Below, piece after piece: positions 1 to 64,000 of a stretch of 64,000 nucleotides of DNA; positions within the stretch are counted from its first letter, which is position 1, and each line of letters starts with the position of its first letter. Position numbers and translations under genes: made by a program. Source of the DNA: Brevibacillus laterosporus LMG 15441 (lineage in GTDB: Bacteria; Bacillota; Bacilli; Brevibacillales; Brevibacillaceae). The notes under the pieces are model-generated. The model was given only the letters and a program-made list of their open reading frames with translations, ran no database searches and was not told the DNA's origin. The DNA lies in contig NZ_CP007806.1 of NCBI RefSeq assembly GCF_000219535.2, forward strand, positions 3,010,501 to 3,074,500, read 5' to 3'.

Positions 1-36
1 TGCAAGTAAAATGTTATGCAAAAAATTGGTGCTCAT
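1..36 (-). CDS. Start of an unidentified gene (5' end only)
   Basis: Only twelve codons are present before the left edge of the window (M-S-T-N-F-L-H-N-I-L-L-A). The start is supported by a strong AAAGGGGG ribosome binding site six bases upstream of the ATG. It begins 27 bases after the stop of the sbnB-like gene on the same strand, so it is very probably the next gene of the biosynthetic operon. The hydrophobic start could be a membrane protein, but twelve residues cannot identify the family. Confidence 0.6.
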   Translation of the reverse strand, partial: MSTNFLHNILLA

Positions 37-63
37 TGGAATCCCCCTTTCTACATGCTATGT

Positions 64-1032
64 TTATTCCAATAGTTGTCCTACTTTTAAATCCTCTGCT
101 TTTTTCACAAAATAATGCCCCATCGAAATATCAAAAACAGCCATCCCCATAGGATTAAACATAATAGCCTGATCTTCACGATAACTAGATATGGCATTAT
201 GACAAACCACATCAATAATCGATTTTGTGTCTTCTTTTTGCAAACCACATTGCAAATGCATAGACTCTATATCCGTTTTTTCCCGACATACCTCTTCCCA
301 GTTGTCTACAATAATTGAACCTTTTACATGCGGGAAAATCTCTGTAGTAAAGTCTCGTAACGAAACATTGAGTAGAAGTGAGCCTGCTTTTGGTGCTGCA
401 TCAATGTATGGTGCTTTAGAGACTGTGCATGTCATGAAGATATCCGAATGTTGATAGGCTTCCTTCCAGTCCTTAGCAATGATAACCTTCTCTTTCACAG
501 ATGGGTCAATCGACGTGATGTCAATTGGATTGAGATCATATAAGTAAATATTTTTTATTCGATCTCCCAGTAATGAAGTGACCATCTTAAAGTGATATTG
601 ACCGATCGGACCCCAGCCGATAATGCCAACCGTGATATCTTTTTGCTTGCGAACATCATCATAATGTTTCAAGATCATTCCACTGACAGAAGCAGTACGA
701 ATTACACTAAGCAATGCTGTGTTAACAATGGCTTCTGGAACCCCATTCGTTGCGTTATTTAGAATAGTGACGCTGTGCGCTCGTGGAATACCTTGATGAA
801 TATTATTTGGAAAGCTAGCAATCCATTTAATCCCCGCTTGATTAATCGTACCTCCTACAAAAGCCGGCATAGCAATAATTCGATTTTGCTCTTGTCCATA
901 GCGTAAATAAGGTTTTATTGGTTGGGAAAAGTCATCTTGCTGTAAGCACTTCACTGCCTGTTCAATAACAGAAGTCGTTTCATCCCAGTTAATTCCGATG
1001 CTCAGCAAGTCCTTTTCATGTAGATATCTCAT
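64..1032 (-). CDS. sbnB: SbnB-like 2,3-diaminopropionate biosynthesis dehydrogenase
   Basis: A 322-residue protein of the ornithine cyclodeaminase/mu-crystallin family. A Rossmann motif (VGIIGWGPIGQYH) lies near residue 136, and the length fits SbnB. In the staphyloferrin B pathway SbnB oxidatively cleaves N-(1-amino-1-carboxyl-2-ethyl)-glutamate to L-2,3-diaminopropionate (Dap) and 2-oxoglutarate, using NAD. The SbnA partner is present at the other end of the same operon, which makes this role much more likely than ornithine cyclodeaminase. The ATG is preceded by GGAGATTACCGA. The gene follows the aminotransferase by 21 bases, so translation is probably coupled within one transcript. Dap would be a building block for the NRPS/PKS product. 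The exact substrate is inferred from the pairing with SbnA. Confidence 0.85.
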   Translation of the reverse strand: MRYLHEKDLLSIGINWDETTSVIEQAVKCLQQDDFSQPIKPYLRYGQEQNRIIAMPAFVGGTINQAGIKWIASFPNNIHQGIPRAHSVTILNNATNGVPEAIVNTALLSVIRTASVSGMILKHYDDVRKQKDITVGIIGWGPIGQYHFKMVTSLLGDRIKNIYLYDLNPIDITSIDPSVKEKVIIAKDWKEAYQHSDIFMTCTVSKAPYIDAAPKAGSLLLNVSLRDFTTEIFPHVKGSIIVDNWEEVCREKTDIESMHLQCGLQKEDTKSIIDVVCHNAISSYREDQAIMFNPMGMAVFDISMGHYFVKKAEDLKVGQLLE

Positions 1033-1053
1033 TCGGTAATCTCCTCTCCCTTT

Positions 1054-2343
1054 TTACATCTTGCTTGTTTCGAAACCGCTCAAGATCTCCCTCGTTGATT
1101 CTTGCAAGATCGCGCAGCCTTTTTGTAATTCATCCCATTCAATGGTTAATGGAGGCAGAAGCTTAACCACGGTATCATTGCGACCTACACACTCGATGAT
1201 TAAACCGCGCTCGTAGCAGCGTTTTGCTATCTTTTTCGCAGTGTTTACATCTGAACCACTAGCTTTAGCCACATCCACACCCCAAATTAATCCCATTCCA
1301 CGAACTTCAATCTGGTCGTGCAGGCTAGCAATCTGTTCATGTAAGAATTGCTTTACATACCCTTCTTTACGTAGAACCTCTGCTTCTAATTGTTCTTGCT
1401 CTCTGTAATGCAAGGCGGCCTCGGCAGCAACAAAGGCTAGTTGATTACCGCGGAATGTTCCATTATGTTCTGCTGGTTGCCAGATATCTAATTCTGGTTT
1501 AAACAACAAAAGAGACATTGGTAGACCATAACCGCTGATAGATTTGGAAAGCACGACAATATCCGGAACAATGGCCGCTCTTTCAAATGAGAAGAAGGAG
1601 CCTGCTCGACCGCATCCAATCTGAACCTCGTCGCAAATCAACAGCACATCATGCTTGTCACACAATTGGCGTAATCTTTGAAGCCACTGGATAGGGGCAA
1701 CGTTAATCCCCCCTTCTGCCTGAATCGTCTCGCAAATGATTGCCGCTGGTTTCGCAATGCCCGAATGGCTATCGCTAAGCATTTTGTCCATATATTCAAT
1801 CGTATCGAACGAAAAATCAGTAGGGTACGGCATAAATGTGACTTGAGGCAAATCAACACCTGCCGCCTGCCGATTGTAGCTATTGGCGGTAACAGACAAA
1901 GCACCTAAAGACATACCATGAAAGCCACCTGTAAAAGCAAAAATACCTGCGCGTTGCTTTGTCTTGCGGGCAATCTTTAGTCCCGCTTCTACCGCATTTG
2001 CTCCCGTAGGACCACAAAACATGACTTTATACTCCAAGTTTCTGGGACGAAGAATCAACTCATTAAAGGTCTGCAAAAAACTTTCCTTGGCAGACGTATG
2101 CATATCTAGACCATGAGCAAGCCCATCCGCGTCTAAATAATCGATGAGCTTTTTTTTAATAAAATCATTATTATGCCCGTAGTTGAGAGCCCCAGCTCCT
2201 GCAAAGAAATCAATGAACTTTGCTCCTGATCTGGTATACATCGTTGCGTTTTTTCCTTTTATAAATACATCTGGAAAGGATCTGCAATAAGAACGGACAT
2301 TAGACTCTAGTTGTTCGAATATGGAAGTTGATTGCGTAAGCAT
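1054..2343 (-). CDS. Class III PLP aminotransferase, diaminobutyrate (EctB)-like
   Basis: A 429-residue class III (omega) aminotransferase. The region around residues 115-140 has the phosphate-binding and aromatic motif GPTGANAVEAGLKIAR followed by FTGGFHG. The cofactor aspartate lies in LLICDEVQIGCGR and the Schiff-base lysine in VVLSKSISGYG. The overall pattern resembles diaminobutyrate--2-oxoglutarate aminotransferase (EctB/DabA type), which makes L-2,4-diaminobutyrate from aspartate semialdehyde. It could instead act on another omega-amino or aldehyde intermediate of the pathway, for example in forming the polyamine or a diamino-acid precursor. It sits between the PKS and sbnB in the same operon. 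The start has a clear AGAGGAGA site. There is no ectA or ectC nearby, so ectoine synthesis is not indicated. Confidence 0.75.
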   Translation of the reverse strand: MLTQSTSIFEQLESNVRSYCRSFPDVFIKGKNATMYTRSGAKFIDFFAGAGALNYGHNNDFIKKKLIDYLDADGLAHGLDMHTSAKESFLQTFNELILRPRNLEYKVMFCGPTGANAVEAGLKIARKTKQRAGIFAFTGGFHGMSLGALSVTANSYNRQAAGVDLPQVTFMPYPTDFSFDTIEYMDKMLSDSHSGIAKPAAIICETIQAEGGINVAPIQWLQRLRQLCDKHDVLLICDEVQIGCGRAGSFFSFERAAIVPDIVVLSKSISGYGLPMSLLLFKPELDIWQPAEHNGTFRGNQLAFVAAEAALHYREQEQLEAEVLRKEGYVKQFLHEQIASLHDQIEVRGMGLIWGVDVAKASGSDVNTAKKIAKRCYERGLIIECVGRNDTVVKLLPPLTIEWDELQKGCAILQESTREILSGFETSKM

Positions 2344-2372
2344 AGAGATTCTCCTCTAGTTTGTTTTATAAG

Positions 2373-5300
2373 TTAGAAATTAAAATCAAAATCTCCCATG
2401 ATGCTTGATACCTGTGCTTCTTTCCATTCCTGCAGTTGATTTTGGGACAAAAGCTGTACGTCAGGAATGCGCAAACCACTCTTGCTGATTTCATACAAGA
2501 TATTCAAATAATAGTCAGCTAGCTTACTTATCGTTTCTATTTTGAACAGATTCGTATTGAACTCGAATCTAAAATCCAGTTGTTCTGTGTCAGCTCCGCC
2601 TACCAAGCTTACATCATACAAACTGACGCCATCGTTGTTAGCAGGCATTGATTCATGCCATTTAAACATCGTAGAAAAGATCGGATTTCGTTGACTACGC
2701 TTGGCATTAACCTGGGCGACAATAGCATCAAATGGGTAACGACTGTGTGTAGTGGCGGCCATTCTCGTTTTTACTACCTTGGCAAATAATGCTTCGATTG
2801 TATCTGTTTCTTCTATCTTCACACGCATACAAAAGATGTTCGTTAGTGCTCCCACTATTTCATTGCTATCTGAATGACCTTGGTGACGAGCCGTCATCCC
2901 TATGATGATATCCGTATCAAGAGTAAGCTTGTGTAGCAGAAGATAATAGGCTGACAATAGATAGGTTTCCATTGGAATATCTAATCGTTTGATTGCTTCT
3001 TGAATGGATGTGTAGATCTTTTTATCCGTTACCTGAAAAGGAAAAAAGCTTCCTTGATAGCTTGGAGTCTTAGTACGTTGAAAATCTGTTGCTAGGTTTA
3101 ATTGAGGAAGTGGATTCTGTAATTCCTGTTGCCAGTATGCCTGGTCTAGTTGAAACCCTTCACTCTTTTCCCAGCTAAGCTGATCGCGTATCCAGGAGAT
3201 ATAGTTACCCTCTGGTGAAAGCACGATTTGCTTCTTTTCTTTTAGATCGTGATAGACCTGAAGAATCTCACTCGCAATATACTCAGAACTCGATTGATCT
3301 GCAATCAGTGAATGGATAATGAGAGCAAAGAGCGTTTTCTTTTCTGGTAAACGATATAAAATCGGACGCCATGTTGACTTTGAAAGCTCGCAAGCTCGAA
3401 TTCTAGCTTCTTTCAGCTTTCTTCTAGCTAATTGATGTGCATCTGCCTCATAGGAGAGGTCCTCATATTCTGGCTCTACACGCAAAGCTGGCAAAATAAC
3501 TTGTTTGGGTAGTCCATTCTCTTCACGGAAAATTGTCCGCAGAGCCTCATGCTGTTGGGTAACTACGTCAATCGCTTTTTGCAACAACTCAATGTCAACA
3601 GATGCAGAAAGCTCTTGTTCAATCAATAGGGTAAGTTCAGTCATCAAAGGATTATAGGATTGAAGGAAGTAGATATGACGTTGCATACCCGTTAGCTCCA
3701 TTCCTTCCTCTGACTTCGGCATCAAATTCAGTGCTTCTGTAGCTTGCTCAGAGCTGATGCTTTCTTTCGTACCCTCTTCTTGAGAAGAAAGATGTGCCGC
3801 AAGTGAAAAAATCGTTACGTTTTGGAATATTTCACTTATCCCAATATTCTTATTCAGATGCTTTTGAACCGAATTGACGATCTTGACGGCAATAATAGAA
3901 TCTCCACCGAGACTAAAGAAGTCATCGTAGATATTTATTTCGTCGAGTCCTAATTCCAAGCAAAAGACCTGCGCTACTAATCGCTCATTGGTAGAATAAC
4001 TCTCACTAGCATTACGCCCTAGCAACGTAATGTCTGGTAAGCCTTGAGATGCTACTGCTCGTTGTCTTCTATCTTTTAATCTCTCCATTTTTTCCAACTT
4101 GGTTTTAATTGGGTTTGCGAGATGAAATGATAGAGCATCCAAATGTTCAGGAGTGTTATCATAATTGATTTCTGCTATGGTTACTCTTTTCAACTGCTTA
4201 TGCAAAACCTGCTGAAATGCTTGGATGGCATGATGAGTTGACAAGGACTTAAAGAATCCTACATCACGATTAGCTCCGTATTCTACAGCCATCCCTACTT
4301 CTTTCCATGCCGCCCAATTGATAGTCAGTGTCTTCCCAGTATGGCGATTACGATAGGACGTAAATGCATCTAGGTAAGCATTGGCAGCCACATAGTCCCC
4401 TTGTCCAACTCCACCGTACAGTGAGTTAATCGAGGAAAACAGTACCATAAAATCAAGCTGATCACCTTTCGTCAGATGGTCTAATAACCAGGTACCCTTT
4501 ACTTTTGGCGATAACACCTGTTGGCTGCTAGCTTCCTCTTTACGCAGGATAAATCCCTCGCCAGCTACACCCGCACTATGGATGATGCCATTGATCCTCG
4601 TGAATTGTGACCGAACTTGAGCAAGTACTGCTTGTAATTCATCCTGATCACTGATATCGGCGCTTAGTACCGTGACATGACTTCCCAACGCTTCAATCTG
4701 GCGGATAGCTGTGATTTGTCGATATAATTTTGGCTGGGACTGTTCTTCTACTTGGTCCCAAAGCTCTCTACTTGGCAACGAAGAACGATTAATTAATACA
4801 AGATTGACAGAAGCCTGCGAAGCAAGATAATGAGCCATTTCGAGCCCAATTGCACCAAGACCACCTGTAAGTAAATAAACTCCATTTTCGCGAATTTCGA
4901 TAGAATCGTCTGCAATATCATCTAAATTCCACTCGCAGAATTCCTCCACAAATCGTTGATCCTTACGGTGCATCACAAGATAATCCTTGTCTTTACTCCC
5001 TAGTTCAGCAAGGATGGTTTCTGCAGTAGTCCATTTGTCAATATCGATTGCTCTACACAATAGATGCGGGTACTCCTGCGTTACCACTTTTCCCAATCCG
5101 AATAAGGTAGCGTGATGTGGCTGAATGTATTCCTGCTGTTCATTCAACTCGTATACATATGGAGCCACGAGCAAAATCTCTATCTCATCATGAATGTTAT
5201 GCTCTAAAAGAGCTTTCGTCAGGCGAACGAGACTCTCATAGCCTCTTTTCTGCGTTTCTTCCAAGTCCAAAAGATCGTTGACATCCTGCTTTTCCACAAC

Positions 5301-8300
5301 AGATAGCAAGTGCACGATTTGAGTAATGCCTCTTTCTTTTAGTAATCCGATTAAAGTCATATAGTCGGATTGAAGGCCGTTTATTTTATAACTGCGCTGG
5401 TCAAGCTCTTCAAACTCGGCTCCCCATTCAACCTGAATCCACGGCCTGTCCATGGAATCAAATGCTTGTCTCATTTGATCACCAATGCTTGTTTCATCTT
5501 TAAAGATAAGTACAGTCCCCATATCTTTGGAGCTCTCATCTGTAAGATTTATTTCCTTCTCAATCCAATCCAGGCCATAATAAAAGCTAGCATTTTTTGC
5601 TTTGTTTACTCCCAAATCCATTTGGTGTACACGTTTTATCGCATAATCTTCAATTTCTGCAAATACGACACCCTCTTCATTTACTAGTGTCACATCAAAA
5701 TTAATAATTTCCTTACTTTCAGACTGATCAGGCTTTAGTCTGAGATGACTGTAAAATCTGCTGGGCATTGTGTTGTACACTTTACAAATACGGTAGGTAA
5801 ACGGCAGATAAAAATCCTGACTAACTGTGTTAATCGCTAAGTTAACAGCATTATCCATCAGAGAAGGATGGAAATGATACAAATCTTTATCTGCTGCAAA
5901 GCGTTCTGGCAGACTAAAGTGTGCGAGCACTTCACCATCACCAACATATACCTGCTGCACATTATTCCAGCGAGGTCCTGTAATGATAGCCCCTGAACCA
6001 GAGAAATCCTCTTCGTATTGAATAAACTCTTTGCGCTCGATGCTGCATCTGTTTTTTATTTCTTCAAGTTGTAACAGCGGAGCATGATCATCTAAGCCAA
6101 CTATTACTTTCCCTTGGGCATGTCGCACCCACTCTCCGTTGTAACGACTGGCAATGATAAAGTCATAAGCTTGTCCATTTTCTTTTAAAATGGTTTGGAC
6201 CTTATGAGACTCTCCTTTTTCGCAAATGAATGGCGCAAGGAACACAATATCTTCTACTTTCACTTGTCTAGTTGGTATTTGTTGATAGCAAGCTTCAAGT
6301 AGCATTTCAAGATACGTAGTTCCCGGCACAACAAATTTATCATTGACGATATGTTCATGTAGCACCCAATGTTTATCTACATGAAAATCAGTTGCATAAA
6401 TAATAGAATCAATCGATTCTGCTTCTAATCGATCTAGTAGAGGCAAATCAAGCTCTTTTTCTGCTCTTTTCATAAGCGGGTAAGAATTTACGGCTTCTGG
6501 CTCCACCCAGCACCGCTTACGATTAAATGGATATACGGGAAGACTTATCTTATGAGCATGTTCCTTCTGCACCAGTCTTTCCCAATCCACCTCTGCTCCA
6601 CGGACGTATAATTGGCTCAACTGATGAAGAAGCACTTCGGAAGACTCTGCCTTAACAAGCTGACTAATTAAAGCATTTGCCTGTTCGCTCAATTGTCTGA
6701 TATCTGCTTCCGTAATCTCTTTTTCACTTCGATTGGGTTTCTGATCATGTATGATCTTAAATGAATTTGAATAGCAGCCGATCCGCTCTTCCGTAGCAAA
6801 TAATTCCGTTTTACATAAGGATAGCTTTTCTATTAAATCAGTACGATCACGCACTACCAGCGCCAATCGTGATTCATAATGTCCTCTGCCTGTATTAGAC
6901 GTATAGGCAAGATCAGTTATACTTACCTTTTCATTTTTCTCAATATACTGAATGTAAGCATCCACTAGCTGACGCAGTCCATCCTCAGTTTTTGCGGAGA
7001 GGGACAAAATGTGTGGCTTAGATGCTTGATCTGATAATGGAGGACGCAGCTTAGGTGCAGGCGCTTCCTCCAAGACGATATGGCAGTTGGTACCACTCAA
7101 GCCAAATGAACTGATTCCACAACGACGCGGATGCCCATTCGATTCCCATTCCCTTAGACAGTCGTTAACATAGACCGGTGAACTGTCGAACGGAATTTTT
7201 TGATTGGGATATTGGAAATTAACTGTAGGAGGAAGTTCCTTATGTGTTAGTGATAAAATACTTTTGATTAAACCAGCAATTCCTGCTGCATGGTCGAGAT
7301 GCCCAAAGTTCGTTTTTATCGAACCGATACCGCAAAATTGCTGCTGATTTGTATACTTTGCAAAAGCTCGCTGAATCCCCTTAATTTCAATAGGGTCTCC
7401 TAGTGAGGTTCCGGTCCCATGTGCCTCAATATATTGAATAGTCGACGGCTCTATATCTGCATTTTTCCAAGCCCTGACAATCACGTCTTCCTGTGCTAGT
7501 GAATTAGGCGCCGTTATTCCAATTGAATGACCATCCTGGTTGAAAGCACTGCCTTTGACTACGGCATAAATATGGTCTTTATCTTGTATAGCCTGATCAA
7601 GGGCTTTTAGCATTACAACGCCAACACCCTCCCCAAAGCCAGTTCCATCTGATCGATTATCAAAGGTTTTCGCCCGTCCATTTTGTGAAGAAATGCCGAT
7701 TCCTGAATTAAAGTCTCCGTCTAAGGGAAGCATGATAATTTTGACTCCTCCTGCAAGAGCCATATCACATTCACCATTAATGATCGCCTGACACGCCAAA
7801 TGAACAGCAACCAAAGAAGAAGAACAAGCTGTGTCCACTACCATGCTTGGCCCGTGCAAATCGAGCGTGTAGGCAATTCTGCTCGCAATGATAGACTTTA
7901 TGTTACCGGGAATGGCTGCCCCAGACAGAGATGGAGCAACATTTTTAATATATTGCTTATAGTCCTCCCCTGAGTCTGCATCTGCACTATATCCAACAAA
8001 AACACCTGTTCTGGTTCCCGTAATTTTTTGACCGCCATAACCAGCATCTTCAATTGCTGAGAATGCTTCTTCTAAAAATAGACGTTGATTAGGGTCCATT
8101 AAACTAGCTTCTTTAGGTGAAATCGAGAATAACTGGTAATCGAACTGATCAATTTCTTCTAAATAGGCAGCATGTAAATACCGCTTTTGGATATGCGGCT
8201 GAACATGGTTAATAAATCGATCAATATCCTTTTGTCGTGACTCTGGGATCGTACGAATACAATCGTTGCCATTACGTAATGTCTCCCAAAACTCTTCCAA

Positions 8301-8438
8301 ATTTTGCGTTTCACCGAAGCGTCCAGAGATTCCGATGATCGCAATGTCATTTTTTTTCACACTTTTCATTTGAACAACCGTGCGCTCGTCTTTTTGGGTT
8401 AAATTCACCCCTGTTAAATCCAGTAATTTTTTCTTCAC
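2373..8438 (-). CDS. Trans-AT polyketide synthase module: KS-(DH*)-KR-ACP-(C*)
   Basis: A 2021-residue hybrid synthase starting at a GTG behind AAGAGGGGAGATAA. The KS is at about 30-455, with Cys205 (DTACSSS), His340 (EAHGTGT) and His380 (KTNFGH) all intact. An AT-flanking linker with no AT follows, at 470-650. A DH fold spans about 655-940, but its motifs are altered: His696-xxx-Asp700-xxxx-Pro705 where Gly is usual at 700, and Asp862-xxx-Asn866 where Gln or His is usual. The KR has TGGLGAIG at 1191-1198 and FSSINS...Y1349...N1353, so it looks active. The ACP serine is Ser1514 (GGDSI). The C-terminal 430 residues are a condensation-type fold in which HHxxxDG reads HSLIADQ, losing the catalytic second His. 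The expected output is extension of an aminoacyl or peptidyl chain with malonate and reduction to a beta-hydroxy unit. The malonyl unit would come from the discrete AT two genes upstream in the transcript. Confidence 0.9.
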   Translation of the reverse strand: MKKKLLDLTGVNLTQKDERTVVQMKSVKKNDIAIIGISGRFGETQNLEEFWETLRNGNDCIRTIPESRQKDIDRFINHVQPHIQKRYLHAAYLEEIDQFDYQLFSISPKEASLMDPNQRLFLEEAFSAIEDAGYGGQKITGTRTGVFVGYSADADSGEDYKQYIKNVAPSLSGAAIPGNIKSIIASRIAYTLDLHGPSMVVDTACSSSLVAVHLACQAIINGECDMALAGGVKIIMLPLDGDFNSGIGISSQNGRAKTFDNRSDGTGFGEGVGVVMLKALDQAIQDKDHIYAVVKGSAFNQDGHSIGITAPNSLAQEDVIVRAWKNADIEPSTIQYIEAHGTGTSLGDPIEIKGIQRAFAKYTNQQQFCGIGSIKTNFGHLDHAAGIAGLIKSILSLTHKELPPTVNFQYPNQKIPFDSSPVYVNDCLREWESNGHPRRCGISSFGLSGTNCHIVLEEAPAPKLRPPLSDQASKPHILSLSAKTEDGLRQLVDAYIQYIEKNEKVSITDLAYTSNTGRGHYESRLALVVRDRTDLIEKLSLCKTELFATEERIGCYSNSFKIIHDQKPNRSEKEITEADIRQLSEQANALISQLVKAESSEVLLHQLSQLYVRGAEVDWERLVQKEHAHKISLPVYPFNRKRCWVEPEAVNSYPLMKRAEKELDLPLLDRLEAESIDSIIYATDFHVDKHWVLHEHIVNDKFVVPGTTYLEMLLEACYQQIPTRQVKVEDIVFLAPFICEKGESHKVQTILKENGQAYDFIIASRYNGEWVRHAQGKVIVGLDDHAPLLQLEEIKNRCSIERKEFIQYEEDFSGSGAIITGPRWNNVQQVYVGDGEVLAHFSLPERFAADKDLYHFHPSLMDNAVNLAINTVSQDFYLPFTYRICKVYNTMPSRFYSHLRLKPDQSESKEIINFDVTLVNEEGVVFAEIEDYAIKRVHQMDLGVNKAKNASFYYGLDWIEKEINLTDESSKDMGTVLIFKDETSIGDQMRQAFDSMDRPWIQVEWGAEFEELDQRSYKINGLQSDYMTLIGLLKERGITQIVHLLSVVEKQDVNDLLDLEETQKRGYESLVRLTKALLEHNIHDEIEILLVAPYVYELNEQQEYIQPHHATLFGLGKVVTQEYPHLLCRAIDIDKWTTAETILAELGSKDKDYLVMHRKDQRFVEEFCEWNLDDIADDSIEIRENGVYLLTGGLGAIGLEMAHYLASQASVNLVLINRSSLPSRELWDQVEEQSQPKLYRQITAIRQIEALGSHVTVLSADISDQDELQAVLAQVRSQFTRINGIIHSAGVAGEGFILRKEEASSQQVLSPKVKGTWLLDHLTKGDQLDFMVLFSSINSLYGGVGQGDYVAANAYLDAFTSYRNRHTGKTLTINWAAWKEVGMAVEYGANRDVGFFKSLSTHHAIQAFQQVLHKQLKRVTIAEINYDNTPEHLDALSFHLANPIKTKLEKMERLKDRRQRAVASQGLPDITLLGRNASESYSTNERLVAQVFCLELGLDEINIYDDFFSLGGDSIIAVKIVNSVQKHLNKNIGISEIFQNVTIFSLAAHLSSQEEGTKESISSEQATEALNLMPKSEEGMELTGMQRHIYFLQSYNPLMTELTLLIEQELSASVDIELLQKAIDVVTQQHEALRTIFREENGLPKQVILPALRVEPEYEDLSYEADAHQLARRKLKEARIRACELSKSTWRPILYRLPEKKTLFALIIHSLIADQSSSEYIASEILQVYHDLKEKKQIVLSPEGNYISWIRDQLSWEKSEGFQLDQAYWQQELQNPLPQLNLATDFQRTKTPSYQGSFFPFQVTDKKIYTSIQEAIKRLDIPMETYLLSAYYLLLHKLTLDTDIIIGMTARHQGHSDSNEIVGALTNIFCMRVKIEETDTIEALFAKVVKTRMAATTHSRYPFDAIVAQVNAKRSQRNPIFSTMFKWHESMPANNDGVSLYDVSLVGGADTEQLDFRFEFNTNLFKIETISKLADYYLNILYEISKSGLRIPDVQLLSQNQLQEWKEAQVSSIMGDFDFNF

Positions 8439-8463
8439 TTATCTCCCCTCTTTTCCAGCTCGA

Positions 8464-11400
8464 TTAGATAGTTGCTTGATGCTCATTTTCTAGCATGAGA
8501 GAAAGTAGCTTGAGATACCCATAAATGAGTTCCTCGACTTTTCCATGGTTTAATTTGTTTTGATCATATCGACATTCAAAAGCAATCATTTTTGGCTCGA
8601 TTTGCAATTCAAATATGAGATCAAACAAGCGATTAAATTCGTTTGACTGAGAAGAATATTCGGTAAATAACGGCCATATTTGTTCATTTTTTTTACTTGT
8701 ATAGCTCTTTTCCAATGACTGTATAGAATATAGAGAAAGGAGATTTGGCTGTATTCGCGCTTCTCTTACATATCTAAATAAGTCGCCAAAATCTTCAATG
8801 CTGCTCATATTTACGTGAATAGCTATGGTTCTATGATCCGTTGTCTGCAACTGAAGGGTGACATCAGTCAGTTCGCCGACTTCAGCATACAAATACAGAT
8901 TCATTGCAAGTAAAATATCAGCTATCTCGACACTGTACCGATCTGCTACCATATGTAAGCCAGCAACCATTTCTTCCTGAAAAGCAAACGTGAATAGCGT
9001 ACTGTTATGACCTTCAGTTACATTAAAATATTCTGAAGGGAGCTGGATGGCTGGAATTTGAATCAATGGTAGATTCTCTACTGTCCTCGATTCAATATAG
9101 CTGGCTAACTTCGCAATTGTAGAGTAGGAAAAAACATCTCCAATATCTATTTTCCCCGCATATTTTTTATCTACTTGGGCATGCATCTGAACTAGCAGAA
9201 TGGAATTTCCGCCTAAATCGAAAAAGCTTTCATGTAAACCAATGACATCCCGTTTCAATACATTTTTCCAGATCTCCACTAACTCCCGCTCAACCTCTGT
9301 ATGCGGAGACTGAATGAGCACTTCACTTGATCGTACACCTTCGCTCAGTTTAGGTAATTGCTTTCGATCGATCTTCCCGTTAGCTGTAAGCGGAAGCTCC
9401 TTTAGAAAAACAAAGTGTGCTGGAACCATATATTCTGGTAATTCCTGACGAAGTACCTGACGAAGCTCATGCGGATTTACATCATGCTGCCCTACGTAAT
9501 AAGCGGTTAGATTCTGCGAAGCGCCAACCTCCTCCACGATCACCACTGCTTCGTGAACCGCTGGGTGTTTTACTAAGCAATTCTCAATCTCGCCAAGCTC
9601 AACGCGGAAGCCCCTAATCTTGATTTGATGGTCGATTCTACCTTTAAACTCAATCGTTCCGTCTGGAAGCCATCTTGCTAAATCACCAGTGCGATACATC
9701 ATTCGATCTGTTTGGAATGGATTTATCACAAACTTTTCGGAAGTCTGTTCCTCTCGATTCAGATAACCTTTTGATAAGCCGTCACCTGCTAAACACAATT
9801 CGCCTGTCATACCGATTGGCTGTAAGCTATTGTGCTGATTGAGAATGTAGGCTTGTGTATTCGCGATTGGTTTTCCGATTGTAATAGCAGTTGTATTTGT
9901 CACATCCTGTATTAACGACCAGATCGTTGTTTCTGTAGGACCGTACATATTATATATCTTGGCTTGTGTACGTTCTTTCAGTTGAGCTAATAGGGAAGGG
10001 AGAAGAGCTTCTCCTCCTATCAGGATTTGTTCTAATTGGCTAAAGCAATCTGCCTCACTGTATAAAAGCAATTGCAGTCGAGAAGGTGTGAGTTGCAAGG
10101 AATTGATATTTTGAACCTTGATCAGCTCATTTAATAATTTTGGATCACGCTGCTGTGCTTCTGTTGCAACAACTACACGCATTCCTTGAGTGAGTGGCAC
10201 TAACGTCTCTAATACAAAAATATCAAAGGAAATGGTAGTAAGAGCTAGGATTGATTTTCCTTCAGTAAAAGCAAGTTTCTCAGTGATTCCTTGGATAAAA
10301 TTATGAACCGCTCTATGAGGAATCATGACTCCTTTTGGCTGCCCAGTTGATCCAGAAGTGTAAATCACATACGCTAAATCCTCTGACCCAGCAGTATCTG
10401 CTTTCCACAAGGACTCTTCTTCATACGCTACCGTCTCGTCAAGATAAATGTATTCCTGCCCCATTTGGTTATCTGAGACTAAATGCCGTTGGGTAAGAAT
10501 CAATGTAGCGCCACTATCTGTAAGCATGTATTTCACACGCTCCTCAGGATAGGTCGGATCTATTGGTAAATATGCTCCTCCGGCTTTAAGAATCGCAAGT
10601 AAGCCGATCATCATATCCAATGAACGTTCGGTCATTAACCCAACAATCGTATTGGGGCCTACTCCTTTATCAATCAAACTGCAAGCGACTCTCTTGGCTT
10701 GTTCATCCAATTCACGATATGTTAGCTGAGCTCCCTCACATACGACCGCTATCTGATCCGGTGTTTTTTTGGCTTGTAGCGCAATTAATTCATGAATAGT
10801 CTTACTACGATCATATGAAAGCATGGTGTCATTGAATCGCTCAAGCAGCTCATTCTCTTCTGCTAGAGTCGTAATCTTGAGCTGGCTAAGCTCGATTTCT
10901 GGATTCGCTATGACTTGTTCTATCAATTCCTCGATATGACCAAAGATTCTTTTGATAAAGTCGTAGCTATGTAAATTCGCGTTGTAGCCCATCCGAATGA
11001 TCAAGGACTCTCCCGTGATGACCATTATGCTAAAGTCATAATTGGTTTGTTCCAATAACTCAAGATGAGTGATTGCTTGAGCAAGCCCCCTCGTACCTGA
11101 CTCAATGCTTGATTCACTCATATCAATTGGTGATTTTTGAAAAATAGAAACATGGTCAATGATGCCTTGACTCATATTTGTACCTACTGGCATCTCATAA
11201 AGCGGGAAAAAATCATACATCTTTGCTCTAGTTGAGCTTTCCTGAGCCATTTGTACAAGCTGTCCAAACGTTTCTACCCGGTCTGTCCGAATACGCACAG
11301 GAACTGTATTAATAAATAATCCGATCATCTGGTTAATGCCTGCTACTTCGGCATTTCGGCCAGACACAACAGATCCAAACACTACATCGTCTACATTGTT

Positions 11401-12201
11401 ATATCGTTGGAGCACCAGTCCCCATATTGCTTCCCATACCGTGCTTAATGTAGCATTATTTTGCCGTGCAAGCTTAGTAAGCTGTTGTGTTTTTTTAATA
11501 TCGATCTCAAATTCCGCTTCTTTTGCCTCATATCCAGTAGCATTCGCTTTATTGATTAAACTTGGCATTACGGCCAACTGATCATAACCTTCCAGATAAC
11601 CTCCCCAATATTCCTTGGCCTGCTCATTATCCTGCTTTTCTAACCATTGAATAAATTGCTGATAGGAATGGACCGGTTCCAGCTTTAGCGTTTTATGGAA
11701 CGCAAAAGAATCGTAAATTTGTAGAAATTCATGGAACATAATACCAAGTGACCAGCCATCCATAATTAAATGATGGTAGCTCCAAACTACTTTAAAGCAC
11801 TCTTTTGATGTCTGGAATATAGCAATACGAATAAGGACTTCTTTAGATAAATGAAATCCCTGTGTTTTGTCTTTCTTCAAATAATCTTGTACATATTCCT
11901 CCTGATCACGCACTCTGGAAATATCCTCAAAATGAATGCTCGTCAATTCCCGTTTTTTAAGCACCAGTTGCATTGGCTTTTTTACTTTTTCATATACAAA
12001 GGCTGTTCGTAAAATATCATGTCGTTCAATTAATACATTGACGCTTTTTAAAAACAGATCAATTTCTACATGACCTTCAATCGAAAAAGTCAAGCTCTGA
12101 AAGTAGGCACCAGAATCTTTATGTACAATGGAGTGAAATAAAATGCCTTCTTGTAAGGGAGTCAGCGGATAAATTTTGGTTACTTCTGGTTTTTTTTCCA
12201 A
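8464..12201 (-). CDS. NRPS module C-A(Gly-like)-PCP with a half condensation domain at the C-terminus
   Basis: A 1245-residue NRPS. I chose the TTG at 12201 because AAAGGAG lies eight bases upstream; an upstream in-frame TTG has no such site. The C domain (about 10-440) has an intact HHLIMDG at 143-149. The A domain (about 470-950) has YTSGSTGQPKG, YGPTETTIW, the GELCLAG and TGDL motifs, and the NGK lysine (Lys943). Aligning the specificity pocket to GrsA by eye gives D-I-L-S-L-G-M-I-W-K, close to the known glycine code. The PCP serine is Ser1000 (LGGNS). Residues from about 1040 to the end resemble the C-terminal lobe of a C domain and have no HHxxxDG. Such a half-domain might contact a release partner or be a relic. 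No thioesterase is seen, which fits release by an amine such as a polyamine. Confidence 0.88.
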   Translation of the reverse strand: MEKKPEVTKIYPLTPLQEGILFHSIVHKDSGAYFQSLTFSIEGHVEIDLFLKSVNVLIERHDILRTAFVYEKVKKPMQLVLKKRELTSIHFEDISRVRDQEEYVQDYLKKDKTQGFHLSKEVLIRIAIFQTSKECFKVVWSYHHLIMDGWSLGIMFHEFLQIYDSFAFHKTLKLEPVHSYQQFIQWLEKQDNEQAKEYWGGYLEGYDQLAVMPSLINKANATGYEAKEAEFEIDIKKTQQLTKLARQNNATLSTVWEAIWGLVLQRYNNVDDVVFGSVVSGRNAEVAGINQMIGLFINTVPVRIRTDRVETFGQLVQMAQESSTRAKMYDFFPLYEMPVGTNMSQGIIDHVSIFQKSPIDMSESSIESGTRGLAQAITHLELLEQTNYDFSIMVITGESLIIRMGYNANLHSYDFIKRIFGHIEELIEQVIANPEIELSQLKITTLAEENELLERFNDTMLSYDRSKTIHELIALQAKKTPDQIAVVCEGAQLTYRELDEQAKRVACSLIDKGVGPNTIVGLMTERSLDMMIGLLAILKAGGAYLPIDPTYPEERVKYMLTDSGATLILTQRHLVSDNQMGQEYIYLDETVAYEEESLWKADTAGSEDLAYVIYTSGSTGQPKGVMIPHRAVHNFIQGITEKLAFTEGKSILALTTISFDIFVLETLVPLTQGMRVVVATEAQQRDPKLLNELIKVQNINSLQLTPSRLQLLLYSEADCFSQLEQILIGGEALLPSLLAQLKERTQAKIYNMYGPTETTIWSLIQDVTNTTAITIGKPIANTQAYILNQHNSLQPIGMTGELCLAGDGLSKGYLNREEQTSEKFVINPFQTDRMMYRTGDLARWLPDGTIEFKGRIDHQIKIRGFRVELGEIENCLVKHPAVHEAVVIVEEVGASQNLTAYYVGQHDVNPHELRQVLRQELPEYMVPAHFVFLKELPLTANGKIDRKQLPKLSEGVRSSEVLIQSPHTEVERELVEIWKNVLKRDVIGLHESFFDLGGNSILLVQMHAQVDKKYAGKIDIGDVFSYSTIAKLASYIESRTVENLPLIQIPAIQLPSEYFNVTEGHNSTLFTFAFQEEMVAGLHMVADRYSVEIADILLAMNLYLYAEVGELTDVTLQLQTTDHRTIAIHVNMSSIEDFGDLFRYVREARIQPNLLSLYSIQSLEKSYTSKKNEQIWPLFTEYSSQSNEFNRLFDLIFELQIEPKMIAFECRYDQNKLNHGKVEELIYGYLKLLSLMLENEHQATI

Positions 12202-12257
12202 GTGAAAAGCTCCTTTTTCTTCCCATAGTAAAGGTGACGGTTCAATCAATTTTCAAA

Positions 12258-13514
12258 TCAGTAATTCTGAAACTCAGGAAGCAAATAGCCCGTCCCTGTT
12301 TCGTCTAGAATTTCATCAACGCGTTTTTTCTGTTCCTCAGTTGGAGTTTTTTTGGTTACAAATACCGATGTCAGCATATCAAGGGCTTCACGCATTTGTT
12401 TTACGGTCGGTTCTACGCCTGTCTCTTCCAGCTCATTTTGTAGCTTTTGAATCCGTCGATATGGCTCAATCACACCTTGTTGATACGCTTCAGCATCCAT
12501 ATTTCGATTTGGTGTTGCAACAGCAACAGCTAAGCATTTTGTAACTACACTAGGAATAAAGGCTTGATAATCCGCCGGGAATCCCATCATTTCTTTCACG
12601 CCAACAACATCCTGTGCGACATCATATGAATAGGCAAGTACATCAGGATATTCCTTTTTCATTAAATTGCGCAAGACCTTATTCGGTCCAAACTCGATTA
12701 CTTTTCGAATGCCCTTTTGGTATAAAAACTGCATAGTGGCAAGCCATTGAACCGGTGCCGTCACTTGTGTAGTCAAATTTTCTACAATTTGATCACTGCT
12801 TGTGTATGGCTGTCCATCGACATTCGCAATGACAGAATAACGCATAGGCTGATAGCTATTTTGTTGAAGCTCCGTCTGTAAAGAGGAAGCAACTGATTGC
12901 ATTAGTGGACTATGAAACGGGGCGCTAACACGCAAGAATATGACTGTAGCCCCCATCTGTTCCAGTATTTTTGCTACCTTTTCAATCGCTTGGCGATGAC
13001 CGGAAATAACTACTTGACGTGAGGAATTAATGTTAGAAAGATGCGCAAAGTTCTCCTCATCTGAATATTCACAACAAACCTTTTCAATGTCAGCCTTGTC
13101 TATTCCCGAAACAGATGCCATCGCTCCAGTTCCTTGAGCCGTTATTTCCTGCATAAGTAGACCGCGCTTATGAACGAAACGAACTGCCTGTGAAAAATTC
13201 ATTGCTCCAGCGCAAACAAGTGCGGAATATTCACCTAAGCTATGTCCAGCGACAAAATGAGGCTTGACACCTATCTCCTGCATATAAACACGCCAAAGAG
13301 CAATACTTGTAGCTAAAATAGCTGGTTGAGCATTAGCCGTTTTGGTCAGCTCCTCAAGATCGCCTTCGATGCATAGTTTACGTAAATCAAATCCTACGAT
13401 CTGCTCGGCCTCTTCAAAGGTCCTTCTAGCAATAGCGTAATGATCGCATAACTCTTTTCCCATATTGACATATTGTGAGCCTTGTCCAGAAAACACAAAT
13501 GCTAAATCTCTCAT
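12258..13514 (-). CDS. Discrete malonyl-CoA acyltransferase (FabD-like, trans-AT)
   Basis: A 418-residue stand-alone acyltransferase. The first 285 residues or so are FabD-like: the FSGQGSQ start, the nucleophile motif GHSLGEYS, and the APFHS motif, whose Phe favours malonyl over methylmalonyl. It also has a roughly 130-residue C-terminal extension, predicted helical with charged repeats, which ends in LLPEFQNY. Such extensions are common in stand-alone ATs of trans-AT clusters; its function is not evident from sequence. It lies directly between sbnA and the NRPS gene, and it would supply malonyl units in trans to the ACP of the PKS, which lacks an AT domain. It is unlikely to be the housekeeping FabD, given its position and extension. 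Confidence 0.87.
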   Translation of the reverse strand: MRDLAFVFSGQGSQYVNMGKELCDHYAIARRTFEEAEQIVGFDLRKLCIEGDLEELTKTANAQPAILATSIALWRVYMQEIGVKPHFVAGHSLGEYSALVCAGAMNFSQAVRFVHKRGLLMQEITAQGTGAMASVSGIDKADIEKVCCEYSDEENFAHLSNINSSRQVVISGHRQAIEKVAKILEQMGATVIFLRVSAPFHSPLMQSVASSLQTELQQNSYQPMRYSVIANVDGQPYTSSDQIVENLTTQVTAPVQWLATMQFLYQKGIRKVIEFGPNKVLRNLMKKEYPDVLAYSYDVAQDVVGVKEMMGFPADYQAFIPSVVTKCLAVAVATPNRNMDAEAYQQGVIEPYRRIQKLQNELEETGVEPTVKQMREALDMLTSVFVTKKTPTEEQKKRVDEILDETGTGYLLPEFQNY

Positions 13515-13618
13515 GTATTCATCACTCCCCCATTACGTATTTTGGTTTACTAGTCATAGATAACGCCCCCAAATTAGATGCTTGATGATAGATAATCGTG
13601 ATAGGACGTTTTATATCG

Positions 13619-14572
13619 TTATGATTGGTGTAGGCAGAATTTTTCTACCCACTCTTTGTTATAAATCGTATCCACATAAGATAAACCGCTATCAGGACAA
13701 AGAAAGACTACATTCGGCGGTGTTTGAAATGTCTTATCTGCAAAATAATGCTTGATAGCATAATAGGAGCTGCCCGATGAGCCACCTACAAATAAAGCGT
13801 GCTTTTCTAGCAGTTCGTGACACCCTTGGATTGCTCGATACTCGGGTACATGAATCACCTCGTCGATCATAGCCTCCTTCAGTATTTCTGGGACCATGCT
13901 AGATCCAATCCCTGGAATAAAGCGTTTTTTCGGACTATTCCCAAATATCACCGAACCCTCTGTATCTACTGCAATAACCTTAACGGATGGAAACTTTTCT
14001 TTTAATCTGCGGGACACACCAGCAATGGTTCCACACGAGCTAACACCGATAAACACATAATCCAGATGTTCAAAGGAGTCGGCAATTTCCCTGCCTAATC
14101 CATGATAATGAGCCAGGAAGCTATCCCGGTTTGCATACTGATTTGTCCAAAATGAATCTTTGATTGTACGTAGAAGTTCATTTACTTTTCTTATTCGATT
14201 TAATAAATAACCACCAGTCTCGTCTCGCTCGGTTACTTTTATCACCTTGGTAGCGGTGACACGTAAAACCTTTTCATATATCTCATTAATATTATTATCA
14301 ACAATAGGTATAAAGGGAATTTCGAGCTTTTTACATAAATAGGCTAATGCGATGCCAAAATTTCCGGAAGTAGATTCAATTACAGTAGTCGTAGGGGTTA
14401 TTTCGCCTCTCTCAATTGCAGATTTTAATATGTAATAAGCCGGCCGAACTTTCACACTTCCACTATAATTCTGAAATTCCAGCTTGGTATAAAGGTTCAT
14501 CGTATCGTTTTTCAAATGTAAAAGAGGTGTATCACCAATAAATGACTGTAGCTCGTCTAGTTTTGATAGCAT
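13619..14572 (-). CDS. sbnA: SbnA-like O-phosphoserine-dependent Dap synthase subunit
   Basis: A 317-residue fold-type II PLP enzyme of the cysteine synthase family. The PLP lysine lies in SGSVKVRPAYYIL, the carboxylate-binding loop is ESTSGNFG, and a glycine-rich phosphate loop reads GVSSCGTIAG. SbnA joins O-phospho-L-serine and glutamate to N-(1-amino-1-carboxyl-2-ethyl)-glutamate, the substrate of SbnB. Co-occurrence with SbnB in one operon makes this role more likely than cysteine synthesis. It is the first gene of the biosynthetic transcript in this window. The ATG follows GGGAGAGGTAATTT. If the operon works as read, Dap supply is built into the cluster. Confidence 0.87.
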   Translation of the reverse strand: MLSKLDELQSFIGDTPLLHLKNDTMNLYTKLEFQNYSGSVKVRPAYYILKSAIERGEITPTTTVIESTSGNFGIALAYLCKKLEIPFIPIVDNNINEIYEKVLRVTATKVIKVTERDETGGYLLNRIRKVNELLRTIKDSFWTNQYANRDSFLAHYHGLGREIADSFEHLDYVFIGVSSCGTIAGVSRRLKEKFPSVKVIAVDTEGSVIFGNSPKKRFIPGIGSSMVPEILKEAMIDEVIHVPEYRAIQGCHELLEKHALFVGGSSGSSYYAIKHYFADKTFQTPPNVVFLCPDSGLSYVDTIYNKEWVEKFCLHQS

Positions 14573-14849
14573 AAATTACCTCTCCCTTTGGTATTCGTAT
14601 TGCCCAATGCAACACTTCGCTTGCATTCCTTTTCATAAAAGTGCATGCTGATTAAGCTATCACCTTCAATCAAACTAAATAAAGTGCTCTAGCTACTTTC
14701 TGTTAGAAGCGAATAATCAAAAAGTGAATTGTAAGTAAATTCAAAACAAACAGCAAATTTCATTCACATTCCTGTTATGAAATAAAATGACTTTTTAAGA
14801 TAATCTTTACTATAAAAGCATATTATTGAAAAATTTTTTCCATATTTTT

Positions 14850-14878
14850 AATATACCTAAACTTTCCAGCGATGTCTA
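14850..14878 (-). promoter_or_regulatory. Predicted sigma-A promoter of the biosynthetic operon
   Basis: On the minus strand TAGACA (14878-14873) and TATATT (14855-14850) are separated by 17 bases, one mismatch each from consensus. The region 14573-15060 holds no gene. It is very AT-rich, and the predicted transcript would have a leader of about 270 bases before sbnA. I saw no convincing riboswitch in that leader. This is a sequence prediction only. Confidence 0.45.
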
Positions 14879-15065
14879 TATGACGAAAAGCTAAAAGTTA
14901 CTATATTCACTTTTTTTCAAAAAGGTAATTCTTTTATTATTATGGAAAAATAGGCCATTATTGAATTTTAAGAATATATTATAAATAAATGCTTCCTTAT
15001 ATTTTATAAATAAAATTTTTCCTCCAGCGTTTTTTTATCTAATAAAGAAATTATTAATTTTTGTT

Positions 15066-15107
15066 AATAAAGCGCGCCATCTCTTCATGAGATCAGCGCG
15101 CTTTATC
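15066..15107 (-). terminator. Hairpin terminator after the fabG operon
   Basis: AAAGCGCGC (15069-15077) pairs perfectly with GCGCGCTTT (15096-15104). Inside it ATCTC/GAGAT adds a second stem around a TTCAT loop. It sits 12 bases after the fabG stop. The U-run is short (TTT-A-TT), but the stem is very stable. Because the gene on each side is on the minus strand, it insulates the TetR-led operon from the NRPS/PKS operon. Confidence 0.75.
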
Positions 15108-15116
15108 GTTACTTGT

Positions 15117-15878
15117 TCAAATCGACAGTCCGCCATTCACCTCTAAGACCGTACCGTTTACATAATCTGCATCCTCTGAGGCTAAGAATAGGTAAGCTTT
15201 TGCAATATCAGATGGCTTCCCTAGACGATGGAGAGGAATTTGGGCAACCAAATTTGACAGTACCTTCTCAGGTACCTTTAGAGCCATTGAAGTTTCAATA
15301 AAGCCCGGAGCAACCGCATTGACCGTTATTCCCTTTCTACCTAGCTCCTTGGCCCAAGTTTTTGTCATCCCAATTACTCCTGCTTTAGATGCAGCATAGT
15401 TGGTTTGGCCAATATTACCAGCACAGCCGACAATAGATGATGTATTAATAATTTTACCCGAGCCTTTCTCAATCAGATGCGGAATAACTGCTTTTGTGCA
15501 GTAGAAAACCCCATTCAGGTTAACATCAATAACCCGTTGCCATTGCTCTACCGTCATTTTTGCTACCATAGCATCCTGCGTAATCCCCGCATTGTTAATC
15601 AAAATGTCCACTGTGGAAAATGCTTCGATTACACTTTGAACCAGCTTCTCGACACTCTCCATGTTGGAGACATCTACCTGTACATACCTAACATGCTCAA
15701 AACCAGCCTGCTGGCACTCCTCCAATAAGGTGATTCCCGCACTTTGATTATAATCAGCGATGACCACCTTTGCGCCTTCCTCTAAAAACAGCTTCACGGT
15801 CTCTTTGCCTATACCATTGGCTCCTCCTGTTACGATCACTACTTTTGCTTGTAGCTTCTGCGTATTAATCTGACTCAT
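15117..15878 (-). CDS. fabG: FabG-like 3-oxoacyl-ACP/CoA reductase (SDR)
   Basis: A 253-residue classical short-chain dehydrogenase. It has the NADP-binding TGGANGIG near residue 18, NNAG near 92, a catalytic Ser in the NTSSIVG segment and YAASK near 160, and it ends in the typical VNGG-type tail. It would reduce 3-oxoacyl thioesters to 3-hydroxyacyl thioesters. As the last gene of the TetR-led operon, it follows the NHL protein by 72 bases. Together with the KAS III-like enzyme, the MaoC hydratase and the acyl-CoA ligase, it completes most of an elongation or modification cycle on acyl thioesters. It is probably a paralogue of a housekeeping FabG, as no acpP, fabD or fabF lies beside it. Confidence 0.82.
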   Translation of the reverse strand: MSQINTQKLQAKVVIVTGGANGIGKETVKLFLEEGAKVVIADYNQSAGITLLEECQQAGFEHVRYVQVDVSNMESVEKLVQSVIEAFSTVDILINNAGITQDAMVAKMTVEQWQRVIDVNLNGVFYCTKAVIPHLIEKGSGKIINTSSIVGCAGNIGQTNYAASKAGVIGMTKTWAKELGRKGITVNAVAPGFIETSMALKVPEKVLSNLVAQIPLHRLGKPSDIAKAYLFLASEDADYVNGTVLEVNGGLSI

Positions 15879-15950
15879 AGCAACTATTTCTCCTCTCTAT
15901 CAGCTATTTGGAGTATATTCACTCGAAAAAACAACATGCACCATTATTTT

Positions 15951-17852
15951 TTAGTCCGATGGAACGAATTTTTGAATCCGTTGCAGCAGCCCATCCGCAA
16001 TCCACAGTGCTCCTGAAGAATCAATCCCTACTCCCTGCGGAGAGAAAAAATGTCCGTCTGCTCCACTAAAATGCCCCCACTCCTTAAGAAATTTTCCCTC
16101 TTGATCGTACATTTCCATTCGATTGTTCGAGGTATCCGCGACATAAACACGATCCTGTTTATCTATGGCAATACCGATTGGGAGAAACAAATCCCCTTTT
16201 CCTTCCTTCCAATTTCCCAATTGGTCTGTTGCACCTACACCACCATTCGTTCCCCATTTAGCTAGAAAACGTCCGCTATTATCAAACTTCTGAATACGAT
16301 GATTATTCCGATCCACCACATATATGTTGTCTTTTGAATCAATGGCCAATTGCATTGGCTGGTTAAACTGGCCTTCTTTTGTTCCCTTTTGGCCCCATTC
16401 TGTCATGTAAATGAAAAACGGATTAAATTTTTGAATGCGATGATTAAGTGTATCAGCCACAAAGATGTTTCCTTTACTATCAACTGCTACACCTGCTGGA
16501 AATTGAAAAAAACCGCTGAGATAGCCCATCGATCCATAGGTAGCTACAAAAACACCCGTATTGGTAAATTTCTGAATGCGATGATTCACAGAGTCAGCAA
16601 CATAAACAAATCCGTAAGCATCTATAGCAACCTGACGTGGAACGATAAATTGACCAGGCAAACTGCCAAAAGCATTGGGGCCACCATTTCCGAAATTATT
16701 GCCCCATTTTCCAACGAGCACTCCACTGGAATTATACTTTAGAATCCTATGATTAAATGAATCAGCCACAAAGATATTGCCGCTTTTGTCAATTTCCACA
16801 TCGAAAGGACCCGCATACTGCTTTTTGTCACCACGAGAGTTTCCGATAGAACCATCTAGCACAGCACTCAAAACGGAATCTTTATAGACAACAATCCGAT
16901 TATTCCCCGTATCTGTTACGTAGAATTTCCCACCCCCATCAGGCAACACCTGGTTTGGATAGATTAAAATCGGAAATAGTCCCACAGTATACAAAAAGCG
17001 ATCCTGCTGATCAAATTTCATGATCCGATTGTTAAAGGTATCTGCCACGTAGAATGCACCTGATAAAGGATCGAAATTGATGCCTCTCGGAAAATTAAAT
17101 TGGCAGGGTCCAAGACCAGATTCACCTTTTCCAATCTGTCTTTGGAACTTGCCTTTATCATTAAACACCTGTATTCGATTATTAAATGTGTCAGCTATGT
17201 ATACCTCATCAGTTGGACTAATTGCAATTCCTTGTGGGAGGGCAAGCTCTCCTTGTCCTTTTCCGTATGTGCCAATCGTTAGTAGATATGCCCCAGCCTG
17301 ATCAAACTTTTGAATACGATGATTATATTCATCAGTAACATAATAGTTATTCTTGCTGTCAACCGCTAGCTCTCGTGGAAAACCAAACTCTCCTTCCCCT
17401 TTCCCACGGGTTCCCCAGCTTTTTAAAAAATGGAATTGATGATCAAACTTTTGTATCCGATAATTCCCCGTATCTGCTACTAGAATATTCCCCTCCTTAT
17501 CAATAGCGACTCCAAACGGCATGTTGAACTTTCCTGGCTTGTCACCAAGACCACCAAAGGTCTCTAGTACCTTACCAGACTTATTCATTTTCACAATCCG
17601 ATGATTCCCCATATCAGCCACATATATATTGCCAGTAAGATCCTTTGCCATAGCGACTGGCGTACGGAACATCGAAGGATCGTCTGCTTCATTTCCCCAA
17701 GCTTCTGAATACGTAAAGCTTGAGGCAAACACAGGTGACCCCACAAGGAAAATTAGGGAAAACGAACAGATTATGGAGAGTAGGTTGGTTACAAAAAGTG
17801 TATGAAGCCTTGATCGCTTATGACAAAAAGGGCGATTTTCCAAGCTTTTCAT
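15951..17852 (-). CDS. Secreted or anchored NHL-repeat beta-propeller protein (12 repeats)
   Basis: The ATG at 17852 is chosen because GGGGGAGGA lies eight bases upstream; the longer frame would overlap the preceding gene. It gives 633 residues. An N-terminal basic stretch and the hydrophobic segment TNLLSIICSFSLIFLVG, followed by VFASS, look like a signal peptide. Twelve NHL-type repeats follow, each ending in a variant of VADxxNHRIQKF, spaced about 47-55 residues apart, which is enough for two six-bladed propellers. Only the last repeat departs clearly (WIADGLLQRIQKF). NHL propellers are usually binding scaffolds, or sometimes hydrolases; no catalytic signature is visible. Its place among cytosolic acyl-thioester enzymes, starting one base after the KAS III stop, is unexpected. 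Confidence 0.85.
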   Translation of the reverse strand: MKSLENRPFCHKRSRLHTLFVTNLLSIICSFSLIFLVGSPVFASSFTYSEAWGNEADDPSMFRTPVAMAKDLTGNIYVADMGNHRIVKMNKSGKVLETFGGLGDKPGKFNMPFGVAIDKEGNILVADTGNYRIQKFDHQFHFLKSWGTRGKGEGEFGFPRELAVDSKNNYYVTDEYNHRIQKFDQAGAYLLTIGTYGKGQGELALPQGIAISPTDEVYIADTFNNRIQVFNDKGKFQRQIGKGESGLGPCQFNFPRGINFDPLSGAFYVADTFNNRIMKFDQQDRFLYTVGLFPILIYPNQVLPDGGGKFYVTDTGNNRIVVYKDSVLSAVLDGSIGNSRGDKKQYAGPFDVEIDKSGNIFVADSFNHRILKYNSSGVLVGKWGNNFGNGGPNAFGSLPGQFIVPRQVAIDAYGFVYVADSVNHRIQKFTNTGVFVATYGSMGYLSGFFQFPAGVAVDSKGNIFVADTLNHRIQKFNPFFIYMTEWGQKGTKEGQFNQPMQLAIDSKDNIYVVDRNNHRIQKFDNSGRFLAKWGTNGGVGATDQLGNWKEGKGDLFLPIGIAIDKQDRVYVADTSNNRMEMYDQEGKFLKEWGHFSGADGHFFSPQGVGIDSSGALWIADGLLQRIQKFVPSD

Positions 17853-17853
17853 A

Positions 17854-18897
17854 TTAGCAATCCTCCCCCATCCATTCAAGAACGGTAGCTGCCCAGGTAT
17901 ATCCCGTACCAGCACTTACTGCTACGACAATATCTCCCTTATGCAACAGATGCTTTTTCTGTGCAAAATGCAAACCAATGCATGGGTCTAATGCTGACAT
18001 ATGTCCATGGTGATCTAAATAAATCGCCTGATCCTCAGCTAGGCCTAGACGTTGTAATAACTCTCTAAACATGGAACGCTTGGTATGCAGTGGTAAAAGT
18101 AGCTTTATATCCTGAATGGTTTTTTCGCTCTTTTGTAGTGCTAGTTCAATCACTTTCACAAAAGCAGGAACGGATATGGGATCAAGACGCTCCTTCATGC
18201 CAGAAGGGTTCGTCACGTCAATATAATGAAGACGCTTCTCCACCGTATCGTGGCTTGCTGGATTTTTACTGCCACCCCCAGGTACCTTGACATCGTCGTG
18301 AAATGATCCATCAGTTATCACAGCTGATTGTAAAATTCGACTCTTAGAAGCTCCGCGTGTAACTAATGCAGCAGTTCCACCATCAGCGAAGTTAAACATG
18401 AACCGGGATCGCGGATTGTCGTAATCAATAATGTGCGATTCTTTACACCCAGCAACGAGCAGAATATTCCGAATGCTATTATCGGCCGTTAGCATATCCT
18501 TTGCCACCTTTAACGCGATAGGAAAGCAGGAGCTGACATTCATAATTTCAAAAGCATATGCGTTTGTAGCCCCTAGCTCATGCTGAATTTTAGCTGCACA
18601 CGACCACACGTAATAATCCTTGTGCGGGCTACCAAAATAGATAATGACATCAAGCTCTTCTGGACGAATTTTCTTTCCTACAAATGATGTAGCAGCCGCT
18701 ATCGCCAGATCAGATACGTGAAGCGTATCATCCGCTACATGTTTTTCATAAAGTCCAAACTTTTCTATGATAACGGATGCAGGAATACCTGTTTTTTGAG
18801 CGAGCAGGTCTGCTGTTTCAATGTGAGGAGGGAAATAAACACCCGTTTCCTCAATCCCAATGCTAACACTTGCTATGTTACTCTGTTTTCTATTCAT
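17854..18897 (-). CDS. KAS III (FabH)-like 3-oxoacyl synthase with an altered active site
   Basis: The ATG at 18897 overlaps the stop of the MaoC gene (ATGA) and has GGAGAAGGGGAGAAG upstream, giving 347 residues. The thiolase fold is evident. Cys124 (NVSSCFPIA) is the nucleophile and His271 (LPLHTKRSM) corresponds to the first FabH histidine. The asparagine of the usual GNTSAAS motif is replaced, reading HGHMSALDP (His299). FabH-type enzymes lacking Asn occur among specialised starter synthases and acyltransferases. The reaction is therefore likely Claisen condensation or acyl transfer on an acyl-CoA made by the neighbouring ligase, but decarboxylative condensation is less certain. Confidence 0.75.
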   Translation of the reverse strand: MNRKQSNIASVSIGIEETGVYFPPHIETADLLAQKTGIPASVIIEKFGLYEKHVADDTLHVSDLAIAAATSFVGKKIRPEELDVIIYFGSPHKDYYVWSCAAKIQHELGATNAYAFEIMNVSSCFPIALKVAKDMLTADNSIRNILLVAGCKESHIIDYDNPRSRFMFNFADGGTAALVTRGASKSRILQSAVITDGSFHDDVKVPGGGSKNPASHDTVEKRLHYIDVTNPSGMKERLDPISVPAFVKVIELALQKSEKTIQDIKLLLPLHTKRSMFRELLQRLGLAEDQAIYLDHHGHMSALDPCIGLHFAQKKHLLHKGDIVVAVSAGTGYTWAATVLEWMGEDC

Positions 18898-19307
18898 ATC
18901 TTCTCCCCTTCTCCTGGCACCACCATAGTAGCTATTCCAGTGAGAACTACTTTGCCATGTTGATTCATGCATTCTGTTACTAAAATTAATGTTCTTCGTG
19001 CTTCATTAAACTCTTTTACAGTAGCAGTGGCTGTGATGGTATCTCCAATAAACACAGGAGCCTTAAATTGCAAGGTCTGATCCTTATAAACAGACCCTTT
19101 ACCTGGCAAATGCATTCCTAGTAGACGGGATAATAGGCTAGCTGTTAGTAATCCATGGGAAATTCTCTGTCCAAACCGTGTATCACCTGCATATTCCTTA
19201 TCAACATGGATGGGATTGTAATCGCCGCTTAATCCAGCAAACATCACGAAATCTGTTTCTGTCATGGTTCGGCTAAATGAGGCACTCTGTCCAATCTTAA
19301 AACTCAT
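18894..19307 (-). CDS. MaoC/PhaJ-like (R)-specific enoyl-CoA hydratase
   Basis: A 137-residue single hot-dog-fold hydratase. The hydratase signature is present as FAGLSGDYNPIHVD, with the catalytic Asp and His, followed by the ISHGLLTASLLSRL segment. I chose the ATG at 19307 because AAGGAAGGTGA lies just upstream; a TTG eight codons earlier lacks spacing. It would interconvert 2-enoyl and (R)-3-hydroxyacyl thioesters. Its stop overlaps the start of the KAS III-like gene, indicating translational coupling. With the reductase downstream, it could move acyl chains between enoyl, hydroxy and keto levels. Confidence 0.8.
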   Translation of the reverse strand: MSFKIGQSASFSRTMTETDFVMFAGLSGDYNPIHVDKEYAGDTRFGQRISHGLLTASLLSRLLGMHLPGKGSVYKDQTLQFKAPVFIGDTITATATVKEFNEARRTLILVTECMNQHGKVVLTGIATMVVPGEGEKI

Positions 19308-19327
19308 TGTTGCAGTCACCTTCCTTA

Positions 19328-20887
19328 TCAATGATTTGATCCTATCCTTTGCAAAGCAGTTTTATTGATCTTGCCTGTCGCATTTCGAGGCAATTCAGCC
19401 AAAAAGACAAAATATTTAGGTATTTTATATTTTGCGATTTTCATTTGACACGCTTGCCGAAGTATTTCCTCTGTAAGCGTAGCACTTTCTTTTATGACTA
19501 CAAAAGCCTTTGCTACCTCACCCCATTTCTCATCTGCTACACCAACCACAGCCACTTCAGCTACTTCCGGTAATGAGCCAATCGCTTGCTCTACCTCTAA
19601 AGGGTAAATATTTTCGCCACCGGATATAATCATTTCCTTGCGACGTCCAGCAATATAGAGGAAGCCTTCTTCATCCCTTCTCGCTAAATCACCTGTATAA
19701 AACCAACCATTACGCATTGCCTTTGCCGTCTCGTTGGGTAAATTCCAATACTCCTTCATCACGTGAGGACCTTTTATTGCCAGTTCACCCACTTCCCCAT
19801 TTGGTACTTCCTGATCATGCTCATCCACTAGCCTAATTTCACAAAATAAGACAGGCTTGCCAATAGAGCCAACCTTATGGCGTGCATCCTCAGCTGAAAG
19901 CATACAAACAGTGGGGGATGTCTCGGTTAGACCAAAACCCTGTCCAAAAGGAAGCCCTCGATCCTGATAATACAAAATCAGCTCATGTGGGCAAGGGGCG
20001 CCTCCATTATAAAACCAGCGGACGGAGCTCAGGTCTGTAGTGGAAAATAATTGACTTCTTCTAAGTGCATCATGAATAGCCGGAACCCCCATGACGATTG
20101 TCACTTGATACTGTTGGATCATTTCTAAGGCTTTGTCTGGATGAAACCTGCCCACAATAACAATGCTTCCTCCTGCAAACAATGTTGGAAAAGCAAACAG
20201 TCCAATTCCTCCGATATGAAATAAGGGTAGTAATACAATGGAACGATCACTCGAAGTAATATCTAAAGAGGTCAAATTATGGATCGCATTCCAAAACATA
20301 TTTTCTTGTGTTAATACTGCTCCTTTGGGGCGTCCTGTGGTGCCAGAGGTATAGCAAATTAGATAGGGGGCTTTAGCATTCATCTTTTCATAAATGAGAG
20401 GTTGGCTTGACAACAGATTGATAGCGTTTTCAAAATCAGCTTCAATAGCAGTGGCTACTCGATCTCGTGCTTCTTCACCGGAAACATGTTTCTTGTGATC
20501 CATCCAAATAATCTGTATCAAACTCACCTTCGTTTCCAGTTGCTCGATGACAGGCTGAAATTCATGTTGTGTAAACAATACTTTGGTCCCACTATCCTCT
20601 AGCTGATAGGTGAGTTCATTTGCGGTCAATCTTATATTCAGCGGAACCGCAATACCGCCCAGCTTAGCAATAGCAAACAATAATAAAACATAGGACAGAC
20701 TATTTTGTGCTAAAATCCCTACTCGGACTCCAGCATCTACCCCACATTCCTGTTGGAGAAACCGAGCGAACTGATTCACCTTTTGCCCCATTTCCTTATA
20801 GGTAAGCTGTTGCTCTTCTGTAATGATGGCTATTCGATTAGGCGTATTCTGTGCTCGCTGGTCGATCCAGTAAGCAATCCCTTGCAT
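19328..20887 (-). CDS. Acyl-CoA synthetase / AMP-dependent ligase
   Basis: An ANL-superfamily ligase of 519 residues. Of two close ATGs I use the second, because AAAGGAGG sits six bases before it and directly abuts the first. Motifs in order are YTSGTTGRPKGAV, GFGLTETSP, YTGDL, a GRRKEMIISGGENIYP hinge and the C-terminal lysine in RNATGKINK. This is the pattern of medium- to long-chain acyl-CoA synthetases such as those behind TetR/FadR-type repressors in Bacillales. It would activate a free carboxylic acid for the downstream KAS III, MaoC and FabG proteins. No long FAAL-type insertion is evident, so CoA is the likelier acceptor than ACP, but this is not certain. Confidence 0.82.
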   Translation of the reverse strand: MQGIAYWIDQRAQNTPNRIAIITEEQQLTYKEMGQKVNQFARFLQQECGVDAGVRVGILAQNSLSYVLLLFAIAKLGGIAVPLNIRLTANELTYQLEDSGTKVLFTQHEFQPVIEQLETKVSLIQIIWMDHKKHVSGEEARDRVATAIEADFENAINLLSSQPLIYEKMNAKAPYLICYTSGTTGRPKGAVLTQENMFWNAIHNLTSLDITSSDRSIVLLPLFHIGGIGLFAFPTLFAGGSIVIVGRFHPDKALEMIQQYQVTIVMGVPAIHDALRRSQLFSTTDLSSVRWFYNGGAPCPHELILYYQDRGLPFGQGFGLTETSPTVCMLSAEDARHKVGSIGKPVLFCEIRLVDEHDQEVPNGEVGELAIKGPHVMKEYWNLPNETAKAMRNGWFYTGDLARRDEEGFLYIAGRRKEMIISGGENIYPLEVEQAIGSLPEVAEVAVVGVADEKWGEVAKAFVVIKESATLTEEILRQACQMKIAKYKIPKYFVFLAELPRNATGKINKTALQRIGSNH

Positions 20888-20906
20888 AGACATCCTCCTT
20901 TCCTAA

Positions 20907-21536
20907 TTACTTGTTCTCAGCTTTTTTCCCCATACCTTGCAGAATAAAACTCATCGCTGTTTCAAATACCTCTACCGGCACCTCTTGATTTTCCCAATAA
21001 ACCCATCTCATGCCTAAAAACTGTCCAATTGACATCAGACAATAAGCTAGTGTCTCCTTATCTAGTGAGCGAAAAGCCTTCTCCTCCATTGCAGCCGTCA
21101 AGCTTTTGATAAAGCCACTCGCCAGCTTATCATAGTACCAGCGATACAACGCCTCATCTACTAACACGGCTTGTTGTACGATCCCATATAGGTTCCGATG
21201 TTCTTTTACCCACCGAAAAAATGCTTGGAATCCAAGTCGCAAAGCTTCTTCATGGGAATGAGCTTTTATCACCTCTAGCTTAATTTGGGAACGTAAATCA
21301 CGGCTTAGTTGTCTAATTAGCTCTTCATAAATTGCTTTTTTGGAAGAAAAGTAATTATAAAAAGTGCCTTGGGCTACTTGGGCCTCTTGGGTAATCATAA
21401 CGATGGACGCTTCATAATACCCATTTGCCCCAAAGACCTGCTCGGCTGCTGTCAATAACTTTTGTCTGGTTTCTTGCCCTTTTTTTGTCATGTGTGTCAT
21501 GGCTGTTTGCCCTAGTTCTCGCTCTATTTCTGACAC
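20907..21536 (-). CDS. TetR-family transcriptional regulator of the acyl operon
   Basis: A 209-residue TetR-type regulator. The N-terminal helix-turn-helix reads ANGYYEASIVMITQEA followed by QGTFYNYFSSKKAIYEEL, as in FadR and related fatty-acid repressors. The C-terminal ligand domain is alpha-helical. The GTG at 21536 has AGAGGTGA upstream; another GTG three codons earlier has no usable spacing. It is the first gene of a minus-strand operon and is probably autoregulatory, with an acyl-CoA or pathway metabolite as inducer (inference from neighbours). Confidence 0.8.
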   Translation of the reverse strand: MSEIERELGQTAMTHMTKKGQETRQKLLTAAEQVFGANGYYEASIVMITQEAQVAQGTFYNYFSSKKAIYEELIRQLSRDLRSQIKLEVIKAHSHEEALRLGFQAFFRWVKEHRNLYGIVQQAVLVDEALYRWYYDKLASGFIKSLTAAMEEKAFRSLDKETLAYCLMSIGQFLGMRWVYWENQEVPVEVFETAMSFILQGMGKKAENK

Positions 21537-21557
21537 CTGAATCACCTCTCAGTTTTT

Positions 21558-21585
21558 ATTATAATTAATTTTCTGATTTTTTCAA
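21558..21585 (-). promoter_or_regulatory. Predicted promoter of the TetR-led acyl operon
   Basis: On the minus strand TTGAAA (21585-21580) and TATAAT (21563-21558) are 16 bases apart, a near-consensus sigma-A promoter. It lies 22 bases before the chosen GTG. TCAG and CTGA flank the -10 as a loose dyad, but I see no clear TetR operator palindrome. Confidence 0.6.
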
Positions 21586-21653
21586 TATTTTTATCCTTTA
21601 AAAAGGACAGAGTGCAGATTATTCTGACTCACTTCATCCCTTTCCTGCCCGAA

Positions 21654-22066
21654 TTAGCTTATTGGTTTGACCTTATCTACTTCAACGATTTTTTCTTTGA
21701 TTAAAGCCGCTATTGCCTTATATTGAGCATCTCCATTCTTTACAAAGGAGACTTGGTAGCATATGTCATTTTCTAGCCAAAAATAAGAGATGATATCCGG
21801 CTCACTTGACGAGCTCATTTCCTCATCAATTTTATATGGCTCCGTATTGAGTACTTCCCTGCCCTCTATGATTACCGGTGTAACTTTAGCAACGAATTTC
21901 TTGCCATCTATCCGCTCGAAAGGAGCATCCCGCTCTTTTTCATATTCGTATACATTTTTTTGTCCTTGATTTGTTTGTAAGAAAACCCTGAAATTCCGTC
22001 TGTTTTCTTGTTTATTTGTACTAAATAAAGCTCAGGATATGGGGGAACTCGGAATCGCTCATCTCT
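21654..22066 (-). pseudogene. Degenerate remnant of an unidentified gene
   Basis: Readable coding sequence without a start and with a frame break. One frame gives VPPYPELYLVQINK near 22050-22010. The reading then continues in another frame as NKQENRRNFRVFLQTN and runs about 120 residues to a TAA at 21654. That part includes KFVAKVTPVIIEGREVL and SYFWLENDICYQVSFVKNG. Stops precede both frames. The composition looks like a genuine former protein, but I do not recognise the family. This explains most of the otherwise empty 21.6-22.1 kb stretch. Confidence 0.55.
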
Positions 22067-22107
22067 TTACATAATTCCCGAGAGCAATATACCAATAAGC
22101 TACTAAA

Positions 22108-22160
22108 ATATAAAATCCCCTCCCAAGCGAAAATTAACGCTATCAGGAAGGGAAGTTTTA
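22108..22160 (-). terminator. Probable terminator after pabA
   Basis: On the minus strand AAAACTTCCCTTCC pairs imperfectly with GGGAGGGGATTTTA, and an inner AGCG/CGCT stem closes the loop. An AT-rich tail (TATATTTTAG) follows. It lies about 25 bases after the pabA stop. Confidence 0.5.
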
Positions 22161-22184
22161 TCATGCAGCCCCATGATGTTCAAC

Positions 22185-22835
22185 TTACATGACTAGACAT
22201 TTTGGATGGAGGGTTTCATTCTCAAAGTCCTCTAGCTGTGCTTTTTTTGAAGAATGATATTTTCTGGTCAGTTCTGTAAAGTTTTCAACTAATTGCTGGC
22301 CAAATTCAGTACAAATTGACTCAGGGTGAAACTGTACTCCCCAAATAGGCCGCTCTTTATGGCGCAATCCCATAATGATACCATCACTTGTCCATGCCGT
22401 TTTCTCAAGGCATTCAGGGAGTCTATCCTCAACTATTAGAGAATGATAACGAACCACCTGAAAGCCTTGTGGAATTCCACTAAACAACGCTGAATGATTA
22501 TGCCATATGTTGCTTAATCTCCCATGCATCGCCTCTGGTGCATGAATGATTTTTGCACCAAATATATGACCAATTCCCTGATGCCCCAGACAGACCCCTA
22601 AAATGGGAACTTCAGCTTTAAGCAAAGCGTCTCTACAAATCCCAAAATCCTTTACATTTGCCGGGGTTCCTGGTCCAGGTGAAATGACAATGTTATCAAA
22701 CGACAGGTTCTGTAATTCCGACCATGTAAATTGATCGTTACGAACGACTGTTGGCAACACTCCACTTGTAGACGCGAAAAGTTGATAAAGATTGAACGTA
22801 TAGGAATCATAGTTGTCAATTAATAAGGTCTTCAC
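22185..22835 (-). CDS. pabA: Aminodeoxychorismate synthase glutamine amidotransferase subunit
   Basis: A class I glutamine amidotransferase of 216 residues starting at a GTG behind GAGAGGAG. The catalytic triad is complete: Cys82 (GVCLGHQG), His170 and Glu172 (GVQFHPES). The oxyanion-hole segment SPGPGTP is present near residue 52. It supplies ammonia to a chorismate-utilising partner. The divergent neighbour is PabB-type, so 4-amino-4-deoxychorismate for p-aminobenzoate and folate is the likely product, although PabA/TrpG proteins can serve both partners. Here pabA and pabB are transcribed away from each other, whereas in Bacillus they are usually in one operon. No pabC is in the neighbourhood. 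Confidence 0.85.
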   Translation of the reverse strand: MKTLLIDNYDSYTFNLYQLFASTSGVLPTVVRNDQFTWSELQNLSFDNIVISPGPGTPANVKDFGICRDALLKAEVPILGVCLGHQGIGHIFGAKIIHAPEAMHGRLSNIWHNHSALFSGIPQGFQVVRYHSLIVEDRLPECLEKTAWTSDGIIMGLRHKERPIWGVQFHPESICTEFGQQLVENFTELTRKYHSSKKAQLEDFENETLHPKCLVM

Positions 22836-23070
22836 AGTCTTTACTCCTCTCCACTGCAAAAGGGCATCCTCACATTATACTGGGATTATTTTTTCGAAAA
22901 TGTATGGTTTCAGGAAACATGCTGTATCAATCATACGTGAATTTAGACGATCAATAAATCTTTTTAGGATAAGTAATTCCATCCAGATGCTCTTGATGCG
23001 TTTACAAGTCTTTAAGACTCCTCAAAAATAATTTTGCAATTGGTATCAATTTTATGTAACTATCAAAGGG

Positions 23071-23104
23071 AGGAAATTTCCTACACACAATAATTACGTA
23101 ATTA
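23071..23104. promoter_or_regulatory. Two perfect palindromes upstream of pabB
   Basis: AGGAAATTTCCT (23071-23082) and TAATTACGTAATTA (23091-23104) are both perfect palindromes, separated by eight bases. They end nine bases before the pabB ribosome binding site AAGGAG. In this position they could be operator sites for a dimeric regulator. No regulator of known pab specificity is adjacent. The remaining pabA-pabB intergenic sequence shows no other obvious element. Confidence 0.4.
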
Positions 23105-23127
23105 ACATATACAAGGAGATGTGTATT

Positions 23128-24660
23128 TTGTCTAACATTCCGCCTCATTCAATTGTCCCTCAGGGAATATCTCACAAAAAGACAGATACATGCCCAACTG
23201 TCAAGGTTATCAGCCGAAAAGTAACGATGTATGTAGAACCAGAAAGAGTCTTTCTTCACTTATTCGCAAAAGAAACATATACATACTGGTTAGATAGCAA
23301 TCATGTAGAATCAAATTTGTCACGTTTTTCATTTATGGGAACGAACGATGGTCCATTAAGCCGGGTTATTTCCTATGAAACAGCGACCAAACAGATCAAA
23401 ATAAAAGATTCTACGGGCCAAACTGAAGTCACTGAGAGCATTTTTGATTATTTAGACCGCGAATTATATAGCATGCAACAAGAATCTACTGAATTGCCTT
23501 TTGATTTTAACGGAGGGTTCGTTGGTTACTTTGGCTATGAATTAAAAGCAGAATGCGGTGCTTCCCTACACCACACCGCAGCAACCCCTGACGCAATGTT
23601 TATCTATGCCGATCGACTGCTTGCTTTTGATCATCAGGAAAAGTGTATCTATTTGGTTAGCATTGTACCCATTCATGATCCTGCTTCAGCTGACCTGTGG
23701 TTTGAAAGTATGGAACAAAAACTAAAAAACCTTCCCCTACAGCCAGCTTTAGAAATTCCCAATACAGGTGATGTCAAGCAACCGCTTTCCTTTCACTTAA
23801 GTCAATCGCACTCACAATATGTAGATAGCATAGAGGCATGCAAGCAATATATTTTAGACGGTGAAACATATGAAATTTGTTTAACGAACCGAATTCATAC
23901 GCGGGAGAATTTCGATCCAATGTTGACGTACCGAATTCTACGCGAGATTAATCCAGCTCCTTACTCTGCTTTTTTCAAGTTTCACGACCTAAGTATCCTA
24001 TGTTCATCTCCAGAGAGGTTCTTAAAAATCGATCAAAATCGATTGGTTGAGGCCAAGCCTATAAAAGGCACCATAGCACGCGGCTCTGATTCCGAGGAGG
24101 ATATGCGTCTTGCAGAACAATTACGCAGCAGTGAGAAGGATCGGGCCGAAAATCTCATGATTGTTGACCTGTTGCGCAATGATTTAGGCCTAGTATGTGA
24201 AACGGGAAGCATTCGTGTTCCCAAATTAATGGCTATTGAATCCTATCAAACGGTACACCAAATGGTATCTACAATTCAAGGAACACTCAGACCTGAGCTG
24301 TCAGGAATCGATTGCATACGTGCTGCTTTTCCTGGAGGTTCAATGACCGGGGCTCCGAAATTGCGTACAATGACATTCATCGACGAATTGGAAACCAACG
24401 CTCGGGGCATCTATTCTGGTGCTATTGGATTTCTAGGGTTAAACGGAACAATTGACCTCAATATTGTCATACGAACCATTGTAATGTCTCCTCAAACAAC
24501 GACAATAGGTGTAGGAGGCGCCATTGTAAGTCTCTCTGATCCCGAACAGGAATTTGAAGAAATTTTGTTAAAAGGACATGCTTTGATCAAAGCACTAACC
24601 ATTTCACGTTATGGCAAATTTGACGATCAGCTATGGACGTTACATGAGACGAAGGCCTAA
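23128..24660 (+). CDS. pabB: Aminodeoxychorismate synthase component I
   Basis: A 510-residue chorismate-binding enzyme. I use the TTG at 23128 because AAGGAG lies nine bases upstream; the earlier in-frame ATG directly abuts that site. The C-terminal chorismate-binding domain has EAKPIKGTIARG, whose lysine is the PabB marker (anthranilate synthases have Ala), and FPGGSMTGAPK followed by RGIYSGAIGF. The N-terminal half is a typical TrpE/PabB N-domain with FNGGFVGYFGYELK. It would convert chorismate plus ammonia to 4-amino-4-deoxychorismate with the PabA protein encoded divergently. The position next to secondary-metabolite genes leaves open a specialised role. Confidence 0.85.
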   Translation: MSNIPPHSIVPQGISHKKTDTCPTVKVISRKVTMYVEPERVFLHLFAKETYTYWLDSNHVESNLSRFSFMGTNDGPLSRVISYETATKQIKIKDSTGQTEVTESIFDYLDRELYSMQQESTELPFDFNGGFVGYFGYELKAECGASLHHTAATPDAMFIYADRLLAFDHQEKCIYLVSIVPIHDPASADLWFESMEQKLKNLPLQPALEIPNTGDVKQPLSFHLSQSHSQYVDSIEACKQYILDGETYEICLTNRIHTRENFDPMLTYRILREINPAPYSAFFKFHDLSILCSSPERFLKIDQNRLVEAKPIKGTIARGSDSEEDMRLAEQLRSSEKDRAENLMIVDLLRNDLGLVCETGSIRVPKLMAIESYQTVHQMVSTIQGTLRPELSGIDCIRAAFPGGSMTGAPKLRTMTFIDELETNARGIYSGAIGFLGLNGTIDLNIVIRTIVMSPQTTTIGVGGAIVSLSDPEQEFEEILLKGHALIKALTISRYGKFDDQLWTLHETKA

Positions 24661-24875
24661 GTACGCATATAACCCAAAGATCAGTACTTAGAACATGAAT
24701 GATAACGACAGCTCTAATGTATTTACTTTTTTACCATTTAGTTATCAGCTATCTATCATTGTACCTTTTTGATGGCGAGACGGTTGTGAAAATGACAGTA
24801 ACTCTCCTTCAAAAAGGTCCTCTCGTCTTCTCGCCTCTGACTGTAGACAGTAATAAACCAGAACAATGCTTCCCT

Positions 24876-25340
24876 CTACTCTAAGTATAACCGTCCTAAA
24901 AAGCTTGCAGAGACTGGTTGTTTATGTAGTTCCCTTGCCCAGACAGATAATTGACCAATATGATGAATTTCATGAGCAATAACATGGTGTAAAATCTCTC
25001 TTACTGTAAACCTTCCTTGATCCCATGGAACTATTACTATGGTGTTTAGTAAAACATGTACATCTGTCTTCAAAAATCCCTCATGTTCGGTACGACATGT
25101 ATCAGAGAGGGATTTCACTTTTTCTATGGTAGGATAGTCCCCACATTGCAAAGCAACATCCTGTTCTCCCCGGATAGCCCGAATCCAACTATATTCCACA
25201 TCAATAATATGTAAAAGCGTATTTAGTATATTGTCTACGCCCCCAACTTGGTTCATCAGTAGCTCTTCTGTAGTCAGTTGCTTGCACCATTCTAACCATT
25301 CATCTCTAACCTGCCAATTATACTGAAAAAATGCAAACAT
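24876..25340 (-). CDS. DinB/YfiT-family protein
   Basis: A 154-residue four-helix protein. The ATG at 25340 has GAGGTGA at good spacing; the open frame extends further upstream without initiation signals. The DinB metal-site pattern is visible: His in LLHIIDVEYSWI, and the HHVIAHEIHHIGQL helix with two histidines. Family members are metal-dependent and include thiol transferases (bacillithiol-dependent in Bacilli) as well as many of unknown function. It stands alone between convergent and divergent neighbours, so the context gives no specific substrate. Confidence 0.78.
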   Translation of the reverse strand: MFAFFQYNWQVRDEWLEWCKQLTTEELLMNQVGGVDNILNTLLHIIDVEYSWIRAIRGEQDVALQCGDYPTIEKVKSLSDTCRTEHEGFLKTDVHVLLNTIVIVPWDQGRFTVREILHHVIAHEIHHIGQLSVWARELHKQPVSASFLGRLYLE

Positions 25341-25578
25341 GAAAATCACCTCTTCACTAGAATGGAAATACAGATGTATCACGTCACCAAACCCAAACAA
25401 ACGTTCTTTTATTATAAAATGAATATTCAAACAAAACAAATATAAAATCGTCAATTATCATTACTAACCGAAACAATTTACTGAATTTTCAAAATAAAAA
25501 ATGGATTATTTTTTTGTATTGCTGTAATATGTTTTTACACTACAAAAATTGCATTTTCTACATTTTAGAGGTGATGAT

Positions 25579-26130
25579 TTGGAGAGTATATATGAGAAAA
25601 TAAGAAGCATTCGCTTACAAAAGGGATTAACGCTTAAAGATCTGAGCGAAAAGTCAGGTTTCTCGATCAGTTTTTTATCACAAGTAGAGAGAGGCAACAG
25701 TTCGCTCGCTATTACCTCCCTTCAAAAAATTGCGGAGAGTTTACAGGTTCCCATTACTTATTTTTTTGAATCTAAAAAAGCTAACAAATATGCCACACAC
25801 GTTAAAGATCGACATCCGTTTCGAATAGAAGGATCTCCTAGTATCTATACCCGATTAGGTGGAGATTTTCCTGAGAGAACGATGGAGCCCCTGCTAACGA
25901 TATTGCCTCCCGGTCAAACCCGCCATGTCAGTTTTCACCATGCTGGAGAAGAATTTTACTACGTCCTAGAAGGAACCATGACCATTTGTGTTGACGAAAC
26001 AGAGTATATCCTCAAAAAAGGCGACACAATCCACTTCCCTTCCACATTAGAACACACTTGGTTCAATCCATCAGATAACGAAGAGACCCATGTCCTATCA
26101 GTCCTAACCCCGGTTATTTTTAAAAGCTAA
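25579..26130 (+). CDS. XRE-family regulator with C-terminal cupin domain
   Basis: 183 residues from a TTG behind AGAGGTGAT. The N-terminal helix-turn-helix covers about residues 3-60 (IRSIRLQKGLTLKDLSEKSG, then SFLSQVERGNSSLAITSLQ). The C-terminal cupin at about 110-180 has the metal-type motif HHAGEEFYYVLEGTM and the second histidine in STLEHTWFNP. This HTH-cupin architecture is found in regulators of amino-acid and polyamine metabolism. Directly downstream is the broken start of an M24 peptidase gene, a common partner of such regulators, so the regulator may have lost its target. Confidence 0.8.
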   Translation: MESIYEKIRSIRLQKGLTLKDLSEKSGFSISFLSQVERGNSSLAITSLQKIAESLQVPITYFFESKKANKYATHVKDRHPFRIEGSPSIYTRLGGDFPERTMEPLLTILPPGQTRHVSFHHAGEEFYYVLEGTMTICVDETEYILKKGDTIHFPSTLEHTWFNPSDNEETHVLSVLTPVIFKS

Positions 26131-26195
26131 CACCCTACAATCATCTAAATCCAGCTTGTCATGTTTATCACAATTCAAGAAAGAATGGTGATCTG

Positions 26196-26297
26196 ATGAA
26201 ATCAAGAATAGAGCATCTCTACCTCTATATGGAAAAAGAGGCAATCGACGTACTATTGATAACCCTTCCTAAAAATGTTTACTATTTCACCGGCTAG
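26196..26297 (+). pseudogene. Broken N-terminal fragment of an M24 (Xaa-Pro) peptidase gene
   Basis: An ATG-led frame of 33 residues (MKSRIEHLYLYMEKEAIDV, then LLITLPKNVYYFTG) stops at a TAG where family members continue with FxSDPHER-like sequence. This matches the N-terminal beta-strand of Xaa-Pro aminopeptidases and creatinase-like proteins. Sequence soon after the stop (RSDDSSLNPAA) still looks coding but ends quickly. The rest of the gene is missing. The stretch 26131-26473 holds only this remnant and the terminator. Confidence 0.6.
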
Positions 26298-26394
26298 CGC
26301 TCAGATGACTCTTCTCTAAACCCAGCCGCGTGATAGAGGTAGGCAAATAAAAGGAGGTTCATTGAATAGATCAATCGTTATTGACGTTAAATAA

Positions 26395-26439
26395 AAAAAG
26401 GATAGAGCATAGCCATTCATCAGCTCGCTCTATCCTTTT
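26395..26439 (-). terminator. Terminator of the sucCD transcript
   Basis: AAAAGGATAGAGC pairs perfectly with GCTCTATCCTTTT around an 18-base loop. A-rich and T-rich flanks make it potentially bidirectional. It is 35 bases after the sucD stop. Confidence 0.85.
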
Positions 26440-26473
26440 ACAACCCCTAATCTACTAGCTTAGCTAGATTCGA

Positions 26474-27376
26474 TTAGTGAGTTTTGCACTTGTCATATAG
26501 GCCTTTTTCTTTTAATACGGAAATTAATAGCTCACCCATTACTGCAGGAGTCTCTGCTACCTTAATACCGCATTCGTTCATGACACGAATTTTTTCATCG
26601 GCTGTTCCTTTACCACCTGAGATGATAGCACCAGCATGTCCCATACGTTTTCCTGGAGGTGCTGTGCGACCACCGATAAAGCCTACTACTGGTTTAGTTG
26701 CATGCTCTTTTACCCAAAGAGCCGCTTCCTCTTCAGCTGTACCACCGATCTCACCGATCATAATGATCGCATATGTTTCCGGGTCTTCATTGAAAGCTTT
26801 TAGCACATCGATAAAGTTCGTGCCATTTACCGGGTCTCCACCAATTCCGACTGCTGTCGATTGACCGATACCTTCAACAGTTAATTGATGTACCGCTTCA
26901 TATGTTAAAGTACCAGAACGGGATACGATTCCTACATGGCCTTTTTTATGAATGTAGCCAGGCATAATACCGATTTTGCACTCATCTGGAGTAATAACGC
27001 CCGGGCAGTTTGGACCTACTAGGCGAGTTTTCTTGCCTTCCATGTAGCGTTTTACTTTAACCATATCAAGAACTGGGATATGCTCAGTGATGCAAATAAC
27101 CAAATCTAATTCAGCGTCAACCGCTTCTAGGATCGCATCTGCCGCAAAGCGAGCTGGTACATAAATAACGGATGCTGTTGCACCAGTGCTCTCAACTGCT
27201 TCTGACAAGGTGTTGAATACAGGTACGCCTTCTACCTCTGTACCACCTTTACCAGGAGTTACCCCACCTACGATTTTTGTTCCGTATTCCAACATTTGTT
27301 TTGTATGGAACAATGCTGTTGAACCTGTAATACCTTGGACGATTACCTTTGTATCTTTATTAATAAATACGCTCAC
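26474..27376 (-). CDS. sucD: Succinyl-CoA ligase (ADP-forming) alpha subunit
   Basis: A 300-residue alpha subunit that starts at a GTG behind TTAGGGGGAA. The CoA-binding domain begins with [18 protein letters not shown], and the phosphohistidine loop is [14 protein letters not shown] near residue 245. With SucC it interconverts succinyl-CoA and succinate with ATP formation in the TCA cycle. It lies 20 bases after sucC and is the last gene of the transcript. Confidence 0.96.
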
Positions 27377-27396
27377 TTATTTTTTCCCCCTAACCA

Positions 27397-28557
27397 TTAA
27401 CCCACGAGTGATACAATCTTTTGAGCGCCGTCTGCCATTGAATCAGCAGAGGTAATGTTTAAACCAGAGTCTTTTAGGATCTGTTTGCCCAATTCAACAT
27501 TTGTACCTTCTAGACGAACAACCAATGGCACTTCAAGGCTTAATTGTTTCGCCGCTTCAACTACACCAGTAGCAATAATGTCACACTTCATGATTCCACC
27601 AAAGATATTAACGAAGATTCCTTTTACATTTTTATCAGACAAAATGATTTTAAAGGCTTCCGTTACTTTCTCAGCAGTAGCACCGCCCCCTACATCTAGG
27701 AAGTTGGCAGGATCTCCACCAAAGTGTTTGATAATATCCATCGTAGCCATTGCTAGACCTGCACCATTTACCATGCAACCGATATTACCATCTAGGGAAA
27801 TATAGCTTAGATCATATTTGGATGCTTCGATCTCTTTTGGATCTTCTTCTTCCAAATCTCTATAATCCATGATGTCTTTATGGCGGTATAGTGCATTGGA
27901 GTCAAAATTCAATTTTGCATCCAATGCCATTACGTTTCCGTCACCTGTGACAACTAATGGATTGATTTCAGCGATAGAGCAATCTTTTTCAACAAAGGCA
28001 GTGTATAAAGCAGTCATGAACGCTGCAGCTTTATTGATCAGCTCTGTAGGAATATTGATGTTAAATGCTAGGCGTCTAGCTTGGAATGGTGTTAAACCAA
28101 CTACCGGATCAATATATTCCTTAAAGATTTTTTCAGGCGTTGCGGCTGCTACCTCTTCGATCTCTGTGCCGCCTTCCTCGGAGCCCATCAAAACCACACG
28201 AGAAGTAGCTCTATCTAAAACTAGACCTAAATAATATTCTTTTTTAATATCGCAGCCTTCTTCAATTAAAAGGCGCTTAACTTCTTTACCCTCTGGACCT
28301 GTTTGATGAGTGACCAACGTTTTGCCCAGAATTTCGCTTGCGTAAGCTTTTACTTCATCTAGAGACTTCGCTACTTTTACGCCACCAGCTTTACCGCGTC
28401 CACCTGCGTGGATTTGAGCTTTTACTACACATACTTTTGTACCTAGTTCTTTTGCTGCTGCTACGGCCTCTTCAACTGTGAATGCTACTTTCCCGTTTGG
28501 AACAGTAACCCCATATTGTCGCAGAACCTCTTTTCCTTGATACTCATGAATGTTCAT
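27397..28557 (-). CDS. sucC: Succinyl-CoA ligase (ADP-forming) beta subunit
   Basis: A 386-residue beta subunit. The N-terminal ATP-grasp domain starts [17 protein letters not shown] and contains [16 protein letters not shown]. The C-terminal CoA-ligase domain contains [10 protein letters not shown]. The length is that of the family. It follows the 2-oxoglutarate dehydrogenase genes on the same strand with a 143-base gap holding an inverted repeat, so the four genes could be one leaky or two separately expressed units. Confidence 0.96.
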
Positions 28558-28626
28558 CGATTATCCTCCTGTTACCTGGTAGGAACCATTGTAATTCAAC
28601 TATCTTGTACAGCTTTTTTATAATAA

Positions 28627-28683
28627 GGTCCTGCCCCTTCCTCCCACTTGCTTCACCGCGCTTAGGCAAAGAAGAGGCAGACC
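28627..28683 (-). terminator. Inverted repeat between odhB and sucC
   Basis: GGTCTGCCTCTTC and GAAGGGGCAGGACC pair almost completely, with one bulge and one wobble, on the minus strand. TTATTATAAAAAAG follows. It could terminate or attenuate the odhAB transcript before sucCD. The T-run is interrupted, so partial readthrough is plausible. Confidence 0.5.
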
Positions 28684-28700
28684 GTATTCACACCTGGATA

Positions 28701-29942
28701 TTAGCCTTCAAGCAATAGAGACTCTGGATCTTCCAATAGATTTTTCACTGTTACTAAGAAGCCTACTGCTTCCCGACCGTCAACAATTCTGTGATCGTAG
28801 GAAAGTGCGATATACATCATCGGTCTGTTCTCCATACGGTCTTGATCAATCGCTACTGGACGAGTCTGGATTGTATGCATCCCCAGAATACCTACCTGTG
28901 GAGCATTTAGAATTGGTGTAGACAATAGTGAACCGAATACGCCACCGTTTGTAATCGTAAACGTTCCGCCTTGCAAGTCAGACAGGGCTAGTTTGTTTTC
29001 TCTTGCTTTTACAGCTAGATCGCCAATTCCTTTTTCAATTTCAGCAAAGCTCATACGATCTGCATCGCGAACGACTGGAACTACCAAGCCTTCTGGAGCA
29101 GACACAGCGATACCGATATCATAGAATTTTTTCATTACGATTTCATCGCCTTGAATCTCAGCGTTTAGAAGTGGGTATTTTTTCAACGCACCAATAACAG
29201 CTTTTGTAAAGAAGGACATAAAGCCAAGCTTTACATTATTTTTCTTTTCAAACGCATCTTTACGTTTGTTGCGTAGTGCCATGATCGCTGTCATATCTAC
29301 TTCATTAAAAGTAGTTAGCATCGCTGCAGTTTGTTGTACCTCTACTAAGCGTTTTGCGATCGTCTGACGGCGGCGAGACATTCTTTGACGCTCAACTGGT
29401 TTAGCAGGGTTAACCTCTTCGGCCTGCGGTGCTGCTTTTGGAGCAGAAGCTGCTTGTTTTGGTGTAGCTACTTGCTGACTTGGATCAAAAGTAGAAACAT
29501 CTTGTTTGCGAACGCGACCTAACGGGTCCATTGTAGCCACTTCATTAAGATCAATGCCACGTTCTCTAGCATGCTTTCTAGCTGCTGGAGAAGCTACTAC
29601 AGATTGTTTACTTTCTTCTTGAGTAACAGCCGGTTGCACTTTTACTTCTGGCGCAGGTTGTGAAGTTGGCTTTGGTTTGCTTTCCGCTTTTGGTGTTGAT
29701 GCTGCCCCAGCTTCATCAATAACTGCGATGGTTTCACCCACTTTAACGGTGTCACCCTCTTCTTTTAATACTTGCGTTAACACACCTTCATTTTCAGCGA
29801 TAATTTCCACGTTTACTTTATCGGTTTCCAATTCAAGTAGGATATCCCCCATGGCTACTGCTTCACCTTGCTGTTTTAGCCATTTACCTACTGTTCCCTC
29901 TGAAATGGATTCTGCTAATTCTGGTACTTTTACCTCTGCCAT
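28701..29942 (-). CDS. odhB: 2-oxoglutarate dehydrogenase E2 (dihydrolipoyl succinyltransferase)
   Basis: 413 residues from the ATG at 29942. The lipoyl domain has the lysine in [11 protein letters not shown] near residue 40. A Pro/Ala-rich linker follows, then the E3-binding domain [15 protein letters not shown] near 125, another linker, and the catalytic domain ending in [15 protein letters not shown]. It transfers the succinyl group to CoA in the 2-oxoglutarate dehydrogenase complex. The start lies a few bases after the odhA stop, as is usual for this pair. E3 (lipoamide dehydrogenase) is not in the window. Confidence 0.95.
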
Positions 29943-29947
29943 CTCTA

Positions 29948-32794
29948 TCACACCCTTACCAAGTTTCTAGTAACACTCTGTGCAAGAATACGTTGTTGTT
30001 CTTTTTTATGAGCAACTGGATCTCCTTCTGACGGACTTGAGCGTCTCATGCGTCCGTTGTAGGATACATTTACTCCTTTTGGTGCTAGTGCTTTTAAACG
30101 TGGTTCAACAAAAGTCCATGCTCCCATGTTTCTTGGTTCTTCCTGTGTCCAGACAATTTCACGCAGATTTTTGTATTTACGAATAATCTCGTTGATTTTT
30201 TCTGTTGGGAACGGATATAGTTCCTCAACTCGAACAATTTGCAACCAATCAAATTTTCCGACGTCCGCTACCTGATCGGACAAATCAACAGCCATTCTTC
30301 CTGTGCAGAATACTAGGCGCTCTACGGCTTCAGCTTTTTGTCCCAAACCTTGCTGCTCGATAACCGTTTTAAACTCCCCGTTGGTAAATTCATCAATAGC
30401 TGATCCCGCAGAAGGATTACGTAGCAAGCTCTTCGGTGACATAATCACCAATGGTCTTACTTCGTCTTTGTTTAACATGGCAGCCTGTCTTCTTAAGATA
30501 TGGAAATACTGAGCAGAAGAAGAAAGATTAGCTACTGTCCAGTTGTTTTCCGCTGAAAGCTGTAAGAAACGTTCCAGTCTCGCACTGGAGTGTTCTGGTC
30601 CCTGACCTTCATATCCATGTGGAAGTAGCATCACAAGACCTGATTTCTGACCCCATTTTGCACGACCTGCTGAAATATATTGGTCAAATATTACTTGTGC
30701 CGTATTGGCGAAATCCCCGAACTGTGCTTCCCACATGACAAGCGTTTCAGGAGCAAAAACATTATAACCATATTCGAATCCGAGTACGGCGTATTCAGAC
30801 AATGGACTGTTGCGCACCTCAAAAGAAGCTTTTGCTCCTGGCAATCTGTGCAATGGAGAATACGTTTCACCCGTCTTAGAATCATGCAGTACTAGGTTGC
30901 GGTGAGAGAACGTACCACGCTCAGAATCTTGACCGCTTAAACGGATAGGTGTTCCGTCTTCTAATATAGTGGAGAATGCCAGAACTTCTGCATGTGCCCA
31001 ATCAATCTTCGAGTTATCTGCGAAGACCTGCTGACGACGGGATAAGATTTTTTCTAGTTTATCAAAGACATGGAAACCTTCAGGCCATTTTAATAAATCC
31101 GCGTTAATCTCTGTCAGCTTTTTCAAATCAACAGAAGTTTTAACCTTTGGATAACCAATTTTGACCGCATCTGGTAGATCGGGAATCAAGCCAGAGTCAT
31201 CATGTGCTTTGTTTACTTTCTCATAAGCTTTTACAAATGCTTGTTTAACCGTTTCTTCGATCGCTTCAATTTGCTCTTTTGACAGCTCGTTTCTTTCGGT
31301 TAAACGATCTTTGTAAATTTGAGTAATCGTTGGATGTTTACGAACCACGATGTAGGTCATTGGATTTGTCGCCATTGGTTCATCCATTTCGTTATGGCCA
31401 AGACGTCTATAACCTATTAGGTCAATTAGTACATCTTTATAAAATTTACTACGATATTGGAAGGCTAATTTTGCGGCGGCAATGCATGCTTCAGGATCAT
31501 CTGCATTCACATGAATAATGGGAATCCCGTATCCTTTGGCAAGATCGCTCGCATATCTGGTGGATCTGGAATCTTCACTTTCCGTGGTGAAACCAACACG
31601 GTTGTTAGCGATGATGTGTACGGTTCCTCCTGTTTTATAGCCTTTGATACCGGAGTAGTTCAGCGTCTCTGCAACTACACCTTGACCTGGGAAGGCAGCG
31701 TCACCGTGAACAAGAATAGACATCGCTTTGTATTCATCCTGTTTTGGATAGCCCGCTTGAGAGCGATCATCCTGAGCTGCTCTTGTGTAGCCCTGTACGA
31801 TAGAACCTGACACTTCCAAGTGACTTGGATTGTGCGCCATCGTGATGCGTGTGGTTTTATCGCCATTCTTAATCTCTTTAACTGCTCCAAAGTGATACTT
31901 AACATCACCTGTCCAGCCGACATGAGCTTCTTGGGCCTTGTCCAGCTTTTCTTTTGGTGAATGCTGGAATTGACTAAAAATATCTTCGTAAGGTTTACCC
32001 AGCACGTGAGTTAGTACGTTTAAACGACCACGATGTGCCATTGAGATGGTTACATCGCTTGTTCCCGCTTGAACGGAGTGCTCCACGAGCTCATCAATGA
32101 CAGGTACTAGGACATCCAAACCTTCTACGGAGAAGCGTTTGGCCCCTACAAACTGCTTGTGTAGAAACTTTTCAAAACCTTCTACCTCATTCAATCTTTT
32201 TAAAAGATCAGTCTTTTTCTGCAAAGAGAGTTCCTTAGTTACTTCGCCAGACTCAATCATACTTTGAATCCAAGCTTTTTCTTCTGCCTCATCCACATGT
32301 TGAATTTCAAAGGCAATATTGCTAGTGTACGTTCCTTTCAAATACTGGATCGCTTCCCAGCCATTAGCGAAACGTTCCGGCTGATGCTTGCAAATGAATT
32401 CAGCTGGAATATCTCGAAGATCAGCCTCGGTCAAACCATATTGATCCAGATTTAACAAATCCGCTTGTGGAGCTTGAGCTTCCAAAGGATACAGATTAGC
32501 ACCTAAGTGTCCAAACCCACGGATAGTATCTGCCAACTGAAGAGCAGCAACGAATTTCTTCATTTTTGCAAATGGTAGCGTTCTTGGTGCGGAGCTTTCA
32601 GGTGTCATTTCCTGACCATGAAGATCATTTTCTGGAAGGACCGGCGATCCCCAATTATCAAACAATTTTCGTAAGTCTGCAGGTACTTCTTCCGGATTTT
32701 CCATATAGATCTCATACTGCTCAAACACATAACCAAGATTCGGTCCATAAAATTCTGCCCAAGGGCTAGCTGGCAGTTTGTTATTCATACTCAT
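29948..32794 (-). CDS. odhA: 2-oxoglutarate dehydrogenase E1
   Basis: A 948-residue thiamine-diphosphate enzyme. The N-terminal segment is the E1o type ([19 protein letters not shown]). [14 protein letters not shown], the cofactor-binding [17 protein letters not shown] region, and the C-terminal transketolase-like part with [20 protein letters not shown] are all present. It decarboxylates 2-oxoglutarate and passes the succinyl group to OdhB. The ATG has GGAGGG upstream. The sequence is full length for Bacillales. Confidence 0.95.
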
Positions 32795-32849
32795 TTGTAA
32801 CCCTCCTACAGTCTTGTTGTGATCATGACCTGCACGAAATTGAGGTTTG

Positions 32850-32929
32850 TTGATCTCCTTTTATTTCAATTAAACTCCCAATTGGATGAAAATACCTAAT
32901 CGAAGCGGTTTCAAATAGAAGGAGATCAA
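32850..32929. repeat. 20-base near-perfect inverted repeat upstream of odhA
   Basis: TTGATCTCCTTTTATTTCAA (32850-32869) and TTCAAATAGAAGGAGATCAA (32910-32929) match in 18 of 20 positions as inverted copies, separated by 40 bases. The element fills most of the gap between the DASS transporter stop and odhA. It could fold as a long hairpin in the mRNA or be two operator half-sites. It lacks a T-run typical of a terminator. Confidence 0.6.
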
Positions 32930-32959
32930 TCCCATTAAACAATTTAAACCTTTTGCGTT

Positions 32960-34420
32960 CTAAAGTAAACCCATCCACTGCCAATAAGTCATACTAAATG
33001 CAATTATGAGAATAAAGCCCGCTATTGTAAGAGGTACACCCGACTTCACAAAGTCGCTGGTCGTAAAGGAACCTGTACCGTAAGCAAGCATATTTTGCGG
33101 TGCACTTACTGGTAAAAGGAAGCCAAAACTAATGACAAATTGCTGGATTAAGACCATACCAGGCTTGTTAAACGTAGGCTCCATTGCGGTTACCAATGCA
33201 ATAACAATTGGAATAAACGCAGATGCCAAGCTTGTTGCACTAGCAAACCCGAGGTGAATCAAAATGTTAAATAATGTTAATATGATAATAACAGTAATTA
33301 CTGGCATAGCAGTTAAACCCATTGATTCAAACAATCCTTTGGAAATCCACTGAGCTCCCTCTGTTTTTAATAAGAGGTTCCCTAGAGACATTCCGACCGC
33401 AAATACAATTAGCGTTCCCCATCCTACTTTTTGCTCTACCTGCTTCCAAGTATACACCCCAATGACAGGGCATAAAAGGATGGCAACAGCCGCAAGTGTA
33501 ATTGTAGTGGAATCCAATGCATGCAAGACTCCCTCAGTAGACCAAAGGAACAATAGAAGCAAGGAAACTATCATTAAACGCCATTCTTTTGGGGTTAGCT
33601 TCCCTAGCTCAGCCAATTGTTTTTTGATTAATTCTCTGCCGTTTGGTATTTCACTAAGCTCTGGTTTGATTAATTTTGTCATCACAAAATATAGAATGAC
33701 AGACATGATAACAGCCCATGGTGCTGCATAAATGAACCATTCTCCCCAGGAAATATGGTAATTGAAAGCGGTTTCCATGAATCCCAAGGCAACCATATTC
33801 TGCGCTGCAGCCGTTTTAATCCCAATGTTCCATATGGAAATGGATTGGACGGTTGTAATCATCAGCAAGGCAGAAAGACGGCTATTCTTTTCTAGACCAA
33901 AAGCAGCTACCATTCCCATTAGGATTGGAATAATAGCACCTGCTCTAGCTGTTGCACTAGGTACAAACAAAGCAAGTACAATGCTTACAAGAATGGTTCC
34001 GAGTACGATATTGTTTGATTTGGACCCTACTTTTGATAGTACCAATAGAGCAATGCGCTTATGCAATCCGGTAATTTCCATCGCTACAGCAAGGAACAAT
34101 GCACCGGCCACTAACGCAACTGCTGAATTACTAAAACCTCCCAGCGCCATAGTAAGCGCTTTCTTTGTTGTGTACACGACATTTGGGTCTTCAACTGTTG
34201 GCGAAAATCCGATTAAAACAGCAATAAGCCCAACGATTAAAGCCGCACTAACCGGATATGTAACCGCTTCCGTAACCCATAAAATAACAGCGAATGCAAG
34301 GATTGCTAGTGTTCTTTGACCAGCAAGTGGTAAGCTTTCTGGTGTTGGGAGTAACAGAATAATAACCAGTACAGCTAGTGCGATGCTTAACGAGATGATA
34401 TTCTTTCGACTAAAGCTCAC
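32960..34420 (-). CDS. DASS (SLC13)-family di/tricarboxylate transporter
   Basis: A 486-residue polytopic membrane protein starting at a GTG behind AAGGGGGGG. It has about a dozen hydrophobic segments, the ILWVTEAVTYPVSAALIVGL segment near the N-terminus and two re-entrant-type motifs (SATARAGAIIPI near 155 and SAPQNMLAYGTGSF near 440). These are typical of divalent anion:Na+ symporters. Likely substrates are succinate, malate, 2-oxoglutarate or citrate. Its position upstream of odhAB and sucCD fits C4/C5-dicarboxylate uptake feeding the TCA cycle. An operator-like inverted repeat precedes it. Confidence 0.85.
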   Translation of the reverse strand: MSFSRKNIISLSIALAVLVIILLLPTPESLPLAGQRTLAILAFAVILWVTEAVTYPVSAALIVGLIAVLIGFSPTVEDPNVVYTTKKALTMALGGFSNSAVALVAGALFLAVAMEITGLHKRIALLVLSKVGSKSNNIVLGTILVSIVLALFVPSATARAGAIIPILMGMVAAFGLEKNSRLSALLMITTVQSISIWNIGIKTAAAQNMVALGFMETAFNYHISWGEWFIYAAPWAVIMSVILYFVMTKLIKPELSEIPNGRELIKKQLAELGKLTPKEWRLMIVSLLLLFLWSTEGVLHALDSTTITLAAVAILLCPVIGVYTWKQVEQKVGWGTLIVFAVGMSLGNLLLKTEGAQWISKGLFESMGLTAMPVITVIIILTLFNILIHLGFASATSLASAFIPIVIALVTAMEPTFNKPGMVLIQQFVISFGFLLPVSAPQNMLAYGTGSFTTSDFVKSGVPLTIAGFILIIAFSMTYWQWMGLL

Positions 34421-34422
34421 TA

Positions 34423-34458
34423 TAATACCCCCCCTTGTCTAGTTATAGTGTAACCAAG
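34423..34458 (-). promoter_or_regulatory. Operator-like perfect inverted repeat at the DASS gene promoter
   Basis: TTATAGTGTAAC (34423-34434) and GTTACACTATAA (34441-34452) are perfect inverted 12-mers with a six-base spacer. A TATAAT -10 (minus strand, 34458-34453) lies immediately upstream, so the dyad covers the expected transcription start, a classic repressor position. A good -35 is not obvious. The regulator is not encoded next door. A 5'-end mRNA hairpin is the alternative reading. Confidence 0.65.
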
Positions 34459-34579
34459 TTGTTACACTATAAATTATAACGAATAAAAGAATAGACAGGA
34501 TGGTTTTATAATTTACTTTATTGTTTTATTATTTACTAAATTTAATTATATATGAATTATACGGTATTTCCATACCTGT

Positions 34580-34616
34580 AAATAAATAAAAGGCCGTCGA
34601 ATTTACTCGACAACCT
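34580..34616 (-). terminator. Terminator of the eut operon
   Basis: On the minus strand AGGTTGTCGA pairs with TCGACGGCCT (two G-U pairs) around a six-base loop, and TTTTATTTATTT follows. It lies about 60 bases after eutQ. I see nothing else in the gap between eutQ and the DASS promoter. Confidence 0.75.
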
Positions 34617-34676
34617 AATTATCAACTCAAATTTATTTTTGTAATGTTATTAATGTTTATTTCACACATTTTCGAT

Positions 34677-35150
34677 TTATTTTTGAGTTGCCCAATCTGC
34701 TGGATAAGTTACATACATAAAGCGAGCAAACTCAGGCACAGAGAATTGGATTTTGGTTCCTTTTGGAATTAAAATGATTTCTCCGGCTTTTGCACTAACT
34801 TTGCGACCATCAATGATGATTTCCAAGTACCCTTCTATTACATAATCAATTTCATCATAATTAAGGGTCCAATCAAAGGTTGTCTCTTTCATTTCCATAA
34901 TTCCACAACCTAAGCGTGGGCTTTCTTCTAATGAAAATAGATCCTTGCAATATACGATATCTTCTTTATTGCCAGTATCCAAACGGTCTGTTTCTGCTAC
35001 ACGTACAACTTGCAAAGGTATAGAGGTAACACCACTACTATCCCGATGTTTTGGGAATTCTTCAGGAGCTGATGCTGTGCTAGCTCCTACTTTTTCAGTA
35101 ATGATTTTACGGACAATTTCTTCAATGGCTTTAATATCTAAGTTTTCCAT
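34677..35150 (-). CDS. eutQ: Ethanolamine utilization protein EutQ (cupin, acetate kinase)
   Basis: 157 residues from the ATG at 35150, whose GGAGGTTGCG site lies in the 3' end of eutH. The C-terminal cupin (about 60-155) contains ETTFDWTLNYDEIDYVIEGY and GEIILIPKGT. EutQ proteins have been shown to act as acetate kinases, which would regenerate ATP from the acetyl-phosphate made by PduL. The N-terminus (NLDIKAIEEIVRKIITEK) is an amphipathic helix of the kind that targets enzymes into microcompartments. It is the last gene of the operon. Confidence 0.88.
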   Translation of the reverse strand: MENLDIKAIEEIVRKIITEKVGASTASAPEEFPKHRDSSGVTSIPLQVVRVAETDRLDTGNKEDIVYCKDLFSLEESPRLGCGIMEMKETTFDWTLNYDEIDYVIEGYLEIIIDGRKVSAKAGEIILIPKGTKIQFSVPEFARFMYVTYPADWATQK

Positions 35151-35151
35151 T

Positions 35152-36267
35152 TTACGCAACCTCCGTTTTCTTATCTTTATCTTTTTTTCCTTCAATCATC
35201 TTTTTAGAAATGAAGATCGCTACAAAGATTGCCGTAATACCACCGACTAGTTTACCTACAATCATCGGGAAGATCATATCTTTTGCAACACCTGCTGTGA
35301 ATCCTAAATGGTCACCAAGAACAAATCCTGCTGATACAGCGAAGGCAACGTTAATAATTTTACCTCTATCATCCATATCTTTCATCATTCCAAACATCGG
35401 AATGTTATTAGCAAGAGTAGCAACCATACCTGCTGCTGCAACTTCGTTCATTCCAAGTACTTTACCCAATTTAAGCAATGGCTTCTTAAACACCTTTGTA
35501 ATAACAAATACCATACAGAACGCGCCTGCTAAGACAATGGAAATGTCTCCAACAATCTTAATACCTTCTGAGATAGGAGCTAGTCCTGGAATAATAGTCA
35601 GACCCACTAGTTGTTCAATGATGCCAGCTGCTAATGCAAGCGTTGCCACAATAACGATGAATTGGCCAAAGATTGTAAAGCCTTTGATCATTCCATTCGG
35701 GAATTTCACTAATCCTAGTACAATAAGAGCCGCAAAAATGAGAATTGGCACTAGATTGGTTAAAATCATGCCAATTGAATAACCAGCAACTAGTCCACCA
35801 GCAATACAACCAATCGGAATTGTAATAATTCCTGATAGAACACCTGTTGCTAAGAACTTGTGATCTTCTTTACGAATAATACCTAGAGCAACTGGAATCG
35901 TAAAAACGATCGTTGGCCCTAACATAGCACCTAAAATAACCCCTGCAAACATTCCTGCTTCTGGATCTTTCGCTAGTTCTTGCGCTAATGCAAAGCCACC
36001 CATATCATTTGCTAAAATCGTAGTAGCAAACATTGCTGGGTCTGCTCCTAGTGCATTAAATACAGGTACAACAATAGGACTAAGCACTTTGGCTAATACA
36101 GGAGACAAAGAGATAATACCTACCATGGCTAGTGTTAAGGAACCCATTGCCATAATACCCTCTTCGAATTGTTGACTTAAGCCAAATTTATTCCCAATAC
36201 ACTTATCAATCGCACCCAGAACCATAAAAATGACCATTAAGTAAATAATGATTTCATTTATTCCCAT
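35152..36267 (-). CDS. eutH: Ethanolamine transporter EutH
   Basis: A 371-residue membrane protein with about ten hydrophobic segments and the family's glycine-rich pattern (FGLSQQFEEGIMAMGSL, ANDMGGFALAQEL, GDHLGFTAGVA). EutH imports ethanolamine when it is scarce or protonated. It is placed between the tandem-BMC gene and eutQ, the usual 3' position in Firmicute eut operons. Confidence 0.93.
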   Translation of the reverse strand: MGINEIIIYLMVIFMVLGAIDKCIGNKFGLSQQFEEGIMAMGSLTLAMVGIISLSPVLAKVLSPIVVPVFNALGADPAMFATTILANDMGGFALAQELAKDPEAGMFAGVILGAMLGPTIVFTIPVALGIIRKEDHKFLATGVLSGIITIPIGCIAGGLVAGYSIGMILTNLVPILIFAALIVLGLVKFPNGMIKGFTIFGQFIVIVATLALAAGIIEQLVGLTIIPGLAPISEGIKIVGDISIVLAGAFCMVFVITKVFKKPLLKLGKVLGMNEVAAAGMVATLANNIPMFGMMKDMDDRGKIINVAFAVSAGFVLGDHLGFTAGVAKDMIFPMIVGKLVGGITAIFVAIFISKKMIEGKKDKDKKTEVA

Positions 36268-36285
36268 ACATGACTTCCTCCGCTC

Positions 36286-36831
36286 TTACCGAAACTGTTT
36301 TTTGATCTCTTCACTTGGTGATGGCATAACGGTATAATGAACGATTCGCTTCTGATCGATGGATGAAACAGCTATATCCATCGCTTGTTCAACATCGCTT
36401 ACACTTCCAGTAATGACAGCAAGTAGCTTGCCTCCGATACCCATACCTAGGTTGATTCTTTTCAAGAAGGTATGGGCACCTTTTAAGGCAAGGTTTATCG
36501 CGTAAATACCAGATGAGACGTTGGATGTTTCGAAAATTCCAATGGCATTTATAGGCTCAGTTGAGTAGCTTTTTTTCAAACCATTAACGATGTCGTTATG
36601 AACACCATTTAGAATAAATTCACTCACAAGAAAATCCTTTGAGACCTTTTTGGCAATCTCCATGGACTCTTGTACATTTGCAGTATCACCACTAACAATG
36701 ATCAGAAATTTACCCGGGCAAATGGAACGCATATGATGGATATCCACAGTGGATTTTTTTAGCATGAAGTCAGCCGTCTCATATCCCTTACTTATACTTC
36801 TTAATTCTAGGATGCCAATAGAACTACTCAT
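36286..36831 (-). CDS. Tandem-BMC-domain shell protein (PduT-like)
   Basis: 181 residues with two bacterial microcompartment (BMC) domains. The first (about 3-85) begins SIGILELRSISKGYETADFM and the second (about 93-178) begins AIGIFETSNVSSGIYAINLAL. Proteins of this kind form pseudohexameric trimers in the shell. PduT carries a Cys that binds an Fe-S cluster at the trimer pore, but no cysteine is visible at the corresponding second-domain position; the only Cys is at CPGKF in the first domain. An electron-transfer role is therefore doubtful. It overlaps the eutN stop by eight bases. Confidence 0.82.
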   Translation of the reverse strand: MSSSIGILELRSISKGYETADFMLKKSTVDIHHMRSICPGKFLIIVSGDTANVQESMEIAKKVSKDFLVSEFILNGVHNDIVNGLKKSYSTEPINAIGIFETSNVSSGIYAINLALKGAHTFLKRINLGMGIGGKLLAVITGSVSDVEQAMDIAVSSIDQKRIVHYTVMPSPSEEIKKQFR

Positions 36832-37096
36832 CGTTCATCTCCAGAGAATCTACAATACCCACGATAACTGCATCAATAGGTACGTTTTGATCTTTCATGG
36901 AGCTTCTTGCTGCGCTGCCTTTCGTTACGAGAACGGTGTCGCCTATGCCCGCACCGGCATGATCCGCCGCAACAAAGCATTCCTTTGAAGTATTTTCATC
37001 ATATGAATGCGGTTTAACTACTAGAAACGTTAAACCATTTAGCTTTTCATCTTTTCGCGTAGCCCAAAGACTGCCGACAACTTCTCCAACAATCAT
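36824..37096 (-). CDS. eutN: EutN/CcmL-family vertex protein
   Basis: A 90-residue protein of the pentamer-forming EutN/CcmL family. It starts MIVGEVVGSLWATRKDEKL and contains VAADHAGAGIGDTVLVTKGSAAR, the conserved core. It closes the twelve vertices of the microcompartment shell. It overlaps the downstream shell-protein gene and follows the flavoprotein-like gene by 12 bases. Confidence 0.93.
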   Translation of the reverse strand: MIVGEVVGSLWATRKDEKLNGLTFLVVKPHSYDENTSKECFVAADHAGAGIGDTVLVTKGSAARSSMKDQNVPIDAVIVGIVDSLEMNDE

Positions 37097-37108
37097 ACGT
37101 TCACCCCG

Positions 37109-37789
37109 TTATTTTCTCCGTACTTGTATTTGCTGCATTTTGATATAATCTTTTGCAAGTGGTGTAATAATGCTGTTTTTGTTCACGATGATTTGATTCA
37201 CGCGACGCAGATGAAATTTCTTTAAATCAGACTCTGTAATCAGCTTCTTAGAAAGAACTTCCTGAATTACTTCTTCTCGTTCAATCTCGATCTCTTGCTT
37301 AGCACTTACAACCTTTTGGCTATGTTCCTTGTCATCCATTTTGAGTAAGTCAGATACTTGAACCATTTGAATGCCAAAACTTTTGATTTTCTCTTCAAAC
37401 GCCTCGTATTGCTTAAACAACACCGGGTTTGCCGTCTGTTTATATTTTTTATAAACCATGGAATTTTCTAAAGCGACTACTTTTTTACCTTTTAAAAGCA
37501 TGGTTAAAATAAAACGTTCACGACTGCCCGCACTGATGCCATTTGCCAAATTTCCCAGTAGCTGTATGCAAATAGTCGGGATGATAACAAGATCGCAATC
37601 CCTCGTCTGCTCATCGTAATATTGAAAATCGTAGCGTGATTCGATTTGTGCTTCAATTTCAGGGTGTGCTTGGTTGTCCATAATGATTGCTTTTTGCCGC
37701 TTGATTGGCTGTTCCTGCAAAAGCTTCATACCTTGGAGCTTTTTATATACCTCGTTTGTAACCGCTTCGACTAAAGCTTCTATGTTCAT
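37109..37789 (-). CDS. Conserved eut-operon protein (flavoprotein-like), function unknown
   Basis: 226 residues, recognisable as the ethanolamine utilization protein family that accompanies Firmicute eut operons (TIGR02536-type, from memory). The N-terminus (MNIEALVEAVTNEVYKKLQ) is an amphipathic helix resembling an encapsulation peptide. The middle (about 30-150) has alternating hydrophobic strands, DLVIIPTICIQLLGNLANGIS and GKKVVALENSMVYKKY, that recall a flavoprotein/decarboxylase-like Rossmann fold. The last 43 residues (ITESDLKKF...SIITPLAKDYI...IQVRR) match the N-terminus of EutT in this operon. No catalytic residue is identifiable. Confidence 0.7.
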   Translation of the reverse strand: MNIEALVEAVTNEVYKKLQGMKLLQEQPIKRQKAIIMDNQAHPEIEAQIESRYDFQYYDEQTRDCDLVIIPTICIQLLGNLANGISAGSRERFILTMLLKGKKVVALENSMVYKKYKQTANPVLFKQYEAFEEKIKSFGIQMVQVSDLLKMDDKEHSQKVVSAKQEIEIEREEVIQEVLSKKLITESDLKKFHLRRVNQIIVNKNSIITPLAKDYIKMQQIQVRRK

Positions 37790-37801
37790 TTTTTCACACT
37801 C

Positions 37802-38437
37802 CTAGGTACTTTTCTTCAAAATTTTCCCCATAGTACCTTTCGTAAATCCACACGCATTCGCTTCATCATAGTCAATATGCATGAATGTTGCATAAGAAGG
37901 ACTTACACGAATCATTACATCATCGAAAATCAATGGTCTGTTGCTGAATACCTTAACTTGAACCGTTTCGCCATTGACAACATTATGTTTTTTCGCATCT
38001 TCAGGAGTCATATGAATATGGCGTTTTGCTACGATTAACCCTCTTTGCAATTGAACCATATTTGTCGCTGAGGCGATTACAATTCCTGGTGTTCCTTCTA
38101 GCTGTCCGCTCTCTTTGATAATTCCTTTTACACCTAGTGCAACAGAATCTGTTAAAGCAATCTCTACTTGCGTCTCTTTACGTTCAGGTCCAAGTACAAC
38201 TACATTATGCAATGCACCTTTAGGACCAATTAGCGTAACCCGTTCCTTGCAAGCATATTGTCCAGGCTGAGACAAATCTTTCATCTTTGTCAGCTCATAG
38301 CCTGGGCCAAACAAAGTGTCAATGTCAGCTCTGCTCAAGTGAACATGTTTCCCAGATGCTTCAATAGGAACGCACATTTCTTCATTAACACGTTTTACTA
38401 CTTCATCTACAATGCTTTCAATCAGATCGTTTTTCAT
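37802..38437 (-). CDS. pduL: Phosphotransacylase PduL (acetyl-CoA to acetyl-phosphate)
   Basis: A 211-residue PduL-type phosphate acyltransferase. Two repeats carry the zinc-binding histidines: ASGKHVHLSRAD and AKRHIHMTPEDA. The N-terminal MKNDLIESIVDEVVKRVNEE is a predicted encapsulation helix. It converts acetyl-CoA from EutE to acetyl-phosphate inside the shell and recycles CoA; EutQ could then make ATP and acetate. The Pta-type EutD of enteric bacteria is absent, as in many Firmicutes. Confidence 0.92.
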   Translation of the reverse strand: MKNDLIESIVDEVVKRVNEEMCVPIEASGKHVHLSRADIDTLFGPGYELTKMKDLSQPGQYACKERVTLIGPKGALHNVVVLGPERKETQVEIALTDSVALGVKGIIKESGQLEGTPGIVIASATNMVQLQRGLIVAKRHIHMTPEDAKKHNVVNGETVQVKVFSNRPLIFDDVMIRVSPSYATFMHIDYDEANACGFTKGTMGKILKKST

Positions 38438-38447
38438 AGTTCTCTCC

Positions 38448-39215
38448 TCAAGCTTTGTATTTATCTAGACGAACGCGGAACATCAATATCCAAAATAAGG
38501 AGGAAAGGCGATTCAACGCTTGAATGATGTCTTCACGTTCCACACTTCCATGCTCTTGTTTAAATGCTTGATAAGCCAACAATTCCGTTTCTCTAGTGAA
38601 AGTACGCAATGAATTTAAGGCAATGACCATCTCACCCATTTCATAGCTCGGTTTAAAATGATCTAATCCGAAGTATTTCTTGGGATGATGCGATTGCTCT
38701 CTTATTTCATCAGATGTCATATCTAGCAATTGGATATTCGTTAGCCTCTCACCAAGAACTTCACAGCGCACAATATTTCGTACAAATAGAAGCACTTCTT
38801 CCAAGTCAACTGCCAGCTTTGGCAAACCTGCTCTTACTCCAGTGATTTGAGCTTCGAGAATGTTAGCTTCTAATGAATCTAGTTTTCCACGAAAAATGAT
38901 GCGAGGATGGTCTTTATAGACAAGGAGATTTCCATATAAATGAGTCATATGCTCTGGCTTACTTTCAAGATATCCACCATAGATCGTTTCATAACGCATA
39001 GATGGCTTACTTGAAATTTCTGTTGGTGGCACAGGAGCATTCTGTTGTTGGGTTGCATTCTCATCATAGTAGCGAAGCTCTATCTGATGATCTGTTAAAA
39101 AACTTTTAGCAGAAGGCGTGAGAATGACGCCTTTTTTCACTTCAAAAACCTTGCTATCTTTAGCTTCTTGATTTTTAAAGTGTTTTCGCAAATCGCTTTC
39201 TGTGATAAGAGCCAT
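38448..39215 (-). CDS. eutT: Ethanolamine cobalamin adenosyltransferase EutT
   Basis: 255 residues from the ATG at 39215 (GAGGGATG upstream). The C-terminal 170 residues follow the EutT/CobA-type adenosyltransferase fold (VFRVRL-type end, RTFTRETELLAYQAF helix). It converts cob(I)alamin to adenosylcobalamin, the cofactor of EutBC. The first 50 residues (ITESDLRKHFKN...VILTPSAKSFL...IELRYYD) form a small separate module that reappears at the C-terminus of the 226-residue protein two genes downstream. It stands behind a stable hairpin that separates it from eutM. Confidence 0.82.
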   Translation of the reverse strand: MALITESDLRKHFKNQEAKDSKVFEVKKGVILTPSAKSFLTDHQIELRYYDENATQQQNAPVPPTEISSKPSMRYETIYGGYLESKPEHMTHLYGNLLVYKDHPRIIFRGKLDSLEANILEAQITGVRAGLPKLAVDLEEVLLFVRNIVRCEVLGERLTNIQLLDMTSDEIREQSHHPKKYFGLDHFKPSYEMGEMVIALNSLRTFTRETELLAYQAFKQEHGSVEREDIIQALNRLSSLFWILMFRVRLDKYKA

Positions 39216-39295
39216 ATGTTCACATCCCTCGTCGGAAAAACTTCTCACAATGACTAGCCAAGAAGCTTACCTGACCCCAATATGGTAGATAGGGA

Positions 39296-39323
39296 GATGG
39301 ATGCAAAAAGTTCTGCATCCATC
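39296..39323 (-). other. Stable hairpin between eutM and eutT
   Basis: GATGGATGCA and TGCATCCATC pair perfectly over ten bases with an eight-base loop. No T-run follows on the minus strand. This fits an RNA-stability or processing hairpin protecting the abundant eutM message rather than a terminator. Confidence 0.55.
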
Positions 39324-39332
39324 CGACTATAA

Positions 39333-39617
39333 TTATTCAGCTGTTTTAGGCAAGATTGCATCTACTTCAGTATGTGGTCTTGGAATTACATGTACAGATA
39401 GTAATTCTCCAACGCGTTCTGCTGCTGCTGCTCCAGCGTCTGTAGCCGCTTTAACTGCACCTACGTCTCCACGTACCATAACTGTTACTAGACCTGCACC
39501 GATTTGTTCTTTACCAATCAATGTAACGTTTGCTGCTTTTACCATTGCATCTGCTGCTTCAATAGCTCCAACTAGTCCTTTAGTTTCTACCATTCCCAAT
39601 GCGTTTGCGTTTGCCAT
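39333..39617 (-). CDS. eutM: Major shell protein EutM (BMC hexamer)
   Basis: A 94-residue canonical BMC protein ([20 protein letters not shown] at the start, KQIGAG-type pore region [19 protein letters not shown]). It forms the hexagonal facets of the microcompartment. It stands alone between two gaps with hairpins and has a strong AGGAGGAATTTT site, as expected for a highly expressed shell subunit. Confidence 0.95.
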
Positions 39618-39693
39618 AATAAAATTCCTCCTAGAATCTTGTTAGATTTATGATTTTTAGAAAAGTACATATGATGTGCAACATGTTTATAAG

Positions 39694-39716
39694 TAAACTT
39701 GAACTAGCCAAGTTTA
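39694..39716 (-). other. Hairpin between eutE and eutM
   Basis: TAAACTTG and CAAGTTTA pair perfectly around a seven-base loop, about 15 bases after the eutE stop. There is no T-run and no hexaloop, so it is not an ANTAR site. A role in segmental mRNA stability is possible. Confidence 0.45.
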
Positions 39717-39731
39717 TAGCGTAACAGGGTC

Positions 39732-41198
39732 TTACATTTCAGCTAAGATGCGTTTCACAATTAAGCTGATCAATTCTTCTTTATTAGTAGCTTCAAGAGT
39801 TGGTTCTTTTACTTCAGTTGCTCTTGTTCCTACAATATCTTCTAATTCCTTCAAGCCATAACCTACGCGACGAATGTTAAGTAGGTTTAATGGACCAACG
39901 TTATCGGAAGTTGAGCTTCCTCCAACCGCTCCACAACCCAATGTTAATGCTGGGAATAGAGCTGTGCTTGCACCGATACCGCCTAGAGTACCTGGTGTAT
40001 TAACAAGGATACGGGATACAGGCTGTTTCAAAGCGAATTCACGAACGATAGCTTCATTGTTTGTATGAACCATCATTGTGTGTCCAGCACCTTCGTTATT
40101 TAAGATCTCAACGCAACGATCTAATGCTGTTCTCCAGTTGTCTTCTGTGTAGAAAGCAAGGATTGGAGCCAATTTTTCACGAGAGTATGGAACTTTGCTT
40201 CCAACTTCTGTTTCTTCAGCGATTAGAACTCTAGTTGATTCTGGAACTTCTAGGTTAGCTAATTTCGCGATGTGCTGAACGCTTTTTCCTACGATTTGAG
40301 GATTCATTGTGCCATTTGCACGCATAATGAATTTTCCAAGTTTTTGGCTCTCTTCTTTGGACAAGAAGTAAGCTCCTTGTTTTTTGAACTCTGCTACAAT
40401 TGTCTCTTTGTTATCTCTTTCGACAACTACAGATTGTTCAGAAGCGCAAATCGTTCCGTTATCAAACGTTTTAGAATCCATGATACGTTTTACTGCTAAA
40501 GAAATGTTAGCACTTCTTTCAATGAATGCTGGTCCATTACCAGGTCCAACACCAATTGCTGGTGTACCAGAAGAGTAAGCTGCTTTTACCATAGCTGTAC
40601 CACCAGTGGCAAGGATCATAGCTGTATCATTGTGTTTCATCAATTGATCTGTTCCTTGGATAGTTGGTACAGTCATGCAGCTAATCGCGCCATCTGGGCA
40701 GCCTGCTTTTTTAGCAGCTTCACTGATGATTTTTACGGTTTCCAAGATACAACGTAGTGCATTTGGATGTGGGGAAAATACAATACTATTTCCCGCCTTA
40801 AGAGCGATCATTGCTTTATAGATAACGGTAGAAGTAGGATTTGTTGATGGAATAAGACCAGCTACAACACCTACAGGTACACCGATCTCCATTGTTTTCT
40901 TCTCTTTATCTTCATTCAAGATACCTACAGTTTTTAGGTCTTTAATCTCTTCATAAACATGCTTGGAAGCAAATGCATTTTTAACAACTTTATCTTGCCA
41001 ACGACCAAAGCCTGTTTCTTCGTTTGCCATTTTAGCTAGCTTCTCACGATTCTCATAAGCAGCATCCGCAATTGCTTTTACAATGGAATCAATTTGAGCT
41101 TGTGTCATGGAAGCTAGTTTGGCTTGAGCTTCTTTTGCTTTTTTGATTAAAGTACGTACCTCTTGAATGGACATTAAGTCTTTATCTAGAACTTCCAT
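39732..41198 (-). CDS. eutE: CoA-acylating acetaldehyde dehydrogenase EutE
   Basis: A 488-residue aldehyde dehydrogenase. The catalytic cysteine is in DNGTICASEQSVVVE, and the CoA/NAD-binding part includes GLIPSTNPTSTVIYKAM and ATGGTAMVKAAYSSG. It oxidises acetaldehyde from EutBC to acetyl-CoA within the shell. The C-terminal tail (TNKEELISLIVKRILAEM), connected by a flexible linker, looks like an encapsulation helix; in many homologues that helix is N-terminal. Confidence 0.94.
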   Translation of the reverse strand: MEVLDKDLMSIQEVRTLIKKAKEAQAKLASMTQAQIDSIVKAIADAAYENREKLAKMANEETGFGRWQDKVVKNAFASKHVYEEIKDLKTVGILNEDKEKKTMEIGVPVGVVAGLIPSTNPTSTVIYKAMIALKAGNSIVFSPHPNALRCILETVKIISEAAKKAGCPDGAISCMTVPTIQGTDQLMKHNDTAMILATGGTAMVKAAYSSGTPAIGVGPGNGPAFIERSANISLAVKRIMDSKTFDNGTICASEQSVVVERDNKETIVAEFKKQGAYFLSKEESQKLGKFIMRANGTMNPQIVGKSVQHIAKLANLEVPESTRVLIAEETEVGSKVPYSREKLAPILAFYTEDNWRTALDRCVEILNNEGAGHTMMVHTNNEAIVREFALKQPVSRILVNTPGTLGGIGASTALFPALTLGCGAVGGSSTSDNVGPLNLLNIRRVGYGLKELEDIVGTRATEVKEPTLEATNKEELISLIVKRILAEM

Positions 41199-41201
41199 TT
41201 T

Positions 41202-41885
41202 CTACTCCTTCTCTCCCTCATGTTGTTGGATCGCTTCGATAAGCTGATCCTTTTTGGCATACTTTACTTGCCCTTTTGTAATGTTTGTTAATTTTAACTT
41301 GTAAGCTATTTTTCTTAACTCCGCTAGTTTCATATCTTCTAGTCGTTTATCTTTCTTTTTGCTAGAAGAAACAAGGGAGGTAGCTTCTTCTAGTAGTTGC
41401 TCTTGGATTACCGCATGATGTAGATCTTGTTCTTCCTCTTGGGCATGATCCTTTGGCTTAACAGAGACTTCTTCAAGGTGATCAACAACAGGTGCTGTCT
41501 CTGACACTTTTCCTCCTGTAATCACTTCAAGTGGAGTACTTTTGATGTCTTTTTCAGGTAATTCCTTAGGCGTAACCTTAGGTGCTTGTTTTGATGTTTG
41601 TTTTGGCAAATCTACAGCTACGATTTTAGCTGTTTCTTCATGTGGCCTTGCGATGACAAGACTATTAAAGAGACAGTTTAGTTGTCTGGCAGCAGCACTT
41701 CCCGCATCAACAGCAGCCTGTACCGCTCCGACATCGCCTTTGACTTTAACTGTAATCAAACCATCTTTTTTTAATCTTTCAAGACCAATCAATGTTACGT
41801 TTGCGGCTTTGAGAGCAGCGTCAGCAGCTTCCATTGCTCCCAAGAGTCCTTTTGTCTCTACAAGTCCTAATGCTTGATTTTTCAT
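41202..41885 (-). CDS. BMC shell protein with C-terminal Rho_N/SAP-like domain
   Basis: 227 residues. Residues 1-92 are a complete BMC domain (LGLVETKGLLGAMEAADAAL). A long low-complexity linker rich in Lys, Pro, Glu and Ser follows (about 93-180). The last 45 residues (LEDMKLAELRKIAYKLKLTN, then AKKDQLIEAIQ) match the Rho N-terminal/SAP-like helical fold, which often binds nucleic acid. EutK of enteric bacteria has an analogous layout with a different nucleic-acid-binding tail. It overlaps neither neighbour but is only three bases from eutE. Confidence 0.82.
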   Translation of the reverse strand: MKNQALGLVETKGLLGAMEAADAALKAANVTLIGLERLKKDGLITVKVKGDVGAVQAAVDAGSAAARQLNCLFNSLVIARPHEETAKIVAVDLPKQTSKQAPKVTPKELPEKDIKSTPLEVITGGKVSETAPVVDHLEEVSVKPKDHAQEEEQDLHHAVIQEQLLEEATSLVSSSKKKDKRLEDMKLAELRKIAYKLKLTNITKGQVKYAKKDQLIEAIQQHEGEKE

Positions 41886-41895
41886 GGATTATCCC

Positions 41896-42549
41896 TTAGT
41901 AACTGGTAGGGTTGTCAGCCACAAATTGAACGGCTGCTGCAAATGCATCACATGCTGCTCTGCATGCAGATTGACTACCCGTTAGTAAGGCACCGCCAAA
42001 GTTGGTTTCAGATGGAGGTCCAAAGAAAGCTCCAATGCTCACATCGGCTGCTTTGAGCGCTGCATCAAGTGCGTACATTGCTTCGAGAGGAGGGGCAATC
42101 AAATAGGCAATCGCTTCGCCCTCATTTATATTAGCTACTTGAGACAAATAGCTACCTGTACGGGAAACACAATGTGCGAAATACGTAATGGAGTTATCGT
42201 CATTAGCACCTACGAAATGTGCTGAGTCTTCGATATAGGTGATAGCAGCGCTAAGTCCACTTTTCACTTCCGCTGGGCTTGGACCTGCAATGATTCCAAT
42301 TACCTCACCAGCTAGTTTGGTAGATGCATTAGCTGATCCTGCATACATACTTTTTGCATAAACAACATCTACATCGGCTGCTTTGGTTGCTTCGTCCAAT
42401 GCTGTATATGTCACATCATCAATATCAACTGTGATGATTCCCAAGCTTTTGTGATGCGGTTTTAATTCTAGCTTCTCAGCCATATCAGGACTCACGTTAG
42501 AGATCAACTTGGTTCCTAATACTTTTGCGTAGATAGGCTCGTTTCTCAT
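41896..42549 (-). CDS. eutL: Shell protein EutL (tandem BMC, gated pore)
   Basis: A 217-residue EutL, equal to the usual length. It has circularly permuted tandem BMC folds: DVVYAKSMYAGSANASTKLAG in the first half and ALDAALKAADVSIGAFFGPP in the second, ending with FGGALLTGSQSAC. EutL trimers have large gated pores thought to admit ethanolamine or cofactors. It follows eutC by 17 bases. Confidence 0.94.
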   Translation of the reverse strand: MRNEPIYAKVLGTKLISNVSPDMAEKLELKPHHKSLGIITVDIDDVTYTALDEATKAADVDVVYAKSMYAGSANASTKLAGEVIGIIAGPSPAEVKSGLSAAITYIEDSAHFVGANDDNSITYFAHCVSRTGSYLSQVANINEGEAIAYLIAPPLEAMYALDAALKAADVSIGAFFGPPSETNFGGALLTGSQSACRAACDAFAAAVQFVADNPTSY

Positions 42550-42566
42550 CAGACTTCCTCCCTCTC

Positions 42567-43493
42567 CTACAATTTCAAATCGATACCTGAAGCTTTTTTC
42601 TCAATCATGGTTTTGATTAGCTCTGCAATATGAGCCCCAGCTTCTACTGCTGGTGTACCACCTTGGTGAATATTAGAGATAACTGTTCTTTTTGCTTCTG
42701 GCATACCAACTGTTGGCTTATAAGCAACATAAGCACTCATTGATTCTGCTGTAACTAGACCAGGTCTCTCCCCTACTAGCAGACATACAACATCTGCTCC
42801 GGTAATATCACCGATGACATCCATGGACGGTACACGGCAATGTTTTACGAATAAAATATTGCCCAATTCGATTCCATACATTTTTAAACCTTGAGTAATG
42901 GATGGTAAAATGTCTCGAAGATTAGCTTCAATTGCAGCAGAGCTTAATCCATCCCCTACAACCAATTGAACTTTCGCAAATTGTGTTGTGTTCTGTTTTA
43001 CATATTGGATGGTTTCTGAAGATAGCTGACGGCCTAAATCTGGTCGAGTGATATATTCGTCTTTGTCTTTGCAAAGCGTTGCAATCGATACCAAATTCAT
43101 TTCTTTTACAAATTCTTCAGGTACATAGGAGAAAACTGCATCCTGTGCCGCTGCATGGTCCGCACGAAAACGTAAGGAGGTAGATGTTTTGTAACGCGGG
43201 CCTGCTCTCCAAATCCCTAAACGAGCAGGAGTTCTTTCTTTCATTTTCAGATACCCTTCTCTATCCTCAGGGTCTGGAATTAAAAGCTGCCCTTTAATGT
43301 CAATCTCTGTGATGTCGTCTAGGCATTCATCACTGATCATAGATTCCTCTTGAAGTTGTTGAGCACTTGCTGCAATTGCTTGAGTAACCATTTCCTGTGA
43401 TACTACTTCCTGTGTAGCTGCTGCCTCTTTTGGGCTGTCCATCATTTGAGATAGAATGCTTTCAATCATGGATTTTAGTTCTTTTTCGTTCAC
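42567..43493 (-). CDS. eutC: Ethanolamine ammonia-lyase small subunit
   Basis: A 308-residue light chain. The conserved body starts at about residue 85 ([20 protein letters not shown]) and includes [21 protein letters not shown] and the [20 protein letters not shown] segment. The first 75 residues are a variable, acidic extension that opens with the amphipathic helix [19 protein letters not shown], a likely targeting peptide for the microcompartment. Together with EutB it converts ethanolamine to acetaldehyde and ammonia using adenosylcobalamin. Confidence 0.95.
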
Positions 43494-43511
43494 TGTTGTT
43501 TCCTCCTTTCT

Positions 43512-44876
43512 CTACTTTAAGAACACAGAAGCGTCTCCGGCTTTTTTCGTAAGTTTTCCATTTTCAATGAAGCCCATTTTTTCCATCCATTGTTCGAATT
43601 CTTTAATTGGAGTTAAGCCTAACAGCTCACGCAATGTTGCTGTATCATGGTATCCAGTCGTTTGATAGTTCAACATTACGTCGTCACCATGAGGGATACC
43701 CATGAAGAAGTTACATCCAGCAGCCGACAGTAATACTGCTAGGTTTTCAATATCATTTTGGTCCGCTTTCATATGGTTGGTGTAACAAGCATCGCATCCC
43801 ATTGGAATACCTGTTAATTTACCCATGAAGTGATCCTCAAGACCTGCGCGAATAACCTGTTTTGAGTTGTAGAGATATTCAGGTCCGATGAAGCCAACAA
43901 CTGTATTTACAAGGAATGGACTAAACTTCTTAGCAAAACCATAGCAACGTGCTTCCATTGTTACTTGGTCCACTCCATGATGAGCTTCAGAAGACAATTC
44001 GGAACCTTGTCCAGTTTCAAAATACATTACGTTTGGACCAGTAGCAGTACCTTCATGCAAAGCTAGGTGTTGTGCTTCTGCAATTGTTGCCGCATTAAAA
44101 CCAAATGCTTCGTTTCCTTTTTCAGAACCAGCGATTGATTGGAAAATCAAATCTGTAGGCGCACCCTGACGAATAGCATCCATTTGTGTCGTTACGTGAG
44201 CTAATACGCAAGTTTGGGTAGGAATTTCCCATTTTTGCTTGAACTCTTCAAATCTTTTTAAGACACGAGCAACGCTTTCAGTGGAGTCATCTACCGGGTT
44301 CAAACCAAGTACCGCATCACCAATACCGTAGGTTAAGCCTTCCATCAATGATGCTGTAATACCGTCTGGATCATCAGTTGGATGGTTAGGCTGTAGACGA
44401 GCAGATAGCGTTCCTGCGCGACCAATTGTTGTATTCGCATGAGCAGTAATGCGGATCTTTTTTGCTCCGTAAATCAAGTCAAGGTTGGACATGATTTTTG
44501 CTACTGCTGCGATCATCTCAGAAGTCAAACCTCTGGAAATGCGTTTGATGTCAGATTCTTTTGTGTTCTCATTTAGAATCCACTCGCGCAATTCTTCAAC
44601 TGTCCAGTTTTTAATTTCAGCGTAAATTTTTTCGTTCACTTGATCCTGAATGATACGTGTTACCTCATCCTTTTCATAAGGAACAACTGGATTGTTACGC
44701 AAATCGGCTAATGTTAGTTGGGCTAGAACAACCTTAGCAGCAACGCGTTCTTCAGCAGAAGTAGCAGCAACACCGGCTAATGTATCCCCAGATTTTACTT
44801 CATTCGCTTTTGCTAGAACTTCGATGATGGATGAAAATTGATACATCCGACCAAATAATTTCGTCTTTAAGATCAC
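43512..44876 (-). CDS. eutB: Ethanolamine ammonia-lyase large subunit
   Basis: 454 residues from the GTG at 44876, which has GAGGAGGAG six bases upstream and gives the family start VILKTKLFGRMYQF. The TIM-barrel catalytic subunit contains GLTYGIGDAVLGLNPV, FETGQGSELSSEAHHG and MGCDACYTNHMKADQ, all conserved in EutB. The length matches the enteric protein. It is the first enzyme of ethanolamine breakdown. Confidence 0.96.
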   Translation of the reverse strand: MILKTKLFGRMYQFSSIIEVLAKANEVKSGDTLAGVAATSAEERVAAKVVLAQLTLADLRNNPVVPYEKDEVTRIIQDQVNEKIYAEIKNWTVEELREWILNENTKESDIKRISRGLTSEMIAAVAKIMSNLDLIYGAKKIRITAHANTTIGRAGTLSARLQPNHPTDDPDGITASLMEGLTYGIGDAVLGLNPVDDSTESVARVLKRFEEFKQKWEIPTQTCVLAHVTTQMDAIRQGAPTDLIFQSIAGSEKGNEAFGFNAATIAEAQHLALHEGTATGPNVMYFETGQGSELSSEAHHGVDQVTMEARCYGFAKKFSPFLVNTVVGFIGPEYLYNSKQVIRAGLEDHFMGKLTGIPMGCDACYTNHMKADQNDIENLAVLLSAAGCNFFMGIPHGDDVMLNYQTTGYHDTATLRELLGLTPIKEFEQWMEKMGFIENGKLTKKAGDASVFLK

Positions 44877-44905
44877 AAAAGCTCCTCCTCTCATTTGTAC
44901 ATCTC

Positions 44906-46336
44906 TTAGTTGAATACGAGTGTTTTGATCACTACAGGTAATACTTTTCCATCGGCAATTGGTTTCCCAATGTCAATGTAATCGCCATTGTCTACCTGAA
45001 TACTATCGATGCACACAACATCTTTTTTGTAGTCGAGTAGTGCATACAGGGTTTGTCCTAGTACCTTCGCCATGTCATGGTGAACAATCACTATGAATGG
45101 ATACTCTCTTTCAAGTAGCTCAGCCATCCCCTTTTGTATTCCTTTAGCGTATATCTGAATTTCGGGGAAGCTAGGATTCTTTTTCCCTTCAATGGCAATC
45201 GCTACTTTTTGTAGATCATTATCTACTTTGAACCACTCTAATTTTTCACGAATGGCCTGTGCTAGCTTCTCTTCGTCTCCCGATTCGTCCGCGTTCGAAA
45301 CCTTTAGAATCGGTACGTTTTTAATCGGAAACGATTCATCTGTATAAGTGATCGTACTACCACTTATTTCAGTAGTATGAGAACCAGCACCAACAACTGT
45401 TGCGCGAATTGTCTCTACAGAATGAAAGACTTTCATTTGTGTCATCAGTGGAGAAGCAGCAATCGCTCTTCCTAGCAAAATGCCGATATCTCCGTAATGG
45501 AACACATCCTTCTCTTCATGCTGATAGATATAATCGGCTACGCCACCTGAAAAGGAAATGCATGAAATCGGTTTGTCTAGTTTTAAACCTCTATGAGTGA
45601 GAATCGTTTCATAGAAATCACTTTTTTCTTTTAGACCCACACTTTCTTCTAGTAGCCAAACCATTTCTTGGATGATTGGTTGCAACTTCTCTGGTGTAGC
45701 GGTTTGTCCTAGCTGTATGTCGTATCCTCTTTTTTGAATCAACATGTTGATTTTAGGTGCGATATAGATGATTTCATGAGTCACGGGATTTACCTTGATC
45801 AATCGTCCACCAATATCTAAACAACCCGTATCCTGTGATTCTCCGTGGGCAAATACCGCTAAATTACTAGTACCGCCACCAATGTCAATGTTAACAATTG
45901 AGGTAGAATGCTCCTTCGAATACGTATGTGCCCCTGCTCCTTTAGCAGCAATTAGGCTTTCAAGATCAGGACCAGCTGTTGCAACTACGAAATCACCAGC
46001 AAAGCCGCTTAAGGTAAGTAATACCTCGTTTGCATTCTCTTTTCGTGCCGTCTCACCGGTTATAATCACGGCGCCAGTTTGAATCTCTTCTTTTTTAATG
46101 CCAGCTTTTTCATACTGCTCCTGTACAAACAGCTTAATTTGTTGAACATCAATTCTGTTTGCAGAGAGCAATGGTGTGAAGCAAATATCACTTCGGTATA
46201 CCACTTCTTTATCGGTGATGACGATACGTGGAACAGAAAACGTTGAGGCCAAGTTTTGAATATATAGCTTTGAAAACACTATTTGGGTTGTTGATGTTCC
46301 CATATCGATACCTACGCTTAGCAATTCCTCTTTCAT
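44906..46336 (-). CDS. eutA: Ethanolamine ammonia-lyase reactivase EutA
   Basis: A 476-residue member of the actin-like ATPase superfamily. It starts with SVGIDMGTSTTQIVFSKL (phosphate-1 motif) and has a second, NIDIGGGTSNLAVFAHGE (phosphate-2). EutA exchanges damaged cobalamin on EutBC for intact cofactor in an ATP-dependent way. It is preceded by an antitermination leader, so the eutABC block can be switched separately from eutVW. Confidence 0.94.
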   Translation of the reverse strand: MKEELLSVGIDMGTSTTQIVFSKLYIQNLASTFSVPRIVITDKEVVYRSDICFTPLLSANRIDVQQIKLFVQEQYEKAGIKKEEIQTGAVIITGETARKENANEVLLTLSGFAGDFVVATAGPDLESLIAAKGAGAHTYSKEHSTSIVNIDIGGGTSNLAVFAHGESQDTGCLDIGGRLIKVNPVTHEIIYIAPKINMLIQKRGYDIQLGQTATPEKLQPIIQEMVWLLEESVGLKEKSDFYETILTHRGLKLDKPISCISFSGGVADYIYQHEEKDVFHYGDIGILLGRAIAASPLMTQMKVFHSVETIRATVVGAGSHTTEISGSTITYTDESFPIKNVPILKVSNADESGDEEKLAQAIREKLEWFKVDNDLQKVAIAIEGKKNPSFPEIQIYAKGIQKGMAELLEREYPFIVIVHHDMAKVLGQTLYALLDYKKDVVCIDSIQVDNGDYIDIGKPIADGKVLPVVIKTLVFN

Positions 46337-46360
46337 TTTGTCACCCCCTATAGCTAGTAG

Positions 46361-46458
46361 AAAAAAGAAAAGAGGCTTAAAGTTACATACATCCCCATCT
46401 ACCAGGAATATATAACCTTAAGCCTCTTTGCTTATTTCATACTACGTCTTTGTAGTAT
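46361..46458 (-). promoter_or_regulatory. EutV (ANTAR) antitermination leader before eutA
   Basis: On the minus strand the first hairpin is ATACTAC-AAAGAC-GTAGTAT (46458-46439). The second is TAAGC-AAAGAG-GCTTA (46434-46419). Both have six-base loops with A at position 1 and G at position 4, the ANTAR signature. The second hairpin shares AAAGAGGCTTAA with the 5' arm of a strong terminator whose 3' arm is TTAAGCCTCTTT and ends in a C-TTTTTT tail near 46361. EutV binding would favour the hairpins and prevent termination. There is no clear promoter here, so it acts within the operon. Confidence 0.88.
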
Positions 46459-46463
46459 CATTA

Positions 46464-47888
46464 TTAAATTTTGAAAGAAAAAGTAACAGATGTTCCATTT
46501 TCGCTAGAAGCAATTTTCATGCTCCCTTTTAGTTTATCCTTAACATAGCTTGTTACAATAGATAAACCTAGGCTTTCTTGTGAACATTTATCAACCCTGA
46601 AACCTTTTCCATTATCAACCACTTCAAGAGTAGCATACTTCCCTTCGACACAAAGGGAAACCCTTACAATTCCCTCCTCACAATCGGAGAAAGCATGCTC
46701 GTAGCAATTCTGTAGCAACTCATTGATTATAAGAGCTATAGCAACTGTACGATTACTATCTATACAAATTTTTTGATTGGCTTCAATGCGTATATCAATC
46801 TTCTTACAATTAACAAAGCAACGTTGAATATTAGCTGCGATTAGCTCAATAACCTCAAGCAAATCTACGTTAGCTTCTATTTGTGTAGAGAGCAGTTCAT
46901 GCGTGGCAGCGATAGCTAATACTCTGCTAACGCTCTCATTCAGACATTTCTTTGCTTCTTCACTCTCACATTGTCTAGATTGAATACGCAGTAAGGAAGC
47001 TACGGTTTGCAAATTATTTTTAACACGATGGTGAATCTCACGAATAGCCACGGATTTTGAGATAATTTCAGCTTCCTTATCTTTAATTTCCGTTACGTCA
47101 TGCAAAATAACGACTAAACGTAAATCACGCTCATCAATCAACAATCTTTTTACCTGAAAGAAATACTTAGCAACATGTACATCTTTCTGGAATTGAGTCA
47201 GTTGGGTTTCATCAAATTCTCTCATTACCTCGACAAACAAGGTTTGATCTAGCGAGAGATTATCGTAATGTAAACCCTGTATATCTTCTAAATACCCCAG
47301 ATTTTTATATTGTCTATCCGCTTTGCTATTCTTGAGTTTTAAAAAACCATCTTTATCAAAGATTAAAATAGCGTCATCTAGCTGATTGATAACGGATTCA
47401 TTAAACCGGATCATAGCTGTTACGGTAGATGCTATATCTTCGTACTGGGAATCATTTTTCGTTACTTTAAAGTTCGCATTGACGTCTTCGCTTACATCTT
47501 TTTCATAGATAAGCACAGCGATGACTTTTCCATCTAAATGAATGGGATATACCGTCTGTCGAACCAATTGATTCTCTTGGGTTTTTGCAACAAGACCCAC
47601 TGACATAACCCCGGTCTCTAGCGTCCGGAGTACACCAGGCTCGTTCTCTCTTAAAGCAACCTCGCCAACCACTGGACATTGATAGAGAGATTGTGCAATC
47701 CCATGAGTTTGGTGGTAGACAACAATCGCTTCGTTCGTCACTTTTGAAAGGACATCGATAAAAAGGTCCCTTCCCTCCTGCAAATCAAATAATTCGTTTG
47801 AATGAGCTACTTCAATGATTTTCTGAATTTCAGCATCAGATAAATGAGTATGTTTTTTACACAATTGTGTAATTGTCTCTTTAATCAT
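46464..47888 (-). CDS. eutW: Ethanolamine sensor histidine kinase EutW
   Basis: 474 residues, no transmembrane segment. The N-terminal sensor region (about 1-140) is followed by a PAS-like region (about 160-265). The HisKA_2/HWE-type phosphoacceptor helix has IREIHHRVKNNLQT (His286/287), and the ATPase domain has NELLQNCYEHAF and VVDNGKGFRVD. It autophosphorylates in response to ethanolamine and passes the phosphate to EutV. It overlaps the eutV stop by eight bases and lacks a strong ribosome binding site, suggesting coupled translation. Confidence 0.92.
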   Translation of the reverse strand: MIKETITQLCKKHTHLSDAEIQKIIEVAHSNELFDLQEGRDLFIDVLSKVTNEAIVVYHQTHGIAQSLYQCPVVGEVALRENEPGVLRTLETGVMSVGLVAKTQENQLVRQTVYPIHLDGKVIAVLIYEKDVSEDVNANFKVTKNDSQYEDIASTVTAMIRFNESVINQLDDAILIFDKDGFLKLKNSKADRQYKNLGYLEDIQGLHYDNLSLDQTLFVEVMREFDETQLTQFQKDVHVAKYFFQVKRLLIDERDLRLVVILHDVTEIKDKEAEIISKSVAIREIHHRVKNNLQTVASLLRIQSRQCESEEAKKCLNESVSRVLAIAATHELLSTQIEANVDLLEVIELIAANIQRCFVNCKKIDIRIEANQKICIDSNRTVAIALIINELLQNCYEHAFSDCEEGIVRVSLCVEGKYATLEVVDNGKGFRVDKCSQESLGLSIVTSYVKDKLKGSMKIASSENGTSVTFSFKI

Positions 47889-48453
47889 AGGAAATCACGA
47901 TTGTGGTAGCGATTTCAATCATAGGACATCGTTTATCCATACTCAATTTACGAATCGTCTGATATGCTTCTTCTTCAGAAAAACCATTTTCTTTCATCAA
48001 AATACCTTTTGCCTTCTCAATTGCAATTCGTTCTTCTAGCTTTTGAGAGACTTTTGTATAGTTTTTTTCTAGCTTGCGAAATTCTTTTCCCTTGGCGATG
48101 GTTACTTCCACCATCGGAATGAAAGACTTTTCATCAAGTGGTTTTACTAGATAACCCAAAGCACCAATACTGGAAGCCTTTTCGATACTTTCTTTATCAC
48201 TAAAGGCTGTCAGCAAAACGACGCCACCAGCTAATTGCTCTGAAAGGATTCTTTTTCCCGCTTTTAATCCATCTAGGATAGGCATCTGAATGTCCATAAT
48301 CACTAAATCAGGCAAATGCTTTTTACATAACTCAATGGCTTCAAAACCGTCTGAAGCTTCCCCTACCACATTGTAGTTCGCTTCTTTTAAAATCTCACGA
48401 ATATCCATTCTTGTAATAGGCTCATCATCGACTACTACAATTTTTCCATTCAT
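47881..48453 (-). CDS. eutV: Antiterminator response regulator EutV (REC-ANTAR)
   Basis: 190 residues from the ATG at 48453. The receiver domain has Asp54 (LVIMDIQMPI), the acidic pair VVDDEP at the N-terminus and the conserved LLTAFS threonine. A coiled-coil linker is followed by an ANTAR domain at about 130-185 (IAIEKAKGILMKENG, then SEEEAYQTIRKLSMDK). Phosphorylated dimers bind paired hexaloop RNA hairpins and prevent termination. Three matching leaders are found in this operon. Confidence 0.94.
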   Translation of the reverse strand: MNGKIVVVDDEPITRMDIREILKEANYNVVGEASDGFEAIELCKKHLPDLVIMDIQMPILDGLKAGKRILSEQLAGGVVLLTAFSDKESIEKASSIGALGYLVKPLDEKSFIPMVEVTIAKGKEFRKLEKNYTKVSQKLEERIAIEKAKGILMKENGFSEEEAYQTIRKLSMDKRCPMIEIATTIVISYD

Positions 48454-48499
48454 GGGTACCACACCTCATTGTCTAAGCAAAATAAATACTTCCCAAAAC

Positions 48500-48937
48500 T
48501 TATTCATCATCACTTAAATAGCTTTGCAGCTCTTCTAAACCAATGTTTTCAGTAGAAGAAATCTCAAAAATGGTCGAAGCTCCAGCCGCTAGCAAGTATT
48601 CTCGGGCTTTTTTCACATCCTCCGTATTTTTGGCAATGTCTACTTTTGTAATGATACCAATAACTGGCTTTGCAAATACAGAACCAAAAGAAGGTGGAAA
48701 ATAACAATCTTCATTTGTGCAATCTTGCACAAGGCCTATGACATCCGCATCGACACTTGTTACAAGCAACATTCTATATAAACCTCTATTTTCTATACAT
48801 TCCCCAGGTGTGTCAATGGCTTGATCGAAGGTTTCTATGGCTTGTGTTTTCTTATAGGCGATCACATGTCCGTGAAGTCGCTGGCATAAAGTGGTCTTCC
48901 CACATCCTGTATTACCGGTTAGAATAATTTTTTTCAT
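48500..48937 (-). CDS. eutP: P-loop protein EutP
   Basis: A 145-residue small GTPase-like protein. The Walker A motif is LTGNTGCGKTTLCQR at about 7-19, and IGIITKVDIAKNTEDV supplies the guanine-recognition (TKxD) motif near 95. EutP proteins are conserved in eut operons; an NTPase or kinase-like role has been proposed, but the function is not settled. It starts three bases after the eutS stop. Confidence 0.9.
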   Translation of the reverse strand: MKKIILTGNTGCGKTTLCQRLHGHVIAYKKTQAIETFDQAIDTPGECIENRGLYRMLLVTSVDADVIGLVQDCTNEDCYFPPSFGSVFAKPVIGIITKVDIAKNTEDVKKAREYLLAAGASTIFEISSTENIGLEELQSYLSDDE

Positions 48938-48939
48938 AA

Positions 48940-49293
48940 CTACGTTCTCGTTATCTTCGTAGCTGAAAATCCTAAAATATTCTGTAAGCCAAGCAACACT
49001 TCATTTAGCGCGGATTCCACAGAGGATACATCACCTGTAATCACCACTGATCCACTAAAACGATCCACAAAGCCGATTAGCACTCCAGCAGCTTTCGTTG
49101 CTATGTCAGCAGCGATAATCGAAGCTTCACTTGGGGTAATGGTCAAAATACCAATTGCATCCTTCGTATCACTACCTAATCCTAGCTTTTTATAAATATC
49201 TGCATTCGGATTAGCTATGATATGAGCTAGTGTGACTTGTTTACCTGGTACATACTCCTGAATGACACGTTGTTTCTCGTTGTTTTGGCTCAT
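48940..49293 (-). CDS. eutS: Shell protein EutS
   Basis: 117 residues from the ATG at 49293; the longer open frame runs through the terminator hairpin of the leader and is not used. It begins with [22 protein letters not shown], the EutS/PduU hallmark (a small beta-barrel N-terminus), and ends with the circularly permuted BMC fold ([18 protein letters not shown]). It forms bent hexamers at shell edges. Confidence 0.93.
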
Positions 49294-49334
49294 AAATCTC
49301 ATCCCATCTGCTTGAAAAAACATTAAAAACACAT

Positions 49335-49418
49335 AAAGGCCCCTTAAAAAATACACTCGGCAATTTTTAAGGAGCCTCTTCGCTCTCAACTGAAATTCTT
49401 AACACGTCATTGTGTTAA
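49335..49418 (-). promoter_or_regulatory. EutV (ANTAR) antitermination leader before eutS
   Basis: Minus-strand hairpin 1 is TTAACAC-AATGAC-GTGTTAA (49418-49399), with the A1/G4 loop. Hairpin 2 is GAGC-GAAGAG-GCTC (49385-49372), whose loop keeps G4 but has G at position 1. Hairpin 2 overlaps the 5' arm of a terminator (AGAGGCTCCTTAAAAA against TTTTTTAAGGGGCCTTT). The T-tail is interrupted (TTTATGTGTTTTT), so this terminator may be leakier than the other two. Confidence 0.82.
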
Positions 49419-49422
49419 TTTC

Positions 49423-49451
49423 ACTATATTTGAACTTGTAAACGATGTCAA
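49423..49451 (-). promoter_or_regulatory. Predicted sigma-A promoter for eutS-eutP-eutVW
   Basis: TTGACA (49451-49446), 17 bases, then TATAGT (49428-49423) on the minus strand; nearly consensus. The expected start falls at or just before the first ANTAR hairpin, so the leader begins almost directly with the EutV site. Confidence 0.75.
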
Positions 49452-49484
49452 TACTTCATTAGACTAATTTCGACAAAATATTCG

Positions 49485-50624
49485 CTACTGAAACATTTTG
49501 TTCAAAATTCCAATAACATCTTCTTCCGTTGGCACACGTGGATTTGTTTTTGTACATCCATCCTTAAGCGCGCCTTCTGCAATCGCATTTCTCATTTCTT
49601 CCAGTTGCTTATACTCTATGCCACAATCCCGCAAATTCGTTGGCATTTTCAATTGTTTTTGCAATTGCTTGATTGCATTAATTAAGCTGCGCACTCCACT
49701 TCTCGTATTGCTTGCTGGAAGACCTAAGGTTTTAGCAATAGCTACGTATCTCTTAGCGGTCGCCTGATTTTCACCCTGACCATATCCTGTTCCACAATTC
49801 GCATTGAATTCGATGACATGTGGAAGCAGTAAGGAATTCATGCGACCATGAGGAATGTGGAACTTAGCTCCAGCTACATGGGCAATTCCGTGATTGAGGC
49901 CTAGTGATGTAACATTAAAGGCCATTCCTGCAAGGCATGAAGCATTGTGCATTTTTTCACGTGCCTCTAAATCATTACCATCCTTGTATGCTCTTACTAA
50001 ATATTCAAAGACAAGCTTCATCGCCTTTTCCGCTAGAGCATCAGAAATATCATTTGCTTTTGTAGACACAAACGCCTCGATAGCATGCGTCAAAACATCC
50101 ATTCCCGTATCGGCTGTAATAAAATCAGGGACGCTTTTTACTAGCTCTGGGTCTAAAATAGCTTCTTCTGGCGTCATATCATTCGACACTAGAGGGTACT
50201 TAATATTTTTTTGCTGATCACTAATAACAGAAAATGCGGTTACCTCTGATCCTGTTCCACTTGTTGTCGGAATCGCAATGAAAGGAAGGTCTTTTTGATT
50301 CGACACTTGTTTCGCAAAATATTTCATTGCTTTCGCTGCATCGATAGCCGAGCCTCCTCCTAGTGCAACAATCGTATCCGTTTCAAACTCACTGAGGGCT
50401 TTCATTCCACTTACAACAACCTCGATTGGCGGGTCTGGAACGATATCACTAAAAACCAAGTGCTTATTACTCGCGTCAATCTGGTCAATGACATGCTGAA
50501 TCATTCCCGATTGAACCATAAAAGGGTCTGTGACAATAAAAATTCGTTTTTCTTTCAGATCCTGCAGGCGATGTAGTGCGCCTTGTCCCATGTAAATATC
50601 TGTTTTAAAACTAACCTTATCCAT
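49485..50624 (-). CDS. eutG: Iron-dependent alcohol dehydrogenase EutG
   Basis: A 379-residue group III alcohol dehydrogenase. The cofactor loop is ALGGGSAIDAAKAM, with iron ligands in the GMDVLTHAIEAFVS segment and in LNHGIAHVAGAKFHIPHGR. It reduces acetaldehyde to ethanol and regenerates NAD for EutE. It lacks an obvious N-terminal targeting helix, unlike many eut enzymes. It is the first eut gene of the locus and has its own ANTAR leader and promoter. Confidence 0.93.
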   Translation of the reverse strand: MDKVSFKTDIYMGQGALHRLQDLKEKRIFIVTDPFMVQSGMIQHVIDQIDASNKHLVFSDIVPDPPIEVVVSGMKALSEFETDTIVALGGGSAIDAAKAMKYFAKQVSNQKDLPFIAIPTTSGTGSEVTAFSVISDQQKNIKYPLVSNDMTPEEAILDPELVKSVPDFITADTGMDVLTHAIEAFVSTKANDISDALAEKAMKLVFEYLVRAYKDGNDLEAREKMHNASCLAGMAFNVTSLGLNHGIAHVAGAKFHIPHGRMNSLLLPHVIEFNANCGTGYGQGENQATAKRYVAIAKTLGLPASNTRSGVRSLINAIKQLQKQLKMPTNLRDCGIEYKQLEEMRNAIAEGALKDGCTKTNPRVPTEEDVIGILNKMFQ

Positions 50625-50643
50625 GCTGACACCTCCATTTGGA

Positions 50644-50727
50644 ATAAAAAAAGAGGCTTTTTAGAAGGGAGCATACCCTTTAAAAGCCTCTTTGCTATCT
50701 ACATAAGTAACACGTCTTTGTGTAACC
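50644..50727 (-). promoter_or_regulatory. EutV (ANTAR) antitermination leader before eutG
   Basis: Minus-strand hairpin 1 centres on ACAC-AAAGAC-GTGT (about 50727-50706) and hairpin 2 on AGC-AAAGAG-GCT (about 50698-50683). Both hexaloops have A1 and G4. Hairpin 2 shares AAAGAGGCTTTT with the 5' arm of a strong terminator whose 3' arm is AAAAAGCCTCTTT and ends in TTTTTTT near 50645. This is the best terminator of the three leaders. Confidence 0.88.
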
Positions 50728-50748
50728 TGTATTCTGTTTTCTACCAAT

Positions 50749-50778
50749 ACTGTACTACTATATTTACCATATAGTCAA
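50749..50778 (-). promoter_or_regulatory. Predicted promoter of eutG
   Basis: TTGACT (50778-50773), 18 bases, then TACAGT (50754-50749) on the minus strand. It would start transcription about 15 bases before the ANTAR leader. The -10 is weak. Confidence 0.5.
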
Positions 50779-50808
50779 CTATGTATTGATTGTTATTTTT
50801 AAAAACAC

Positions 50809-50882
50809 TATACACGTCTTTGTGTATAAAAACCTTTTGCATCAAAGGTTTGATATAATTCGGCAAGCACTGCATTGTGCCT
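50809..50882 (-). ncRNA. Cluster of three hexaloop hairpins in the 3' end of the B12-uptake mRNA (candidate EutV decoy)
   Basis: Between the ECF S-component stop and the eutG promoter, the minus strand holds three successive hairpins. They are AGGCAC-AATGCA-GTGCTT (50882-50865), AAACCTTT-GATGCA-AAAGGTTT (50851-50830) and TATACAC-AAAGAC-GTGTATA (50828-50809). All have six-base loops with G at position 4; two also have A at position 1. The last loop is identical to hairpin 1 of the eutG and eutA leaders. No terminator overlaps them, except that the middle one is followed by a short T-run. They lie on the transcript controlled by the cobalamin riboswitch. EutV binding is an inference. Confidence 0.5.
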
Positions 50883-50891
50883 GTTCAGTTG

Positions 50892-51443
50892 TCAAGACTT
50901 AGCAAAATGTTGATTTATCAATTTGTGCAACAAAGGAAGTAAAAGAGGTGTGAGTACGACATAAAAAACGAAATTCCCAATTGCATGCATCGTATCATAG
51001 GGGACTCCTGCTAGATAATAAACAAGAAAATAAGTTGAACCGTAAAGCGGTATCTGACAAAGAGAGTTAATAAACCCGTAAAGCATTCCTGTAAATCCGG
51101 CGTATATGGCCATCACGAACAAGGAAAACTTTGGAAACACAGGACGTATAAATATACCGGTTACTACGACAATTATACAGTACGCAATGATCTGCGGGAT
51201 AATCCAAATCCCGATTCCCAGGACCATATTTGACAAAATCATCACAATTATCGCAAGCAACAAACCATATTGAAGTCCCATCAGAATTGTCATAAGAATG
51301 ACAAATGTTGTCACGGGCTGTACGTTAGGTATGGACGACAGTGCAATCCGGCCAGCAACAGACAAGGCAGCTAAGATAGCTAGCAGCGTTATGCCTCTTA
51401 CACTGGATAGGGATGCTTTGTGTATTTGGTGGTTAGGAGGCAT
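50892..51443 (-). CDS. ECF transporter substrate-binding S component (probably cobalamin-related)
   Basis: 183 residues, about six hydrophobic segments, with the small-residue helices typical of ECF S components (AALSVAGRIALSSIPNVQPV and a C-terminal basic end). The start at 51443 has a modest GTGGG site; an upstream in-frame ATG overlaps the lipoprotein gene further. The ATPase and T subunits are not encoded here, as in group II ECF systems. Control by the cobalamin riboswitch and the transcobalamin-like partner indicate cobalamin or a precursor as ligand. Confidence 0.78.
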   Translation of the reverse strand: MPPNHQIHKASLSSVRGITLLAILAALSVAGRIALSSIPNVQPVTTFVILMTILMGLQYGLLLAIIVMILSNMVLGIGIWIIPQIIAYCIIVVVTGIFIRPVFPKFSLFVMAIYAGFTGMLYGFINSLCQIPLYGSTYFLVYYLAGVPYDTMHAIGNFVFYVVLTPLLLPLLHKLINQHFAKS

Positions 51444-51828
51444 GTAAATCCCACTTAATGACATCGCCATCTTTGACTTTAAGATCCTTGGCTCCTGTAA
51501 CCGCTGGGGCTCCGTTCACTTCGTATAACCAATACTTTTTCTCTGCTGGATTTTGCTTCACATCCTCAATTGACGTGATAAATCCATTATCGTCTTCCAC
51601 TTTAAAATTGGTTTTCATCAACTCATACAAGGTTTGATCCCCTTTGAATTGAATTGTTTTTTCGGCAATTTTGGTTTTGCCCTGATCGCTTGAAACTTCC
51701 ACAACGATCTTGTTTTCAACCTTTTCTTCTGCTAATGTGTTTTGCGCTACTTCATTATTTGAACAACCCACTACACTTACCAGCGCAAGTGCAATAAGTA
51801 AGGCGATTTGACAAACTCTTCTTACCAT
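51433..51828 (-). CDS. DUF4430 (transcobalamin-like) lipoprotein
   Basis: 131 residues from an ATG with AAAGGAGCGG upstream. The signal peptide ends in the lipobox LVSVVGCSN, so the mature protein is lipid-anchored at Cys22 or so. The rest is a DUF4430 domain, the fold shared with the C-terminal part of intrinsic factor and transcobalamin (DQTLYELMKTNFKVEDDNGF, YWLYEVNGAPAVTGAKDLKV, GDVIKWDL). It probably captures cobalamin or precursors for the S component encoded next, with which it overlaps by a few codons. Confidence 0.85.
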   Translation of the reverse strand: MVRRVCQIALLIALALVSVVGCSNNEVAQNTLAEEKVENKIVVEVSSDQGKTKIAEKTIQFKGDQTLYELMKTNFKVEDDNGFITSIEDVKQNPAEKKYWLYEVNGAPAVTGAKDLKVKDGDVIKWDLHAS

Positions 51829-51847
51829 TTCCGCTCCTTTCTCCATT

Positions 51848-52020
51848 AAAAAAGTCTAGTGAGGCGGGAACATCACTAGACATGGACTAACCACTTTCGC
51901 CTCGAAATGGTTAGCCTTTCAGTAGTTTTTAGGTAAAAGACCTGACTTAAGACCGGAAAACAGTCTATCACAGTGGCGGGACCGCGTTGGATTTGCACCA
52001 AACTTCCATTACCTAAAACT
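51848..52020 (-). promoter_or_regulatory. Cobalamin riboswitch with intrinsic terminator
   Basis: The minus strand carries the B12-element core: GGTGCAAATCC near 51992, then GCGGTCCCGCCACTGTGA containing the B12 box, an interior CCGGTC/GACTG region, and GGCTAACCATTTCG with its pairing partner. It ends in a perfect terminator, GTCTAGTGA paired with TCACTAGAC and followed by TTTTTT (51881-51848). The lipoprotein start lies about 20 bases on. Cobalamin binding should repress by termination. Confidence 0.9.
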
Positions 52021-52129
52021 ATTATTATTTACATGAATGAGATGTGACCCATTTGAAAATATTATAGCACAAGAAATGGACTTGACAATCATGCTGTTGT
52101 GACAAAATATAGTTGTATTCTTCCATATT

Positions 52130-53560
52130 TTAAGGCAGATGACGTAAAATTCCCCGAGCAATATGAACGCCGCATGCTCCTGCTTGCGCAAGCCCTCGCG
52201 TTAAACCTGCTCCATCGCCGCCTGCATATAAACCACTAATTTCTGTTTCAAAGTGCGGATTCAAATATGGACGTGCTGAATAGAATTTCGCTTCTACTCC
52301 ATAAAACAGCGTGTGTTCACTTGCAATACCCGGCGTAACATGATCGAGTGCCTCCACCATTTCAATTAAGCTTTTCATTGTATTATATGGTAATACTAGG
52401 CCGAGATCACCTGGTACGGCTTCTTTTAACGTTGGCTCAATAAATCCCTCTTTCAGTCGTTTTTCTGTCGAACGCCGCCCACGTTTTATATCGCCAAAGC
52501 GCTGTACAATCACGGAGCCGTTAGAAAGATCATTCGCTCGTCTTGATACCTCTTTCGCGTATTCGTTTGGCTTATCAAATGGTTCTGTAAAGACATGAGA
52601 CACAAGCAGAGCAAAGTTCGTGTTAGGGGACCCCAGCTTCTCATCCTTGTATGCATGCCCGTTAGCCGCCATTACACCGCTGTGATTTTCTACAACAACA
52701 TGACCGCTTGGATTGGAACAAAAGCTTCGCACAATTTGATCCGTAGAAGATTTGAACAAGAACTTCCCTTCATATAGATGCTTATTGATTTCTTCCATGA
52801 CTACATTGGTCGTTTCTACACGAACCCCCACATCTACTTGATTGTTACTCAATCGTAGGCCCTGTTTTTTCAAAATCTCACCGAACCATTGCGAGCCGTC
52901 TCGGCCAGGAGCAATAACGATTTTGTTCGCTCGGTACTCCTGACCCTTTTTACAGGTAATTCCGCGAATTTCTTTACCACTTTCCGTTTGCTCAACAATG
53001 ATATCTTCCACTTCCTGCTTAAAAAGCATTGTAATTTTTGATTCTAGCTCTTCGCAGATACTCTTCAAAATCTCCAAGTTTTGTTCCGTACCTAAATGAC
53101 GGACATTTGCACGCAGTAGTTTCAGTCCAACTGCTTGCCCCTTACGTTCTATATCACGGACAGCCTCCGTGGTTGGATCGGTTATATTGGGAGTAGCTCC
53201 GTGTTTTAAATTAATATCATCAACATATTTAATCAGCTCAAGCACTTCAGAAGGTGCTAAATAATCGGTCATCCAGCCACCGAATTCTGTCGTGATGTTA
53301 AATTTTCCATCTGAATAAGCTCCTGCTCCACCAAATCCGTTGGTAATTGAGCAGGCTGGCAAGCAACCACTAAAATCCTTTCGACCTGCTGGAGGCGGAC
53401 ATTTACTAATTTTTTTCTCAAGGATGGGACAGCGACGCGAGTAAATATTATGTCCTTTTTCAATCAACAGGATCTGTAAATCAGGTTTTTTATGGATCAA
53501 TTCATATGCCGTAAAAATGCCTGCTGGACCAGCTCCGACAATGATAACATCATAATTCAT
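52130..53560 (-). CDS. FAD-dependent oxidoreductase (COG2509-like)
   Basis: A 476-residue flavoprotein. The N-terminal dinucleotide motif is VIIVGAGPAGIFTAYEL, and the C-terminal FAD motif is GLYAGGDGAGLTRGLAQAG. A cysteine-bearing segment at about 45-70 (YSRRCPILEKKISKCPP, then GCLPACSITNG) could hold a redox or metal function. The family is widespread but the substrate is generally unassigned. It is monocistronic, with an AGGGGGC site. The 256-base gap upstream (53561-53816) holds nothing beyond the ABC gene's ribosome binding site that I can identify. Confidence 0.8.
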   Translation of the reverse strand: MNYDVIIVGAGPAGIFTAYELIHKKPDLQILLIEKGHNIYSRRCPILEKKISKCPPPAGRKDFSGCLPACSITNGFGGAGAYSDGKFNITTEFGGWMTDYLAPSEVLELIKYVDDINLKHGATPNITDPTTEAVRDIERKGQAVGLKLLRANVRHLGTEQNLEILKSICEELESKITMLFKQEVEDIIVEQTESGKEIRGITCKKGQEYRANKIVIAPGRDGSQWFGEILKKQGLRLSNNQVDVGVRVETTNVVMEEINKHLYEGKFLFKSSTDQIVRSFCSNPSGHVVVENHSGVMAANGHAYKDEKLGSPNTNFALLVSHVFTEPFDKPNEYAKEVSRRANDLSNGSVIVQRFGDIKRGRRSTEKRLKEGFIEPTLKEAVPGDLGLVLPYNTMKSLIEMVEALDHVTPGIASEHTLFYGVEAKFYSARPYLNPHFETEISGLYAGGDGAGLTRGLAQAGACGVHIARGILRHLP

Positions 53561-53816
53561 AGATGTTGCCCCCTTGAAAATGTTAGGAAATTACAAGCCT
53601 TATTGATTATAACATTGCTTTTTAAATAATCAAGAAAGAATCCGAACATTTTTATTGAATGTTTATTTTTTGTTCGTATTATTTATTTGTAATTGTTCTT
53701 GGAAAAAAGGTTTAATAAAACGATATTTCCTTCTTAATCCCTTCATTTCTAGATTGATATATAAGACAGAAAATTAGTACAATGATTAAAAAGACGAAAA
53801 AGGAGAGAACCTACTC

Positions 53817-54623
53817 GTGCATGCTGAACCAATTCTTACTTTAAACAAGGTAAGCTGGAAACGCGGTGATACACCTATTCTTAAAGAAATAAGCTGGAAC
53901 ATTCATTCTCAAGAGCATTGGTGTCTACTCGGTCTAAATGGATCAGGTAAATCAACCCTCCTTCAGCTTCTAAACGGCTATGTTTGGCCTACTTCTGGAG
54001 AAATTGAGGTTCTTGGAAAAAGGTTCGGTACCTATGACTTGCGACAGTTACGCAAAGAAATCGGCCTTGTCAGTAGTTCTCTGCAACAACAGCTTCGAGG
54101 CGGTGATACCGGGCTAGAGATTGTATTATCTGGTAAACACGCTTCTTTAAGCCTTTACGAGCCAAAGCTTCAAGAAGAGATAGAACAGGCAAAAGCTCTA
54201 TTAGAACAATTTGGTTGTACTCATTTAGAGCATCGTCCCTATCAGGTTTTGTCACAAGGCGAACGTCAGCGTATTTTATTAGCCCGTGCCCTAATGGCAT
54301 CCCCACGATTGTTGATTTTAGATGAGCCTACAACGGGTCTTGATTTTATAGCACGTGAACAATTATTACTGTACATTGAAACAATGGCGAAACAGCCTAA
54401 TTCTCCCACCATTATCTACGTCACCCATCATATAGAAGAAATTTTGCCTTGTTTTACTCATACGCTCTTACTCAAGAATGGGAGTATTTTTGATTCTGGT
54501 CAGACACAAGACATGCTTGGTCCAGAGCTTTTATCCCGTTTCTTTGAGATCGAGATTCAGCTTGAACACGTTATGGACCGACATTGGTTGTTTTGTAAAG
54601 AGCCTGTCGACAAGCGTCCCTGA
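53817..54623 (+). CDS. ABC transporter ATP-binding protein (orphan, YlmA-like)
   Basis: A 268-residue ABC ATPase starting at a GTG. Walker A is LGLNGSGKSTLLQLL, the signature LSQGERQRILLARAL, and Walker B LLILDEPTTGLDF; the H-loop is in YVTHHIEEILP. It resembles YlmA/ModF-type ATPases, which occur without a membrane partner in the same operon. No permease or binding protein is adjacent, so its substrate is unknown. Confidence 0.85.
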   Translation: MHAEPILTLNKVSWKRGDTPILKEISWNIHSQEHWCLLGLNGSGKSTLLQLLNGYVWPTSGEIEVLGKRFGTYDLRQLRKEIGLVSSSLQQQLRGGDTGLEIVLSGKHASLSLYEPKLQEEIEQAKALLEQFGCTHLEHRPYQVLSQGERQRILLARALMASPRLLILDEPTTGLDFIAREQLLLYIETMAKQPNSPTIIYVTHHIEEILPCFTHTLLLKNGSIFDSGQTQDMLGPELLSRFFEIEIQLEHVMDRHWLFCKEPVDKRP

Positions 54624-54682
54624 TGAGTTTTATCTATCAAAAAGAAAGTTTTATAGGTAAAAAGGAAAAGATATCCATATAA

Positions 54683-54955
54683 AATACCGATCTGTACTCT
54701 GACATTGATCTTCGTATCGTAGTCAAAGATGAGTTTTATGAAGAATACCTAGCATTGAAGAAGCAACGAGCAAATAACTGGGGGAACGTTTTATTTTATG
54801 AGGATGACCCGTTGGCAAATTACAGTGTTGCGCATTTTTCTTCTTTTATAAAGGTAGATTCCTTTTATTATCGAGCGGAAGATATGCAGCCCTCCATCTG
54901 GTTACAAGCTGAGAATTTGGAGTGGGTCGATGAGATTTTAAATCTTATTCTTTAA
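54683..54955 (+). pseudogene. Nucleotidyltransferase remnant (aminoglycoside adenylyltransferase-like)
   Basis: The frame opens at 54683 with no start codon and reads YSDIDLRIVVKDEFYEEYL, the DxD core of nucleotidyltransferases. It continues QRANNWGNVLFYEDDP and YSVAHFSSFIKVDSFYYR, and stops at 54955. Family members begin about 30 residues earlier (GSYAKGT-like) and are longer at the C-terminus. An in-frame ATG at 54755 exists, but it lies after the catalytic aspartates. The remaining sequence up to the preQ1 riboswitch is non-coding as far as I can see. Confidence 0.65.
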
Positions 54956-55167
54956 ACATATTCCATATAGGGCAGCTATTTGCTGCTCTTCTTTGCATTG
55001 GGAGAAAGAGAATTCTTTTTACTTGGTTTGTTTTTTCTAAAAAATTTTTTTGATTGCTGGTTAAATGATACTCCTCCATCAAAGAATAACTACTGATGTG
55101 GAAAAAAGCATTGAACCACTGGGTGAAGCTTGTTACAATGAGTCCTTGTAACAACTTCATACACTCT

Positions 55168-55206
55168 TCGCGGTTCGAGATCTCCCGCGTTATCAAAACT
55201 AGGAGG
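55168..55206 (+). promoter_or_regulatory. preQ1-I riboswitch
   Basis: CGCGG (55169-55173) pairs with CCGCG (55185-55189) around TTCGAGATCTC. TTATCAAAACTAGGAGG follows, the A-rich tail and pseudoknot strand that runs into the ribosome binding site. The layout matches the class I preQ1 aptamer (compare the Thermoanaerobacter tengcongensis type). Ligand binding would hide the GGAGG of the downstream transporter gene, so control is translational. Confidence 0.85.
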
Positions 55207-55210
55207 ATAC

Positions 55211-55897
55211 ATGTTTAATTTATGGTTTGGGATTGGCTTTGTGCTAGTCAATTTTGTCTTATTCTTATTATGCTATCGTTTTTTTGGCAAAGTAGGCTTA
55301 TATGCTTGGATTGGATTTGCTACCGTGCTGGCCAACATTCAAGTAGTGAAAATAGTTGAGCTGTTTGGTTTTGCCATGACGCTTGGAAATACGATGTATG
55401 CAACTATCTATCTATGCAGTGACCTGCTCAATGAAAAATATGGGCAAGAGCAAGCGAAAAAAGCTGTTTGGTTTGGTTTCTTCACGCTAATTGCCACAAC
55501 CATTATCATGCAGATGGCCCTTAGATTTGTACCTCATCCAGAGGAGCTGGCGAAGCAGGATGCCTTAGCCATGATTTTTGGCATTATGCCTAGACTAGTA
55601 ATTGCTAGTTTAACGTCATATTTTATTAGTCAGTTTTTAGATGTCCGTATCTATACTTTCTTAAAGAAGATATGTCCGAAACCAAATCAATTATGGATTC
55701 GAAATAACGGAAGCACTTTAATTAGCCAATTCGTTGATACCGTACTCTTCTGCACCATTGCTTTTTTAGGGGTATTACCTATGGATACTTGGTTTGACAT
55801 TTTACTCACAACCTATCTGATTAAATTCGTAGTTTCGGCTGCTTCTACACCGATTTTATATATAGCGCGTAATTTTACGTTTACCAAAGAAAGCTAA
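55211..55897 (+). CDS. yhhQ: Queuosine precursor transporter YhhQ
   Basis: A 228-residue membrane protein with about six hydrophobic segments. The VUT/YhhQ family pattern is present (MTLGNTMYATIYLCSDLLNE, KYGQEQAKKAVWFGF, NGSTLISQFVDTVLF). The family imports queuosine precursors such as preQ0/preQ1. The preQ1-I riboswitch directly upstream is independent support for that role. Confidence 0.93.
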   Translation: MFNLWFGIGFVLVNFVLFLLCYRFFGKVGLYAWIGFATVLANIQVVKIVELFGFAMTLGNTMYATIYLCSDLLNEKYGQEQAKKAVWFGFFTLIATTIIMQMALRFVPHPEELAKQDALAMIFGIMPRLVIASLTSYFISQFLDVRIYTFLKKICPKPNQLWIRNNGSTLISQFVDTVLFCTIAFLGVLPMDTWFDILLTTYLIKFVVSAASTPILYIARNFTFTKES

Positions 55898-55922
55898 GTA
55901 TTCATTACTAGCTATCCTCTGA

Positions 55923-55977
55923 AAATCAAAAGTCCGTTTGTACATGAAAATCCATGTTGCAGGCGGACTTTTGATTT
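55923..55977 (+). terminator. Terminator after yhhQ
   Basis: AAATCAAAAGTCCG (from 55923) pairs perfectly with CGGACTTTTGATTT (ending 55977) around a 27-base loop that itself contains CATG repeats. The arm's own T-run could serve as the tail. It lies 26 bases after the yhhQ stop. Confidence 0.8.
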
Positions 55978-56024
55978 AGTTCATATAATGTTATAATTTT
56001 CTGATAAAATAAGGAGGTATTAGT

Positions 56025-56834
56025 ATGCTTGGCTTTTATAACCGTTTATCTTCAGAAGTATATGATTTGGATAAACCAATTGGTCATTCCTTTGGTGATG
56101 TAGAATTTTATAAACAACGATTACTCCTACATAAAGGAAAAATCCTTGAACCTGCTGTAGGTACAGGTCGGATACTTATTCCACTCTTGGAAAGTGGTTT
56201 ACAGGTAGAAGGATATGATAGCTCCCCAGAAATGCTTCGAATCTGTCAGAATAACTGCCAAAAAAAGGGACTATCTCCAACCCTGTTTGAAGCAACGATG
56301 GAAACTTATGCTTCACCTACCCTGTATCAGGCCATTATTATACCCGCTGGAACATTTTTATTGATTCATGAGAGAGAAGCATCCATCACAGCCTTACAAA
56401 ACTTTTATCACAGTCTGGAAAACGGCGGAAAATTAATCATTGATCTTTTTTTACAAACAGAGTTCAGCTTTGGAACGATCTCAACAAGAACATGGACATG
56501 TGATAACGCTGATGTGATCACATATCAAGATACTTTGGTTGAGGTAGATTATATTAATCAATATAGTATTTCTTACGGCCGATATGAAAAGTGGCGTAAT
56601 GGAACTCTAGTAGAAACTGAGCTAGAACGATTTCCCCTACGTTGGTACGGCGTAGAGGAATTTAGAATGATTCTTGAAAAAATTGGATTTCAGCAGATTA
56701 TCATTTCCGCTGATTATCAGTTCCAGGCATATCCAACCAACACAACGAAAATCATTACCTTTGAAGCGATTGCTAACAAGGCGGGAAAAGCTGACGTGAA
56801 TGTTAAAACTGGTGCTATCAGCTATGACATGTAA
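56025..56834 (+). CDS. Class I SAM-dependent methyltransferase
   Basis: 269 residues behind TAAGGAGG. Motif I is ILEPAVGTGRILIPLLESG at about 43-61 and the acidic strand-2 end is EGYDSSPEM. The post-motif NGGKLIIDLFLQ is typical of the Methyltransf_25/11 group. The substrate cannot be told from sequence, and it is monocistronic between two terminators. Confidence 0.85.
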   Translation: MLGFYNRLSSEVYDLDKPIGHSFGDVEFYKQRLLLHKGKILEPAVGTGRILIPLLESGLQVEGYDSSPEMLRICQNNCQKKGLSPTLFEATMETYASPTLYQAIIIPAGTFLLIHEREASITALQNFYHSLENGGKLIIDLFLQTEFSFGTISTRTWTCDNADVITYQDTLVEVDYINQYSISYGRYEKWRNGTLVETELERFPLRWYGVEEFRMILEKIGFQQIIISADYQFQAYPTNTTKIITFEAIANKAGKADVNVKTGAISYDM

Positions 56835-56854
56835 CACTTCGTTATTAGGAAAGC

Positions 56855-56888
56855 GACCGTTCGAATTCTCCCTATCGGACGGTTCTTT
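56855..56888 (+). terminator. Terminator after the methyltransferase gene
   Basis: GACCGTTCGA pairs with TCGGACGGTTC (one bulge, one wobble) around a ten-base loop, followed by TTTGCCTTT. It lies about 20 bases after the stop and just outside the 3' end of the convergent small gene. Confidence 0.55.
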
Positions 56889-56892
56889 GCCT

Positions 56893-57036
56893 TTACCGTT
56901 TCGGCAAGAGGATATGAATCGACCTCATATTTTTCACAATTGATACTATCCTGTTTGTATAATCCGTATCCTGAAAGATCGTTTTATATCCTAGCAACAA
57001 AACGATGATAATAACGAAAAAACCCCACTTTTTCAT
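56893..57036 (-). CDS. Small membrane protein downstream of the two-component system
   Basis: A 47-residue frame, MKKWGFFVIIIVLLLGYKTI followed by FQDTDYTNRIVSIVKNMRSI and HILLPKR, with GAAAGGGG nine bases before the ATG. One N-terminal transmembrane helix is followed by a basic soluble tail. It lies 88 bases after the kinase stop on the same strand, in a stretch otherwise without genes. Small single-pass proteins beside sensor kinases sometimes modulate them. Here that is only a suggestion, and no family is recognised. Confidence 0.55.
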   Translation of the reverse strand: MKKWGFFVIIIVLLLGYKTIFQDTDYTNRIVSIVKNMRSIHILLPKR

Positions 57037-57124
57037 ACACAGCTTCCCCTTTCATCCTATAGGATAGGGACAACTGTTTAAAAAATAAGCAGGGTAAATC
57101 TAAAATAATTCTTAATTTATTCGG

Positions 57125-58246
57125 TTAGTCTTTAAAATCTTGGGTCTTTTGATGAAAATTCTGCGGTAACCGCACTTGAAAACATGTTTGGATCACATTA
57201 CTCTCCACAGAAATAACACCATGATGCTGCTCTACAAGATTCTTCGCAATGAATAACCCCAGACCTGTGCTTCCTCCCTGATGGGTTCGTGCCTGGTCAC
57301 CTGTGTAGAACATTTCAAAGATGTGCGGCAGCTCTTCTGAAGGAATGCAATTTCCATAATTGACTATCTCAACTACCACATCCTCGACATCCAGATAACA
57401 ACTAATATCTACAAACTGACCATCATTTCCATAACGAATGGCATTGGTCAAGAGATTTTCAAACACCCGCGCAAGCAGTTCCCCATCTCCCCAAATAATT
57501 AGCTGCGGCGTTACGTTCAGTCTAGCTTCCAGCTGGTTTTTCTCAAAGGCTGGGTATAGTTCTTCTTTTAATTGCACGATAAGTTCACTTAAATCGATTG
57601 GCTTCTTCTCAATGGGAAGCATTCCATAATTCATTCTCGCGATTTCAAATAATTCATCGATCAGCTTTTCTAAACGTTGAGACTTGGTAAAAGCAACGGC
57701 CATATAATGTCTGACTTGTTCTGGGGTCAAATGATCGTCTTGTAGAATGAAATCTAAATACCCTATAACAGAAGTCAGCGGAGTGCGCAAATCATGGGCT
57801 AAATTCAATACTAGCTGGTCCTTGCTATTTTCTGCGAAATCTCCTCTTTCGACCGCTTTTTGCAACTTCTCACTCGCCAAATTAATATCTTTTGCAATAT
57901 CTCCAAACTCATCATTCGAAGGAATATGAACCCTATTTGTGAAATTACCATTGGCAAGATGATGAATGCCATTGGATATCTGTTGAAAGTAAGTGGCATA
58001 AGGCTTGGTCAAAAGAAAGAAAAACAAAATAGCAAGAGGGATAAAAATAAGCAGAAAAAAGTTGATATCCCCTATATCTCTGATGAAATAGCGAATCGTA
58101 GTTAGTGGGTTTTCGAACTTGACCTGAACACGATAATAAAGCTGAAGAGCTTTATAGAGTATGTAGGTAATCGTACCAGACAAGAGCATACTAAGACCCA
58201 ATAACAGAATCATTTTAGAACGAAAGCTTCGTATCATTTTATCCAT
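57125..58246 (-). CDS. Membrane sensor histidine kinase
   Basis: 373 residues. Two transmembrane helices (about 12-32 and 55-78) enclose a short extracellular loop of about 20 residues. A HAMP domain follows (YFQQISNGIHHLANGNFTNR). The HisKA helix has NLAHDLRTPLTSVIGYLD, and the ATPase domain has NLLTNAIRYG and GSTGLGLFIAKNLVEQHHG. The layout resembles VanS/YvrG-type intramembrane or short-loop sensors. It overlaps the response regulator gene by eight bases. No ABC or resistance gene adjoins to suggest the stimulus. Confidence 0.9.
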   Translation of the reverse strand: MDKMIRSFRSKMILLLGLSMLLSGTITYILYKALQLYYRVQVKFENPLTTIRYFIRDIGDINFFLLIFIPLAILFFFLLTKPYATYFQQISNGIHHLANGNFTNRVHIPSNDEFGDIAKDINLASEKLQKAVERGDFAENSKDQLVLNLAHDLRTPLTSVIGYLDFILQDDHLTPEQVRHYMAVAFTKSQRLEKLIDELFEIARMNYGMLPIEKKPIDLSELIVQLKEELYPAFEKNQLEARLNVTPQLIIWGDGELLARVFENLLTNAIRYGNDGQFVDISCYLDVEDVVVEIVNYGNCIPSEELPHIFEMFYTGDQARTHQGGSTGLGLFIAKNLVEQHHGVISVESNVIQTCFQVRLPQNFHQKTQDFKD

Positions 58247-58934
58247 TGAACGAATACCCTACTCCCCAGACGGTTTTTATTAGTTTGTTTCGATTTTTAT
58301 CTTCTCCAAGTTTTTTCCGTAAGGTACGAATATGGACCATGACGGTATTCCCTCCCTCAAAGTATGCCTCACCCCATACCTGTTGAAAAAGGTTTTCGGC
58401 ACTATACACCTTCTTGGGATGACGAGCTAACAAATACAAAATATCAAATTCCTTTGGCGTCAGCTCAATGGTTTTGCCGTAAAGGCTTACGGTTCGTTCC
58501 TCCGGATAAATGATTAAGCCCCCCGCCTCCACAACAGGTTTGTTCGTCGCAGCCAGTTGATTTAACTGCATGGAGCGCCTAAGCTGAGCATTTATTCGAG
58601 CAACCAGTTCCATAGGGTTAAATGGTTTGGTCATATAATCATCTGCACCCATTACTAATCCTGAGATTTTATCTAAGTCGGAGTTTTTTGCACTTAAGAA
58701 AATAATCGGCATAGGATACTGTTCCCGAATAAGTCTGGTTACTTCATACCCATTCAGCTTTGGCATCATAATATCCAAAATCGCCAGATCAATCGAATGG
58801 TTCTGAACCGCATGAATTGCTTCTTGCCCATCAGACACTTTTATGCAATGGTATCCCTCTTTTTTTACATGTAACGCAATCAGCTCTGCAATCTCTGCTT
58901 CATCATCAGCTATCAAAATAGTGATACGCATCAT
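58239..58934 (-). CDS. OmpR/VanR-family response regulator
   Basis: 231 residues from the ATG at 58934 (GAGGGTG upstream; a GTG three codons earlier directly abuts it). The receiver has the LIADDEAEI acidic pair, phosphoacceptor Asp in DLAILDIMMPKLNG, and FLSAKNSD and DDYMTKPF. The C-terminal winged helix ends VMVHIRTLRKKLGEDKNR...TVWGVGYSF. It forms a two-gene operon with the kinase downstream. Targets are unknown. Confidence 0.93.
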   Translation of the reverse strand: MMRITILIADDEAEIAELIALHVKKEGYHCIKVSDGQEAIHAVQNHSIDLAILDIMMPKLNGYEVTRLIREQYPMPIIFLSAKNSDLDKISGLVMGADDYMTKPFNPMELVARINAQLRRSMQLNQLAATNKPVVEAGGLIIYPEERTVSLYGKTIELTPKEFDILYLLARHPKKVYSAENLFQQVWGEAYFEGGNTVMVHIRTLRKKLGEDKNRNKLIKTVWGVGYSFNG

Positions 58935-59015
58935 TGTATTCACCCTCTAAATAAAGTTAAAAACACTGTCATTATAGCAGGTTTCCGCTTATCAATGCTG
59001 CCTCGTTTATAGGAG

Positions 59016-59051
59016 CAAAAAGAGACTGAATGGGATATACCCAATCAGTCT
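59016..59051 (-). terminator. Terminator of the dga-type operon
   Basis: On the minus strand AGACTGATTGGG pairs with CCCATTCAGTCT around a short loop, and CTTTTTG follows. It lies about 80 bases after the dgaF stop and also faces the response-regulator promoter region. Confidence 0.65.
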
Positions 59052-59133
59052 ATCATTCATTATTTTATACGATTAACGTAGCCGAATCAAAGGGACCATT
59101 CGGAAAAAATTGCACACCGAAATCAACTATAAC

Positions 59134-59859
59134 CTATAACCACTCAGCTAATGTAGCTTTTACAGCTTGCACATCTTCTATTCTTGTCAAACCAGTCGCT
59201 TTATCCACGATAGACGTATAGATATGAGGAATCACTTCTCTAGCACCATTTTCGATACAAATGCGCACCGTTTCTGCCATATTTTCAATCGTAATTCCTC
59301 CTGTAGGCTCAAAAATGGTAATACCTGCTTCCACAGCAGCCTTTACCATGGCAATTAACTCATCTAATCGGTTATTCAATGGATAAAATTTGACAGAAGG
59401 GATACCCATGTCCGCGATTAATGCCGCCGCCGCTTCACATGAGATGGCTTCCTCATACCTCTGACTCACAGGCCCTGTGGTTACATACACCTTTCCTACG
59501 GTTCCACTTGGGGTAATCACCGCATTGACAATGGTATTTGCCCCACCTTCAGCCTCCAATAGTCCAATCGTGTAGCCAGCTGCTGGAAATACTTGATTCA
59601 CATGCGGTGGGATCGTTTGCTTGGCTACCTCAGCTACTTTTTTCCACTGAGTGGGGTCAGCCGCTCCTAAGCCTACTGACACTGGAATCCCTGCTTTTTG
59701 ATACTCCCTTACCTTTTCAACTGCCAATTCCACACTTGAAAATGACTTGACCATAAGACCAATTAATACCTGCCCATTCAATATTTCCATGATATCCTTT
59801 GCATTCTCAGGGTCTCTGGCTAATAAATTGACGCGTACTTTTACATGGCTACTCATCAT
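59134..59859 (-). CDS. dgaF: KDGP aldolase family protein (DgaF-like)
   Basis: A 241-residue protein of the family that includes DgaF, which cleaves 2-dehydro-3-deoxy-6-phosphogluconate to pyruvate and glyceraldehyde-3-phosphate. The sequence has RVNLLARDPENAKDIMEI, VGLGAADPTQWKKVAEVA, the SVKFYPLNNRLDELIAM segment with its candidate lysine, and FEPTGGITIENMAETV. It overlaps the DgaE stop by four bases, and the pair would convert an aminosugar-acid phosphate to central metabolites. Confidence 0.85.
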   Translation of the reverse strand: MMSSHVKVRVNLLARDPENAKDIMEILNGQVLIGLMVKSFSSVELAVEKVREYQKAGIPVSVGLGAADPTQWKKVAEVAKQTIPPHVNQVFPAAGYTIGLLEAEGGANTIVNAVITPSGTVGKVYVTTGPVSQRYEEAISCEAAAALIADMGIPSVKFYPLNNRLDELIAMVKAAVEAGITIFEPTGGITIENMAETVRICIENGAREVIPHIYTSIVDKATGLTRIEDVQAVKATLAEWL

Positions 59860-60971
59860 TTTCCTCCTTCTATGCTTGCTAATATCTCACGTAAACGCTG
59901 AGCAATCAGATTTTCTTGTTGGGGAAGCAAGGGTCTTGGGTCAATATAGATGATTCCTACATTGGCATAATGATCCCTTGTATAAATAGAGGGATTTCCT
60001 TCTTTCAATTTTTGCGCTAGCTCTAAAGCCGTCATCCCAGCTATGGCTGGATCGATCGTTAGTTGTGCCCGGTAAATTTCGCGGCCAGCCTCATCCTGAA
60101 CAATGCGTCCTGTGATTCCTGGCACATCCTTTATCTGCTCCAAAAATGATTGCATGCGCCCCTTTTGCTCCTCGCCCGTATCACGCTTATTGGCGTAGCG
60201 CTCCAGTGCCACTGTTAAACCAATCAACGCTTCCTTCCCGACCTTCATTGCACGACCTATTCCTTTATATTGAGCATGGCACGCGTCAATGAAGTGCTGT
60301 TTGCCGCAAATAAAACCCGAGGTTGGTCCTTCGATGGCTTTACCACCACTATAAATGACCAAGTCCACGCCCATCTGAACATACTTGCGCAAATCTTCTT
60401 CAGCCGCTGCATCCACAACCACAGGGAGCTGATGACGATGTCCGATCTCTAGCATGGTCTGAAGAGATTGCATCCCCTTCTGTACGGCATGGTGGGACTT
60501 GATATAAAAGAGCGCAGCCGTTTTCTCACTAATCGCCCCCTCTATATGCTCGGCCTCCACAAAATTGGCATGACCTACCTCAATTACGTGGGCTCCTCCT
60601 AAAGCCATCATCTGTGGGACAGCTCCACCAAAATGTACAGAATGCCCCTTCTGTATAATCACTTCATTCGGAACACCTTGTAAAAATGGAATTTTCTCTA
60701 GTTTCGAAAGATTGCTTCCTGCAACAATGGCCGCAGTAGCAATTGCTATTCCTGCCGAGGCTCCGAGTGTTGGACAGCCTCCTTCTGCTCCGGTTGCTTT
60801 TGCGATACGTTTCCCAACCCAAGTTAACAGCTCCTGCATATTCACATAATCCATCGAAGCTTCTGAAATAGCTCGAGCCACTTCGGTATGAACAGCACTT
60901 GCACCTAGCGCCGTCATCTTTCCACTCGCATTAATGACGGCTTGAAGACCTAGCTGTTGATAGATTGACAT
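59856..60971 (-). CDS. dgaE: PLP ammonia-lyase, DgaE-like (SelA-related fold)
   Basis: A 371-residue fold-type I PLP protein. The cofactor lysine lies in DLVIYSGGKAIEGPTSGFI near 225. The N-terminus (LGLQAVINASGKMTALGASA) is that of the SelA/DgaE family. DgaE eliminates ammonia from D-glucosaminate-6-phosphate to give KDGP, the substrate of DgaF. The partner overlap supports this, though a related 2-amino-acid phosphate is possible. Confidence 0.85.
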   Translation of the reverse strand: MSIYQQLGLQAVINASGKMTALGASAVHTEVARAISEASMDYVNMQELLTWVGKRIAKATGAEGGCPTLGASAGIAIATAAIVAGSNLSKLEKIPFLQGVPNEVIIQKGHSVHFGGAVPQMMALGGAHVIEVGHANFVEAEHIEGAISEKTAALFYIKSHHAVQKGMQSLQTMLEIGHRHQLPVVVDAAAEEDLRKYVQMGVDLVIYSGGKAIEGPTSGFICGKQHFIDACHAQYKGIGRAMKVGKEALIGLTVALERYANKRDTGEEQKGRMQSFLEQIKDVPGITGRIVQDEAGREIYRAQLTIDPAIAGMTALELAQKLKEGNPSIYTRDHYANVGIIYIDPRPLLPQQENLIAQRLREILASIEGGK

Positions 60972-61060
60972 GTTTTTCTCAGCCTTTCTGTTTCTAGCGT
61001 ATGTGTAAAAAGATACAGGAATCTAAGTACACGCAAGACAACTTTCCATAAGCACCTCTT

Positions 61061-61711
61061 TTATGCTGGAATCGGAAAAATTCCACCCATAATCATTGCC
61101 CCAATGATTGCCCCACCTGCAATGGGCTTTTTAAACGCATAGAACAGGGCCGCACCAATTGTCGCGCCAATGCCCACTGGTATTGAGGCCATAATCGCTG
61201 TGATAACAATTAACGGTCCCAAATACCGACCAGCAGCATTTCCCGCCCCCATCATGACATCTGCCCCAAAGGTTGAGGTAGAACCAGCTACAGTATAGCG
61301 CCGAATGAAAATAATAATGATCCCAATCAAGAAACCTAGACCAGCACCTACTAGCAACGCGAGCGGAAACGATTCTATGGGAGCCACGATTCCGGCTCCT
61401 AGCAACAGGGCAGGTACTCCAATTCCGATGCCCGTTTGTAGAGCACCGCCGATATCCAAAATCCCTACTAGGGGGCCTTCTAAGACACGGGCAAACAAGA
61501 AGCTAGCGCCAAATGCCGCTGCAGCACCATAGCTTCCGCCTTTGATCCCTGCCTCTAACATCGCTACAATAGCAATATCATTAAATGCTCCTACATGATG
61601 CACATAATACATATGTGTACCAGCAAAAATCCCCGAGCATAAGCAGGCAACAAAGATAGGAAAAGCCCATTCAGACATCCAAAAGCCTTGTTTTTCTAAC
61701 GATTGGTCCAT
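61061..61711 (-). CDS. DUF4310 membrane protein
   Basis: 216 residues with about six hydrophobic, glycine/alanine-rich helices (IVAMLEAGIKGGSYGAAAAF, GALQTGIGIGVPALLLGAG). It matches the DUF4310 family of a conserved cassette first noted in Enterococcus and Aeromonas (EF_0833/AHA_3914-type, from memory). It probably forms a membrane complex with the DUF4311 protein encoded one base upstream. No transport-family motif is recognised. Confidence 0.78.
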   Translation of the reverse strand: MDQSLEKQGFWMSEWAFPIFVACLCSGIFAGTHMYYVHHVGAFNDIAIVAMLEAGIKGGSYGAAAAFGASFLFARVLEGPLVGILDIGGALQTGIGIGVPALLLGAGIVAPIESFPLALLVGAGLGFLIGIIIIFIRRYTVAGSTSTFGADVMMGAGNAAGRYLGPLIVITAIMASIPVGIGATIGAALFYAFKKPIAGGAIIGAMIMGGIFPIPA

Positions 61712-61712
61712 A

Positions 61713-62501
61713 TCATTTCACCTCTGATCCAAATAATTTGTGTACATCAATAAGCCATTGGGGAATATCCACCTGAATACTATGCAGAAACGCTACATCG
61801 AAACCACGGAAGAAACCACTTAATGTGTATAAAAGCACTACCGCAAGCACCAAGGTTTTCGTAATACGGTTCCAGCCGCTGTCGTCCACACCTTTACCGA
61901 TGAGAATACCAAGAACAATACCAGGGACAGCATTCCCCATGATTAAATGAGCCAATCCACCTAGTACCGTCCCCCATAAACCAGTACGCTTACCAGCATC
62001 CATCGCAGCCATCCAGAAAACGATTGGCATGATTGGGTTAATCAGCCAGTTTGCAGCCGGGACCAATACCTTAGTTGCTACTAACTGCATGGAAGATGGT
62101 ATGGACGAGGCGGTAGAATTTAATAAAGTCACCACGACAACCCCTACAAACGCTCCTACAAATGCCATTTTTTTCGGATTATGTAACGTTTCAGAAACAT
62201 TCCGATTTTTCCATAACAGACCAGCCGCTGCCCAGTTTGGGATAATGCGATGATCAACGTCCTGAGTCAACGCACCTGCACCTACAACAGACGCCCATGC
62301 ATTAAATAAAAATCCCAAACCGAATGAAAAGTGAGATATTGGATCTCCTTCACATGCATTTAATTCACCAAAGGTACGAAAAGCACCCATCCCTTGCACA
62401 TTGGGAGCGTGAAACATACGAGCCGCACCTGCTCCAACTCCAAACCCAACGAGTGCACCAATAATGATTGATTTCACAATAATGACCAAGGTGATACCCA
62501 T
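61713..62501 (-). CDS. DUF4311 membrane protein
   Basis: 262 residues with about seven hydrophobic segments and a conserved soluble loop near residues 30-65 (GVGAGAARMFHAPNVQGMGAF, NACEGDPISHFSFG). It belongs to the DUF4311 family of the same cassette. Small-residue packing resembles PTS IIC and IID components, but I see no direct homology. The start has GAGGGAG upstream. Confidence 0.78.
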   Translation of the reverse strand: MGITLVIIVKSIIIGALVGFGVGAGAARMFHAPNVQGMGAFRTFGELNACEGDPISHFSFGLGFLFNAWASVVGAGALTQDVDHRIIPNWAAAGLLWKNRNVSETLHNPKKMAFVGAFVGVVVVTLLNSTASSIPSSMQLVATKVLVPAANWLINPIMPIVFWMAAMDAGKRTGLWGTVLGGLAHLIMGNAVPGIVLGILIGKGVDDSGWNRITKTLVLAVVLLYTLSGFFRGFDVAFLHSIQVDIPQWLIDVHKLFGSEVK

Positions 62502-62524
62502 CCGCTACTCCCTCTTTTCTGTGC

Positions 62525-62872
62525 TTACGTGTTAGGATTCTTCGCTAGTTTGATCTGCCTGCTAGAAGTTGATTGAATTTCTTCCGTAAACGTTATTTTG
62601 GACAGCTCAATTACACGTAAACGGACCAAAATACGCACTTCAATCGTGTATTTCGTTCTAGTACGCGGAAACAAAATCCCTAGAAAGCGCTCTTTATAGG
62701 AAAATTGCGTTGCCTTCAAAACCTCAACATCCATCGGTTCAATTCGTAAAATGAGATCAGGAATTTCGCGAGCCATCTTGCTTTTAATTTGACTAAACAC
62801 AAATTGAAAGGCAGCTTCTTTAGAATCACCGCTCCCGCTTAGCGTCAACGTGTAATCAAGCTCTTTATACAT
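62525..62872 (-). CDS. DUF4312 family protein
   Basis: 115 residues, soluble, beta-rich in appearance (DYTLTLSGSGDSKEAAFQFVF, ...LRIEPMDVEVLKATQFSYKE). It belongs to the DUF4312 family, encoded between the SFCGS protein and DUF4311 in the cassette. Function is unknown. It may be a cytosolic partner of the membrane pair. Confidence 0.75.
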   Translation of the reverse strand: MYKELDYTLTLSGSGDSKEAAFQFVFSQIKSKMAREIPDLILRIEPMDVEVLKATQFSYKERFLGILFPRTRTKYTIEVRILVRLRVIELSKITFTEEIQSTSSRQIKLAKNPNT

Positions 62873-62885
62873 TCCCTGCTTCCTC

Positions 62886-63245
62886 CTATCCTTTCATTTT
62901 TTTAAACTCTTCTGTCATCCGTCTCCCCAATTCCTCCGTATCCATAAACCCAAAGCCAATTACTTTTTTCCCTTCACGCAAGGCCGTAATGCCCGCATCT
63001 ATGGAGCGTAAGCCAAATTCAATCTCATAGCCATATTTCGTTTTAGCTGTAACAGCGCCAGCTCCACCGCTTCCACAAAAAGATAGTCCAAAATCGGCAT
63101 GCTCCTTATGCATGTAATCTCCGACCTTCATATCTGCTCCGACTCCCGGAATAAGGATAGGTAGACCTCCAGCCGCTTTAATCCCTTTCGCAATATTCTG
63201 TCCTTTTCCTAGACGATCTCCAATAACCACCTTAATTTCACCCAT
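62886..63245 (-). CDS. SFCGS family glycine-rich protein
   Basis: A 119-residue cytosolic protein whose hallmark, DFGLSFCGSGGAGAVTAKTK, gives the family its name (Cys57). An N-terminal strand-turn (IKVVIGDRLGKGQNIAKGIK) and a C-terminal helix (TEELGRRMTEEFKKM) flank it. The cysteine in a glycine-rich loop after a beta strand recalls the phosphocysteine loop of PTS IIB domains, but no phosphorylation is demonstrated. Function is unknown. Confidence 0.78.
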   Translation of the reverse strand: MGEIKVVIGDRLGKGQNIAKGIKAAGGLPILIPGVGADMKVGDYMHKEHADFGLSFCGSGGAGAVTAKTKYGYEIEFGLRSIDAGITALREGKKVIGFGFMDTEELGRRMTEEFKKMKG

Positions 63246-63257
63246 TACAATTCCCTC

Positions 63258-63635
63258 CTATTTCGTCTCTTCTAATAAAGCCTTTGCTGTTTCTAAATGA
63301 ACTTGCAGAAGAAAGATTTCAATTGGTTCGATCAAAAAACCATATTGCTCCCCATAAGCATCCAAAACCTTTTGCGAGATTTGCTGTAACCTTACATCTC
63401 CTTCTTCCATCAAAGATAAATCCATTGCAGCTAGTCTCTCCTTATGTTGCACGCGTCTCATAAAGGCCAGCAGATGAACTCCCATCGCAATCCAGCGTTC
63501 CTCGTTAATCGTCAGCGGAATCTGGCTCGTCAACTGCTGTATGTCCTCTAACAGCTTGGTTAACTCGGACACCTCTGTATCTTGTATGGGAGATAATTTA
63601 GCTACTTCCTCCACGATGCTTATCATCATACGCAT
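63258..63635 (-). CDS. PRD-domain protein of the cassette
   Basis: 125 residues forming one PTS-regulation-type (PRD) helical domain without a DNA- or RNA-binding part. Conserved-position histidines are seen in IAMGVHLLAFMRRVQHKE. It corresponds to the small PRD protein that accompanies SFCGS/DUF431x genes. PRDs are normally phosphorylated by PTS proteins, but no PTS gene is present. It overlaps the upstream amidohydrolase stop. Confidence 0.7.
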   Translation of the reverse strand: MRMMISIVEEVAKLSPIQDTEVSELTKLLEDIQQLTSQIPLTINEERWIAMGVHLLAFMRRVQHKERLAAMDLSLMEEGDVRLQQISQKVLDAYGEQYGFLIEPIEIFLLQVHLETAKALLEETK

Positions 63636-64000
63636 TTCAATACCTTTCCTGATTTAATAGTGAGCTCTGGCTGCAAATAACTTGATGTGGTAAGGGTAGC
63701 TTGCTCAGAATCAGTTAGTTCCAAGGGCCCTTTTTTCATTCTCAACAGACTAATGTCAGCTCGTGTCCCTTCTGTTAAGGTGCCGATTTCATGCTCTTTT
63801 CGTAAAATCCTAGCTGGATTACATGTGCTCATCTCTACCACTTCATCGAGAGAAACACCTAACGCTAGTAATTTGTTCATTGTCATTGCTAAGCTGTGTA
63901 CAGGACCATCTATGTTCTGCCGATAAATGTCTGTACTAATGGTGTATGGCTTAATCCCAAATTCCAGCGCACGTCTCATCGTGGCAAAGCTAAAGCTAGA
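63626..64000 (-). CDS. Amidohydrolase/deacetylase, C-terminal part (runs off the right edge)
   Basis: 124 codons are present and the frame is open to the edge (SSFSFATMRRALEFG...TISTDIYRQNIDG). This is the C-terminal third of a metal-dependent amidohydrolase of the EF_0837/AHA_3915 type that accompanies the cassette. The metal-ligand aspartate is in STDIY, and the family's usual ending (GTRADISLLR...IKSGKVLKC) is complete. It may deacetylate or open a ring of the substrate before DgaE acts. Confidence 0.8.
   Translation of the reverse strand, partial: SSFSFATMRRALEFGIKPYTISTDIYRQNIDGPVHSLAMTMNKLLALGVSLDEVVEMSTCNPARILRKEHEIGTLTEGTRADISLLRMKKGPLELTDSEQATLTTSSYLQPELTIKSGKVLKCV

Follow-up and report, generated by a model that had tools for sequence, protein, structure and literature searches.

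EutX of Enterococcus faecalis and Rli55 of Listeria monocytogenes sequester EutV when B12 is low (reviewed in PMC5821096 and PMC8079631). Both RNAs are non-coding, about 300-450 nt long, and consist of an AdoCbl riboswitch with a terminator, followed by hexaloop hairpins for EutV. In E. faecalis, EutX lies just upstream of eutG and is separate from the eutG leader (PMC5821096), and it has a third single hexaloop beside the dual motif (PMC8934654). EutV recognizes a hexaloop with A or G at position 1, G at position 4 and a C-G closing pair (PMC3369931, PMC8934654); mutations of A1 weakened binding in E. faecalis (PMC3369931), and a single hexaloop has been redefined as the minimal EutV site (PMC8934654). 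Two other groups of RNAs bear a partial likeness to these decoys, namely, the ANTAR dual-hairpin leaders, here those of eutG, eutS and eutA, which have hexaloops of the same kind (A/G1, G4 and C-G closing pair; PMC3369931), and the flaA mRNA of Campylobacter jejuni, a coding mRNA that titrates the RNA-binding regulator CsrA (PMC4894983).

We analysed a 64-kb stretch of DNA from Brevibacillus laterosporus (hereafter the window), in which an AdoCbl riboswitch with a terminator is likewise followed, presumably on the same transcript, by an array of three EutV-type hexaloop hairpins (H1, H2 and H3), located immediately 5' of eutG and outside its leader (Table 1). However, whereas EutX and Rli55 are non-coding, the RNA in the window would be coding and about 1.25 kb long, with two genes (51828-50892) inside. 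With these genes between the riboswitch and the hairpins, the RNA falls outside the typical non-coding members of this group, although it appears to be derived from EutX and probably acts like it; the third hexaloop of E. faecalis EutX fits the three-hairpin unit of the window. Judging from the sequence comparisons below, we consider it likely that this transcript is a B12-gated EutV decoy of the EutX/Rli55 type, carrying two B12-uptake genes between its riboswitch and its EutV hairpins.

Table 1. Positions of the uptake operon, the hairpin array and the neighbouring eut features in the window
Feature	Position	Strand	Evidence or detail
Promoter-like TTGTCA-16-TATAAT, TG before -10	52061..52088	-	Consensus match
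AdoCbl (B12) riboswitch aptamer	51881..52033	-	Rfam RF01482, 118.7 bits, E 3.4e-22
Riboswitch intrinsic terminator, GTCTAGTGA...TCACTAGAC + T6	51848..51881	-	Fold scan
DUF4430 lipoprotein gene	51433..51828	-	PF14478, E 1.3e-19; ORF opens at 51846
CbrT-like cobalamin ECF S-component gene	50892..51443	-	6FNP, E 1.8e-30; ORF opens at 51470
Putative decoy hairpin H1 (= B of the EutX array), CAGGCAC-AATGCA-GTGCTTG	50864..50883	-	Loop AATGCA, 50876-50871
Putative decoy hairpin H2 (= C), AAACCTTT-GATGCA-AAAGGTTT	50830..50851	-	Loop GATGCA, 50843-50838
Putative decoy hairpin H3 (= D), TTATACAC-AAAGAC-GTGTATAG	50808..50829	-	Loop AAAGAC, 50821-50816
U-tract TGTTTTT after H3	50801..50807	-	Probable weak 3' end of the uptake mRNA
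eutG promoter-like TTGACT-18-TACAGT	50749..50778	-	Consensus match only
eutG leader hexaloops P1 and P2	50685..50726	-	P1 AAAGAC (50719-50714), P2 AAAGAG (50693-50688)
eutG leader terminator + T-run	50645..50693	-	Fold
eutG, iron-containing alcohol dehydrogenase	49485..50624	-	
eutV, ANTAR response regulator, presumed decoy ligand	47881..48462	-	PF03861
eutW sensor kinase	46464..47888	-	

A first-pass annotation made from the sequence had placed a cobalamin riboswitch and terminator ahead of genes for a DUF4430 lipoprotein and an ECF S-component, and each of these elements was recovered, the riboswitch by its RF01482 match, the terminator as a T6 hairpin and the genes by PF14478 and 6FNP. The terminator stands directly 3' of the aptamer, as it does in EutX; its hairpin occupies 51881-51854, a run of six T begins at 51853, and the energy is about -12.6 kcal/mol. 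Its sequence is conserved with the terminators of Paenibacillus EutX; the TGCTATAAT -10 element is kept 5' of the Paenibacillus EutX riboswitches, too. Our promoter/terminator scan performed near chance level for promoters and missed real terminators; therefore, we used a fold scan for terminators, which detected no strong terminator between 51848 and H3. The two genes overlap, and their longest ORFs overstate both of them (51828-51846 and 51443-51470). The DUF4430 gene probably starts at 51828 rather than 51846, because a ribosome site points to the ATG there and conservation agrees, while the S-component gene probably starts at 51443 rather than 51470, because congeners carry in-frame stops within the extension. 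The S-component is homologous to CbrT, matching one chain in the solved structure of ECF-CbrT, a cobalamin transporter (6FNP, E 1.8e-30; PMC5997447), and this homology and the riboswitch point to cobalamin as its substrate; NCBIfam gives it no name, and a plasmid search returned no match.

The hairpin array (50883-50808) starts 8 nt past the last stop codon, that of the CbrT-like gene. The three hexaloop hairpins that had been reported just 3' of the uptake genes proved exact, and all of them are contained in the minimum-energy fold (z -3.16 versus shuffles). The loop of H3 had also been described as identical to loops of the eut leaders, and AAAGAC does occur in both the eutG and the eutA leaders. 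The hexaloop rule (A1, G4 and closing pair) fits H1 and H3; in H2, position 1 is G and the loop is closed by U-A. The loop-to-loop spacing is 33 nt between H1 and H2, and 22 nt between H2 and H3. A covariance model of the array had four matches in the 64 kb, the array itself with 76.4 bits, and the eutS, eutA and eutG leaders with 12.8-17.5 bits. Although the array has its type of hexaloop in common with these dual-hairpin leaders, it differs from them in its location in a 3' UTR, in its three hairpins and in having no competing terminator arm; when the window was folded, no terminator sharing an arm with H2 or H3 was found. In the eutS leader (49411-49300), a hexaloop AATGAC is located at the presumed transcript start, followed by a AAGAGGCTCCTTAAAAA...TTTTTAAGGGGCC pairing.

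To place the array among related RNAs, we compared it with 20-kb loci gathered by a scan for EutV, comprising about two dozen from Paenibacillus as well as others from Enterococcus, Vagococcus, Isobaculum and Clostridium. The Paenibacillus loci have an AdoCbl riboswitch some 450-750 nt ahead of eutG, the interval being free of genes, and the riboswitch terminator is followed by hexaloop hairpins with loop-to-loop spacings of about 33-37 and 21-24 nt, as in H1, H2 and H3 of the window. Of 396 Paenibacillaceae genomes, 31 have the three-hairpin array under the covariance model, each in a single copy, and all 29 Paenibacillaceae arrays that were fetched (29/29) follow an AdoCbl riboswitch or B12 box at 170-177 nt without a long ORF between. 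Nine of 105 Enterococcaceae genomes have the array; a B12 box is located 94-161 nt upstream in eight of the nine, and a simple pattern found none for the ninth. The B12 box of Brevibacillus daliensis is 283 nt upstream of its array, and in a class-wide draw of 399 genomes the array appeared in four Brevibacillus only. A model built from 22 Paenibacillus sequences alone still detects the array of the window (45.7 bits, E 4e-9 in 225 kb), so the argument for homology is not circular. The hairpins, their spacing and their placement between riboswitch and eutG are the same, and the stems covary; the comparison shows that the array is a homologue of the EutV-binding part of EutX-type RNAs.

Two further observations concern these relatives. 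Most of the Paenibacillus EutX-like RNAs (L051-L071 and L078; e.g. L052:7376-7503) have four EutV-type hexaloops, A-D, of which hairpin A is GC-rich (gccgac-NNNGNN-gtcggc) and stands right after the riboswitch terminator, and in most of them a GGGA/TCCC stem brackets C and D before a T-run and looks like the terminator of the RNA. B. daliensis has a second eut locus (L047:3914-10648, on contig 29 of genome G027), which contains eutV, shows no eutW match between eutV and eutA, and has no B12 box upstream of eutG by pattern; the EutV encoded there may be an orphan that B12 does not control.

Among 27 aligned array sequences, 15 of the 21 base pairs show changes on both sides. Covarying cells numbered 60 versus 23.8 in shuffles, a number that none of 500 shuffles reached, and the signal was lost when the pairing partners were slid; RNAalifold, given no structure beforehand, arrived at these three hairpins as well. 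Each hairpin has G at loop position 4 in 27/27 sequences, and the closing pair is C-G in all 27 for H1 and for H3, in keeping with the determinants of EutV recognition in PMC3369931 and PMC8934654. Position 1 is A in 26/27 for H3 and, with a single exception (T) each in H2 and H3, is otherwise A or G, the G1 of H2 in the window recurring naturally (9/27 in H1 and 5/27 in H2), while positions 3, 5 and 6 are variable. When three species were compared, only two of 64 hairpin sites varied, each of them a loop position 5, whereas 3 of the 12 sites in the linker and 92 of the 257 fourfold sites did so (hairpin versus fourfold sites, Fisher p 1e-8; weaker against all coding sites, p 0.02). The eutG promoter/leader is equally conserved, with 2 of 44 sites varying in 50778-50735. 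Given this neighbour and the weaker contrast to coding sites, the pattern of changes is worth more than their number. What the sequence establishes is, besides conservation and covariation, which parts the locus has, their order and the homology to EutX.

These results bear on two alternatives. One is that the hairpins arose by chance and have no function, as the window has many short hexaloop stems; for structure and homology this is refuted by the homology, covariation and conservation, and we give it practically no credence. The other is that the array is a vestige, in which the insertion of the genes broke EutX and the hairpins remain only as a 3' terminator or stabiliser, with no meaningful sequestration. 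H3 with its U-tract could indeed act as a terminator, and two elements of the Paenibacillus RNAs, hairpin A and the outer GGGA/TCCC stem, are missing. However, differences between the three species fall on loop position 5 and the linker, with all three stems and the G4 of the loops left unchanged, and H1 and H2 have been kept though a terminator does not need them, hence we consider a mere vestige unlikely and favour a decoy in use.

How the coding version arose is suggested by its riboswitch. The riboswitch and platform of the window, including the terminator, are 76-83% identical to the EutX riboswitches of Paenibacillus and B. daliensis, as opposed to 60% and 46% for two AdoCbl riboswitches before DUF4430-CbrT pairs, and on this comparison we reject an import of the riboswitch together with the uptake genes. 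Such pairs are widespread and, as in the window, often stand behind a cobalamin riboswitch (e.g. L182-L185, L187 and L191), but unlike the window they are without the hexaloop array, which was absent from all 21 CbrT loci examined (0/21); the array is therefore not a general trait of DUF4430-CbrT operons. Since the riboswitch comparison groups the window with EutX, the simplest reading, on a weakly resolved tree, would be that the gene pair entered an EutX between its terminator and its array. The coding version was found only in three species-level genomes of the B. laterosporus group (G000, G029 and G030), and B. daliensis, of the same genus, has its eut locus without the two uptake genes. 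Among the named genomes compared, B. laterosporus (L050, EutV 98%) is the nearest. No other coding version turned up in the 29 fetched Paenibacillaceae, in the Enterococcaceae with a B12 box or in the class-wide draw. Vagococcus allomyrinae and Isobaculum melis (L073:1269-2070 and L087:2109-6301) have DUF4430/CbrT-like genes within about 10 kb of eut; this proximity of separate units supports a functional link without fusion.

At its 3' end, the array runs into a U-tract, and H3 with this tract is probably the uptake mRNA's own weak terminator (H3, -6.8 kcal/mol; eutG terminator, -21.5 kcal/mol); in B. daliensis, hairpin D is directly followed by seven T. Partial readthrough from H3 to the strong eutG terminator is likely, but whether the RNA ends at one or the other, it includes the array. 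The first-pass annotation had the readthrough RNA add the eutG leader hairpins and end at the eutG terminator. Some such readthrough is to be expected, but H3 with TGTTTTT offers a plausible weak end before it, where the mRNA probably stops; moreover, a promoter-like site and a complete two-hairpin leader, whose P2 coincides with the terminator's 5' arm, belong to eutG itself. The array is upstream of, and separate from, both. The same arrangement speaks to the idea that the hairpins are an extra eutG antitermination leader read from the upstream promoter, which would account for their position just upstream of eutG and for the loop AAAGAC in common. Yet none of the three hairpins competes with a terminator by a mutually exclusive overlap with one of its arms, and in E. 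faecalis the riboswitch belongs to a different transcript from the eutG terminator (PMC5821096). The hairpins cannot be the eutG leader proper, which has a P1 and P2 of its own, and an extra leader seems to us scarcely credible.

The presumed ligand is encoded nearby, the minus-strand order after the eutG leader being eutG, eutS, eutP, eutV, eutW, eutA, eutB and further eut genes. EutV of the window matches E. faecalis EutV (6WSH) with E 2.2e-73, and in the alignment to 6WSH it keeps R142, K147, K149, E160, Y164 and M172, which are RNA-contact residues in the solved EutV complex (PMC8934654); K143 is I here, unlike in the solved complex. From these data we infer a single transcript spanning riboswitch, genes and array, binding of EutV to the hairpins, sequestration sufficient to matter and a 3' end at H3. 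When AdoCbl is ample, the riboswitch would stop transcription at about 51848, giving neither uptake genes nor decoy, and EutV would be free to antiterminate the eut leaders. When it is scarce, readthrough would produce an mRNA of about 1.25 kb with the DUF4430 lipoprotein, the CbrT-like subunit and the three hexaloops, which would bind and sequester EutV and so keep the eut genes off even with ethanolamine present. Several points count against such a decoy: the G1 and the closing pair of H2, the I in place of K143, the occurrence of the coding version in just three species-level genomes, and the position of H1, which is within reach of a ribosome halted at the CbrT stop codon. In addition, a translated mRNA of 1.25 kb may reach lower levels or decay faster than a small RNA.

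EutV-type sites on a B12-uptake mRNA, with H3 both a hexaloop site and a probable terminator, might also be read as regulation in cis, where ethanolamine-activated EutV binds the 3' UTR of the uptake mRNA and alters its 3' end or stability, which would tie ethanolamine to B12 uptake, sequestration being secondary. We deem this very improbable, for the relatives carry the array on a gene-free RNA with nothing to regulate in cis, an RNA whose function is known to be the sequestration of EutV (PMC5821096, PMC8079631). There is perhaps a slim chance that control runs in both directions, the 3' UTR sequestering EutV at low B12 and EutV on H3 altering the 3' end or stability of the mRNA, so that ethanolamine would raise B12 uptake.

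The first-pass proposal of EutX/Rli55 logic built into a protein-coding uptake mRNA is thus supported by comparison, the array and the riboswitch both being those of an EutX-type RNA. As it had proposed, what sets the locus apart is the two uptake genes between riboswitch and decoy; the locus is probably EutX in modified form rather than the same logic arrived at a second time. A coding decoy of the EutX type was not found in the literature searched, which did not extend to the two founding papers. Since mRNA sponges of RNA-binding proteins are already known, as in the case of flaA and CsrA, the principle is not new; the window differs from that case in its regulator, a two-component response regulator, in the 3' UTR site and in the riboswitch gate. 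If the decoy reading is true, the locus would represent a riboswitch-gated sponge of a two-component regulator inside a protein-coding mRNA, in which one riboswitch decision couples the scavenging of a cofactor to the repression of a pathway that needs it. It would also be an example of a regulatory RNA that gained genes while staying regulatory. More generally, EutX-type decoys are widespread in Paenibacillaceae and have a conserved three-hairpin unit in common, which provides a comparative handle on the number of hexaloops that a decoy needs.
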